A stretch of DNA of 64,000 bases. It comes from Watersipora subatra (taxonomy: Eukaryota > Bryozoa > Gymnolaemata > Cheilostomatida > Watersiporidae). The position numbers and the translations under genes were made by a program. Shown piece after piece: positions 1 to 64,000 of the stretch; positions within the stretch are counted from its first letter, which is position 1; each line of letters opens with the position of its first letter. The notes under the pieces are model-generated. The model was not told the origin of the DNA. It did not search any database and saw nothing but the letters and a program-made list of their open reading frames with translations. Where the stretch lies: the NCBI RefSeq assembly GCF_963576615.1, contig NC_088711.1, forward strand, positions 5,146,001-5,210,000, given 5' to 3'.

Positions 1-1445
1 TCAGACCTAAGAGTACCTATCTTTTCCCTGAAAAGTTTCTAACTAGAACTTCAAATTCCTTAAATTTGTCAAGCACTTCAGATTTATAACGTAAAAAATA
101 CACAGCAGAATATCGAGAAAAATCATCAATGATTGATACAATATATTTACTGCCACTAATCGATTCAGTTTCAAAAGAGCACACATCTGAATGAATTAAT
201 TATAATCTACGTTTAGATCTGATACTTCCCACTGAGTGAAATGGTTTTCGAGTCATTTTTCCTTGCACACAGCTCTCACAGAAGGAAATACTGTCACTTG
301 GAATTTTGGTCCCCATTAATACATTGTTATAATTCAACTTACTTAGAGTTGTTTCACTTGCATGAGCAAAGCGTTTATGCCAAGTGTCGATAGCTGTGGC
401 TGCAATTTCATCTGTATTTCTGCATACTGGCTCACAATCCAGATAATAAAGTTTATTCTTCATAGTACCCATAGCGTGTACTCTTTTCTGTTCATCATTT
501 AACCAACATCTACTTTTACCAAACTGGACAATTTTTCCTTTCTCGGTGGCTGATCTTACAGAAAACAAGCTTCCAGCTAGACTTGGCACGTGTAAGACGT
601 CATAGATAATAGCAGTTCTATACGAACTTTGCGCCCTAGGTTGAGCATTACACGAACGTTACCAACGCCTATGGCATCAACTATGTGTCCATCACCCAGG
701 CTGACTTTCTCCGAGGTATCTAAGGTACTCACTAAACCTTTCGCGGTGAGGTGTAATGTGACGAGATGCACCTGAGTCTATAATCCATGGTGAATTTTGT
801 GTTGATGTAGAGTTTTCTACAACGAATGCAAAGTCAGTATTACTATTATCTGTTGATACTTGTTTTGCTGTGTGCTGCTGTGATCTCTTTTGATTGTCTG
901 GACAGTAACGACAAATATGTCCTTGGTTGTGGCAGCCAAAACATACCAAAGGCTGTCTCGGTCTCCTGTAATGTTTTTTGTGTGACCAGAGCAGCATCTG
1001 GCGGGTGATTTAAGTTGCTTCCATGATCCATCACGTTGCCTTTCTAGTCGTTTCTGCTCTTCATTTGTTCAAGGTGATGTTCTATAGGTGTACCTTCTTT
1101 CATGACACTTCGAAAGTATTGCTTTTTTAAAAACAGTTTGTTCGCCAAGGTATTTCGTTCAAAATGTGCTTGCAATTTATCCAATGCAGATTTTGCATCT
1201 GCACATTCTGTTATAAGATACAGTACATTGTCACCTACTGCAAGCACTATAGTAGAGAATGCTTTGCTGCAATTCTTCGTGAATGCAGATTTGACATCGG
1301 CAGCTGCATCATCTGCAGAAGCTTCTTCGGTACCCTCAACAAAACCATACAAGTCTTTGGCTATCAGCAAATGTTCCATTTTGAATTTCCATGTTGAGTA
1401 GTTGGTTCCACTCAGTTTGTCTATCGACCATTTTTCCTCAGTCAT
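1..1445 (-). pseudogene. Copia-type LTR retrotransposon gag-pol, decayed and cut by window edge
   Basis: Reading leftwards on the minus strand, the parts come in Ty1/copia order. A Gag segment starts at the ATG at 1445 (MTEEKWSIDKLSGTNYSTWK) and runs to about 1044. A CCHC-type zinc knuckle (CFGCHNQGHICRYC) lies near 940-900. An aspartic protease motif (WIIDSGASRHIT) lies near 790-750. A 'VSLGDGH' protease segment follows near 700. A GAG-pre-integrase zinc finger with HKRFAHAS and C-x2-C lies near 400-250. The integrase start (IDDFSRY) lies near 140 and the frame runs off the left edge. At least two frameshifts (about 1040-1000 and 700) and a stop near 198-200 break what would be one long frame, so this copy is inactive. 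Family order and motifs are established knowledge; the frame breaks are read directly. Confidence 0.88.
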
Positions 1446-1536
1446 TTCGAGTGATTACTCCAGAGGTATAATATAGTCATTGCAACTAAATAATCCAGTT
1501 TTCCAACAAAGAGTCACACAGTAGTCAATCTGGTAA

Positions 1537-1550
1537 CTGGGCCCATAACC
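1537..1550 (-). promoter_or_regulatory. Retrotransposon primer-binding site matching half of initiator tRNA-Met
   Basis: The minus strand reads GGTTATGGGCCCAG directly next to the LTR end. This is complementary to the anticodon arm of initiator tRNA-Met, the half-tRNA primer used by Drosophila copia rather than the tRNA 3' end used by most LTR elements. Confidence 0.75.
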
Positions 1551-1692
1551 TGTTGATTGTCTATGTTTTATAGCTGAAACATAAATTACTATAGTGAACG
1601 TTAAGACAGTATATTTTTTATATCAGTTCAATATGACAGCTACGACAGGAGTGACCAACCTTTTAATCACACCATAACAAGTATTATCAACA
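1551..1692 (-). repeat. Short (142-bp) LTR of the Copia element
   Basis: The segment begins TGTTGATTG and ends TATCAACA, the expected TG...CA with inverted ends, and abuts the primer-binding site. At 142 bp it is much shorter than the LTR of Drosophila copia, closer to the short LTRs of the GalEa-like clade known from aquatic animals (inference). The partner LTR lies outside the window, so LTR identity and target duplication cannot be checked. Confidence 0.6.
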
Positions 1693-1827
1693 GCTGGCAA
1701 GCCAAGCTAGAAAAGCAAAAAAGCCACATAAACCAGTAAACTATAATTACATTACACTAGAAATAAGCTATGAAAAGCTTGACAAAAAGGACAATAATAT
1801 TTCAACATCCTCTTCCGTGATGCCTAA

Positions 1828-3933
1828 CCCTTTGACCGGGTATAAGCCCCCCCCCCCAAAAAAAACAACCGAGACTCGTGTAATTTATTTTCGAAAATTC
1901 AAAAAAATCGATATTTTATGAACATGCATAGCTCAAATCTTAAATTTAGTTCAATGAACAAAATTTTTTGTCCATATACATTTATTCACATATCTACTAC
2001 TCAAAAAAAATTACAACCATGTGCAATTGTGGGGGTCCTCCCATGTTTTGTGACGATTCTGACGACCCGACGACAGGGATATTTAAAAAGTGACAGACGA
2101 GACGACCATTTACCAATGTAGGTGACGAGGATTGCGTAAATAGGATTACTAAAGGTACGGCTGCACGTAACGAATTTTTCGTTGGTTCGGAGTTCTGGCC
2201 GAAATCACGAAAAACGCAGAATTAATCGGTCAAAATTCACAGAATTATTTGAGCTGTGCATGCCCACCGAGTTCGTCGACGAAACGCTTTTAACAGATTA
2301 AACAAATTATTAGCGAGCACGATTCTAGCAGCTTTAGCAATTAGTATAGTCCAAGACATGTACCGTGACACACAATAAAAATACGGAAGCATTTCAACAT
2401 AGAATACACGATGTAACTGTCTAAGTCGCGCTATTATTAGTTAGCAAACGCGACTTTAGCAAATTTTAAGATATACGTAGTCCGAAAACATAATGCGACA
2501 CACAAGAAAATTATTTAAGAAAGTTATCATAGTAAATACGATGCAACTGACTTGTTTGCGCTAGAGATGTCGACATTCTCTACCACAAAACTTTTGCTGC
2601 TAAAAAGGAAATATAATTAAAAAATAAACAAATTGTAGCTATAGCGTCCAAACAATAAATACATTCAATAACGCACTTTAAGCAATTGCATCGTGTGTAC
2701 TATGTTGATTTGCACTTATACTTTTACTATTGTGTGTCATTATACGTCTCTTTGACTATACTAATTGCAAAAGCTGCTGAGATCGTGCTCGTTAGCACGA
2801 TTCTAGCAGCGCAGAATAATTCTGTGTGTTTCAATCATTTCGTGATTTTGGTTAGAACCAACGGAAATTTTGTTACGTGTTGCCGTACCGTTACTAACTT
2901 ATTATTTGTTCATAAATCACCACGGTCAACCGAAACTTCACTAGTTTTGGTTTGAAGCATCTGGCCCAGCATTTATAGACTGCCAAATAATTAAAGCAAT
3001 GAAATGCCACGACATTGACAGCAAATCCGTTTCCAAGTCTGTGACTGACAGTGATTATTAAAGGCAATCTCGGTCTATTTTCCGTACAAGAAATATAGCT
3101 CTAAAAACCTAAGACGGCTGTCACTCTTCGCGGAGTAATCAGCAACGCTCCCAAACATCACTAATATGTTTGTGAAGGTCGCTGGTTGAGCCATGCTTTT
3201 GGTTAGCAGAAGTTCAAACCTAGCGAGTTTCAGATTTTTAACGCAACCCAGTGCCACCGGTATAGATATTTGTATTGAAATAACGAATGTGAAGAAAGAG
3301 GTTGTTTTGGTTACCAATTTGAAAAAGGTGACAGTGATTTCAAAAGTGACGACAGTGATTTTAAAAGTGACGACAGTGATTTTAAAAGTGACTATTCTGA
3401 CGACAGCTTTGTGTGGTAGGACCCCCAATTGTCCCTGTATGAAATGCTTGGAAGCATCTTTTTCGGTAGAGTCAAACGCTATAACGTAGCCGTGCGAGCC
3501 ACCATAACGATCGTGTTCTCTGAATATTCCAAGTATATTAAAAGTCCAAAAAAGTTTACATCACTTCTATCATTTGAATTAATTTTATTCTGATCAGACA
3601 AAAAATCACCAACGATCGCAGGATAAAATAATCTTTTATTTTACCGTTTTGAAAGTCGAGCCGATGTTGACTGGTTTTTCCAACTTTTAATCTTTTCCAA
3701 GGAATCGCGATTTGTTTAGCTTTTAGCACAAAGCAACGCCTCTCAGATAATCGTTTCATATTGTAAATCATCGACTGATATCTTGTTGATGATATTTAAA
3801 ACTTACTAGTGTTCATATCCTTTGTTTAACGTTACTAGACGACAGCTTTATAATCGTCTACCGAAATAGACATAAATGTCGTTTCCCCACGCAACCGGTA
3901 AACGACATTCTGGTCGTTTCCCCTGTCAAAGGG
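1828..3933. mobile_element. piggyBac-like element with CTAA target duplication, non-coding
   Basis: The left end reads CCCTTTGACCGGG and the right end is its inverted form, CCCCTGTCAAAGGG. Both sides carry CTAA (1824-1827, 3934-3937). The joined flanks match a paralogous uninterrupted sequence at about 37725-37765 (TGATGCCTAA then TCTTACT), which shows the insertion limits. CCCTTT ends and a TAA-type 4-bp target point to piggyBac. No transposase frame is recognisable inside. The 2.1 kb holds a nested inverted-repeat element, a 21-bp triplicate (GTGACGACAGTGATTTTAAA type) near 3345-3390, and inverted copies of a sequence around 2018-2110 and 3330-3430. Confidence 0.65.
2146..2897. mobile_element. 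Nested MITE-like element with ~90-bp terminal inverted repeats
   Basis: The left end (TTACTAAAGGTACGGCTGCA) and right end (reverse complement TTAGTAACGGTACGGCAACA) are imperfect inverted repeats. They continue through a shared 'CGTTGGTTC...AAATCACGAAA' block. The inner part also carries the phrase GCACGATTCTAGCAGC at about 2318 and 2798. There is no coding frame. It may be subterminal structure of the enclosing element rather than a separate insertion. Confidence 0.45.
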
Positions 3934-5106
3934 CTAAGTCTTACTCGGTAAAAAGTCATGCTAGGAAGGACGCTATTTGATCTGGTCATAAATCATGCTA
4001 TCTGAATGACTAACAGGAACCAAGAAGAACAGGAGAAGCAAGACCACCTTCTTGTAGGAATTGTGCTTGCTCTATTACGTCTTTCAGGATTTTCTATTAC
4101 ATCTGCCTGCCACTCAGAAAAGGTGTACTGTTTGTAAAATATCTATTGGCCATTGCTGTGGTACACTATTCTCTTTTATATTTAGAGGTGATGATCACGA
4201 ATAGTCTTGATTCAGTTAGTCTTCTGGCTAGTTTATATTCATAAGTTCGTCGTTGTAATGGTCAGACAACTCCCTTGCTTACTGAGTTCTCAGATATTCA
4301 CATCCAAGCAACATAGCAGTTGTGCTAGATCCTCATGTTTACTGTTGATGTAATGCAGTGGTTACGGCACTGTTTTTCAGCAGTTACGGTTTTTATGAAC
4401 CACAATTTGTTATTTCTCTCAACTTGTCATCCATCAACCGTTTCAAACTCTGACATTACATATAACTAAAATACGAGTAGAATATTAGAACCACATTATG
4501 GGAAAATGTTGTTACATACTATTGCGACCTTTTATTGCCACCAGCATTGAAGAGAGTAAAAGACATATAATATTTTGTGCATAAAAGTATTTCAAGAAAA
4601 AAAACTAAACACTAGCGCTGGTATATGATTATAAGCCTTCGAAGAAATGTATGCATAAAGGTACCAAATTGCAAAGACAGTAGTTCGAGTGTCTGTCCTG
4701 CCTTCACTTGTTGTGCAAACCCCCAACTGTGGCCAAGGTCAGTGTCACAGTTTTAGATTTATATATGTCCATACTAGCTACAAAACAAAGATACTATATT
4801 ATGTACATTATTTGTAAAAGGTTTTGAAATGCTAGTGTCTGTAAACTGTTTGATCAGTCGAGGTATCAAATATGTTCAGTAACCAAATATTCTTAGCCTT
4901 CGCTCTAAATAGTGTGATCTGTACGATTTGAAACTAATCTCCAAGTAGCTCTAATAACAGAGAACAAAGACTTGTAGATGTGTGAAGAGTTCATGTCTAC
5001 TAATAATCAGTTTTATTCAAGTGACTAACAATTGATAAGAGAGAAGAGCATGAAAGCCCCACAAGTACATATGTATGCTTTTACACAGTATTCACAAATA
5101 CTATGA
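3934..5106. other. Gene-free interval, 5' part is a dispersed repeat
   Basis: About 3934-4060 is homologous to 37740-37850 (CTATCTGAATG, GGAGAAGCAAGACC) and is the right flank of the piggyBac-like insertion. The rest, to the TTAA at 5107-5110, is AT-rich with no frame or motif I can support. Confidence 0.5.
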
Positions 5107-5522
5107 TTAAAGGTTGACTTGCAACAAAATTCACATTACAGTTATTTGGTATCAAAAGATTCGCCATGTCTTGCTCTGTTGTGTTGTAGGTGTCAAATAT
5201 GTAGAAATGTGATTACAAGCTCTTAAAAGCTCAAAAACGAAAAGCCGCCGTAGATTGGAGTCTCTTGATTTCGATGACGTATCCGCAGAGTTTGGTTATT
5301 GTCTTGTCACGTGATGTTCTCGCATGAATTGAAAGGCCAATAAAAAGCTCAATATAAAACTTATCGTAGCAATAGTTTATGACAAACACTTCGGGTTTTA
5401 CCTAAGACCCCGTATCAAATATAGATGCTCGCTACTTTACAGTTTCAGCTTGGCCATTCCGTCCGACAATTCAACATACGTGTACATGTCCGAGTTGCAA
5501 TCATAAAAATTTTTCAAATTCT

Positions 5523-6130
5523 GAAGAGTTAAGACCCTGGCGTTTCGAGCCTGACGCTCTATCTGAAGAAGATCCTCGACAGAATCAAACCTCCCAGCAA
5601 GTAAGCACCGCCACTAGCCAGCTCTTATGTGCCAAGCTAGCTAGTAGTAATAGTTTTAGCTAGAGAGTGATAGAACGAATATTATTGTATATATGATTTT
5701 AATGATGATAATGATCGCTTCATATTGCGAAAAAATAATTAGATTTTTCTCGAATGACAACATTAACAATTTTAACATTTAAATCTAGTGCTGCACTGAT
5801 ATACTGTTGGATAACATCGACCAGATGTATTAGCTATGGTTGCATAGACATATCTGTTCATTTCTTTAGGAGCTAATACCACCGACTACAGAGTGGTGTG
5901 TCTGCAAGCGCTGTCAAGACATGCCATCTCTTCCTGAATGTTTGTGCTGCCATGATGCTGAGTTTGCGCATCGTCTCCATAACCACAGGGAGCATGAATG
6001 CCTGTGTATGCATCCTGGTGTGGACGAACTTGTGGCGCCTGCACCCCTGGAGTTGGGGTGGAATAATTACCTGCGATATCATACTGAGTTGGATTTTCAT
6101 TTAATGCCAACAACATCAAAGCTATGCTAG
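5523..6130 (+). CDS. P2X7 C-terminal (ballast) domain-like protein, two exons
   Basis: Exon 1 ends at 5600 (CAA, then GTAAGC). Exon 2 is 5870-6130 after TTTCTTTAG, both phase 0. Exon 1 encodes RPWRFEPDALSEEDPRQNQ, like the acidic 'FEP' lead-in of P2RX7_C proteins. Exon 2 encodes EWCVCKRCQDMP, then ECLCC and HECLCMHPG, the spacing of zinc-binding cysteines in the cytoplasmic ballast domain of P2X7. That domain is also found alone in many invertebrate proteins. No P2X channel part is present. The C-terminus is short: the Tyr/Arg-rich end of the domain is not seen before the stop at 6128-6130. Upstream, the frame is open from 5406 but has no ATG, so the start may lie in a lost exon or the copy may be decayed. 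The gene lies inside a TTAA transposon, convergent with its transposase. The function is unknown. Confidence 0.68.
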
Positions 6131-6387
6131 TGTGTCAAGCATTGTCTACAATTCTTGTGTTACACATTTAATGCATCGGTTGAACACAAATATTCTGAAC
6201 TCGTGGAACTCAAGGAGAATTGTTATATTTGGCTTGTACACTTCCTACAGTAGAGAGTGTATTAGTTTTATGATTTTATTATATAAAGATCGAGATTATT
6301 TTGATGATCAGCAATTATTGTTTTTCAATAATTGTTTTGGTAGATAATCTATTCCCATTTGGAGAGCCATCACCAAATGCTCGGAAA

Positions 6388-6584
6388 AGGTTGTGTGCAT
6401 ACCTCAATCTTGTGTTTTGGTTTATGCCGCAAATCTTGTTTGCAAGTCTGCAAACTCTTCTTCATCATCCGTTGGTGGGAAGAGCCCGAATCTTAGACAC
6501 CAAGAGGCAGGTAAAGGCCATCGCTCACCGTGACGAATTTGCGGCATAAGCCAAAACACAAGCTTGCGGTATGCACACAACCCT
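6388..6584. repeat. 47-bp inverted repeat around a ~100-bp spacer
   Basis: GGTTGTGTGCATACCTCAAT at about 6389, continuing through GTGTTTTGGTTTATGCCGCA, recurs inverted at about 6537-6584 with a few mismatches. It falls where the minus-strand transposase frame leaves its expected course after 'ITTD', so it may mark a rearrangement that helped break the transposase. Confidence 0.6.
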
Positions 6585-7939
6585 TGTAACAACATCTGTT
6601 GTAATGGACCTCACTTTCAGGCTGTGGAAAATTAGATCGGACTGGCATTGCTTGAAGCCTTCCAGCTCCATGGCATTAAAGCTGGTGGTCTCCGTTGACT
6701 GCAAAGTAAAATAAGTTACGACCAACAATCACTTTCACATTATTTGAATGAATTATTTAGCTAGATCAGCAACTTCATGTTTATGTATTGATAACTACTA
6801 AAACATTTGGGTTTTTATCAGGCTGTGAAGTAAAAACTGTCAATGTCAAAGTTTTACCTTGACAAGATGGCTGCTGACTATTAAACCGCAGCTCTGATCC
6901 ATCATAGTGTAGGCCCCGTATAGTGCGCAATGCTCCGGACTATCGCATCTACCGTCACCTGCCAAATCATGCTCCCAATCAATTGCTGCCATCAATCCCT
7001 CGTTATGCAGGGTGTACTGCTCAGCAATACACTGTAAAATATTGTAAAACTTCATTATACAAGATTAATTTGTATCATTATCATTAGTCTAAAAATGTAG
7101 AATCCTCTTCCCCTTTTTGTGTTATATTATGATGAAGAATCAGAATTTTAAATTATAATATATTTTGCTTGAAGGATGACATATTTTCATTTCAAGAAAA
7201 AAATTGTTTCTAAATGTCGTTATTCAATTAGTGTGCCTAGCTTTTACTCATATTTTCCAAGTTTATGGGTAAATATTAACACTCACACCATGTAAGCATT
7301 CTCTTTGTTGGTAGAGGCAAACGCTGTGGCTTAGTATAGCGATGTTCAGGAGCAACAGAAAACGGAGGTTCTGCGTAAGGCATCCGCCAGAAAAGAGTGA
7401 TGCAGCTGCCAGCAGGGGGTTGATGATGTGAGCTCTGTTCACCCTGGCAGTTGTTTCCCAAGTGTACGATTAGTGACAGGAGGCACATGTAACCTTGAAC
7501 TCTACCCATCCGCCTTCTCGCACCATTGTGAATGAGCAGGGGAGGGTGCAGGCGTGACAGCGAAATAGTCGCTGGAGTGCTGTCACACTTACTATTATTT
7601 TCTCTTCTTTGAAGGAGGATTCGGGTCTGAAATCACAACACAATAGTTGACTTGCAATAAGATTTGTACAACATCATTTCCTGTTATATCATATTTGCTT
7701 GATCAGAAAAAGAATAAATATATAGCCATGCAATCATGACACAGATTTTACAAAACCTTATCAGAATCCATGAAATTGTAAGCATAAAAATGTGAGTAAT
7801 AACTCTATGGATATTCTTTATATTTTGTCAAGTTTGGTTAAGTTCAGCTCTCTCTTACATGTAATTGGAGAGTGTTTGACGCTTGCCAACATAGCGCTCA
7901 AACTTTTCCCAGTCTTCAGTGGTTGGCACAAACTCTTCA

Positions 7940-8340
7940 TCATCTAATACTAATAATAATCATCTAATAATACTAATATGCTATTAACGATGATACCAGA
8001 AAATGACAATAACTATTTTGTATAACATATCTATAAGTGAGTGGGGTTAAAAAATTTGGCGAAATTAATCGTAAAACTTATAACATTATTTTATCAATTA
8101 TAGATTAATATATTACGTTTTACAGATAGATATGCAGTATGAATTAGTTTTGTTATTATAATAAAAATAATACACGTAATTAAAAAGATAAAATACTAAT
8201 AATATCATATTACAATTAAATGACATTAATATTGTAATATTAAATATAGATTAATACATTAGTATTAGGAGAATACTAGAAAATAACCCGAGTTACTACT
8301 ACTAATACAAGTAGTTCATAAAATAAATTACTCACGTGCT
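7940..8340. other. Very AT-rich interval inside the transposon
   Basis: Long runs of short TA-rich words such as ATTAATATTGTAATATTAAA, no open frame, located between the THAP remnant and the catalytic remnants. It could be an expanded or decayed transposase intron. Confidence 0.5.
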
Positions 8341-9176
8341 TTGGTGACATGTGGAGTATGCAAACAGGTTAGAAAACATGTTGTCTTTGAAATGGCAAAA
8401 ACAAAGGTAAGAGTAAGCAGGCGAATAAATAAAGTTTGTCACATCCAGCTTCACCCAGTTGCTCCACGCCCGATGATGGTCTGGTCTTTTCTCTGCTCTT
8501 GGCCAAGAAAAAAGGTGCTTCTCAGCTTGCCAGCTGCACAAACACGATGTGGCGCGTTAGACATTATGACAAATTGAAATTAACAAATTTAATACGAGAA
8601 AGCGTGTCTGTTATTTGCGATAGATCAAACTTGAACTGAAACTAACATTATCGGATCATGTGACTTACAATTCTCGCCATATGGCGCGAACAATTTCTAC
8701 AGCATTTTTCGACCATCATAGCGGACCAAAAGGCTCATCATGTTTGTCAGAGGATGATATGCAATCGTTCAAGCTAAGTTTAAAAAATTAAACATATTTT
8801 TATGCTAGGTTTTGAGATATCACTGCTCAAAGTTGCAGCATTGCGATGCCGATAAAATAGACGCGTAAGAACAACAGACATGGTTTTTATTACAAGCGTG
8901 AAGTATAGTTGTGAAAATATTTCGACGAATAAGGATGCATGAAAGTGTAAACATAAACTATCTCGCACACATATGTCACATTTTAGCCGTTTTGGAAAAC
9001 GAATCCAAACTAGGGCGGTCTCATGTCGCTGCGATTTTCTGTTCGTTTTTGAGCTTTTAAGAGCTTTTAATCACATTCCCACATATTTGGCACCTACCAC
9101 ACAACAGAGTAAGACATGGCGAATCTTTTGATACCAAATAACTGTACTGTGAATTTTATTGCAAGTCAACCTTTAA

Positions 9177-10122
9177 AGGTTGACTTGCAACAAAATTCAC
9201 ATTACAGCTATCTAGTATCAAAAGATTCATCATGTCTTACTCTGGTGTGTTATAGGTGCAAAATATGTGGAAATGTGATTACAAGCTCTTAAAAGCTCAA
9301 AAACAAACAGTTAATCGCAGCCATCGTGAAAATGCCGTAGATTGATATCCATTTTCAAAACGGCTCAAATGGGACGTAGCTGAAAACGATGGTTTCTGTT
9401 TACACTTTCATGCAACCTCATTCGTCGAAATATTTTCACAAATATTTCGACGAATGAGGTATGTATGTATACTTGTACGTATACTGTATGTATACTTCAC
9501 GCATTCACTAAAACCATGTCTATTGTCCTTACAAGCTTATTCCATTATCATTGTAATGCTGTCACGTTGAGCACTGATATCTCAAAACCTATCGTAAAAA
9601 TTCATTTAATTTTTAACCTTAGCTTGAAGGAGTGCATATCATCCTCTGATAAACATGACGAGCCTGTTGGTCACCTGTCATAGTCGAAAAATGCTGCAGA
9701 AATTGTTCGCGCCATTTGGCAGGAAGTAAGGGTCACATGATAAGATTACGACTAGATGATTAGACCAAGCTGAAATGAGACTGTAAAGTAGCGAGCATCT
9801 ATATTTGATTCGGGCTTTCCGGTAAAACCCGAAGTGTTTGTCATAAACTAGTGCTACGAGACGTTTTATATTGAGCCTTTTATTTCACGTGATAACATTA
9901 CATGTCAAAACAATAACTACAATGTTTGAGTTTGTCATCAAAATACAAAGATTCCAAACTATGGCGTTTTCGTGATGGCTGCGATTAACTGTTCGTTTTT
10001 GAGCTTTTAAAAGCTTGTAATCACATTTCCACATATTTTGCACCTACAACACAGCAGAGTAAGACATGGTGAACCTTTTGGTACCAAATAACTGTAATGT
10101 GAACTTTGTTGCAAGTAAACTT
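9177..10122. mobile_element. Non-autonomous TTAA MITE, deletion derivative of the Kolobok-like element
   Basis: It begins AGGTTGACTTGCAACAAAAT right after the TTAA shared with the larger element's right end. It ends with the inverted copy before TTAA at 10123-10126. Its left ~500 bp match the reverse complement of 8640-9172. Its right ~350 bp match the reverse complement of 5111-5470, meeting around CCAAGCTGAAA. It has no coding capacity. It lies about 30 bp from the last recognisable exon of the IgGFc gene. Confidence 0.75.
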
Positions 10123-10154
10123 TTAAGCTTTTCTCCTACAATATAACTACATAC

Positions 10155-10212
10155 CTTGCGTTAGCGAATCAGACGCCTCAACAGATTCATTGATGTTGAG
10201 TCTTATCTTTCG
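10155..10212 (-). CDS. Cytoplasmic-tail exon of the 3' unit
   Basis: The acceptor is TAACTACAAG and the donor GTATGTAG. It encodes RKIRLNINESVEASDSLTQ, starting in phase 0 exactly where the transmembrane exon ends and leaving phase 1. Its basic first residues fit the inner face of a membrane anchor. The acceptor is weak, so the exon call is moderate. Confidence 0.5.
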
Positions 10213-13200
10213 CTTGTAGTTAAAACTTTGCTACAATATTATAACATTGTTAGATAAACATAACTTCTCTACAAAAGCTGATTATCACTCAGAGGTATTG
10301 AAGAAATCTTTGGCTAGATTTTCATATGAATACTGCAATTTTAGTGGTTGTGGTTGCTTTATTGATTTTACTCGTACATATAAAAGGAGTCTCTTTTTCT
10401 ATATAGGTAAAATTAATAGCGCAAACAAACATATTCAATACAATATCAATTTAAACAATAATGACAAGTAATATAGGAGTAGAATTACAGTCTTAATTGA
10501 TAATGGTGATTAATTTTCAATTGGGAATGCAGAGGTTAAAATAAGGTATCCGGTATGGCCTAAGTTAGAGGTTAACATAAGTTCCAACTTGTATACTTGG
10601 TGTGATCTTTTAATTTCCACAAGCATCAACTTTTAGTAGACATATTTGATATCAAACTGCTGTTCATCAAGCTTATTACAACTGCACAGAGAGACTGCAC
10701 CAATAGACAGACAGATCATTATTTACCTGCAGGTTACATCCAGTCAACACGCAGCAGCGGATGATTATGATGATTAGTACTACAACAACGATGGCTGTTG
10801 TCACAAACAGAATCATCTTCACAGCGTCACTCTCATATCTTTTGTCTCCATCTCCAACACCAAGCAACCCCTTCCCTATACAATGTATAAGATTACTTCA
10901 TTCAAGCAACACACTTGCATGTGAAATCATTGTGAGCAACGAATAAACGGTTCAACGTTAGCTGCTATTAGAAAATGTGCAAAAGTAAGCTAAATTAGTT
11001 TAGGTCTTGCAGAGCAAAAACTTGTGTCATCCCAGCCCCAGGTCTGGCAGAAGGTAAGAATATAGTGGTGTTGCACCATGAGTACCTGGCCTTGGTGTCA
11101 CAGCAGACGGCGTAGAAGGTATACTTTCTAAAACACAACATAAATCCTGTAAGACCTCATTATTATAAATAGTGTGGCGTGTAGTATAATAGGATTTCCC
11201 GGAATGCAAGAACAACTTGGCTACATAGCCTGTGAGACCACGAAGTCGATTCATTTATAAATGTACATTAGTAAAAGATTATTTAATATTATAAGTGACA
11301 AAGTGCCTAATATAGTGTATAATAATTTTGCGATGCGCTAACGAACCGATCAGCCTCTTGATCAACTAATCAAGCTTTTGACTACAAAATGGAGTGCTCT
11401 TTTTTGAACGACAAAAAAAGGGCACAAAAGGATAAATGTGTTACAACATCCTTTCAAAGAGCTTTCTCATCTGTAGAAGTGGTTGGCAACATGTCTGGAC
11501 AGGATAAGACTGGCTTCCTTATAAAATAAAACTTGTGTCTGAACAATCAGTAATTGGTAGTGTTCATGTATGCAACTTTGGCGACTACCAAGACAGAATA
11601 TTAACGGCTATACTGTTTGTGTACTCATCTAGCCACAGAGAATATAGATGTATGCTTCATATGAGAGCGTATCTTGTAATCTGTTAGCATTTAGCAAACT
11701 TTGTTCCCAAGCTCAAAAATACAACTCCCTGCTGCCTAGATTACATAGAATAGTTGAAGATAGAAGAATTGTAAAAACCAATATGTCATTTAGTGAGAGA
11801 CGCGTGTCAAGCCAACAATTGTGCCCTTCAGAGTCAATTTTGTGAGAGAAAACGTAGTACAAAGTGAGATAAACTCACAATGAGCGTATAAAAATAATTA
11901 CTTTAAAGCTGACTTGTGTGGGATTCAGGAGGGAATATAAGACAGCTGAACTAATACTTAATGCTTATTTAGGAAAATACAAAAATATCACTATATTCTG
12001 AAAAAGTTTTGTTTGATAATAACAGAGCGTTTACATCCGAAAGTGAGTGATAGATCTATTTACAAAGTATGGTGAGATAACTCAATATGAGGCATGATAA
12101 AAGATGATAAAGCCGTCCTTCAATTACACGATAAGATAAATCTAATACTTGTAAGCAGACTACAGCGTTTGACAGATTTACAAACATGCCTTGCTCTAAA
12201 TAATCTATTAGGCACACATCATGTGCGCTTGCAATTAACATGATTTGGTTGCAACTCTAATCTAACTCTAACTGTAACTCTAATCTTAGGATCCTTGTGC
12301 TATGCTGGAGAGCAGTAAGGGTGCCCATGAAAATGAAACCGAATGCCTACAAAGCTTATACATTCACTAAATATAATGCTGACTCTTCAATAATGGTGAG
12401 AGAATCAATGAAAAAGGGTTTATATGAAGGGCAAGTAAGCTTTCATGGTAACAGACCGGTGTGGGAGCATTGTCTGTATAGTTTAGAACAATTGTTTACC
12501 GCTTTTTCTGCTACTAAGTCACACACTTGGACTGTCTAACAGTCAGATGCAATGTATTGTCACCTGTTGGTTTCAACTACTCGCACGAGGATAGATGTTT
12601 AATTCAAAACTTGTCAGGTTTACTTAGTGATTTGGCGGACATGCAAGATATTATTTTGTTCTCAAAGACCCACTTGAGTGCTGTGAAGCAGTCGTGTTGA
12701 ATAAATATTATTCAACAGGACTTATTAAATAAAATTGAATGAAGTACTGCAGAGATTTGCAGAATCATTTTTTGCAATTTTAAGTATTCATCAATATAAA
12801 CAGTTACACACGTACCTGTTGTGGAGGGAGCTGGAGTGGATTTTAGGGCTGTAGAGGATGTTGTAGGGGTAGTAGACATTAAAAGTGTTGTACTTGAAGC
12901 TGATAATGTTGTTGTTGCATTTCCTATAGCTGTAGCACTTGCTGTAGTATTTGCAGCTGCTATACCTGTAGTGATCAGTGTAGCTGCTGAACTTGCTACA
13001 CCTCTCATGGTGCTTGTAGCTGGAATCCCAATAGTTGATATTGTACCTGTAGCTGACATTGTGGTTGTTGTGTCTGTAGTGGACATTGTGGTTGTTGTGT
13101 TTGCAGTTGACATCGTGGTTGTTCGGTCTGTAGTTGATATTGTTGTAATTGGGTCTGTAGTGGACATTGTGGTTATCTGGTCTGTAGTGGACATTGTGGT

Positions 13201-16200
13201 TGTTATGTCTGTAGTAGACATTGTGGTTATTGAGTCTGTAGTGGACATTGTGGTTATTGGGTCTGTAGTGGACATTGTGGTTATTGGGTCTGTAGTGGAC
13301 ATTGTGGTTGTTGTGTTTGTAGTGGACATTGTGGTTATTGAGTCTGTAGTGGACATTGTGGTTATTGGGTCTGTAGTGGACATTGTGGTTACTGGGTCTG
13401 TAGTGGACATTGTGGTTGTAGTGTCTGTAGTGGACATTGTGGTTATTGAGTCTGTAGTGGACATTGTGGTTATTGGGTCTGTAGTGGACATTGTGGTTAT
13501 TGGGTCTGTAGTGGACATTGTGGTTGTTGAGTCTGTAGTGGACATTGAGGTTATTGGGTCTGTAGTTGATAAAGAAATTGATGAATCTGTAGCTGACATT
13601 GTGGTTGTTGAATCTGCAGAAAACATTGTGATCTGGCTTGTGGCTGTTTGGCCTGTAGTTGATCTTGCGGTTGTTTGGTGTACAGTTGACATTGTGGCTG
13701 GTGGGTTTGCAATTGATAAAGGGACTGTTGAATCTGTAGTTGACATAATGGTTAGACCATCTGTAGTTGACATAGTGGTTAGAACATCTGTTGTTGACAT
13801 AATGGTTAGAACATCTGTAGTTGACATAGTAGTTAGACAATCTGTTGTTGACATAGTGGCTGTTGTCTCTACAGTAGATTCTTTAGCCAATTTACCTACA
13901 ATGATTGTTGTAGCTTTGGTACTGATACACAATACTGTTGTGGAAGTACCTGTTGATGTGGTTAAAGCTGTGACACTTGTAATTGTAGATCTTGAATGTT
14001 TTATAATAGTTATTCTGATTTTAGTTGCAGTAGCTGTTGTGTCTATTGCATCTGTAGTGACGAATGACGTAACCTTTATGACTCACAGCATGAATGCATC
14101 GCACTAGAGTGATACAGAGCAAAAAAGGTGAAACGGACCTAATACAACAGTCTTCATTTGTTGATATTTACTATAAACACTAACTATATGCCTTAAACAC
14201 ACTATCATCAAGATTCCGCAGTTAAATGAATGACAGGGATCATCAAAAGCTCAGCAGCATATATTATTTTAAAATATATTAACTAGCAAGAATGTGGAAA
14301 CAGCAAATGACTGCGTTTGAGCTCTGCATCAAGAGTTACACGGATTGCAGATTCAATCTACAGGTATGTCATAACATGGTCAGTATTCTGTGTAAAATAC
14401 CTTAGCCTGTCATCTTCCTAAGCATGCATTTGCAGTTATTGTTAAACATACTGACACTTCCACACCTGGCTTATTAGTGATAAACTTTCAAGTGTTCATT
14501 CAAACAACATCCAGACTAAACATGAAACTATAGTTTTTACAGGCGTTCCTACTTGTAGTTGACGTGATGGTTTTGACTGGAAACGCGGGACTTTCTGCCA
14601 AATCTTCATCTAAAATAAAGATGTAGAATATTTGAAATGCTTACATACTTGAAAAGCTTACCTGACAAGTAATTTAATGTCATCAATTTAAAATATCAAC
14701 AAATTGATGTTAACATGCCTAATATTGTAAAGAATGTAATAATTTGATTATGATTGAAAGTTATTATACAAGTGTGACTTGAAAGAGATTGCCACATAAG
14801 GTTGCAATTGGGAAACATAACACAGAGTATTGCATGTTCTGCATAGCAAAGTCCGTTTGTGGTGCAATAAAACACAATTTTGGTATATTTCATTAGTTTG
14901 ATGTGTTATTGAGATTAATTGCTTTTGTTTCAATGTAATTTAAGATATGGCCATGCTGTTACACTTGTCATACACTTTAATTGTATATGGTTCACTTTAA
15001 TTACATTTATTGAAGAGCAGAGACATCACAAGCAACCAGTTCTAAGAGCAATTACCAACTGATGATAAACAATACAAAGGCCACTACATCCAGCTAATAC
15101 ACAAACTAAGTCAGTGCGGTATAAACCACAAATTGGTGAACTTGATGACATTGTAACAGCATGATGTACATAATATCATAACAACATTCATAACCAAGGC
15201 TTACCCGCATGTTGTTTTAGCCTCACTACTTATACTAAGAACATTATTGTGACGCACCTATGGCACCGTCCCCATCATCATCTATGCCGTTATGAAGTTC
15301 TTCATCAATCGATCCATCACAGTCATTGTCTACTCCATCATTAACCAGACTTGCGGAGGTTTTACAGTAAGAGCCAGTCTTTGCCAGTCTCATTCCTGAA
15401 GATAAATACTAACCATCTCAACATACATATACAGGAGTAAACCTTGCCAATAGTAACAGAGGCGGATGCTATGATGGTGCCTTTATATTCTCAAAGAAGT
15501 AAGGCAGGTGTCATAAGGGTGCCTCTATTCTCGAAAAACTAAGGCTTCTAAAGTGCACAACTTCACCAACCACACATGTACCTCCAAACCAAATAGACAA
15601 CGCATGTTGACTTTAGCTGTGGGAAGTAAAGACAAGTAACTCAACAGAAATCAGCTCTAAAGAATTGTGGCAAACGATCTCACTGCGTTAGGCGCACCAA
15701 CCTGCTGGGAATCCATACGTCTCAAGATCTCCATGTCCATACATCATAGCATATATGGTTACAGTTGGGTTTGCATGGTTAATACTATGAGTGCCATTTA
15801 TGACAGCAATCGTTCTTGCAGAATAACCAGTGTTTCCTATGACCTGCCAGTCACTCTGAACCTGCATTATACCATTTTTTCCTCGTAAGAGCTGGGAATC
15901 GCAGCCAGGTTTTATAGCGTAACAGAAAAACAAGCTAGCATCTGTTTGACCTATAATATTCAGTTTGTCAATAAACAAGGAACTACTGTCTCATTTTCAG
16001 AAATCAATCTAAAGATAGAATTACTGCTATTTATGCAATGTTTAGACTAACTTGTCACGATATATTTTTACAGTTGACCTTTATTTATTCCGACACTAAA
16101 ATAAACTTGTTCTCTCCTAAACCTCTTATCTATAAATAGTTCAAAAAGAGGGACGACTCTACATTGACGATTTTGAAATAGCTACATATAGTTGTGAAAG

Positions 16201-19200
16201 TGGGTAGTCTTTTGGACCAGAGAAAAAGAGACTACAAATGTAATGCAACTACCTACAACTTGGTGAGAAGATGTCACATGCAAGATTAGCCATGCAACAA
16301 GAACACCTACCCAACTATTGTTATAGAAAGTATCCCCTTCTTTCAGATTGAGTTGCTGAAGAGTGGTGTTTAGAGCAGCACCGTTCAACAGGATGCCATC
16401 TCGCTCTCCGCTCTTCATTATTATGTTTACGTAGTTTCTGACACAGACATAACAAGTAGTGACAACTCCCGAAATGGGATCAATATAACAACCTTAAACA
16501 AGATGATTATAGCCTTTTACAGACAAATGTTAATAATAGCAAAACAATCATGTGGTTGATGGCATGATCACTGAATATGTCTATTATCTATATAGAAGTG
16601 GGTAAGTGTTACCGGTAAGACGAACTAATTCCAGCCGGGGTTGTAAAAGTGTAATAGTTGGCATATTGCTCCTTAGCGGGGACGATAGCCATAAGTGGGT
16701 CAGCCCTTGTCCCATCAGCCTTACCTGCAAACATAACAGAGGATCTGATTCTAGTAACTATATAACTTATTAGAAGAACTTTTTAAATCTGTTGTTACCT
16801 GTGCTTTGATATTTGATACCAACTTTTTTTGTCATTGGAATTTCAGCAGTCAAAAATGTCTGAAATGGGAGTTGTCAGCACTCTATCATAAAAATGTTTA
16901 GTGCATTGATGTTATTTCTGCGGGGAAAATGAGTCTCACCTTGCAATTTTACTGGGGAAAATGCTACAATTGAATTAAAACCTAAAAATCTATAAAATAT
17001 GATCTAGTGCTTTGCAAGTGAATTTTTATGATAATGAAACAACTTGCTACAGAATTGATACAAAATTGATGGTGGGCCTATCAACATTAATAAAGCCTTG
17101 ATTATTCTCATCTCAACATATCTGTTGTGGGTAGTGAATATATGGCTAATGACGCCGGCAAAGAGACTTGCCTGTCTCTGAATACTGAGCAATGAGCACA
17201 GCCTTTGAGGCGATGACTTGGGTTACTTGTGTCGCGTTGGTAACCAGTTCCTTGAACTCCCCAGTAGATTTCAGCACTTCTGATGAACTACTATTATACT
17301 CATTTGATGAACTGTAGACATCAACGGTGACATTGTCATCCGCAGCTGTTCAAAAGTACAATTACATGTAGACAAGAATGGCTATCCACAATCTAGCCAA
17401 TAGCAACAAAACTCATAATAACATAAATACTAAAACCTAGAAATAACAGACCTACACGTTTGTTAGTACTATCGCTGTTTTGCTATTAGGTCTAATGTGA
17501 GTTACAAGTATGTCTGCTTTTAACAGGCAATAAAATAATGCTCACCAATTATCCTAAGGATGGATCTCTGTCTTTCAACAAAATTAGAAATAAGAAACTC
17601 TCTGCCCAGCTTATCCAAAGGAGGAATCATCTCCATTAGATGATCTCCTGATTTGGTATGTGCGATTGATGTCTTTTTGTTACCTAGAGACAATAGTTAG
17701 TTATTTTTATTAAAAGCACATCTAGTATGTTAGTCTCCTTTTCACAATAATTGCATGTAAGAGTCATGAAGGACCAACAGGGGTAAAATACCTGATAGCA
17801 CGGCAATAGGCTTGTCTGCTGACACCAAAGCACCCGTCAGGTCATCAACATTAGCTGTAACCAAAATGGATACATACAGCATTATTTTATTATTTTAGTC
17901 CTAACAGTGCAATATTAGATATAATACAGTCTTTCTTCAGACCTTAAGTTATCAAGCTGTACACAGTGGATCATGAGCTAAAGCTATCAAACAATATATT
18001 CTATTCGCACAAAATGTTCTCTTTGAATTTTGAATACAATAAGCATTTGATTGCGAGAATTGTCCTCTCATAGCATCTCTTACATTTAAGCATAGATATA
18101 TAAACCTTATATATCTATGCATTTAAGAAATTCCAAATGTGCTGGGGTGACCATTAGTAATCTAAGCTTTAACAAATCTATCAACTTGTCATTATATAAA
18201 GTGATATCCACCTAGTCTTACCTGCTTCTGTAGCTCGTCTCACTCTGCTAAGTTGTCCCTCTTCATCGAGGGATCGTCTTCTTCTCCCAGACTTAATGTA
18301 ATCTCCTTTGTACTGGTAGACTTGACCACGATTCAATGAGAAATTGTTCTTGATGACTTGTCCTCGCAGAGTGATATTTATATTGGTGTTGTCATACACC
18401 GGACTGACCACTGTATACAGGTTTTCATAATTATATGATAGTAATAGCACAAACTGGATGTATTTGTGTGGCTTCAAGACGTTCAGCCCCAAAGACTATA
18501 TGTACTGTAGCAAACCACAGTCTCATTTTTATGTACATGTTCAACATGTACTGAACACTGCTTCCAAGGGTATTTTAGATTCGCTACAGTAACTGTAAAA
18601 GGCATGCATATGAAAAGTAGCTGATTGAAATTGCGAACTTTTCAAAAACAAAAATAACAATAAGTTCTGTCATTTGCCATGTTATTTGACAAAAAATGGT
18701 GCGGGATAACCGCGTAGACTGTGAGTAGTACCTGTACATTCTTTGATGAATAAGTAAAGCCATAGCCTGAGATCTTTATGATAGTTGATGTTTGTAGACT
18801 AAGAACTGTAGATACCGTGAAACCTCTATGTAAATGACATGGCGCTCTAATTTTCAACTTTTCCCTTACAATAGTGGTGGGTTATTAAAGGTGATGTTCA
18901 AATAGAGGGTGGTGTTGTATCTTTTGAATAGCTCATCAGAATTTTGAGAAAATAAAATTAAACCCTTAGCTATTACCTGCAATTAACCTACAATGAATTT
19001 ATAGCCTGCGTTGCAAATTGTTGGAGCTGTCGATTTTTTATTTCATTCTAAATTTGAAGGCATATTTTTATTTTATAACTATATTTAACAATACTGCATA
19101 AAAGCTTATTGCCCTCATGTTTGCGACAGTTTGCAGCCAAAACTGACTTTTTATACACGATAGAGGTGAAGTTATAAGCTTTGATCCATCAAATGTTAAG

Positions 19201-22200
19201 TTTAGGTAACGACAATGATGCTACCAGTTATTACGCTATAAATCTGCAAATTTACAAGTTGTATAAAATTAATCTATTAAACGCTACAAATATATATTCA
19301 AAAACAAATGACAAACGAACCATATTTATAATACAGGCAGAAACAAAAATTAACATTTGGAAACGAAAATCTCAGCATTGTTTGCTCGGTCAAATGCGTT
19401 CTGATTTCTGCCTTTGTATGGACCCATTTCATCGTCTTTTGGCTGTTCAATACCTTCCACAAAACCTCTGACCTCAACTTTTCTTCTGCACTGCTGAACT
19501 ACTCGATATTAGCATCCAAACAACTTTTTAGCAGAGTAAAACTTATGTTGTTGCCATTTAGAGTACACTCTATGCACAAATGAAGAGAAACTTTTAGCCA
19601 CGTGTAAGCTTATGCATGCGTGCTCAGCAAAAGGTTTAACCTCATGATATCAATGCAGATTCCATCGTAATTGCTGAACCGTTTTTAATACACCTCAAAA
19701 AATCTAAACCGAGTTAAACAAATAACTACTACTAGCCTGGTACGGTATACCACTACTACTACCACTACTACTACTACTATACCAATTACTACTACGGTTA
19801 ATAATTATTTCTATGGTGTTGCTTTCAAATTTTACCAAAAAACTGTAAAGCTTTGGAGTTAAAAAATGGACTTTAATACAAACAGCAACAACAAAAGAAT
19901 TAGTTGTTATCGATGTAACCGAGTCATCATTAGTACCATTTTGTGGACATTTTTCTACTGATAATTTGCTATGATGGGTTCATGAAAATCAAAGCATGTC
20001 AAAGTGGCGGTCAAATAGGAGTCACGATCAATTAAAAGGTAGCGCCCAATTTCTCAACCCCTCTCCTATAGTGGATGCCAAATAGAGGTAGCCTTCAAAA
20101 AAAGGTGATGTTTAAATAGGGATTTTACTGTAACTAAATGATTGCGGTATAACAAATACATTTGATGAATGCTAAAATAATTGAATTGGATTCATTAGTG
20201 AACTGTTCTCTTGATGATAGAATAATTACCGTGTCAAACGTTCATAAAAAAACTGCATAAGGAAGATAACTCCAAGTTAAAGGATACACACCATTCGAAA
20301 GGTTGTTTATAGTACACCGTAATTCGATAATAGATATTTTCAGATACTTGGTCAAGTGTACCTCTCTAGGGTTTATGTAAGTAATTTGAAATACCCAAAT
20401 GCTTGATAAAAATATAAAAATGAAAAGTCAAACAAACATTTCTAACAACCTAAAGTAAACGTTTCCAGCGGACAGAAAACAATAAAGTTGCTGACATGAT
20501 TGTTCTACTAAAATGTGCATCATAGTAAGATGCCGCTCAATGTTTTTTTAAATTTTTTAAATGTATGTAACGCTAACAATAAACATTGAGACACTGAGAG
20601 AACAGAGTTGAACTAACTTTGCAAACTTTTAAATGTAAAACACAAATAGAACTTATTATCATTAAGAATTTAATCAGCATGTAGTAAAATAGAAATGAAG
20701 TCTGCGGTGCTACAACGTGCAAGGAAAATACTTGAAGTATGTCATTCAGTACAGCTGTCAGTTGAAGATATTTAGCTGTGATAAATCAAGACTCATACAA
20801 AATAGGTTCCAAGTTAAATAAACCAGCTGAAAAAACTCAGCAAGCATGTCACTTCTATTCTGGAAAGATGAGAGAAGAACAACTTGATGAGCCAGAAAAC
20901 TCACCTAGCAATGTTCCAGAAACTGATTTCGTCGTCTGCCAACAAGGAATCACATAAGAGAGTCCAAGGACATCCGTAGGTAATGCGAGAAAAACATCTG
21001 CGCTCTTGTACTGCAATGGTATAAATGTAATTAGAGAGAAGCAATAGTATAAATTAGAGCTGCACAACGGTTAAAAAAGATTAATTGTGATTAATAACTG
21101 GTCTGAACCAGTTATTCTTCGATTAATCTTAGAATTAATCTAGCCAAAACCTGAATATTTGAAAACAAATGATACAGCTACATATAAACTAATTACATTT
21201 GAGACAATAATTGTTAACAGGAGTACATGTTATGTACAATGTACATAAATTACAATGTATTAATTAGTATGAATATGAAAATAGTCCATGAAAGTCTATA
21301 ATTAAGCCAGTCAAAAGTTGAGGCAGGACCTTTTTTCACGTTTACCGAATGAAGAGATGCCCTCTCCTTACATACAACATTGCCAGCTTTAGAGAATAGC
21401 CGCTCACAGGAGACAGTAGTGGCAGTAGTCAGTAGTAGTAGTTATTGTCTGTGACAGCTGGTGAAAAATTCTGAGCGGTATGCTAAGAATAAGTTAAATG
21501 ATATGCTGTGGTGGTAGGCAAACTCTTTCTGGCATATTTTGCGCTTCACTTTCTTGTTTATGCTTCCAACAACGTATGAAAATGCGTCAACTAGTAGGGA
21601 GGATATTTGTCTGCTTTCATGTTCCAATAAAGTGTCAACCTTATATAACTATTATTCTAAAGCTGAAATATGATGATTTTTTTGAACAAAATGAAGTACA
21701 CGTATAATTTACCTAAAAGATTTTTTAAATATAAACAAAAAATAGACTGTAAGATATTAAATAATACTGAAACAGTTTTTGTTGGTATTACCTAGAAACA
21801 TGTTCAAACTACTAACAACATGGCCGCTTCAACTAGATCTTCGAGGTGCTTTTTTCGTTGTATAAAAAAGTTTTACGTTAGTGACTCACTTAGTGTTTTC
21901 ATAGTTGAGTGCAAGATAGTTGTGGTTGTATTTAATTGGTAAGAAAGTGTTGCTTGTCATAATATTTATTTGTTAGTAAATTAAATGGTAGTAACCTGCT
22001 ATGTTAACGTCATATTTTGGCAGACGCCGAGCCACGAATGTATATTGGATGTTTTATATACTCACATATAATTATTCTTATATGATGTATCTTTAACATA
22101 TTGGGTCTGTCTTTGTTATGTATCCTTTCGCTAATAGGCCTACTTTGTTAGTTTAAACGTTATTAAGCCAACTTATACGGTCCAGGAAAAAATATATGTA

Positions 22201-24165
22201 GGGTATATATAGGGAGCGCTCTCTCTAGAGGAGCAGAATAGGTGCAGCTCCTGGACTAATGAAAATCCTTCGGAATAAAACAAATGAAAAACCATACTCA
22301 CTTCTCTTACAATTTATGTAACAATTATTACAACCTAGATCATGCCTGAGTAAAGACTGGAAAAATCATTTACAATATATTAAACATTACAAAAAACCAC
22401 ATCATGATCATCACCTCGGTTGCATTTTATTTGAAGATTAATCGGCTCAACTCACTTAATCGTGTATTTGTATTGATCGAGTTAATCGTTTCATTAACAC
22501 GATCATTGCGCAGCTCTAGTATAAATGCATCAGATGCTAAATGATAGCCTAAAATAGTACACAAAGAAAAAGTACCGGGAACTAAAATTCACATTTACCA
22601 ATCCACCATAGCCAACATCTCAACTCACCTGTCTGTTGCTGCCAAAAACTACCACATCATCACTTGCCATGAGCACTTGACTTTTATTATTTGTTGTTTC
22701 AAACTGGTCATCCATGAGTTGCTCTTTATCAACTGCTAGCTTGACAACTTCACCTTGTGATACACTCCCGTACTGCATGCAACAGGCAAACAATAGCAGT
22801 AGCTACATTACTCGTGAGTGCAGACTGCATTCATATCAGTTTCACAACCAATCAAGCAATTGTAGCCACCATTTAACTCGAGATAAAGATAAAAAGTTAC
22901 ATAAGACTAATTACAGAGGCAAAAGTGATAACTAATCAGTTTTATTTTATTCCTTGTTTTAAGGAGACAAAAATTATTATGTTCTACAACAGAAATTAGA
23001 AACGCTAAGCTGGTTCATACTTGTACTCTCCACCCTGTACTCACCTAGGACTACTGCACAAAAAACTTTATTGTCACTCTATGGCTATTGTAACTTACAA
23101 TCTACGGTATACATAAATCTCAAAGTTTGTCGGTATCTCCTTCGGTATGTCCGGTATGTCTGGCAATAGCTATTAAAATCTTGGAAATAAAAGCTCACAA
23201 TCTGCTAGGTTTGAACATAAGAAAATTACAACCACAATTTCGACCGTGCATTTAGCCACCAAGCTACGCTGTTCTTGTGAACATAACGCTATTATCAACA
23301 TGCTGTATACCCTATGCACACGCTTAATGTGTACTTTTGATTATTAACTAATATTACCTTTTGCTTTTCATGCAAACATTTGTATTATCTCGAGTAGGAA
23401 TAGCTTTTAAATTCTCTCTTCATTCGGTCAGACAAAGTACTAGACAAAAACAGTTTGATATCTGATTTTTACATTTGTACCAGCATCGAGAGGTACCAGT
23501 ATCATCGCATTCAAAGTTTTGATGGATAGCCTCCGCTAGAACAATAACCTTTTTTATACACACAAACTTCTATGCATGAATTGTTTTTATTAATTCAACA
23601 TTTTCAGAATTTCTATTTTGTTTTCTCAGTTTGTATTAATTGTATCATTACCAAATCATCTTTTACTGTAATCGTAGCAAACCCGACTTAATTTTGCTGT
23701 TACTTGCTAATCATTTCATATTTACATTTAAGCCCTTTTATAGTTGTTTTATTTGTTTCTTAATTTATTTGACCTGCACAAAACATTTTCCTCATAATAT
23801 GAAGTTTGTAAGTTACAGTTGTTTGACAAAGTTTGAAAACCTTTACAGTTGTTTGAATTTTTTTTCTTAATTTATTTAAACTGCACAAAACACTTTTCCC
23901 ATGGTATGTAGTTTGAAAGTTAGAATGGCAACTGTTGTTATGTGTTAAAGAAAAATATTTTTTCTGAGCAAAGACTTTTATTACCCGGTCATTAAACTCT
24001 CGTAGACTGCAAAACTGACCTTGACCTTACTCCCGGATGTAAAGTTAAAGGAAACTGGACCTTCCCTCTGTGTTGTAACAAAGACTTCGAGATGAACAGT
24101 ACCTTTTTTCTGAATTTTAGTCACTCCAAAGGCAAAGATAAACTCTGTTCCCTCATTATCAGGGA
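10155..24165 (-). CDS. IgGFc-binding-domain mucin, 3' duplicated unit with transmembrane tail
   Basis: Exons, in transcript order: 24020-24165, 22629-22772, 20905-21010, 18222-18410, 17792-17854, 17546-17683, 17172-17345, 16613-16724, 16311-16437, 15702-15861, 15258-15395, 14553-14609, 12816-14051, 11086-11127, 10727-10875, 10155-10212. Splice phases agree throughout. The first twelve encode the IgGFc_binding N-terminal domain (DNEGTEFIFAFG, DVFLALPTDVLGLSYVIPCW, SADKPIAVLSG, GDHLMEMIPPLD, ETYGFPAG) and an acidic repeat (DNDCDGSIDEELHNGIDDDG), likely calcium-binding. A Thr/Ser mucin tract, a stalk exon, one transmembrane segment and a basic-start cytoplasmic tail follow. The tail exon ends in phase 1, so more exons exist that I cannot find. 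The unit has no signal exon of its own. It may be transcribed from the exon at 33775-33853, whose phase fits. Extracellular, adhesion or mucosal roles are known for the family; the role here is inference. Confidence 0.8.
10727..10875 (-). CDS. Transmembrane exon of the 3' unit
   Basis: The acceptor is TTGTATAG and the donor GTAAATAA. After a Gly- and charge-rich stretch (GVGDGDKRYESDAVK) comes a single strongly hydrophobic helix (MILFVTTAIVVVVLIIIIIR) followed by RCC. This makes the long form a type I membrane protein if it has the signal peptide. Phase 1 in, phase 0 out. Confidence 0.75.
11086..11127 (-). CDS. Short stalk exon between mucin tract and membrane segment
   Basis: A 42-nt phase 1-1 exon (acceptor GTGTTTTAG, donor GTACTCAT) encodes SIPSTPSAVTPRP, a Pro/Ser/Thr stalk. 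Being symmetrical, it could be skipped without a frame change. Confidence 0.65.
12816..14051 (-). CDS. Mucin exon of the 3' unit (TTMSTTD repeats)
   Basis: About twenty copies of a nine-residue unit of the type TTMSTTDPI (27 bp) are flanked by non-repetitive Thr/Ser/Ala-rich sequence and end APSTTG before donor GTACGTGT. The dense Thr/Ser predicts O-glycosylation. Two in-frame acceptors are possible: CACTACAG at 14052 (long form) and TTTTCTGCAG at 13614, the one matching the 5' unit, which would start the exon at 13613. The opposite strand is open over the same interval only because the repeat unit is a multiple of three. Confidence 0.72.
18813..20133. mobile_element. pogo/mariner-like non-autonomous element (copy 1)
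   Basis: The ends read TACCGTGAAACCTCTATG and, inverted, TTACAGTAAAATCCCTATTT. Inner boxes of the type CAAATAGAGGTGG repeat near both ends. The CAGT-AAACCTCTAT style end and TA flanks resemble pogo/Tigger-type Tc1-mariner elements. It lies in the intron between exons 20905-21010 and 18222-18410. A homologous copy sits at the same place in the other unit, so it predates the duplication. Confidence 0.6.
21055..22518 (-). mobile_element. hAT element with 8-bp target duplication, decayed transposase
   Basis: The ends are TAGAGCTGCACAA and, inverted, TAGAGCTGCGCAA, flanked by GTATAAAT on both sides (21047-21054, 22519-22526). The paralogous intron at 32316-32323 has one GTATAAAT and no insert, a clean empty site. 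On the minus strand about 21430-21330 reads SCERLFSKAGNVVCKERASL, the hAT C-terminal dimerisation motif; the rest of the transposase is missing, so it is a deletion derivative. Confidence 0.88.
23101..24003. mobile_element. Helitron-like element in intron 2 of the 3' unit
   Basis: It starts TCTACGGTATACATAAATCT and resembles elements at 35996 and 51525 along its length (CAAAGTTTGT, GGTATGTC, TAGTTTGAAAGTTAGAATGG, TTTATTACCCGG). The other unit lacks it (GTAACTTATTG joins almost directly to the exon side at about 32920). Its CTAG end is eroded. It sits some 15-25 bp from the donor of exon 24020-24165. Confidence 0.6.
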
Positions 24166-24215
24166 CTAAAAATACACATAAAATACAACATTTACTAGCT
24201 ATAATACTTATGACA

Positions 24216-24221
24216 TTTATT
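24216..24221 (-). terminator. Poly(A) signal AATAAA just after the 5' unit stop
   Basis: AATAAA on the minus strand lies 5 bp after the TAA at 24229-24227. It is therefore positioned to end the short, secreted form. The context comes from former intron 1 sequence, so its use is inference. Confidence 0.45.
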
Positions 24222-24226
24222 CTATA

Positions 24227-24738
24227 TTAAAGCAGTGGTATTAATGGGCAAATAACTCCAACTCCTGTTGTGGAGGGAGCTGGAGTGGATGTTAGGGCGG
24301 TAGAGGATGTTGTAGCGTGAGTAGACATTGGAAATGCCGTACTTGAAGCTGACAATGTTGTTGTTGCATTTCCCACAGCTGTAGAACTTGCTGCAGCTGT
24401 AGTATTTGTAGCTGCTATACCTGTAGTAATCAGTGTAGCTGCTGAACTTGCTACACCTCTCATGGTAGCTGGAATCCCAGTAGTTGATATTGTATCTATA
24501 GCTGACATTGTGGTTGTTGTGTCTGAGGTTGACATCGTGGTTGTTGTGTCTGTAGTGGACATTGTGGTTGTTGTGTCTGTAGTGGGCATTGTGGTTGTTG
24601 TGTCTGTAGTGGACATTGTGGTTGTTGTGTCTGTAGTGGGCATTGTGGTTGTTGGGTCTGTAGTGGACATTGTGGTTATTGTGTCTGTAGTTGATAAAAC
24701 GATTGCTGAATCTATAGCTGACATTGTGGTTGCTGAAT
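24227..24738 (-). CDS. Mucin exon of the 5' unit, ending at a duplication-made stop
   Basis: The acceptor TTTTTTCTGCAG is strong. About nine nine-residue TTMSTTDTT-type repeats are followed by APSTTG, as in the other unit. There the other unit has donor CAG-GTACGT, but here the sequence runs CAG-GAGTTGG into former intron 1 sequence and stops (VGVICPLIPLL, stop). Compared with the other unit, about 0.77 kb upstream (matching 13641-14403) is missing. Confidence 0.78.
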
Positions 24739-27700
24739 CTGCAGAAAAAATTGTGATCTGGCTTAGCCTGTCATTTTCCTAAGCATGCATTGGCAGTTAT
24801 GGTTAAACATACTGACACTTCCACACCTGGCTTATCAGTGATAAACTTTCAAGTGTTCATTCAAACTACATCCAGACTAGACATGAATTTTTAGTTTTCA
24901 GAAACATTCCTACTTGTACTTGACATGATGGTCTTGACTGGAAACGCGGGACTTTCTGCCAAATCTTCATCTGAAATAAAAATGTAAAATATTCACTGCT
25001 TACAGGCTTTAAAAGCTTACCTGGCATGTAATTCAATGTCATAAATTTAAAATATCAACAAATTGATGTTAACACGCTATTAACACGCTATGTTAACACG
25101 TTATTGTAAAGAATGTAATAATTTGATTATGATTGAAAGTTATTATACGAGTGTAACTTGAAAGAGATTGCCACATAAGGTTGCAATTGGGAAACATAAC
25201 ATAGAGTATTGCACGCTCTGCATAGGAGAGTTCATTTGTGGTGCAATAAAACACAATTTTGGTATAATTCACTAGTGTGATGTGTTATCGAGATTATTTG
25301 CTTTTGTACCAACTTAATTGAAGATATGGTCATGCCATGACATTCGTAACCAAAAGCTTGGCTTACTTGCATGATGTTTTTGCCTCACTACTTATAATCA
25401 GAACATTATTTTGACATACCTATGTCACCGTCCCCATCATCATCTATGCCATTATGAAGTTCTTCATCAATCAATCCGTCACAGTCATTGTCTACTCCAT
25501 CATTAACCAGACTTGTGGAGGCTTTACAGTAAGAGCCAGTCTTTGCCAGTCTCATTCCTGAGGATAAATACTAACCATCTCAACATACATATACAGGAGT
25601 AAACCTTGCTAATAGTACCAAGGCACGTGCCATGATGGTGCCTTTATATTCTCAAAGAAGTAAGGCAGGTGCTATGATGGAGCCTCTATCCTCAAAAAAT
25701 AGGTAGGTGCCATGAGACTACCTATATCCTGAAAGAACTAGGCACGTTCCATGATGGTGCCTCTATTTTAAAAAAACTAAGGCTTCTAAAGCGCACAACT
25801 TCACCAACCACACATGTAATTCCAAACCAAATACACAACTTGTGTTGACTCTGACTGTGGGCAGTAAATACAAGCAACTCAACAGAAATCAGCTTTAAAG
25901 AATTGTGGCAAATGATCTGACTGCGTTAGGCGCACCAACCTGCCGGAAATCCATACGTCTCAAGATCTCCATGTCCATACATCATAGCATATATGGTTAC
26001 AGTTGGGTTTGCATGGTTAATACTATGAGTGCCGTTTATGACAGCAATTGTTCTTGCGGAATAACCAGTGTCTCCTATGACCTGCCAGTCACTCTGAACC
26101 TACATCATACCATTTTCTCATCCATTACTCGTTGCAGAAACTGTGAACATGTCTCTTCTTACTCATCTAACCATCAAGAACTGGTGGACCATTTATTCCA
26201 ACTCTCAACAGAGCTCTATGGTGATTATCACTTAACAAATGTTAAAGATTTGAATTGAGCAAAACGGTGTATAAAAACCATCCTTGGTTGTTACATAACA
26301 AGTCTTACAGCTTACAGATTCTCGAAGAGGCTTCTGAACTCCTTAACGCTTCCTAATATGGCCAAATGCTAACATTGACTTCAAAATGCCACATTTATTG
26401 AAGATATTCAAAAGAGATATGACTATGCTAAAGGTCTGCCTCTACTAGACCAGAAAGGAGCATACTATAATAACAGTAAACACATGCTGTATGCATAGTA
26501 TCAAACAGAATATGCACTGACAATTGAGAGGCATATAACTTTTACGATAAATAAAAACATATTCATTTTATTCTCATGCCCAATGACATTACTGAGCTTC
26601 AATATTTGACTTTTAGATTTACATATGATTACAAGTTAATAACCAAAGATGTGAAATAGCATTAAATATATCCGGTTTCATTGCTTTGTATCTCAGTGCA
26701 TTTTAAAGTCAAGACTTTCAATAGAGCTGAAATGATCAAAACCAAACGATCAAAACCTGGCAAATATGAAGTATTTGAAACAATACTACCGGCTAAAAGC
26801 AGGTATAACTGGTTGTACCGGCTAAAAGAAGGTGCAACTGGTGAAACCTTGAACACAATTAGACATCTGTAACACAGGAATAAAAGAAGGTGCAACTGGT
26901 GATACCTTGAACACAATTAGACATCTGTAACACAGGAATAAAAGAAGTGCATCATAAATGTGGGTAACAGAAAAACAAGCTAGCATCTGTTTGACTTACA
27001 ATATTCAATTTGTCAACATATAAGGAACTACTGTCTCATTTTCAGAAATCATTTTAAAAAGAACTACTGCTATTTATGCAATGTTTAGAAAAAATTGTTC
27101 TGATATGTTTTCAGATATCAGTACTCAACACAAAGTTGACCTTTATCTAATCCGATATTAAAATGAAAAATTTTTCTCTCTTTAACCTCTTCTATCTATA
27201 AATGGTTCATAAAGAGGGACGACTCTACATTGAGGATTTTGAAATAGCTACATATAGTTGTGAAAGTGGGTAGTCTTTTGGACCAGAGAAAAAGAGACTA
27301 CAAATGTAATGCAACCACCTACAACTTGGTGAGAAGATGTCACATGCAAGATTAGCCATGCAACAAGAACACCTACCCAGCTATTGTTATAGAAAGTATC
27401 CCCTTCTTTCAGATTGAGTTGCTGAAGAGTGGTGTTTAGAGCAGCACCGTTCAACAGGATGCCATCTCGCTCTCCGCTCTTCATTATTATGTTTACATAG
27501 TTTCTGACACAGACATAACAAGTAGTGACAACTCCCGAAATAGTATCAATATAACAACCTTAAACAACATGATTATAGCCTTTTACAGACAAATGTTAAT
27601 AATAGCAAAACAATCGTATGGTTAATGGCATGACCATTGAATATGTCTATTGTCTATACAGAAATGGGGAAGTGTTACCGGTAAGACGAACTAATTCCAG

Positions 27701-30700
27701 CCGGGGTTGTAAAAGTGTAATAGTTGGCATACTGCTCCTTAGCGGGGACGATAGCCATAAGTGGGTCAGCCCTTGTCCCATCAGCTTTACCTGCAAACAT
27801 AACAAAGGATCCGATTCTAGTAACTATATGATTTATTAGATGAACTTTTTAAATCTGTTGTTACCTGTGCTTTGGTATTTGATACCAACTTTTCTTGTCA
27901 TTGGAATTTCAGCAGTCAAAAATGTCTGAAATGGGAGTTGTCAGCACTCTCTACTATAAAAATATTTAGTGGGTTGATGTAGTTTCTGCGGGTAACACGA
28001 GTGTCACCTTGCAATTCTACTGAGGAAAATGCTACAATTGATGCTAAAATTTATAAATATATGATCTAGTGCTTTGCAAGTGATTTTTTACGATAATGAA
28101 ACAACTTGCTACAGAATTGATACAAAATTGACGGTGGGGCTATCAACATTAATAAAACCTTGATTATTCTCATCTCAACAGATCTGTTGTGGGTAGTGAA
28201 TATATAGCTAATGACGCCGGCAAAGAGACTTGCCTGTCTCTGAATACTGAGCAATGAGCACAGCCTTTGAGGCGATGACTTGGGTTACTTGTGTCGCGTT
28301 GGTAACCAGTTCTGTGAACTCCCCAGTAGATTTCAGCACTTCTGATGAACTACTATTATACTCATTTGATGAACTGTAGACATCAATGGTGACATTGTCA
28401 TCCGCAGCTGTTCAAAAGTACAATTACATGTAGACAAGTATGGCTATCCACAATCTAGCCAATAGCAACAACACTCATAATAATATTAATACTAAAAACT
28501 CGAAATAACAGACCTACACATTTGTTAGTACTATCGCTGTTTTTGCTACTAGGTCTAATGTGAGTCAGAAGTATGTCTGCTTTTAACAGGCAATAACATA
28601 ATGCTCACCAGTTATCCTAAGGATGGATCTCTGTCTTTCAACAAAGTTAGAAATAAGAAACTCTCTGCCCAGCGTATTCAACGGAGGAATCATCTCAATC
28701 AGGTGATCTCCTGAGTCACTGTTTGCGATTGATGTCTTTTTATTACCTAGAGACGATAGTTAGTCATTTTTATTAAAAGCACACCTAGTATGTTAGTCTT
28801 CTATTCACAATATATGCATGTAAGAGTCATGAAGGACCAACAGGGGTCAAATACCTGATAGCACGGCAATAGGCTTGTCTGCTGACACCAAAGCACCTGT
28901 CAGGTCATCAACATTAACTGTAACCAAAATGCATACATGCAGCGTTATTCTATTATTATAGTCCTAACAGTACAATATTAGATATAATATTGTCTTTCTT
29001 CAGACCTTAAGTTATCAAGCTGTACACAGTGGATCATGAGCTAAAGCTATCAAACAATATATTCTATTCGCACAAAATGTTCTCTTTGAATTTTGAATAC
29101 AATAAGCATTTGATTGCGAGAATTGTCCTCTCATAGCATCTCTTACATTCATGTAATTCCAAATGTGCTGGGGTGACCATTAGTAACCCAAGCTTTGACA
29201 AATCTATTAACTGGACTATATATAATCAGGTCAAGAATATTGGTCTAGTCTTACCTGCTTCTGCAGCTCGTCTCACTCTGCTAAGTTGTCCTTCGTCATC
29301 AAGAGATCGTCTTCTTCTCCCAGACTTAATGTAATCTCCTTTGTACTGGTAGACTTGACCACGATTCAATGAGAAATTGTTCTTGATGACCTGTCCTCGC
29401 AGCGTGATATTTATATTGGTGTTGTCATACACCGGACTGACCACTGTATACAGGTTTTCATAATTATATGATAGCAATAGCACAAACTGGATGTATTTGT
29501 GTGGCTTAAAGAAATTTAGCCCCAAAGACTACATGTACATGTACCATAGCAAACCACAGTCTCATTTTTATATACATGTACAACATGTACTGAAAACTGC
29601 TTCCAAGAGTATTTTTTGATTCGCTGCCATAGAAGCACGCATATGGAATGTAGCTGATTCCAATTGCGAACTTTTCAAAAATAAAAAGTAGTCCTGTCAT
29701 TTGCCATATTATTTGACAAAAAAGGTTCACGATAATCGAGTGGGCAGTGGGTAGTAACTGTACATTCCTTGATGAATAAGTAAAACAATGACCTGAGATC
29801 TATATTAATAGTTAATCTTTGTAAATTAAAATATTGTAAAACCTCTACGTAAACACCACAGCGCTCTATCATTCAACCCTTTCTCCATAGTGGCGCGTTA
29901 TTGGAGGTGACGTTCAAACATAGGGTTGGGTTGTATTTTTCAAACACCTCGTCAGAATATCGAGAAAATAAATTTATTCTTTATATGGGCAAAGCGAACG
30001 CTGTCTAAATTTTGCACTCTCCTGCGGGCGAAGCGTCTTCGACCCTTTGGGATGCAAAAAACCGCTATAACTTACCTCCAACTTGTCATAGTCAATATGC
30101 ATTGGGAAGCTGAAAAATATCTCTACCAGTTGATATCTATTGCATCAATTAATTTACAATTATCTTATTGCCTGCGTTGCAAATTGTTGGAGCTTTCAAT
30201 TTTTTATTTCATTTTAAATTTGAAGGCATATTTTTATTTTATAACTATATTTGACAATGTTGATTAAAGACTCAATGCACTCATTGATATGTTTGCAACA
30301 GTTTGCAGCAAAAACTGACATTTTATGTGCAATAGCAAAGGAGTTATAAGCGTTGATCCATCGAATGCCAAGTTTAGGTAATGGCAAAGATGCTAGCAAA
30401 TAATACACTATAATTCGGCAAATTTATAAGTTATATAATAATAATCTATTAGACGCTACAAATATACATTCAAGAGCAAGTGACATAAACAAACCTTTAT
30501 TATAATACATACAAAAACAAAAATCAACATTTTTGAAACAAAAATATTTGCATCGCTGGCTTGGCCAGTTGCGTTCTGATTGTTGCTTTCATTTAATCTT
30601 TTTCTGGCTGTTGAATACCTTCCACAGTATCTTCCTCAACTTTTCTTCTGCACTGCTGAACTTTTGGATATTAGCATCCAAATTTTTTAGCAGAGTAAAA

Positions 30701-33700
30701 CTTTATTCTAAATGGCAACAACATAAGTTTTACTCCGCTAAAAAATTTGGATGCTAATATCCGAAAGTTCAGCAACGCAGAAGAAAAGTTGAGGAAGATA
30801 CTGTGGCAACAACATTACTTTTTGCACAAATGAAGAGAAACTTTTAGCCACGTGTGAGCTTATGCATGCGTGCTAAGCAGAAGTTTTAGCCTCATAATAT
30901 TAGTGCAGATTCCATCGTGATTGCTAAACCGTTTTTAATATACATCAAATTATCAAAACCGCGTTAAACAAATAACTACCGTTAGCCTGATATGGTTAAT
31001 AATTATCTCTAGGGTGTTGCTTTCAAATTTTAACGAAAAACTGTAAAGCTTTGGAGTTAAAAAACGGACTTCGATACAAACAGCTACAACGAAAGAATTA
31101 ATAGTTGGGTATAGATGTAACCGAGTCATTATTAGTACCAGTTTGTGGACATTTTTCTACTGATTATTCGTTATGATGGGTTCATAAAGAGCAAAGAATG
31201 TCAAGGTGTTGGTCAAATAGCAGTGGTGTTCAACTAAAGGGTGACACTCCATTTTTCAACTCTTCTCCTATAGCGGGGGCCAAATAGAGGAAGCGTTCGT
31301 TCAAATAAGATTGGTGTTTAAATAGAGGTCTTACAGTAACTAAATCATTGGGGTATAGCAAATACATTTGGTGAACGCTAAAAATGATTGAATTGGATTA
31401 GTTAGTGAGCTATTCTTTTGATGATAGAATAATAATTATTATTACCGTGTCATGCGAGCATCATAAAAAGCTGCATAAAGAAGATAACTCCAAGTTCATG
31501 GACACACACCAGACAAAAGGTTGTTTATAGTACACCCTAATTCGATAATAGATATTTTCAGATACTTGGTCAAGTGTACCTCTCTAGGATTTATGTAGAT
31601 AATTTGAAAAACCCTAATTACCTGATGAAAAATATAAAAATAGAAACTCAAACAAACATTTCTAACAACCTAAAGTAAGCGTTTCCAATGGACAGAAAAC
31701 GATAAAGTTGCTGACATGATCGTTCTACTAAAATGTGCATCATAGTAAGATGCCGCTCAATGTTTTTAAATGCATGTAATGATAACAATAAAATTTGAGA
31801 CACCGAGAGAATAGAGTTGAACTCACTTTGCAAACTTTTAAATGTAAAACCCAAATAGATTTTATTGTAACTAAAGAATTTAATAGTAAAATAGTAATTC
31901 AGCATGTAGCAAAATAGAAATGAAGTCTGTGGTGCAACGTGCAAGGAAAATACTTGAAGTGTGTAATTCAGTACAGCTTCCAGTTGAAGATTTTTTGTTG
32001 TGACAAATTGAGACTCATACAAAATGGGTTCCAGGCTAAATTAACCAGCTGAAAACACTCAGCATCACTCAGCAAGCATGTCACTTGTATTCAGAAAAGG
32101 TGAGAGAAGAACAACTTGATGAGCCAGAAAACTCACCTAGCAATGTTCCAGAATTTGATTGCGTCGTCGGCCAACAAGGAATCACATAAGAGAGTCCAAG
32201 GACATCCGTAGGTAATGCGAGAAAAACATCTGCACTCATGTACTACAATGGTATAAATGGTATAAGTGTAGTAAGATAGAAACCGTAGTATAAATGTAAT
32301 TAGAGAGAAGCAGTAGTATAAATGCATCAGATGCTAAATGATAGCATAAAATAGTACACAAAGAATAAATACCAAGAACTAAAAGTCGCATTTACCAATC
32401 CACCATAGCCAACATTTCAACTCACCTGTCTGTTGCTGCCAAAAACTACCACATCATCACTTGCCATGAGCACTTGACTTTTATTATTTGTTGTTTCAAA
32501 CTGGTCATCCATTAGTTGCTCTTTATCAACTGTTAGCTTGATGACTTCACCTCGCGATACACTCCCGTACTGCATGCAACAGGCAAACAATGGCAGTAGC
32601 TACATTACTCGTGTGTGCAGACAGCATTCATATAAGTTTCACAACCAATCAAGCAATTGTAGTCACCATTTAATTCGAGTTAAAGATAAAAAGTTACATA
32701 AAACTAATCACAGAGGCAAAAGTGATAACTAATCACAAGAGTATTTGTTTTGTTTACATCAAATGTTATTCTATTCCTTGTTTTAAGGAGATAAAAGTGA
32801 TTACGTTCTACAACTGACATTAAAAATGCTTGGCTGGTCCATACTTACCCCACCCTGTACTCTCCTAGGACTACTGCACAAAATCTCTATTGACACTCTA
32901 TGGCTACTGTAACTTATTGATTTTCCAATCCCTAGACTGCAAAACTGACCTTGACCTTATTTCCGGATGTAAAGTTAAAAGAAACTGGGCCTTCCCTCTG
33001 GGTTGTAACAAAGACTTCAAGAAGAAAAGTTTCTTTTCTCCAAACTTGGGTCACTCCAAAGGCAAAGATAAACTCTGTTCCCTCATTATCAGGGACTAAA
33101 AAATACACATAAAATACAACATTTACTAGCTATAATACTTATGAAATTTACCCGATAATAAAGCAGTGGTATTAATGGGCAAATAACTCCCACAGATTAT
33201 ACATCAGCAGCACCTAAAAGAAAATGCCATTGAAGCCGATGCAATAATATTTTGATACTCTACATAGTAATGTAGAAAGGTGCTGGTACCGTTTAACACC
33301 ACAACCATGTTGTTTTTGTGAGAGCGATGCAGCGGTTTGGCAGAAATGCTGAGTTGTGCTAAATCAGAAGTGATTCAAATATCTGAACATTTAAATATAT
33401 GCGAACACTCAAATATTGGAAACAAATTTAAGCTAATTTTCATTTGATTGGTCCATCTCCAAAAAATAATTGGACTTATTTTAGAAAAAAAAGTGATTTA
33501 AGATATGAATGTAATAAATTTCTATAATACAGCGCAGGCCTTAAATGGCAATAGATTAACTATAAATAAATGAAACTCGGCTCAATCAGTTGAAAGTAAC
33601 GGATGAACATGTAACACTGAACTATTAGTTACAGTTTATGTATATTGTAAACGGTTCAATATAGCATGTGTCTATAGATCCAAAAAGGAATATAGACAAC

Positions 33701-33853
33701 CACTATTTTAATTCATCTTAAACAAACAAAACATGAAAAGAATTTATTCACTATTCAATTTATCTTTAATATACCTCCTTCTTGTACTGATACTCCAATA
33801 AGCACCAACAGACTCATTAGACAGAGAAGGCTTGCCTGTGTAGCTAGTCCCAT
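24227..33853 (-). CDS. IgGFc-binding-domain mucin, 5' duplicated unit (secreted form)
   Basis: Exons in transcript order: 33775-33853, 32950-33095, 32426-32569, 32137-32242, 29255-29443, 28855-28917, 28609-28746, 28234-28407, 27679-27790, 27377-27503, 25940-26099, 25420-25557, 24914-24970, 24227-24738. The lengths sum to 2145 nt, an intact frame of 714 residues plus stop. Exon 1 is a signal peptide. Exons 2-11 are the IgGFc_binding domain (GTEFIFAFG, EVFVTTQREGP, DVFLALPTDVLG, PIAVLSG, GDHLIEMIPPL, ETYGFPAG). Exon 12 is the acidic DNDCDGLIDEELHNGIDDDG repeat and the last exon is a mucin tract. Exon 5 has two furin-type sites. The intron after 28234-28407 starts GC (GCAAGT) in both units. The protein should be secreted. 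Family members bind mucus or IgG Fc in mammals; the invertebrate role is not established. Confidence 0.85.
25620..25790. repeat. Imperfect ~40-bp intronic repeat, about four copies
   Basis: The phrase GGTGCCATGATGGTGCCTCTAT and variants recur. The homologous intron of the other unit (about 15455-15545) has about two copies, so the array changed after the duplication. Confidence 0.55.
26115..26965. other. Unit-specific ~0.85-kb insertion in an intron of the 5' unit
   Basis: The other unit's intron (about 15865-15930) lacks this block; sequences rejoin at GTAACAGAAAAACAAGC. Inside is a 58-bp direct repeat (AAAAGAAGGTGCAACTGGTG..., about 26823-26942). No ends of a known transposon class and no gene recognised. 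Confidence 0.5.
29832..31338. mobile_element. pogo/mariner-like non-autonomous element (copy 2)
   Basis: Same element as at 18813-20133, at the paralogous intron position: left GTAAAACCTCTACGTAAAC, right inverted TTACTGTAAGACCTCTATTT. It is longer by nearly 190 bp, partly because of the fold-back at 30622-30806. Confidence 0.6.
30622..30806. repeat. Fold-back: ~84-bp inverted repeat with ~18-bp spacer
   Basis: CCACAGTATCTTCCTCAACT starts the left arm and its reverse complement ends the right arm. The arms differ at only a handful of bases. The paralogous element (about 19450-19560) has only one arm, so the second arose after the duplication. Confidence 0.75.
33775..33853 (-). CDS. Signal-peptide exon of the IgGFc-domain gene
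   Basis: ATG at 33853 opens MGLATQASLLCLMSLLVLIG, a typical signal peptide, ending in phase 1 before GTATAT. Exon 2 of either unit accepts this phase, so it may serve both forms. A pyrimidine-rich acceptor-like TTTCTATAG just upstream suggests a separate 5' UTR exon. Confidence 0.75.
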
Positions 33854-35995
33854 TCTGCTCTCCTATAGAAAAGTTAATTAAAAGTGTAAAGTGATTATAT
33901 TGATTAAGTTGAGAACACAAATTGAAGAAGTTAGCTATGGTGTACTCTATCTCTCTTACGCATTTCAAATATGCATCTGCTCTCCGCTTCCTTCCCCATT
34001 CTCACAGTTCCTGGGAGACACTGAAACAAACTGGTCTTCTGAAGTAATGACAATAGTAGTTTCTAAACTACAGATGTGTGAACTACGCACAATACGCTTG
34101 TACACTGCAAACACACATGATTATATATTGTTGTTTCCCCAACTCTGATAAAATTATACTGTAACCTGTTCTAGACGGTAGCCTTCAGATCATTAGCCAT
34201 GATTGATATAATACCTCAACTACCACATGCCTATGTGGTATTTCACACTCAACATGACATAAGAACTCAAAGAACTAAATATAATTCTTGTTTAACTTGT
34301 GTGACCTTGACAGACAAGCAATGGTAGAAGTTCTTGTATCTTGATACATAACAGGTAAAAGTTTGTAACAACACGTATGATATACTAGACGCTAGCTGTT
34401 TCAAAAGCCATCTCAATTCTACTAACTAGAGATCTCCCTTTGTATAATATTCAAGCTAGAAAGGTAAAAGGTACCATTAAACGGTAAGATTTAATGCATA
34501 AATTGAGTCGGAGCAATAATGTTCAATTTTAGTATTTGTGCTCAAACAGTAGGCATAACATGAGACTAGAGCAGACCTTTCCGCTCACACAGCAGACATA
34601 ACAAACCTTTTGCTTACCAACCTAGTTGTAACACTACCAACACAATTTAGGAACTGCCACAGCACACTTACACTATCTCTAGTGCGACTTACTTGTTGCG
34701 AATATCACCTACAGCTTGTAACGAGTGATACAGCCAATCTTAAAGGTTACAATAAGCTCTGTTCAGCCAGCTCACAACCAATAGCAGTCATACCAACGGG
34801 TACAAAAACTTTTTGGGTGTATTATCATGAGCAAGAGCTAAAAAATGTAATGAATGTATGCAGTACCAGCATCAATCCATCCAGCTAAGATGGCAACCTC
34901 GAGAAGTGCTACATCGTGAGCTCGAGGAGTCACGAGGGTTTTTTCAACACCATCGGTATAACAAAGAACAGTACAAACACGTGTCATATTCCTGTATTCA
35001 GTTTATCATCAGAAAGAGGTATCGCAGCAGGTAGAAAACTGCTGAACAGCAATAAAATATTGCATTTCCATGACATGCTGGGTGTGAAACAAAGTATAAG
35101 CTAGGAAAGCTTATTTGTTTGTCTCATTGACTAGGATGGTGAACAAGGTATCAAAAACAGTAGAAAATAAACAACAGTTTCATTATTCAACAAAGAATAA
35201 AATTATTGTAAAATGCTAAAACAGTAATGAAACTGGTATGAATTATTATGACTGGCATTCCAAAGTAGTTTTGAGCATAATATAACACTATGAACATGCA
35301 AAGGATATTACTGAGAGAACACATAAACACATGTGAAACAGTTTTAAGCAAGGCTTATAATTGCTTCCAATAGGACCAGGTAATAAAATCGATTATATAA
35401 AATTTATTCTTTAATAAAAATTTACAGAATTCACCTCTGAAGTTCTCATTCTACCAGAGGTGTTAATCATGTCAACTCTTGCTGGCCAATGATCAAAATA
35501 CTGGAACTTGTAGATGGTAGTTCCCAGAGCTCTTCTCTTTACTGCGATTGCGTTTGTACATTAGTAGATGCTTCGGATCGCCGCAGACGTAACGTTTGAT
35601 TCCATGATTTCACCAGGTCTGTTCGGAATACTCCTGTGCAATACAATAAAAAAAGCAGATTTGATTAGTATGGGCTGTAGTAAAGCATCCAAGTACAGTG
35701 GGACCAGAGAAGTCGACCATAATTCGTTCAAGGCTGGCATACTATTCCCAATTTGGACAACAAACCTTTTTTCCATAAAAAATAATTGTAATAATTTCAA
35801 TTCTTAAGTTAGAAAAGTAACTAAAGGTCCCTTTGGGCTATGTTCAGTTGATACAATTTGTTATTAAGCAGTCTTTTTTAAGTAGAATCACCTATTGTCA
35901 TGTTGACCTTCAGTTATCTTGTAACTGGCTAAAATGAACACGCATTATTTTGGTAATAGCTCAAAAAATAATTCTTGTTTCGACCAGCTGTTTAA
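33854..35995. other. Upstream region of the IgGFc-domain gene, no gene seen
   Basis: AT-rich; presumably holds the promoter and any 5' UTR exon. Short open frames on both strands show no recognisable domain, and no transposon ends were recognised. Confidence 0.5.
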
Positions 35996-37506
35996 TCTAA
36001 AAAAAATTTTCAAAGTTTGTGTGTATGTCCAGCTACACCTATTAAAGTCTTGGAATTAAAATTTTGCGCTTTAATAAATTTGAACTCACGGAGATCGCAA
36101 GCTCTACCTCTGAGTTATGTAAGGCGTAAACACTATCATATATGGTATAGCGTATGTACACGCTAAATGATGTATTATTTGAGCATTGCGCCCAAGCGTT
36201 ACGATGCAGCTGTTATGAAATATTTTGCCTACCTCAAAAAAGCATGATGCTTTTTCATTACGGCAAATTTTTTCTGCCACTTGATATCAGCAATAATTTC
36301 TTTCGAAATTAAATTTGGCGATTTGTGTACCGATTATATACGTTATTAAGAGATATACCTTGCTCGCCATGACGAGTCCAGCGGTATCCGTTATGGTAAA
36401 AATGGATTCGCAAACGGATAAATAATACAATTTTAGTTACAAGTTTGAAGTTTACTAAAATACATACTAAAACTTCCTTCAAGTAAGTGCTTAGTAAACT
36501 AAATTCATTTAAGGTAGACTCAGTGTTTATGTTAGACGTCTGTCTCAAAGGTAACAACTCTCCATGTAGTACATTGCAATGCTATATTATCTTGAGCACG
36601 CAGATCATAACCACAGAATTCACTAGTCATGGTAGGTACCTATAGTTACTAAGGCTAACATACTATGTTATTATATTACAGTATTATTATTTCATAAATA
36701 ATGATGCTTTTTACAAGGTGATTGCATTAGATAATTACTATGGGTTCCTATACCATATTCTACCATGTATATAGCCTACGATATCTTCGCATGCCAGTGT
36801 TGGCATCAAAAACTGGCATGCCAATTTTCGCATGCCAACACTGAAATGAACTAAAATCATATAATTGTATACCAAATAATTCTTCATTGTAATCGTAGCA
36901 AAACAAACGATATTTAGCCATTACTTGCTAACAATTTCACATTTATACACCTTTATATTTTTATTTTTCCTCCTAAATTTTTTCAATGAAACACTTCTTT
37001 CAAGTTATGAAATTTAAAACTTACGGTTGTTTGAAAAAAAGTTTGAAAACCTTGACAGTTGTTTTTTATTCATTTGAACTGCACAAAAATAGTTTTCTCA
37101 TGATACGAAGTTTGAAAGTTAGAATGGTAAATGCTGTAGATGTTAAATGAAAACAAACTTCCTGTCCAAAGAAAAAATTGCGGCTACATTGCTATACAAA
37201 GGAATAATTGCGGTCATAGTTATTACATGCTTAAGCTAAAAGTTGAAATGCTGAAGCTTAAAGCACTTGGGAAAATACTATTGGTTATTACTAGCGCACT
37301 TGAAAATCATAGATATCATTACGCAAAACGTAGCGATTATTAAGCTGGCTTCAGATGATTCTTAATTTAGTAAAAATTTAGACTAGCTCAAGTTAATAGT
37401 TTAAGTTACTCGAATTCATTGGGCAATTATTATTACCTAATGAATTTGAGTAACTTAAAGTAAAACTTTAACCTTATTACCCGTGCAACGCCGGACATTC
37501 AGCTAG
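35996..37506 (+). mobile_element. Helitron-like element, ~1.5 kb
   Basis: It starts TC (TCTAAAAAAAATTTTCAAAG) and ends CTAG followed by host T. A hairpin-like CCGTGCAACGCCGG sits about 10 bp before the end. This is the 5'-TC / hairpin / CTRR-3' form of Helitrons with no target duplication. It shares both ends with 51525-51907. No Rep/helicase frame, so non-autonomous. Confidence 0.6.
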
Positions 37507-37619
37507 TCGTGTATAAAATAATTTATACTTTATTGTTTAAAGCAGCTGAACAACGAATTACATAATAGATTGATCACCCAAAAGCTGATAGCTGAATTTT
37601 ATATTTACTTTATTGAATA

Positions 37620-37870
37620 AAGCTGAATCCTTGTCAAGGAAGATAAAGGACTCACTTCCTTGACATCTTCAGTATGATATCATACAGAGAAGGTAAAGGA
37701 GAAGGTTACTACTTGGCAGGGAGTCCTCTTTCATGATGCCTAAATCTTACTTGGTGAAGAATCATGCTAAGAAGATGCTATCTGAATGGCCAACACGAAC
37801 CAAACAGCACTGGAGAAGCAAGACCGCACCGTTTCATTGTTTCTTCACTGCCATACAGCTAGAGGTGTTG
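37620..37870. repeat. Dispersed repeat holding the empty site of the piggyBac-like insertion
   Basis: The run TGATGCCTAAATCTTACTTG (from about 37735) matches the two flanks of 1828-3933 joined at a single CTAA (37740-37743). Homology continues through CTATCTGAATGGCCAACAC. The family is not identified. Confidence 0.6.
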
Positions 37871-38158
37871 CTATGCAGTTTTGCCATCCACCAATATCCT
37901 ACTCAACTTTAGAAGCATTAAAACTCAAACTTTTTGGTTAGTCCAATTTGTATGACGAGAAAGAGGCTCAACTACCAGGTTACTGCTGTATTACACTCTG
38001 GTGAGTAAATGAACTCCAGCATCAGATACTAGATGTGAAGGCAAAACTGTGGCTATAAATAAATATGACAGTGAAGAGTTCGCTCTAGAAGATGTGGTGA
38101 AAATACAACAATATAAATGTTCTTCAAGTGCTTCACTACAAACGAAACAACCTCCATG

Positions 38159-41100
38159 TTATTTAGCAAAATAGCAGTCAGTAGCCCAGTAGTTTGGCCT
38201 CCGAAAATGGCGCCTACCTTGTGTGCTAGCGAAGAACTGCTCTAGCCCGCTGGGTCCGATGTGTGCTTGATCATTCTCATATTCATATGCCTGTAGCACC
38301 ATGTCAAACTTGTCAAAATCTTTAACAAATTTAGCTTCGTTTGTACAGTTGTCTTCATATTCCTGCAACCACGAACAGGTTAATGATAGGCTCAATTCAC
38401 TGTCAGCTACCTTACAATCATGCAATTGAAAGGCAAATACAATTTCAAGATCGCACAGGCATGTGAAGCTGCGAGCAGACAATTTTATTTGTCATTCAAC
38501 ATCGTTTTTTCATAAAACATATTCCAACTGCATATTGCTAAGTTGCTAAATTGCTAGTTGGGTCCCTATTATGGCATGCTGAAAACCAGCCAAGTTTATC
38601 ACAGCCGAGCTTTTTAATATTTTACATAACACACCAAGAAGAACAGGATAAACGAGACTGCATTGTTTCATCGTCTAATTTGCCATATTTTTGCTATATT
38701 AATAAAGCTCCCTTTGTCATTGTGTCTGTCAGAGTAAACGTGATGCGTTTACACATTTTTTGCCCGATTGCATCCAAATTTTACACACCTATGCCGGCGT
38801 CTTCCGCAAGGTCGCTAAAAGTATTGAGCCTTTAAACTTTCCCTGTTTCCTGAAAACCAGCCATTTAAACACCCACCTTCGGGGTATCTGATCAAAAATA
38901 AAAGACATCTCGGGCAAAAGCCAGGCCTACTGCTAGCCCGGCAAAAAGCCAGCAGGCATTCGATTAGGGCGGGTCATGGAGTATCGGTCTACTAAGCTGA
39001 AATTCCCAAGTTCGAGCCCCGTATGAAACAATACATTATGAAGCAGCTTTGTTATTGCCTGTTATTTCTTCAGCGCAACAGATTCAAGCAAGATTACAAG
39101 TCATCAGAGTTTTATCAGTATAAGTAATCAATTGCTTTCCGGCTTTGCACAATCATCTTTAGTATAGTAAAAGAGGTGTTCTGTGACGTCAGAAAATTAT
39201 CATGTGAAGGAAGAATTATAAGAACAGACTGTATGAACTCCACGTATTACTTAAAATTTATTCAATGGGAAAAGACAGGCCCACTCCAAGCAATGCCAGG
39301 CTTAATTGGCAACCCTAGAAAAGACAGGCCCACTCCAAGCAATGCCAGGCTTAATTGGCAACCCTAGAAAAGACAGGCCCACTCCAAGCAATGCCAGGCT
39401 TAATTGGCAACCCTAGAAAAGACAGGCCCACTCCAACCAATGCCAGGCTTAATTGGCAACCCTAGAAAAGACAGGCCCACTCCAAGCAATGCCAGGCTTA
39501 ATTGGCAACCCTAGAAAAGACAGGCCCACTCCAAGCAATGCCAGGCTTAATTGGCAACCCTAGAAAAGACAGGCCCACTCCAAGCAATGCCAGGCTTAAT
39601 TGACAACCCTAGAAAAGACAGGCCCACTCCAAGCAATGCCAGGCTTAATTGGCAACCCTAGAAAAGACAGGCCCACTCCAAGCAATGCCAGGCTTAATTG
39701 GCAACCCTAGAAAAGACAGGCCCACTCCAAGCAATGCCAGGCTTAATTGGCAATCCTAGAAAAGACAGGCCCACTCCAAGCAATGCCAGGCTTAATTGGC
39801 AACCCTAGAACTTTCACTTCCATATAAATGTAAATGTGCCACAATGTATCTGGTTAGACACTCAAGAAGAATGCTCCTTCACATGCATCAAGGACAATTG
39901 TCCTCAATGAATCCTTCATGGATTATTGTTATGAAACCAGTGTAGCAACTTCTTCTGAAAATCCAAAGAGTACTGTCGGCTGTTTGCTTGAAATCTCAAA
40001 TCCACAACTTTAACCACTGAGCTATAGCACTCTTAGCATTTTAACACGCTGTTATCAAATAGTGTACACCATACGCACACGCTAAACAGCGTATTAGTTG
40101 AGCGTCGCGCCCGCGCATAACGATTCCCCTGTTATAAAACATTTTTTGCTTAACTCCATAGAACACGATGCTTTTTCGTTGGGGCGAATTTTTTCTGTAA
40201 CACAATATCAACAATAACTTTTCTCGAAATTAAAATTTGGCAATTTGTGTACTGATTATATACGTTATTAAAAAATATACATTGCTCACCATGGCGAGTT
40301 CAGCTCAGCGTTAAAAGTTTATTAAAATACATACTAAGACTTCCTTCAAGTTTGTGTTTAGTGAACTAAATTCATTCAAGTTAGATTCAGTGTTTATATG
40401 TTACACGTCTGTCTTGAAGGTGAGAACTCTGTACATAGTACATTGCAATGTTATATTATCTCGCAGATCATAACCACAAAATGCACTCGAGTCATAGTAG
40501 GTACCTATAGTTACTAAGGTTAACATATTATTTTGTTACTAATTTTTAATGAGGATGATTTTAAAGTTATTTACTAGGAGACGTTTGCATTAGATAATTA
40601 CTATAAGTTTCTATACCCCGCTATATATGAAATTTTTGCCTTACTATGCCAACACTGGAACGAATTAAAGTCGTATGGCAAGAATCCACTGTACTATAAA
40701 AATTCAACTTATCTGTAAGTGAATATTTAGACATGAAGAGTGTGATAGAAAGTAAGGAAATGATCCACCACACTCCCTAAAGCACCCTTCCAGCACATGA
40801 CTGCTGCAAAGTGATGTGACTTACACACTTACCTGCCACAGGGCAAGAATATCCTCTGCTATGGATTGGTCAGGCAAATGACTAGTCATGTCTGTTAGGG
40901 CATTCTACAGACAAGGTAAGAAATTGGAGGCTCCCTTAGCTCACAATATGAATTTGATACCAGCCATATATACATGTATTCATAATGCTATGTATATACC
41001 GAAAGGTTACAAGGGCCAGAATTTGTATCATGAGATACAGCGCATTTAAGACAGTTTCATACAGAACTTTGTAGCTTCGCGGAACTAAACTTGTCCATCT

Positions 41101-44100
41101 TTCTAAAATAGTCCCATGTACATTGAGGTGTGCATCTTTCAATATAAACATCAACTATTCATCAGCATAATGATGAAATACTTAAAACTCTGCAAGAATA
41201 CAATAAAATTTAATAATGATTAATGAATTGATTAATGTTGATACAACAAAAACATATTGTATCACCAAATATAACCATTGAAAATATTCAAGAAGGCAAT
41301 TGAAGGCATGTTTTGCTTATATTGAAGAAATAAATCGTAGCAGAACAGTTAATACTGTTGGTTTTGAACGGTCTAAAATTGTTGTGAACCACCATTGTGG
41401 TAATACAAATATGATTATACATCAATGAAACTGAGTGTTTATTTTGTAATATTAATCTGTTATGATGTAATGAATGTTTGCTCAAATCTTACATTGCGTA
41501 TCAAACAAAAAGACTTATATGTAGAGCTGATAGTCGCGAGAAGTTTGTCTGTAGTAAATGAGAGGAAGATTGAGAAAATGGTGTCAAGCAAAAAAGCCTG
41601 AAGCACTTGAAAGTGGAAAAGCTGGAAAAGCTGGACATGTTAATTAGAAAATAAAATTAACAAAAACAAAAATACAAATTAGTTATGTTAATTTAAAGGT
41701 TAACTTGCAAGAAAATTCGCATTACAGTTATTTGGTATGAAAAGATTCGCCGTGTCTTACTCTGTTGTGTTGTAAGTGCAAAATATGTGGAAATGTGATT
41801 ACAAGCCCTTAAAAGCTCAAAAACGAACAGTTAATCGCAGCCACACGAGACCGCCGTAGTTTGGATTCGCTTTCCAAAACGGCTCAAATGTGACGTAGTT
41901 ATGAGAGATGGTTTCTGTTTACACTTTCATGCAACATTATTCGTCGAAATATTTCACAAATATACTTCATGCATTCAATAAAACCATGTCTAATGTTTTT
42001 ACGCGTCTGTTTTATCATCATTTTAATGCTGTCACTTTTAGCACTGATATCTTATAACTTACCGTAAAAAATCGTTAAACTTTTTAACCTTAGCTCGAAG
42101 GGGTGCATATCATTGTCTGATAATCATGACGAGCCTGTTGGTCACCTGTGATAATCAAAAAATGCTGCAAAAATTATTTGCGAAGTATTGGGTCACATGA
42201 TCAGATTACGATGTGACGATTGAATAATGCCGAAACAAAACTGTGAAGTAGCGAGCATCTATACTTGATACGGGGTCTTCGGTAAAACCCGAAGTGTTTG
42301 TCATAAACTAGTACTACGATAAGTTTTATATTGAGCTTTTTATTGGCCTTTCAATTCACGTGAGAACATACGTGACAAGACGATAACCAAATTTCGTGGT
42401 TACGTCATCGAAATAAATAAATTCCGATCTACGGCGGCTTTTCGTTTTTGAGCTTTTAAGAGCTTGTAATCAAATTCCCACATATTTTGCACCTGCAACA
42501 CAACAGAGTAAGACATGGTGAATCTTTTCATACCAAATAACTGTAATGTGAATTTTCTTGCAAGTCAACCTTTAAAGTTAAAGTAGTATAATATCGACTA
42601 GCTCTGTACCTTCATCACCACCTCTACATCTACCTTCATCGCCACCTCTACATCTACCTTCATCACCACCTCTACATCTACCTTCATCACCACCTCTACA
42701 TCTACCTTCATCACCACCTCTACATCTACCTTCATCACCACCTCTACATCTACCTTCATCACCACCTCTACATCTACCTTCATCACCACCTCTACATCTA
42801 CCTTCATCACCACCTCTACATCTACCTTCATCACCACCTCTACATCTACCTTCATCGCCACCTCTACATCTACCTTCATCACCACCTCTACATCTACCTT
42901 CATCACCACCTCTACATCTACCTTCATCACCACCTCTACATCTACCTTCATCACCACCTCTACATCTACCTTCATCACCACCTCTACATCTACCTTCATC
43001 GACACCTCTACATCTACCTTCATCACCACCTCTACATCTACCTTCATCACCACCTCTACATTTACCTTCATCGCCACCTCTACATCTACCTTCATCACCA
43101 CCTCTACATCTACCTTCATCACCACCTCTACATCTACCTTCATCACCACCTCTACATCTACCTTCATCACCACCTCTACATCTACCTTCATCGCCACCTC
43201 TACATCTACATACATCGCCACCTCAACATCTACCTTCATCACCACCTCTACATCTACCTTCATCACCACCTCTACATCTACCTTCATCACCACCTCTACA
43301 TCTACCTTCATCACCACCTCTACATCTACCTTCATCGCCACCTCTACATCTACCTTCATCACCACCTCTACATCTACCTTCATCACCACCTCTACATCTA
43401 CCTTCATCACCACCTCTACATTTACCTTCATCACCACCTCTACATCTACCTTCATCACCACCTCTACATCTACCTTCATCACCACCTCTACATTTACCTT
43501 CAGCGCCACCTCTACATCTACCTTCATCACCACCTCTACATCTACCTTCATCACCACCTCTACATCTACCTTCATCACCACCTCTACATCTACCTACATC
43601 ACCACCTCTACATCTACCTACATCACCACCTCTACATCTACCTTCATCGCCACCTCTACATCTACATACATCGCCACCTCTACATCTACCTTCATCACCA
43701 CCTCTACATCTACCTTCATCACCACCTCTACATCTACCTTCATCACCACCTCTACATCTACCTTCATCACCACCTCTACATCTACCTTCATCACCACCTC
43801 TACATCTACCTTCATCCCCACCTCTACATCTACCTTCATCGCCACCTCTACATCTACCTTCATCGCCACCTCTACATCTACCTTCATCACCACCTCTACA
43901 TCTACCTACATCACCACCTCTACATCTACCTACATACATTTGTAAAGCTAGTCAAAGAGTTCAAACAATGGTTTTTAGGAGTAAAAGGTCGCTTTGTGAA
44001 AACTGAAAACTCAAAAGTAAACACGTGGCTGAATGTGTGACTGATAGCTCAAATAGTGTGGCTGATAGCCCATAAATATCCCTATCTGGGATAGGAGTGT

Positions 44101-47100
44101 ATAGCAAACAAGCTATCTGACCTTTTCTAGGGTATATTTGTCTGACTCTGAAACTCCACAATGAGGAGTTATGTCTCCCACAACAGCCTCAGCCATGTCA
44201 TGCACTATAGCCATCTTCATCACTCTATGGAAACATAAAAAGTGTCCATGTGATACTAATATTTAAGTAGAGATCAGTCACTATATAATGAGCCATCTCC
44301 TGTTTATAATGATGCCATGATACTTAAATCTTTAAACAGCAATAAATTAGAATATCTTGTGGGTCAAACATTTCTCATGATCCCCCATGGCAAAAGTAGA
44401 TGGTGTGAGTAGACCAGAGTAGACATTGTGTTAAGTGCACGGATAAAGCTCAATGCTATTGGCTTTATATGTCAAAACTATTTTAATATTAAAGGTTGAC
44501 TGGCAACAAAATTTACATTACAGTTATTTGGTATCAAAAGGTTCACCATGTCTTACTCTGCTGCGTTTTAGGTGCAAAATATGTGGAAATGTGATTACAA
44601 GCTCTTAAAAGCTTCAAAACGAACAGTTAATTGCCGCCATCATCAAAATTTTATATACATACTGTAAATGTTAAAAATTAGTAACAAAATACTATATGTA
44701 ACCTTAGTAACTATAGTTACCTATAGTAACTTTAGTGGTTATGATCTGCAATAAAATGTAACATTACAATGTACTATGTGCAGTAGCAGTAGTGCGCACT
44801 GTAGGGAGTTCTCACCTTTGAGACAGACATACAACAAAAATGTTAAATTTAACTTAAATGAATTTAGCTAACTAAACACATACAACATACACAAGCCAAG
44901 TTTTAGTATGTATTTTGCTAAACTATACTTCAACCTTGTCATTGGCTAAAATTTTATCACCTATCTGTTACCGGTTTTGTTTTCACTATAATTTATAACG
45001 AATAATGCTGAACTTAGAGAGAACGAGCATCGTATCTCTTTCAGGCGTTGCGGGAGGGATTTGGGCGAATAGCATATTGGCATCTTCGTTATTTCGACGT
45101 ATTCAGAACACCAACTGCAAAAATTTAATTTTGAGAAAGAAATTTTTTCACATCGTATGGCAAAAAAATATCATATGGCGAGGATGAAAAAATATCATAT
45201 GGCGAGGATGAAAAAATATCATATGGCGAGGATGAAAAAATCTCATATGGCGAGGATGAAAAAATATCATGTGTGACATTGTAAGGCATCATATAACAGG
45301 ATTATCGTAACCCAAGGGCGCACTGTATAAGAGTACATTGTATTCTGTTAAATGCCCTGCAAGGCTTAAAAAGCTAGAATAAATGTTTGAATGATTATAT
45401 GTAGCACTAATGTAAATATAATGTATGAAATTATGTAAACAACTAAACATAAAACTTAAAATGCATCGAAAATCTAAATAAACAAATAATAATCCATAAA
45501 AAAATTTATATTGTTACTTTACTTTAAAAACATGACAATGCAGGTGTAGACCAGCGATGACTGATGTGCGCGTAACTTACTCATCTATATGATTTTAATT
45601 ACTTGTTTAAAAAGTTTTTGTTATTTTTATTTTGGATTGACTTTTTTACTTTTATTTAGCAAATTATGTTTCGAAGAAATTTGGACATTGTACGTTAAAA
45701 ATTACTTTCTACATCAAGACAAAGATTTGCTCAAATTTTATGACACAAATGTAAAAACTGGTGTATAGAGGTGATCTAAAAACTGGTGTATAGAAGTGAT
45801 CATAAGTCCAGGTTTGACTGTAACTAATAGCTCACAATAAATACTGACACTGACCGTAAAACCTCTATTTGAATGACATGGTGCTCTATTTTTTAATCCT
45901 TCCTCTAAAGTGGTGTTTTATTAGAGTTGATGTTTAAATAGAGGGTGGCGCTGTATTTTGTGACTAGCTCATCAGCATTTAAGGAAGACAAATTTAACCC
46001 TTTTACGGGCAATGCTAAAGTGTTACCTATATTTTGCAATCTCTTCTGGGCAGAGCGACATTAATGCGGTCGACTTCAGCATCTTTGCTAAACAGTTTTT
46101 CATATACGCCAAAGTATCAGACCAGGTTAAACAAGGAACTACTTTGAGTAAAAAAGTATTAGTCGGATATAGCTATTAATTATTTTGATGGTGTTGTTTT
46201 CAGTTTTAAAGAAAAAAACTCTAAAGGTTTGGAGTTGGAAAACCGACCTCGGTACGCTATAACAATAGCTGCTATTACATCGTACCGTGTTCCTGAAGAG
46301 TATTCTCATGGTTTGTCAAAACGCTTTAAAGTGTTCAGGTAAGATTGTAAACCACATTATAGAGGAATCTGAAAAAAATGAATTGGATTTAGACCTTAGT
46401 CACCTCGAATCGGTGTAGTTCGGATGGTTGTGACGATCGAATTCTCAAGTACACTGTCACTAAAACCATGGCAACCAACTACAGCAACAACAACTACAAG
46501 CAATAACAACAATTTATTAGTACCATTTTGCAAACATTTTTTGAATGGTCACTTTTTATTATGGGTTCATAAAGATCAAAGAATGTCAAAATGGCAGTCA
46601 AATAGAGATGGCGTTCAATTAAAGGGTGGCGCTGTATTTTTAAACCCTCTTCCTATAATGGCGTTCAAATATAGGTGGCGTTCCAATAGAGGTCTTACGG
46701 TAACTCATCTACATTTAAACTTCAACAAACTTTAAAGTGTAACTCCAGGTTATACACATTGCATTCTAGACCAGATTGTCGAGAGGTTTTCTAATATCAC
46801 ATGCCAAATTCCCTATGCATGATATGGAAAAAGTTCCTCTCAGCTTACTTGTATTTATTCACAGTCAAGGTTTCTGGAATCATCATGCCCATGACAGCCA
46901 TGCGGTACATGTGAGAGGCAACGGTTTCAGGTTCCAAAACCCCACACTTCACCCAGCCAGTTCTTTTTAAATGCTAAAAACAATCAGACATCCCATACCT
47001 GATCATGTACTTACAGTCATACATCGACTTACGAGCTTAATGCGTTCCGAGACTGAGCTCGTATGTCAATTTACTCGCATGTTGGTGCAATTTATTTATA

Positions 47101-49034
47101 TATAAAACAATTAAATATATATTGATTGGTTTCCATACACTAAAAAATGCAAATAAATCACTCAAAACAAGATATTGTAACAGAAAGAACATGTTGGTTA
47201 TTGTCCTAACTTACCACATGCTTTCAAAAAGCAACAAATAAAAAATAATGCAAGGAAATGTGATTAATTAAAATGTAAAATTAAATACATACAATCGCGG
47301 CTAACGCTAGCATTTGCCAGAGAGGGAGATATGAGTACTATATTACTTTACTACTACTTACCTTCATTACTACAGCTGACTTTGATAAATTTGGATTTTA
47401 TCAAAGTCTTAAAAGACAAGCTTAGAAGCAAACTTTCATTTTTAATTAAACGTAATTAAAATTTCTTCGGCGTTCATAGTTTGAAGTTTCTCGCTGGTTA
47501 GCTAATTTTTCCTTTGTTTCGTTTTCACGACTAGCCAGCCATTTTAAGATAAACTTACGGTATCTAAGGACGTTTGCCTTTGTCGCCCTTTCAACATGAT
47601 GTGATTAGGACGAAGACAGGTGTCGTCACGAAGGGTTAATGCACGACCACTAGCCAACTTGTCCAAATGTCTATTTGTATAGTTTTGATAGATAGCGCCG
47701 GCCTTTTCACATAGCATAGTTTCAGTTACGATGTAACCGGCCAATTGTTTAGGTATCTTTTATTCCACGCCTGAGCAGTCTCTCCATCAGGGGTCGTGAA
47801 GATCGCTGCGCCGTTTAGAAAGTATGGTTAGTCCTTTTGCGAACTAAATGCCCTGAATATAATCCTTCTGTTTGATAGTTGTGAATGTATTTCTGTCATA
47901 CTGCTGAGCTAGCCCAATCACGCATACACATTTCGCATATTTTTCAATAATTTTCTGTTTAATATCAATTGTTATCATTTGCTTTTTTTTGCATTATCTT
48001 TCATTTTACTGGCAAATTTTCGGTCTATGCACAGTACTTTTAATTCACATAAATCTGCACTGAAAATTGCGCACAAAAAACATGGTACAAAAGTATAACC
48101 TGAGCAGTTGAAAAATACAGAGTGATGCTGTTCTCATAAAACACCTCCGGCATACTTGGCAACTGACTCACGTGCTCGTATCTCAAACATGGCTCGTATG
48201 TTAGTGCTAAAACTTGCTTAAATGCTGGCTCGTATCTCAAGTTTCTCGTACATCGGAGCACTCGTAAGTTGAAGTATTACTGTACATACTACTTCTTTGA
48301 CTGACAGTTGATAAATTCTTTTGATGAATAAGTTAAAAAACACCTATTGACCTACACAGAGTTGGCATTGCATGCAATATTGAATGTCAGCATTAGTTAA
48401 TGGTGATAGTCAGAAGAATCCTTTATGTCCAATAAACTGCTCAGGTTAACACTGTACTGCACTTTCAACACTCAGACTAGCCCTATACTATTCTTTAGGT
48501 TAACCTCGTACTGTTGTTTGTGTACACAGGTTACCTTTGTACTGTTCCACGAACACTCACGTTAACCCTGTAAACACTCATACGAAATCTGTAGCAATTT
48601 ATTCAGCTTGCACTGGTAATATCATCTTTTACGAGGGTGGTGGCTACGTTACCACCCGATATCCATAACAATTTTTTAGAAGCTTAGCAAGCATTCTCAC
48701 CACAATAAGTCTTTAATGCAAGCTGGTAATGGTAGGGTGCTACGGAGAAATTGAGTTAAACCTCAGCCCTTAACACGCTTACGTTTATGAAACGCGTTAA
48801 TAAAAATATGACTGCTGAAATTCTGCATTGAACACTGGCATTGACTTAAATCAGACATTAATCTGCTGCCTAGTCATGAGATAGTAGTAATCACAAAACA
48901 TACTTGATAATCCTTACTACATATTTATGTAAGTGAGAATATACAATGATAAAAATATGAAATAGAGTCACCTTCAGCTTGCCAACTGTGGTGAAGAACT
49001 CGATGAGAGTAACTGCGCTGGCGGCATCCATCAT
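38159..49034 (-). CDS. HDDC2: HD domain-containing protein 2 (5'-deoxynucleotidase family)
   Basis: Coding exons in transcript order: 48972-49034, 46849-46973, 44122-44224, 40833-40904, 38218-38362, with an open read-through to a stop at 38159. Phases join exactly: exon 1 ends VGKLK, exon 2 opens [16 protein letters not shown]2 hallmarks are [12 protein letters not shown], the metal-binding [16 protein letters not shown], a short DKY-TLEK segment and the C-terminal [20 protein letters not shown] and FFASTQG. With read-through the protein is 188 residues, near the ~204 of the human one. HDDC2 relatives remove phosphate from deoxynucleoside monophosphates using a divalent metal held by the His and Asp residues. 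A GTAGGCG donor after 'STQG' suggests a further exon, but I could not find a 'KFxHP' exon downstream. Introns are full of repeats. Confidence 0.88.
38950..39070. repeat. Possible tRNA-derived SINE fragment
   Basis: AGTTCGAGCCCC near 39010 fits a pol III B box, preceded by GGTCATGGAGTATCGGTCTA in roughly A-box position. No cloverleaf, tail or second copy was confirmed. Confidence 0.25.
39269..39809. repeat. 49-bp minisatellite, ~11 copies
   Basis: The unit starts AAAAGACAGGCCCACTCCAA and ends AACCCTAG. Copies are nearly identical, with a few single-base variants (CCAACC, TGACAA, AATCCT). The unit is not a multiple of three, so it is not coding. It lies in the last HDDC2 intron. Confidence 0.92.
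40020..40690. repeat. Dispersed repeat related to the Helitron interior
   Basis: Shares long stretches with about 36100-36700 (GATTATATACGTTATTAA, CTTCCTTCAAGT, GTAGGTACCTATAGTTACTA). A third copy runs inverted at about 44680-45060. Ends not resolved. Confidence 0.6.
41698..42571. mobile_element. Non-autonomous TTAA MITE (Kolobok-like family)
   Basis: 874 bp between TTAA at 41694-41697 and 42572-42575. Starts AGGTTAACTTGCAAG, ends in the inverted form. Matches 9177-10122 throughout and both ends of 5111-9172. Non-coding. Confidence 0.8.
42607..43937. repeat. 24-bp satellite array, ~55 copies
   Basis: The unit is CATCACCACCTCTACATCTA plus CCTT, with recurring single-base variants (GCC for ACC, TACA for TTCA) that suggest higher-order amplification. 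Because 24 is a multiple of three, long open frames appear (MKVDVEVV repeats on the minus strand), but nothing indicates a gene: no splice-consistent neighbours, and it lies in an HDDC2 intron, 30 bp from a MITE end. Confidence 0.92.
44493..44650. mobile_element. Lone terminal fragment of the TTAA MITE family
   Basis: TTAA then AGGTTGACTGGCAACAAAAT, homologous to other family ends for about 155 bp, then unrelated sequence. No right end. Confidence 0.7.
44680..45060 (-). repeat. Inverted copy of the 36.1/40.0-kb dispersed repeat
   Basis: AGTTACCTATAGTAAC, GTGGTTATGATCTGC and the AGTTCTCACCTTTGAGACAG block match the reverse complement of about 36500-36680 and 40380-40540. Confidence 0.55.
45163..45270. 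repeat. 24-bp tandem repeat, about four copies
   Basis: Unit AAAAAATATCATATGGCGAG plus GATG. In an HDDC2 intron; unrelated in sequence to the 24-bp satellite at 42.6 kb. Confidence 0.85.
45853..46702. mobile_element. pogo/mariner-like non-autonomous element (copy 3)
   Basis: Left ACCGTAAAACCTCTATTTGA, right inverted TTACCGTAAGACCTCTATTG, with the same inner CAAATAGAGG boxes as at 18813 and 29832 but about 850 bp. A paralogous segment at 49505-49720 lacks it. Confidence 0.6.
47014..48282. mobile_element. TA-flanked TIR element (mariner-like ends)
   Basis: CAGTCATACATCGACTTACG at the left and, inverted, CAGTAATACTTCAACTTACG at the right, flanked by TA on both sides. A minus-strand stretch about 47744-47550 ([18 protein letters not shown]) may be a transposase remnant but carries no motif I can name. 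It lies in HDDC2 intron 1. Confidence 0.55.
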
Positions 49035-49504
49035 TCTACAGATATCATCAGCGTGTTAGAATAGCAAGGTGCAGAGATTGCAAGTGCAGGAAGGTGGGAA
49101 ATAAACAGCAAAATACACATAGCTGACCTTATTTTACTAGCAGATACGTGACTCTAGTTCATGACCGATGCAACCAACGCCATATAGGTTTTCCCTCACG
49201 GAAAAATTTAGTAATTTATGAGATTTCATTTGCTGTAATTACAGTACACCTTTGTGCATGAAAGTTATGTAGCGACTTTGCTCTTAAACGAATCTGGTTT
49301 CAATGAGAGCAATACTGCATAAATGTTTTCTAGCTAAAAACCCACCTAAGTCTTGAGTGAACTTGATAGTCAAATGGACTGAGGAATTGTTATTAAAGTA
49401 GCTCAAGTATGTGACAGTGGAATAGGCATTAAAATGCTTTGGTCCAAGAAAGTATCTGTCTCTATGAGTTGTCTCAGTAGAGGTCATGGTATTACTTTAT
49501 ACAT

Positions 49505-49720
49505 CATGACAAATATTTGCTAGAATTTCATGATATAAGTAAACAGTCTGGTGTATAGAGAGAGGTGATCATAAGTCGAGGTTTGACTGTACAGCAGATA
49601 ACTCGCAATAAATAGTAGCTTGACTCATTTACACTTAAACTTAGAGTGTAACTATAAGTTAAACATGTTGCATTCTAGGTCAGCCTTGCTGAGAGGTGTT
49701 CATGCAATTGAAAAACATAT
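49505..49720. repeat. Segment paralogous to 45715-45850 plus 46700-46800
   Basis: GGTGATCATAAGTCGAGGTT, AATAAATAGTAGC and GTTGCATTCTAGGTCAG have matches on either side of pogo-like copy 3. It acts as that element's empty site and lies just upstream of HDDC2 exon 1. Confidence 0.5.
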
Positions 49721-51524
49721 GTGGGAGTATAATCTAATCCTGTATTATTCCTCTTACCGACAGCATCAATGTAAACAAGGTACTAACAATTGTAGCTTAA
49801 CTATAATGTGCTGCATAGTCCGTGAAACAGACTGTGAAAAACAGGAAGTTGTGTAAAGATTTTATGCTGTACCCTTTGTTAATGTTAACCTGTTTAGCAT
49901 CTAGCATGAGAAAGCTTTTGTTATTCATGCAAAGTACAGCATGTTTGTACACTGTAAATATAGAGAGTTTAGTACAGCTCATTAAAATGCTTTGTGCGCC
50001 AAAAGGTTTTTAGGTCACGTTTCTGTTTTACACACAGAAGTTGTGATGACACCATAAAATGCATTAATAGACATAAATAGCTGCATATCATACTCCAACT
50101 GAAATCTTAAACAGCAGCAAAAGCAGCTAAACTTAAACAAAGCGGTGCTTGGTTGGCATCTTATACTCATAGTGAACCTAAGACCAATTAAAATAAAGAA
50201 ATGAGAAAGAGTAGAGGCAAATAGAACATGACTGTCAGCACATTGCATTTTCAGACAATATCAGAACTTATGCACTAGTTGTCAATAAGATGCATCTATT
50301 GATATTATCATTACATGTAGATTAGAAGTACAACCATGAATCAAGTGTTGTGATAGTAGGCAAAATAAATAGATAGACAAAAACATATTTCAAATGATTA
50401 AGCAGCTGGTATAAAGTTACTCCCTCAATCATAAGTCTTTTGTTGGTATTTGTACATATGGGGTTTTGACATGTCTGTAGATTATATAAAATGAGACAGG
50501 GGCTGGCCGGCCAGAGAATGGTATTTTTTAATCAAAAACTATGAGTAGTAGCAGTAGTAAATGGAACAGTAGCTTCCAGTGGTAACTGAAAGCAGTACTT
50601 CTATGTAATAATCGGCGTCCATACTCTAGCTGTTGCATTCTCGGAAACCACATGTCGTTTTACAAGTCGTCTGCAGACCGGTGGCCATAGTAACATATGT
50701 TTATATCATAGACAACAATAAATAACACGATTCACTAAAGATATTGGAGTACTAAACTAACCAAACTTCTAAAAGGTTTATGCATTCTTATGTGAGATCA
50801 TTGTAAAAACGCGTAGCTACTGTTATTGCCAAGATAACCGCTGATATACAAGCTGTATGCTTGTAATAATGATAGAAAAACTTGTATATACAGTACATGT
50901 GCCTACATATGTACTTAATCGTTATATGACCATCATAAAAAAGGTTATCGACACACCAGCTCTGAGGCTGCATAAACGCGATTCCAATCAATACGTGAAT
51001 GTTTTTAGCTACATGTACATGCCTGAGTAGAACATAGAAGAGTATAGACAATCGTGTAAACATTGTTTTATATTAAGCCTCACTTCTGGTGGCGGCGTAG
51101 GTTAAAAAAAGTTGCATACACTTGCATTGAGCTGAATTTTTCTTACACTTTTTGAAGCTTAGAACCAGTGCTAAAAATAAACAGTGGCTGGAAGACTTTT
51201 ATATTAATCTAAATTAACAAAGAAGTTTAAATTCTAATAATAATTAAAAAATTAATTACTATTCAAAAAACGGATTTTTTAAATTACTTGATATTTAATT
51301 AAATTGGAGTTTTTTTTAACATTTAGAAAACGAAAACTATTAATTAATGGGAATCAGAATCACTAACAAAATTAAGAATGGAAAAGTAGAATTGTTGTGG
51401 ATAAGTAACCCTAACTACTTTTTGAAGTGGGTTTTTTGGAAGGCGAAAGTTAGCGCCGCCACAGCTAACTAGCTATGACATCATTGTCTAAACTCTTATA
51501 ATAATAAACTCAGGTACATGTACA
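49721..51524. other. No gene seen; HDDC2 upstream region
   Basis: AT-rich sequence with short frames only. No domain, RNA gene or transposon ends recognised. Confidence 0.5.
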
Positions 51525-51907
51525 TCTATATATATATTTCTCAAAGTATGTCCATGTGTATGTCATATGTCTGTCTGCGTTCCGGCTATAGCTATTATTA
51601 GAATTGCCTAGCTGGGCAACAATGCTGACACAATGTCATTAGAGTACATTAGAAGCCTAGCAGCTTACTGCAATTTTCCATTGGCAATGTGCCAGGCTAA
51701 TAGCTTAAAAGTTACAGTTGTTTGACAAAGTTTTGAAACCTTTAGTTGCTTTCATTTTTCTCTTAATTTATTTCAACTACACATAACACTTCTCTCATGA
51801 TATGTAGTTTAAAAGTTAGAATGGTAAATGTTGTAATATGTTAAATACAAATCAATTTTCTGTCCAGATCTTTTTATTACCCGGGCAACGCTGGGTAGCA
51901 CAGCTAG
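51525..51907 (+). mobile_element. Short Helitron-like element (383 bp)
   Basis: Starts TCTATATATATATATTTCTC, ends CTAG, with the hairpin ACCCGGGCAACGCTGGGT 7 bp before it. Shares ends and the TAGTTTAAAAGTTAGAATGG block with 35996-37506. Confidence 0.62.
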
Positions 51908-52511
51908 CGTACGTACATATTTACATATGTAGACTGCGTTATCAACTTATCATCAGACTGAAGACGGTAAAAGGAGACGTAAATAATCCGTGAGACCTTA
52001 GGCTATATAAGTACAATTCCAATTACATATCGTCAGATGCTACTTGTGACGGTTAATACTTTTTATGCTCTAATAATACTACAAGTTGTAATAAGTGCGA
52101 CCTCAGCAGTTTAACTCTGATAAAAATGTTAAACCCTAGTTTTGTTTTAAAAGATCTGCAAGTCGCGCGTCATATTGTCCTAACGTGAAGCATCTCACGC
52201 TTCTTTTTATTTATACCTAATAGGTTTTGTCATCAATAATAACGCCAAATCGACAACCGTGTTGCCGAAAAGTATTAACCAATTCGCCTTGCTCAGAGAA
52301 ACACAACTCGAGCCAGACGCTTTTGGCAACTGACATTTGAGAAATTATGATACTCTAGTAACTCTACACCCACTCTACATACATGTACAGTACATGTTTT
52401 TTGTAATCTTCTCACGTTTTGAAGGCTTAGGCCTAGCATTAGCATGATATAACACAACAAAATTTAAAACTAAAGCAATGTATAACAGATCAGCAAAACT
52501 TGATATTTATG

Positions 52512-52561
52512 ATATCAATGATATACAGCCCTCCATGGTGGGGCTGTACATCATTGATGAT
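52512..52561. repeat. Perfect-looking hairpin around CCATGG
   Basis: ATCAATGATATACAGCCC pairs with GGGCTGTACATCATTGAT across a short loop. No U-tract or gene nearby explains it. Confidence 0.6.
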
Positions 52562-53522
52562 ATGTTTTTATCATAGCTTTGGACAAATTCTGTATCACTT
52601 TGTATTGTGTGCTATTATAAGCACCTTTCTGGTAGTTCTACATGTTACACAAACGGAACTAGAGTCAGGATTTGCTTGTCAATGTTATATTTGGTAAAAA
52701 TAATTCAAAGTTTTGTTTGCCCACAAAATGTGTCTTTGTTGACATAACTTCATTCTATACAGTAGAATACTGCAGCTGATATATAAGACATTTTTTGTAC
52801 TTGTTCTTGATTAATCATCAAATGAATTTACAACTTTCTAGAGTTCATGCACATGTAAAGTATATCCAAGCATGCAAATAGAACAAAGTACATTTAAAGC
52901 GTAAGTGGGAAATGGATAGACAAATCTGCAGCTTTCAAAGACATTTATTACTGCTAATCCAACAGTATTATAGCTACTAACCTGCTCCATATGAGTTATA
53001 GCATTACATTGTTTAAAGGTTACAGAAAGCAGCTCAGCTGTATCCACTCAACATTCGAGTGCTGGTTCATTGAACCAAAACTATTAATTTCAGTGGTACT
53101 AACCATCTAATTAAATGAACATTTTTTGCTTTATTAATTCAGTTATATGCTCATGTTGTTCCTTTTTTGACAATTTAATATATTATGTGTTTTTGTGAGT
53201 TACTTAATTGTTGGTTTGTAGCTTCTAAATTTCTTTATCTGTAAAAGTTAACTTCTCACAAAATCTGATCAGACTATGGCGATTTATAACTCATCCATCT
53301 TTAAAAATTTGTTGAATAAAGAACAAGGAAAATTAGTTTCAAAACATGCTTAAGGATAGGCTAAAAGCTCTGATGGATATTTTTCAACAAAAGGAAAACA
53401 GAAATACAATTATTCAGCCTAATGTCAGACTTTCTATACCTTTATATAGCAATAACAAATAGACCAGGGTTGCATTATCAAGGCATGCTATGTATTACAA
53501 ATCAACAAGAATAAAAGTGCTT

Positions 53523-53645
53523 GGTACTGAATTTGGTACTGAATTTGGTACTGAATTTGGTACTGAATTTGGTACTGAATTTGGTATTGAATTTGGTACT
53601 GAATTTGGTACTGAATTTGGTACTGAATTTGGTACTGAATTTGGT
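53523..53645. repeat. 12-bp tandem repeat, ~10 copies
   Basis: GGTACTGAATTT repeated with one variant copy (GGTATTGAATTT). It gives open frames on both strands (TEFG / YQIQ) but no gene context. Confidence 0.9.
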
Positions 53646-54698
53646 ACAGCATCTCAAGATTTGTTGAAGAAGTTTGCAAAGTTGTTTTTTAATGGTTTTT
53701 ATTGTAAGATGGCCATCTTTGCATATTGTGAGGATACATGTAGTGCATAATTTGTTTAGTATTAAAGCTTCTAAAGGGATGTCTCTGTTTTGGCTGACTA
53801 GTATGAGGGGTTTGTAAAACTGCTACATGCAAGTACAAAAAACTTTGCTCATTTCAACTGTCTCTACCGCTATAGGAAAACCAATTTAGAATTCTTAAAA
53901 GCAGCGGTTACAGTCACCGGTATACATCGCCTATTTGTCTCTAGTTACCGGTTCACTACTCCCTCTTCATCTGACAACTTACAAACTTAAGTGCTAGCAA
54001 CCGGAAAGCTTTGTATTGACTACAAGTCTACTATAATTTTCAGTGTGAAATTCAATTTGCGATTACTTCTCTTTTTGACGAAGCGCTAAGCAGTAAACTC
54101 AACTTGACAATTGCTGTTAAACTTGTAAATTTAACTCAAATATTTAGAAAAATTTTGGTTATATTTATTCAGCACAGAACACTTTTTGATGAACTTGTAT
54201 TTAGCATAGTATTCTTATTATACAATGATTTATGTGTTATGTCACATCTTATATAATTTATGAAAGCTGTCAAAAGTGAGAGCAAGAAGAAGAATATCAC
54301 TGGTAGCACTGGTATTGTCTACTATCCTTTCTTGTAAAATTGTATTTTGCAAGCTGAGCCATAACTTCAGAGTATGTAAAAGTTTTAATATTTTTAACAA
54401 TTTGAAAAGTGTCACGAAGAGGTCCTTTTCTGGAGTGTTATAGCTTTGCCAGATGGCCCGGAAATGATTGCAGTTGTGCTCTCCTGCGTAAGTGGCGACC
54501 TTGCGTGAGTTAAACTACCGACGAATCGACATTATTTTAAGCGGGCCAGCAGTAAAGCAGCGGTATTCGTAATCGTTCGTAAATGCAACCCGAGTGTCGT
54601 TGAAGCGCAGTGTGTAGTGTGCAGGTTAAAGCTTGCTAAGCATGATCTCAAACTTCACGTAGCATACTCTTGCTAATTGCTGGACTTGGCTTAGCTCG

Positions 54699-56651
54699 AT
54701 GATGTTTGCCGGCGCAAAAGTTACTTTGTTTTCTATTCAACGAGTCATTGGTGTGACTGTTGGCAATATATCTAGACAATTTACAGCATCTGCTACAACT
54801 TTTTGTGAGAATGAATCACATACCGACATAGAGCCCGAAACTAGAGGTTTTTTAAAAGCTCAAAAAACTTTACGTGCAATACTTGACAGTGAAACGCCAT
54901 CACCGCAGGTTCGAATGAATATATATTTAATATAAAAAAATGTATTTTCGTAAACGCTCTACTTGAAATTGTCAAGTAATAATCATGGGTGACACATAGG
55001 GTGACAAATCTTAGACTCTAAATCTTAGACAAATCTTAGTCTCAAAATCTTAGAGTAGAAATATAATGGCATAACAGTTTAATGTGCTTTTGTTGTACAC
55101 CTGGGTTCGTAGTTATAATAATAATAGTAAATGTGAATCCTTCGTGCACTCACATGGAGCTTTATCGCCAAGTTGCTCCAACAATAAAGCATATTATAAG
55201 GTTTACAAGTTTGAAACTATATATAGATTTACATTTTAGGAGTTTTAAATTATGTGAACTGTAAAAGGCATGCCAATTGCCTAATATGTTCTAAGATCTT
55301 TTTAAAGCCACGCCTTTAGTCTTTTAAAAAGAAGAAAACTAGACTTAACTTTTTTAATTTGAAGACTGAACAGTAATATGTGCTTTGTTTACATACTTGA
55401 TGATCTGTAACAGCAAACTAGATTGCTAAGTATTATTAGCTCATAAAAAGAAAGCCCTATACGTACGTCGTTTTCATTTTAGACTTATATAATATATAAA
55501 ACAAGTACACTAATTAATTTTTGTGCGACCCGGTACTGATTGATCCACGAACGGGTACCGGTCCGTGCCCGGTGGTTGGGGACCACTCTCTTAGATGGTT
55601 TCAGGCTAGCTTAAATCAGACCTATCACAATGATTTTGTTGTCTGCCAAAAAGCAAACAACCTGTTGTTATGCCAAAAATTCTCAACACGTGAATGTATT
55701 GACGTACCCATATCAGTTTAAGACAGTGAAATAGCCTTTAGAGAAAATTGTTTACTATGATTGTTCACTTGCTATGTTGCTACAAAAAAGGGTACTTGCT
55801 TTATCTTTTATAAGTTTATTTATTCAGCCGAGGGTGTTTCTTGCTATAAATTGTTACCTCCTGCTATTTGAGACATATTGCTATTGTGATTATAATCAGT
55901 GAAAGTGGTTGGGCAGAAAAGGCCTTCTGAAGAATGACTAAAGTATTGTTGTACGCCAAACCAGATAGTGTTGGTAACTTTGCTGAATCTCATAAAGCTG
56001 ATCTGGCTGGTGTACCATTTGGCTAAGGCTTAATGTTAGGCAAGTATCATATGGTTCTTTGTTGGTATTACATCTGTTCTTAATCAAACTTATTTTATAA
56101 TTTAGCATGTCGCAAGCCCTCCCAGAGAAGCAAAGAGTTTTGCGGAATTATTTAAGCAAAGTCCAATGGTGAAGTTAGGTAACTTTTCAAATCAGACCGT
56201 GATTGGAAAGATTGTAGCGCGTGTAGACAATGAACTATACATCGACTATGGAGGAAAGTTTGACTGTGTTTGCCGAGTGCCGCAGCCGAAGAGCGCAAAG
56301 TGGTCAAATTCTTCCAGGTATAGGCATTACATGCCAAGTTAATGAATTCTGTGACTTGGTGCGTGACGTGATTGACTTGTGACTTGAAAATGTATTCTTG
56401 GTCCAGATGAACTTTATGAGTGTCCTTGATAATTATTACTTATGGCTTTCCTGTGTCTTCGTTGCATGTATTAGCTAAAGCTTGTTTGGCATTGCAGGGA
56501 GGATGTGTACAAAGTTGGTTCAAATGTGGTGATTAAGGTGAGAGATCATGAAATGGCAGCAAGGTTCATGGGTTATGACACCGATCTGACTCTTCTTGAA
56601 GCCGATGCACAACTAGTTGGGATAGCATTTGGGGAAAAAGACAGTGCTTAA
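54699..56651 (+). CDS. MRPS28: Small-subunit mitochondrial ribosomal protein bS1m
   Basis: Three exons: 54699-54908, 56106-56317, 56498-56651; 191 residues against 187 in human. Exon 1 gives a basic, Ser/Thr-rich N-terminus expected of a mitochondrial import signal. Exon 2 holds SFAELFKQSPMVKLG and VIGKIVARVDNELYIDYGGK, then FDCVCRVP. Exon 3 holds VVIKVRDHEMAARFMGYDTD and LLEADAQLVGI. This is the S1-like/OB fold signature of MRPS28, which sits on the mitochondrial small subunit. Acceptors (ATAATTTAG, GCATTGCAG) and the second donor (GTATAG) are good. The first donor, CAG-GTTCGA, is weak but is the only one that keeps the frame. Either Met of the initial MM may start. It appears intact and single-copy. 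Confidence 0.93.
55526..55590. repeat. hAT-like terminal fragment in MRPS28 intron 1
   Basis: GACCCGGTACTGATTGATCC then CCGGTGGTTGGGGACCACT resembles the GC-rich ends of hAT elements (reading GTGGTCCCCAACC inverted). No partner end found. Confidence 0.4.
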
Positions 56652-58600
56652 AAGACCTGGTTTGCTTTAAGGCAGACACAGTCCTTATTTGGTACAGTCT
56701 AGGTGACAATACGAAGGTAGTTCTTGGGTATTCATGATGGAAAACATTTGACTAAGACTTGCAGTTTGGTCAAACCGATGTAATCCTTTGATGGTGTTGC
56801 TGTGTCATAGTTCATCAGCTTAACCATCACTGTATATAACCATCGCTGTATGCTGTTTGACCTATTGACAATTATGGAATTGTGTTTTCACATATCCTCA
56901 TGAATCTATCGGGCATTTGATAGCATACAGGTCTTGTACTGGTGGTGCAAATTTTGTTTTACCTGTGGCCTATTTGAGGTAGAGCATTCTAGAGTAACAT
57001 CCAATCTCATTTTAGTATATGGCAATCTATTTATGACCATGAATAGTAGAATAATACCATTAATTCTGCTCGAATAATAGAGAAAAAAAGCAGCTGTGTG
57101 TTTGTATTGCAAGTTTCAAGGGTACGTTTGTAGCTAGAAAATCTCTTTTTAGCTACAAACAATTTGGCTAAACTAGTTTACTAATCATCATAGCTAAGCA
57201 CCATGCTAGTTAGTGTTAGGATATCACATATATAGGTTAAGAATATAATGATTTTTCCAACTACTTACAAAATTTTTGTAATATATAACGATGCTTTCAA
57301 CTGCAAAGTGGTATATAACTATATGTACATATTTTTGGAATTGTTCTCTTTATATTGTTGTATTAACTACATACATTGTTGTCTAACCCACACAACCTAT
57401 TGACTTCACTCTAGTTAAATGCATGTTCTTGCAAGTCAGAATGGCATGTTTTTTGTACTTACTCATTTTATTCAAATGAAACTTTCCATTTTGAATATCT
57501 GTGTTTACAGCCACGCCGGCTATTATACCAATTAAGGATTTCCATACTTAGCATTTGTTAAGGTCTTTTAAACTCTTTTACTTATCATGAATATTTAGGA
57601 ACAGCTTCTACTTAGTAAATGTCATTATAATTGTTGTCTATACGTAATTACGCGGAGAAAGTGCTTTTGTATTTTCTGGAAAAAACATTTGAACAAAGAC
57701 TTGGCTCATATTTTCAAACGAGTTGAAGGGCAGTTATTGTCCAAACAAGGTGGGAAACCACATTAATTAGCATTCACCCATTCCATAAAAATGGTTAAAG
57801 TTACTTCTTGAACAGAATGTATACAAATATACTAAATAAATCACCTCATTTATAAATCTTACATTAGCGTATATAGCAGAACCTTATTTTATTATTTTAC
57901 AATGAGTAAACTAATACTTGATACAGTTAATACATAACGTATCATTGACCTGTCGGTAGGTTGCTTTGGTACCAGCGAATTTTAAATGCAAATATTTGCC
58001 TGCCGTTAAATGTTACACTTACATTATTTAAAAACTTACATAATAGGCTGTGGGCGAGCAGGCAAAAGAGCTCTAGATATGATGTTCCGTTAGCACCCCC
58101 TTTCAGTGGCAATTTCTGCAGTGATTTAGACTGATTTTGGTATGGAGACTTCAAAACTGAAGAGTTGCTGTAGCTGTCATTCTCACTTCTATGAAAAGAT
58201 TCTTAAAAAATATTTTTTAGGATTTATCTCTCCTGTAAATATGATTCTTTCCATAGAAGGATCAGATTTAAAACTTTTTAATTATTTTACAGTGATTTAG
58301 GATGTCAGTGGTAAAGTCAAAATTCATGTTCTATCTATTTTCTAACATTCCATATCCTACGATTATTACATGTAAACTATATACTCATGTGTATCATACA
58401 TGTATATGGTTTAATAGCTTTATTTTACAAAAAAATTCAAAACATGATAATTATGCTTTATAACCTGACACTGATAAATCATAGAAAATAATAAGAACAC
58501 TGCAAGCACTGTGAACATGGTGGTTATTATTAGTAGTATTATACATGTAAGTAGCTAATATCAAGTCTTACAAAACGAGCTGGGATATTTCAAAATATCT
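56652..58600. other. No gene seen downstream of MRPS28
   Basis: AT-rich; short frames on both strands without recognisable motifs. MRPS28 3' UTR must lie in the first part, but no close AATAAA was noted. Confidence 0.5.
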
Positions 58601-58619
58601 CATATCCCAACTATTTGTT

Positions 58620-61600
58620 CAATATGTTGAGTTCTTAGTCATTGTCTTCACCATCCGCATCCTCTTCCACTGCTGCTCCAGTTTTATTTCAGTGCATGCA
58701 TGGCAAAGCTCTGTGTAACGCAGCTTTGCCATGGTACCGGCACATCAGTTCCCTCGGCAGTTGGATTTTTGACACTCGCATAGAACTGCTTGTATAATAT
58801 CAGGTGGGGCAATGATTCTGGTACGACACTTTACTGCACACTCATCATTTTTTACCTAGTATCCACCCATGTAAAGAAGGAAATGGTGCAGTGGCAAGTT
58901 GTGTTGTTGCCTTTTTCCATATACAGTACATGTAAGTAGCCGCTACACAATTGGCACCATGCACATGTTATTTCAAAGGTTAAAGGCAGGGAGGGACTGA
59001 CTTGCCCTAGACCTGCACACAAAAATCCTGTACCTTAGTCATTTGAAGTTCGTGTCATTTTCCTGGGTGCTATCTTCTTGGCCATAGAGTCTGCGTGTGT
59101 AAGTCTCACAGAGAGAATAAAGTTGCTCCGAAACTTAAATGATTCTCAGAGTCCTTTCATTGCCTGCTGAAGGTCGAGTTCTGTTTGGATGAGTTTCTTA
59201 TGACTCTTTTTCCCTTTGCCTGCAAAGGATAAACTGCATCACTACCAAAGAAACTGCAAACCTATGAGATTTTCACATTGGTAGATTATCTCCGAGCTTA
59301 GTAGCCATTGCACTGACATCTAATAGCCCCTTCTCGTCTCTCTGTCAAATAAGAAAAACAGTCAGCAATTAATATTCTTATCAAGGGAAAGTGCCATGAT
59401 AGCGATGCTTATGTCAAAAGATTCGATCACCACCTGTGAATAGTCATTAGCAGCATGAGATGCATGTAGCACGAGACAGGATCTGCCTCCTGTTAATCGC
59501 AAGCCAAAGTAGGCGGCTCCATAGTAGTGGGTTGAGCATAAGGGTTAATATCAAGCCGGTAGCATGATCTTGTTGTTGCAGTCTAGATTATCAGAGTATC
59601 ATGCTTGGTTGTATTGTAGTCTCCCAGTGTAAAACGATGAATGCAAAGATCACTTATTTGTTGCTTCTAGACTTTACAGAGGCTCTTCAGTTTGATATCT
59701 TCACAGCTTTATTACTAAAATGAAGATTGCTTTGTAGTTTCTTATCACCTTTTGCTTGACTACTCCCCTTGATTCTATTCTTGCAATAGCTGTCTATCAC
59801 AAAATCCACGCAAGCAGCCTTTTACTTCTTAGCATGAGCAATAAGCACATCAAGAATGATATCAGCAAGTTGAACGAATGGCACTGGTAGGCAGAGCTTG
59901 AATAAGCGCCATGGCATCCATAAGGATGACCCTCACATCTTCAATAGCTTGAGGTCACTGCATTCACGGTAGTTTGATCATGTCTGCCATAGATATGAAC
60001 CAGTCCTTTGAGAAGGCTTCTAACTCGGCCTGCTTTTGGGAACCTGGGCTGTAATATCCAAAAACTACAGTTAATGGCACAGCTCTCTGCTTGTCCCTTT
60101 ACATGAAAAGTTCCAAGACACTGTAGGTAAGTAGTGAACAATCTTAATTCTGTCGAGGCACGATGAACCAAAATTTTCACCGCTTAAACAGTTGTGTATC
60201 GAGCATGACGCAGATATACTCGTCTTAACACTTGTTATGAAAGGCCATCTATAAAGCAATCGCATCTTGATCAAAGTGCTATAAAGTACGCATTCTTTCT
60301 GTTTGATGGCAGCAGCATTCAATCCATCTGCATATGTAGGCAGGCGCACCCGCTCACAAAATTAGCAAGTTGTTTACCCGAAACCAGTGTCTGAAGTGGT
60401 GAGAGATTCTTGGGGGTACTCTCTGTCATGCCAGGAGGGTAGTGTCCAGGGCCGTTGGCCCTGCTTGCCGCTCACAGGGTGAGTCTGAAAAGGGCGCTGC
60501 ACCCTCTCAGTAGAGGGGGGTCCGGGGGTACTCCCCGGAAATTTTTTTAGCATGAATGCCCCTAAATTATGCTGAATTCCATAACTTAAAACCCTGTGTT
60601 GTGTTCAGTAAGAAATTAAAAGTGGGCTTAGCTGCACAACCTGTGTGCTCTATCACTATGGAGACTTCAGGTTGTGATGTAAGTCAAAAGACCCTATGGA
60701 CAGTCTACACAGACCCCAGACACAAGACAGTCCCATTTCCAAGCCACCATGAATATTATTACATGATAAGCTCAGTCACTCACTATTTTTTTAAATACAG
60801 ACTATAAATTCATGACAGTCACTAATTCTTACTCACCTTTAAAGAAGTTATCTATTGGCCCATGCTGTTTCATTATGAATTGAAAGAAACAAAAAAACTA
60901 GTATAATAAGCAAGAATTTATTCAAAACTACCATCCAAAACACAAAAGAAGAATCCAAGCAATGATTAATCTTAAGCTATTCGAGGGTTCCACAGGGCGG
61001 CTGACACAGGGTCCCGTCGATTGTATCGGTTGATAGAAAACTGATCGGTTCTCAGGTTTTTAACAAAACAATCTAGTTGATCCGCTATAATAGCAAAAAA
61101 ATGACTGAAGAAATTAAAGATTAGTAGCGTGATTCTCTCGTCCCAAAAACGCGCACTGTTTTCGCGGTAATGAACTCGAGCTAATATAAGTTCGGAAAGA
61201 AAAGGAAAAAAATGTTGTGTGAATATTTCACTTCATTCCGGTTTTACCGCATTTAATAAGATATGGGCAACCTAATAGGAGGGGGTACGCGTCCTAGGGA
61301 GTACTCCCACTAATTCTTCTTAGGGGTACGCCGTACCCCCCCCCCCTCCCCCCATTTCGAACACTGCCCGAAACCATGCTTGAGAGGAGTTTTAAACAGT
61401 TGTGGGGGACATAGTTGCTTGTAGGGAGATATGATGCCAATCATTAGTACCGTACCAATACAAGTTCCTCTGCAAAACAATACCAGTCACTGCTTATCAA
61501 TTACTTAATTATAGCCGAAGCAACTGAAGAAATCAAATCATAAAATTATTTACGGGATAAATGGACATACCAGCAGACACAGTTTTGGCCACATGAAGGA

Positions 61601-62250
61601 CAGCTTTGCCAGTACATGTAGTTGATTCGTGTGAGTAGTACCGCACCTTTTCACTAATCATGCATATATGTTCAAATATAGGTCTTGATGCATATAAGTG
61701 GACAGCAGAATTGGATCTTGTGATTTTCTTTGGTGGTTCATCTTCATCTCGACAAGGTGTATCATGAGCAGCAGGTTTCCGACTGTCTTCATGTGGCTAA
61801 ATGATTGCCAGGACAACATTGACTGAGAAAATCACTATCACTTAATTAGCTTAAACCAGTAAACTAGAGTGAATACATGCATGATTGGTCCATTTGATAA
61901 ACAAGGGCAAGACTAATGGTTAATGCCTGGCTGGATTGGAGTTTAATTATTTTTTAAACTGAATACAAGCATCTTTATCAGTAGTCACCACTACTGTTTT
62001 GTACAGATTACAATGTCAGCATTCCTTCCATCTTAATAATGATTATTAATTATGTGTAATTAAATTACATAATAATTATTTTATAGAATAATTATAAGTC
62101 ATCTCACCTTAAATGTTTGAGTAGTAAAGTATTTTAAGTCTAAAAAAAATACTCACCTCACTGTGTTTTTTCCTAGCAAGCTCAATCTTGCTGTTGTTAG
62201 TCAGTCTCTCACTAACAAAAGCAGCAACATTGAGCTTGCTGTTATTAGTC
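58620..62250 (-). pseudogene. Decayed multi-exon gene of an invertebrate repeat-associated family
   Basis: N-terminal exons look clean. About 62240-62157 reads SKIELARKKHSE before GTGAGT, and 61796-61571 (PPKKITRSNSAVHLYASRPI) lies between CATTTAG and GTATGTCC. After a hAT insertion, fragments follow in order: LPTYADGLN (60340), MDAMALIQALP (59920), FVDFVIDSYCKNRIKGSSQ (about 59800), SHAANDYSQVVIESFDISIA (59450), FAGKGKK-like (about 59220), and AVLCECQKSNC (58780) with LRYTELCHACT (58710). These match a family of large invertebrate proteins with 'DGMALIQ', 'DxYxxxSIK', 'HAxHAxxxxxxVVIxSxDTDV', 'GCDSxSxFxGKGK' and a Cys-rich end, usually found in many copies. Stops and frameshifts throughout the 3' half. 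The biochemical function is unknown. Confidence 0.55.
60385..61366. mobile_element. hAT-like insertion (982 bp) with 8-bp target duplication
   Basis: CAGTGTCTGAAGTGG at the left pairs with inverted CAGTGTTCGAAATGG at the right; CCCGAAAC flanks both sides (60377-60384, 61367-61374). The interior is GC-richer near both ends, with GGGGGTACTC motifs and a C-tract near the right end. No transposase frame. It splits the decayed gene at 58.6-62.25 kb. Confidence 0.8.
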
Positions 62251-64000
62251 AGTCGGGGCGTGTTCGATTCATAGCATGCTCTGTGAATCTGAGACCCCTT
62301 GCAGACAAGTTTAAGGTATACACCATTGGAAACCGACCTTTCATGCTCTTTAAAAAGTGTTTTTCCAGTTTTCTAGACAGTGACTAAGTGTTTGACTTGC
62401 GTGCTTAGTCAATATTTATCAAATTAATTTTTTGAGAACCATTTATGTGTGCTACACAAGCCATGTCAAAGCTCAAACCATGAATGCATGACAAGAAAAT
62501 AAATTACAGCAGACGATGCTTTGACCTTGATCTTTGTAACAAATGGAAAACTGTGACTCACTCCGTAAAGAGTCAATTACATTTCAGTGTGAAAGGAGAC
62601 AACTCCTTAAAATGGAAAAATTCTCTTACTAGTGGTGATGGTAGGCATGGCAACGCATTGGATATGAATTCTATACCATCAAATCTATCTACCAAGTAGA
62701 AAAAAATGCCACTGAAAAGAGGTGCCAAAAGATGCAAGGTAAACTGCCTTGGCCCATGGCCTATAACTGCAGGTTGATTAGGCATACAAATATACTAGCT
62801 TACCAGTTCTCAAAATTTGTCTAACAAATTTCTGATTAGAAGGGAATGAATAATTCCACAAACAACTATTATTGTTAAAAACAATCACCAAACAAATTCA
62901 GGTGTTTGAATATAAATACATGTATATGTTTTCAATAACAGCATTAAAGCTTACACATGTACATGTATAATGGGTAGTAACACTGCTTCAATCTTTTCTC
63001 CAACCGTGGCTTCAGACAGATGGACACAGCTCTTATAGTAACTACTATGTGTTGTATCTATCATTTTCTTATTCTCTGAACACAAGCTGTTGACACAATT
63101 TAGTAGCTGCTGCTATCATATATTTTACAACTAGTCTTTAATATAAAGGGCTAAGTCGTTATATATTAAACATGGTATATAACTTCAGCATGTTGTGTGA
63201 ATACACTAAGAGCATGTATTCCTTGTAAATTTGTGGGCTATTAAATTTATGAAGCAGATTCTACTTAGAAGTTGTTTAGAAGCTAGTAAACTACAGTTAA
63301 ATTAGTATGTTATTATGGTTACTCTGAACTTATACTCTAATCAATGGTTTATGAAAACGATGCGAATTCCTATTTTCTAATGACTAGCACCATTTAAAAG
63401 ACGTACATTTGGCCCCGCTTTTTTGGACTTGACTTACCCAGATTTTCAATTGTCTGGACACCATCCCTGGTTCAAACAATTGTCTGGTGTGGCTGAGTCT
63501 GTGTGAATTGGCTCTCACGACAGACACAAGCAACGCGTGTGTGAGTTTCCAACCAGAGTGTTGCGCTGTAATTTTTGTCTGTTATTATTACTGTTATTAG
63601 TATTATACTGTACTCTATTACAGGTATAAGCATATTTTACTATATAGGCCTACTGTATATGCGTATTGTAGCCTAGGAGTGTGAGACAATATAGGCTTTT
63701 TAATGTACAGTATTCAGTTTCCAATGTCCTGATATGGCCCAGTCTGTATTAATACAGGCAAATGAGGGTCATCTGTATTACATTTGCACATGCTGTATTT
63801 TATCAGATATCTTAACGGTTTATTTTTCTGTGAAACAATTGCAATACTGTGTTTGGTTAGTTATACATGGTTCTCAGATTTCTCGCTACTAGAATCTCAT
63901 GTGTAAGTGAGTACTTATCATGAGTCATGGTGACTGTAGACCTTGTCAGCGTCATCCGTTTATGCTGGATTATTATGATTTCTCTCAGTCAGGTGGCTAA
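62251..64000. other. No gene seen at the right edge
   Basis: AT-rich; short open frames without domain similarity. No repeat ends or RNA genes recognised. Confidence 0.5.

Follow-up and report, generated by a model that had tools for sequence, protein, structure and literature searches.

A dead copy of a probable Kolobok-superfamily transposon with a P2X7 ballast-type gene, and the probably non-autonomous family to which it belongs, in the bryozoan Watersipora subatra

Kolobok elements of the Kol0 lineage encode, besides their transposase, a second protein named KolX (Kojima & Bao 2022, PMC9587614), and that paper describes KolX as a homologue of the P2X7 ballast (residues 476-595), with P2X7, and probably also Nanor, deriving from captured KolX. 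The same available text separates Kolobok from piggyBac by 5'-RR/YY-3' ends, describes piggyBac versions of the domain as being without most of the conserved cysteines, and does not contain the word THAP. A 2020 study of the origin of the ballast (or ZCD) recorded its occurrence from sponges to vertebrates, and the accessible main text of that study has no word beginning with “transpos” (PMC7016195). The link between transposons and the P2X7 ballast is already in print since 2022, as far as the available text of PMC9587614 goes, and there the KolobokP elements are also described, which belong to the same superfamily and likewise carry a transposase and an accessory protein on opposite strands, but differ in having a His-Me nuclease as that protein and in their long terminal direct repeats. 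In the literature on KolX, Kolobok and the P2X7 ballast, we found no report of the truncated family described below nor of a genome-wide count, and what is new here are details, namely the shared junction with an inverted KolX last exon, the missing C-terminal half of the transposase, and the selection counts for KolX.

The locus under study lies in a stretch of 64,000 nucleotides of Watersipora subatra (C4:5146001-5210000, hereafter “the window”), taken from a genome of 784 Mb which was searched for further copies. Its element, the representative of what we call family A, is similar to the Kol0 lineage (type Kolobok-1_XT) in its TTAA targets, its AG...CT ends, and its combination of a transposase with a P2X7-ballast second gene. 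Unlike Kol0, family A has its KolX split into exons, carries an inverted duplicate of the last KolX exon between the two genes, and shows no C-terminal half of the transposase in 22 of 22 sequences (the window, 20 fetched copies, and the copy L067, some of them incomplete, compared with one fragment from a second family). With a probability of about 0.88, we consider the window copy to be a dead, non-autonomous DNA transposon of the Kolobok superfamily (Kol0-type), whose founder would have been truncated and would then have spread in trans.

The element proper occupies positions 5111-9172, starts with AGGTTGACTTGC, ends in CAACCT-3', and is flanked by a left TTAA target-site copy at 5107-5110 and a right TTAA at 9173-9176, the latter in common with an adjoining short element and both without strand. 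Comparison of the two ends gave a left terminal inverted repeat at 5111-5244 (plus strand, starting with AG) and a right one at 9039-9172 (minus strand, ending in CT), which together with the TTAA copies form arms of 138 nt at 5107-5244 and 9039-9176, 93% complementary to each other, and the single TTAA-bounded inverted-repeat element that the initial annotation had claimed is, thus, borne out. The AG...CT termini of the element follow the 5'-RR...YY-3' rule given for Kolobok in the available text of PMC9587614. The 4-bp TTAA target duplication, also a Kolobok feature, is present in the window and in 14 of the 17 fetched copies in which both ends were located.

Several short elements with the same ends lie in the window as well. 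An inverted one of ~0.95 kb (9173-10126) abuts the main element, with which it shares the TTAA at 9173-9176, its far end likewise being TTAA; another of 0.88 kb, with TTAA at either end, lies at 41693-42575, and one more end occurs singly at 44489-44637. Just after the 0.88-kb element there is a 24-nt tandem repeat with 55 copies and a 96% match (42607-43935) that is open in more than one frame. Two separate groups of arrays with a similar 27-nt repeat (GTAGTGGACATTGTGGTT..., at 13047-13859 and 24490-24755, inside long open frames) and a 49-nt tandem repeat (39269-39810, 11 copies, 98% match) were also observed, and an Rfam scan of the window gave no match.

Family A is numerous in this genome. 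KolX exon 2 gave at least 150 matches (from 742 first-look candidates), the left end gave 3323 first-look candidates (with a match for each of the 40 that were scored), and in 28 of the 30 best KolX copies, the window included, the alignment begins within the first 11 element positions, the end being cut by the locus edge in the remaining two. From 20 KolX-picked copies fetched at 7 kb each, both ends could be located in 17; the 10-base flanks printed for the 14 with a two-sided TTAA all differ, TTAA is missing on one or both sides in L044, L053 and L057, and, in addition, L046 and L054 extend beyond the fetched stretch on the left and L052 has no visible right end. As for whether same-ended copies carry both frames, the check that the initial annotation proposed, transposase exon C is present in 19 of the 20 KolX-picked copies (L053 has an internal deletion and L045 a partial exon), and KolX exon 2 is present in all seven transposase-picked copies (L067 and six short stretches, taken where the exon was predicted to lie in copies absent from the listed KolX matches), these seven coming from one uniform subfamily and not being independent. 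Among the 150 exon C matches listed, 70 share the same 150.6 bits, nearly all of them 96% identical to the window exon, which suggests a subfamily that is both young and uniform. Transposase copies without KolX were considered as well, the listed KolX and exon C matches overlapping in only 38 of 150, and were rejected given that 7/7 such copies do carry KolX. When eight loci were picked by the left end instead (one being the window), KolX lay within 1.5 kb in four and was absent in four, namely three both-ended elements of ~0.9 kb and one left end beside another partial copy; among the sampled copies, which are a small part of the matches, no full-length same-ended copy without KolX was seen.

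The KolX gene lies on the plus strand. Its exon 1 (5514-5600, start approximate) reads SNSEELRPWRFEP... and ends at a donor with CAA before and GTAAGC after the junction, and it is without the ATG that is present in the sister copies L041, L053 and L067. Exon 2 (5870-6127), preceded by the acceptor TTTCTTTAG, is open and contains the first half of the ballast domain (WCVCKRC...CLCC), and a remnant of exon 3 follows at 6344-6434 (start approximate), collapsed after ...RKRLCAYLNLVFWFMPQI; this last exon is complete or nearly complete in four of the 20 fetched copies (L047, L048, L056 and L057). The gene had been described as a two-exon plus-strand gene, of which the plus strand and the multiple exons stand, while a third block, collapsed in the window copy, has to be added. 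No clear GT donor was found before the exon-2 stop codon in family A copies, so that the splice between exons 2 and 3 is putative.

The proposed match of this gene to the P2X7 ballast holds at the level of the family, but not for the window exon taken alone, the 86 residues of exon 2 reaching just 10.1 bits (E 0.74) against PF20478, whose cut-off is 23.5. PF20478 was listed for 13 of the 14 exon-2 sequences scanned, with a best E of only 0.086, and neither the window exon 2 nor the exon-2 profile matched a P2X7 chain among solved structures. In contrast, the last exon of the less damaged sister L057 exceeds the cut-off of 23.5 with 23.9 bits (E 4.5e-5). On the profile of full-length KolX proteins from a second family of the same genome (family B, described below), exon 2 falls on columns 82-157 (hhalign, probability 50% and E 1.6e-4) and exon 3 follows on columns 171-213 (probability 79% and E 1.7e-5), that is, colinearly. 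Like the P2X7 ballast, or ZCD, in the available text of PMC7016195, the domain has a zinc-binding cysteine cluster followed by an AYR...W...PxC...IR block; unlike P2X7, the window gene sits inside a transposon, and no P2X7 channel part was found in the window frames scanned. Judging from these alignments, family A carries a KolX homologous to P2X7 476-595, as the Kol0 lineage does. A search of viral contigs with the KolX profile gave 65 pattern matches, none of which was confirmed.

The best PF20478 matches in the genome (L001-L008) belong to family B, a separate element with TTAA-AGGGAAAGT ends, the left end reading TTAA-AG(G/A)GAAA in seven of these eight loci. Family B resembles family A in its TTAA and in its convergent pair of KolX and Kolobok-like transposase, but differs in its ends, in its unsplit KolX, which runs as a single long open frame (about 250-270 aa), and in having a transposase C-terminal fragment, found on the opposite strand in seven of the eight loci when L001, the source of the query, is counted. 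We take this fragment to be Kolobok by its HTGALE...LA-DHN motif and by its TTAA, THAP and KolX context. In L002, the only locus in which THAP was tested, it scores 36.7 bits, and the KolX of the same locus reaches 58.9 bits against PF20478; the family-B KolX profile matches solved P2X7 chains at residues 477-595 (E 7.6e-6). L002 and L003 (C5:46345030-46353263) hold two near-identical KolX genes which are 4.7 kb apart and inverted relative to each other, so that an inverted duplication of recent date seems likely.

Searching the whole genome with PF20478 gave at least 70 matches (150 of 534 first-look candidates being scored), and in at least 59 of these 70 a converging transposase fragment lies within 4 kb (the fragment having at least 150 matches, from 279 candidates), compared with 0.03 expected by chance at random positions; these 59 cases are not independent, since all 70 matches come from family B, some of them recently duplicated. 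All 70 overlap or adjoin family-B KolX matches, which holds among the scored candidates, so that a single host gene could have escaped. The 11 matches without a nearby fragment are likewise family-B KolX and could represent either copies with deletions or KolX genes standing alone. The suggestion that stand-alone ballast domains owe their spread to carriage by transposons fits this genome (70/70 scored PF20478 matches being family-B KolX, 59 with a converging fragment), and it is already in print (PMC9587614).

Among the alternatives to a KolX with a role in transposition, the one which survives best, though still unlikely, is that KolX is a captured host gene carried as cargo, and the selection counts bear on it. 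These counts are small, and they come from related copies which cannot be taken as independent. Among the KolX-picked copies, the ratio of nonsynonymous to synonymous changes relative to neutral was 0.44 for KolX exon 1, 0.48 for exon 2 and 0.88 for exon 3, with an exon 2 stop in two of 30 rows, and it was 0.72-0.92 for the transposase exons of the same copies; the 0.48 of exon 2 was set aside as a sign of selection, given that these copies were chosen by their exon-2 similarity. In the seven transposase-picked copies, KolX exon 2 has 19 nonsynonymous and 7 synonymous changes and no stops (ratio 0.91), and 10 nonsynonymous and 3 synonymous changes separate the majority sequence of this subfamily from that of the other copies (ratio 1.14), so that there is no clear sign of purifying selection on KolX in the young subfamily, or of a need for its own KolX, whereas in the KolX-picked set the ratios for exons 1 and 2 point the opposite way. 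The near-neutral values speak for cargo. Against it, the same convergent pair occurs in two families with different ends, the pairing of transposase and KolX is published as a property of the whole lineage (in the available text of PMC9587614), little can be learned about autonomous families from neutral drift in a non-autonomous one, and the ratio of 0.48, with the reservation just made, is on the same side. We rather suggest that, in intact Kol0 elements, KolX would be a small zinc protein that assists the transposase, perhaps by joining it in the end complex or by acting at the integration step.

The second gene of the window element, on the minus strand, converges with KolX at ~6435-6590. 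It consists of a frame-shifted THAP-like exon (8332-8577), exon B with one in-frame stop (7285-7640), exon C containing GDGRCDSP (6880-7064), and exon D (6590-6725), which ends ...RSITTD and whose frame continues into the inverted KolX exon 3. A THAP domain, together with TTAA, was taken in the initial annotation as fitting Kolobok. In the window it scores 14.2 bits (E 0.075), under the Pfam cut-off of 23.9, and in four scanned sister frames, out of eight found, it reaches 18.3-19.6 bits (E 0.0017-0.0041), also under that cut-off; most rows of fetched copies have THAP out of frame with its start, and THAP identity in family A is plausible. None of the other transposase exons exceeded a Pfam or NCBIfam cut-off, the best being a zinc-ribbon model with 16.2 bits (cut-off 29.8), and no piggyBac Pfam match was found in the frames scanned. 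We call exons B to D transposase because of the GDGRCDSP-type signature, presumably the block with the first catalytic D, together with TTAA and the sister family B. No C/DxxH signature of the Kolobok DDD/E transposase was seen in family A, and the C-terminal half itself was not found in the 22 sequences. From the initial reading of a broken, convergent minus-strand transposase, the disrupted frame and the convergence remain, whereas its THAP part stays below the Pfam cut-off and its transposase exons are without a profile match.

Between the two genes lies the inverted copy of KolX exon 3 (6435-6585, minus strand, limits approximate), whose outer arm at 6537-6585 pairs with 6386-6434 at 92%. 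The state of this palindrome varies, with the forward exon 3 complete in some copies and collapsed in others, including the window, but a 100-base stretch spanning the junction of exon D with the inverted exon is present in 20 of 21 copies, the single one without it being L053, where it is deleted. The family-B C-terminal fragment gave no match at E up to 1 in the 22 family-A sequences. Family A looks non-autonomous, then, given this shared junction and the C-terminal half that was not found. As for the window copy itself, it is dead: its KolX has no ATG and a collapsed exon 3, its exon B has a stop, and its THAP exon is frame-shifted. Most likely, the founder of the family would have lost the second half of its transposase as an inverted copy of the last KolX exon was joined in, by an event resembling snap-back repair, and the family would then have spread in trans, with its TTAA ends recognised by the Kolobok transposase of an autonomous relative that has these ends in common with it as targets. 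No such autonomous partner was found in the copies examined.

In analogy to the short P-element repressors, the truncated THAP-transposase with KolX could also have persisted because it represses the autonomous element. The retention of the DNA-binding side and one common truncation (the junction in 20/21 copies, and 22/22 sequences, some incomplete, without the C-terminal fragment) are compatible with this, but 18 of 26 exon B rows contain stop codons (at 1.37 times the neutral expectation), and most rows have THAP in another frame than its start, making such a repressor very unlikely. Only slightly more credible, as a whole, is the wider conjecture in which the ballast gene would occur in this genome solely as a transposon-borne gene, in two or more families and convergent each time with a Kolobok transposase, and in which family A would have become non-autonomous through a reversed copy of the last KolX exon within its transposase, the resulting THAP-plus-KolX element spreading in trans and perhaps damping its parent. 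A piggyBac-type element, which would share the TTAA targets, is highly improbable in view of the AG...CT ends following the Kolobok RR/YY rule, the presence of the first-half cysteine cluster, when piggyBac versions are without most conserved cysteines (both comparisons after PMC9587614), and the THAP-like exon. Finally, a chance cysteine pattern unrelated to P2X7 is hardly believable, for even though the window exon is below the PF20478 cut-off, the best of 14 exon-2 sequences has an E of 0.086, and neither the window exon nor the exon-2 profile matches a P2X7 chain in solved structures, exons 2 and 3 are colinear with an undoubted ballast protein, and the L057 copy has an exon 3 over the cut-off.

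In summary, the preferred reading of a dead copy from a truncated Kol0-type family adds a genome-level check to the published claim that the P2X7 ballast domain stems from a transposon protein, and besides the family-B matches (70/70 of those scored), a more diverged KolX is carried in this bryozoan by family A. The single-frame KolX copies of family B provide material for testing the function of KolX, and the “stand-alone P2RX7_C proteins” found in annotations may often be transposon genes.
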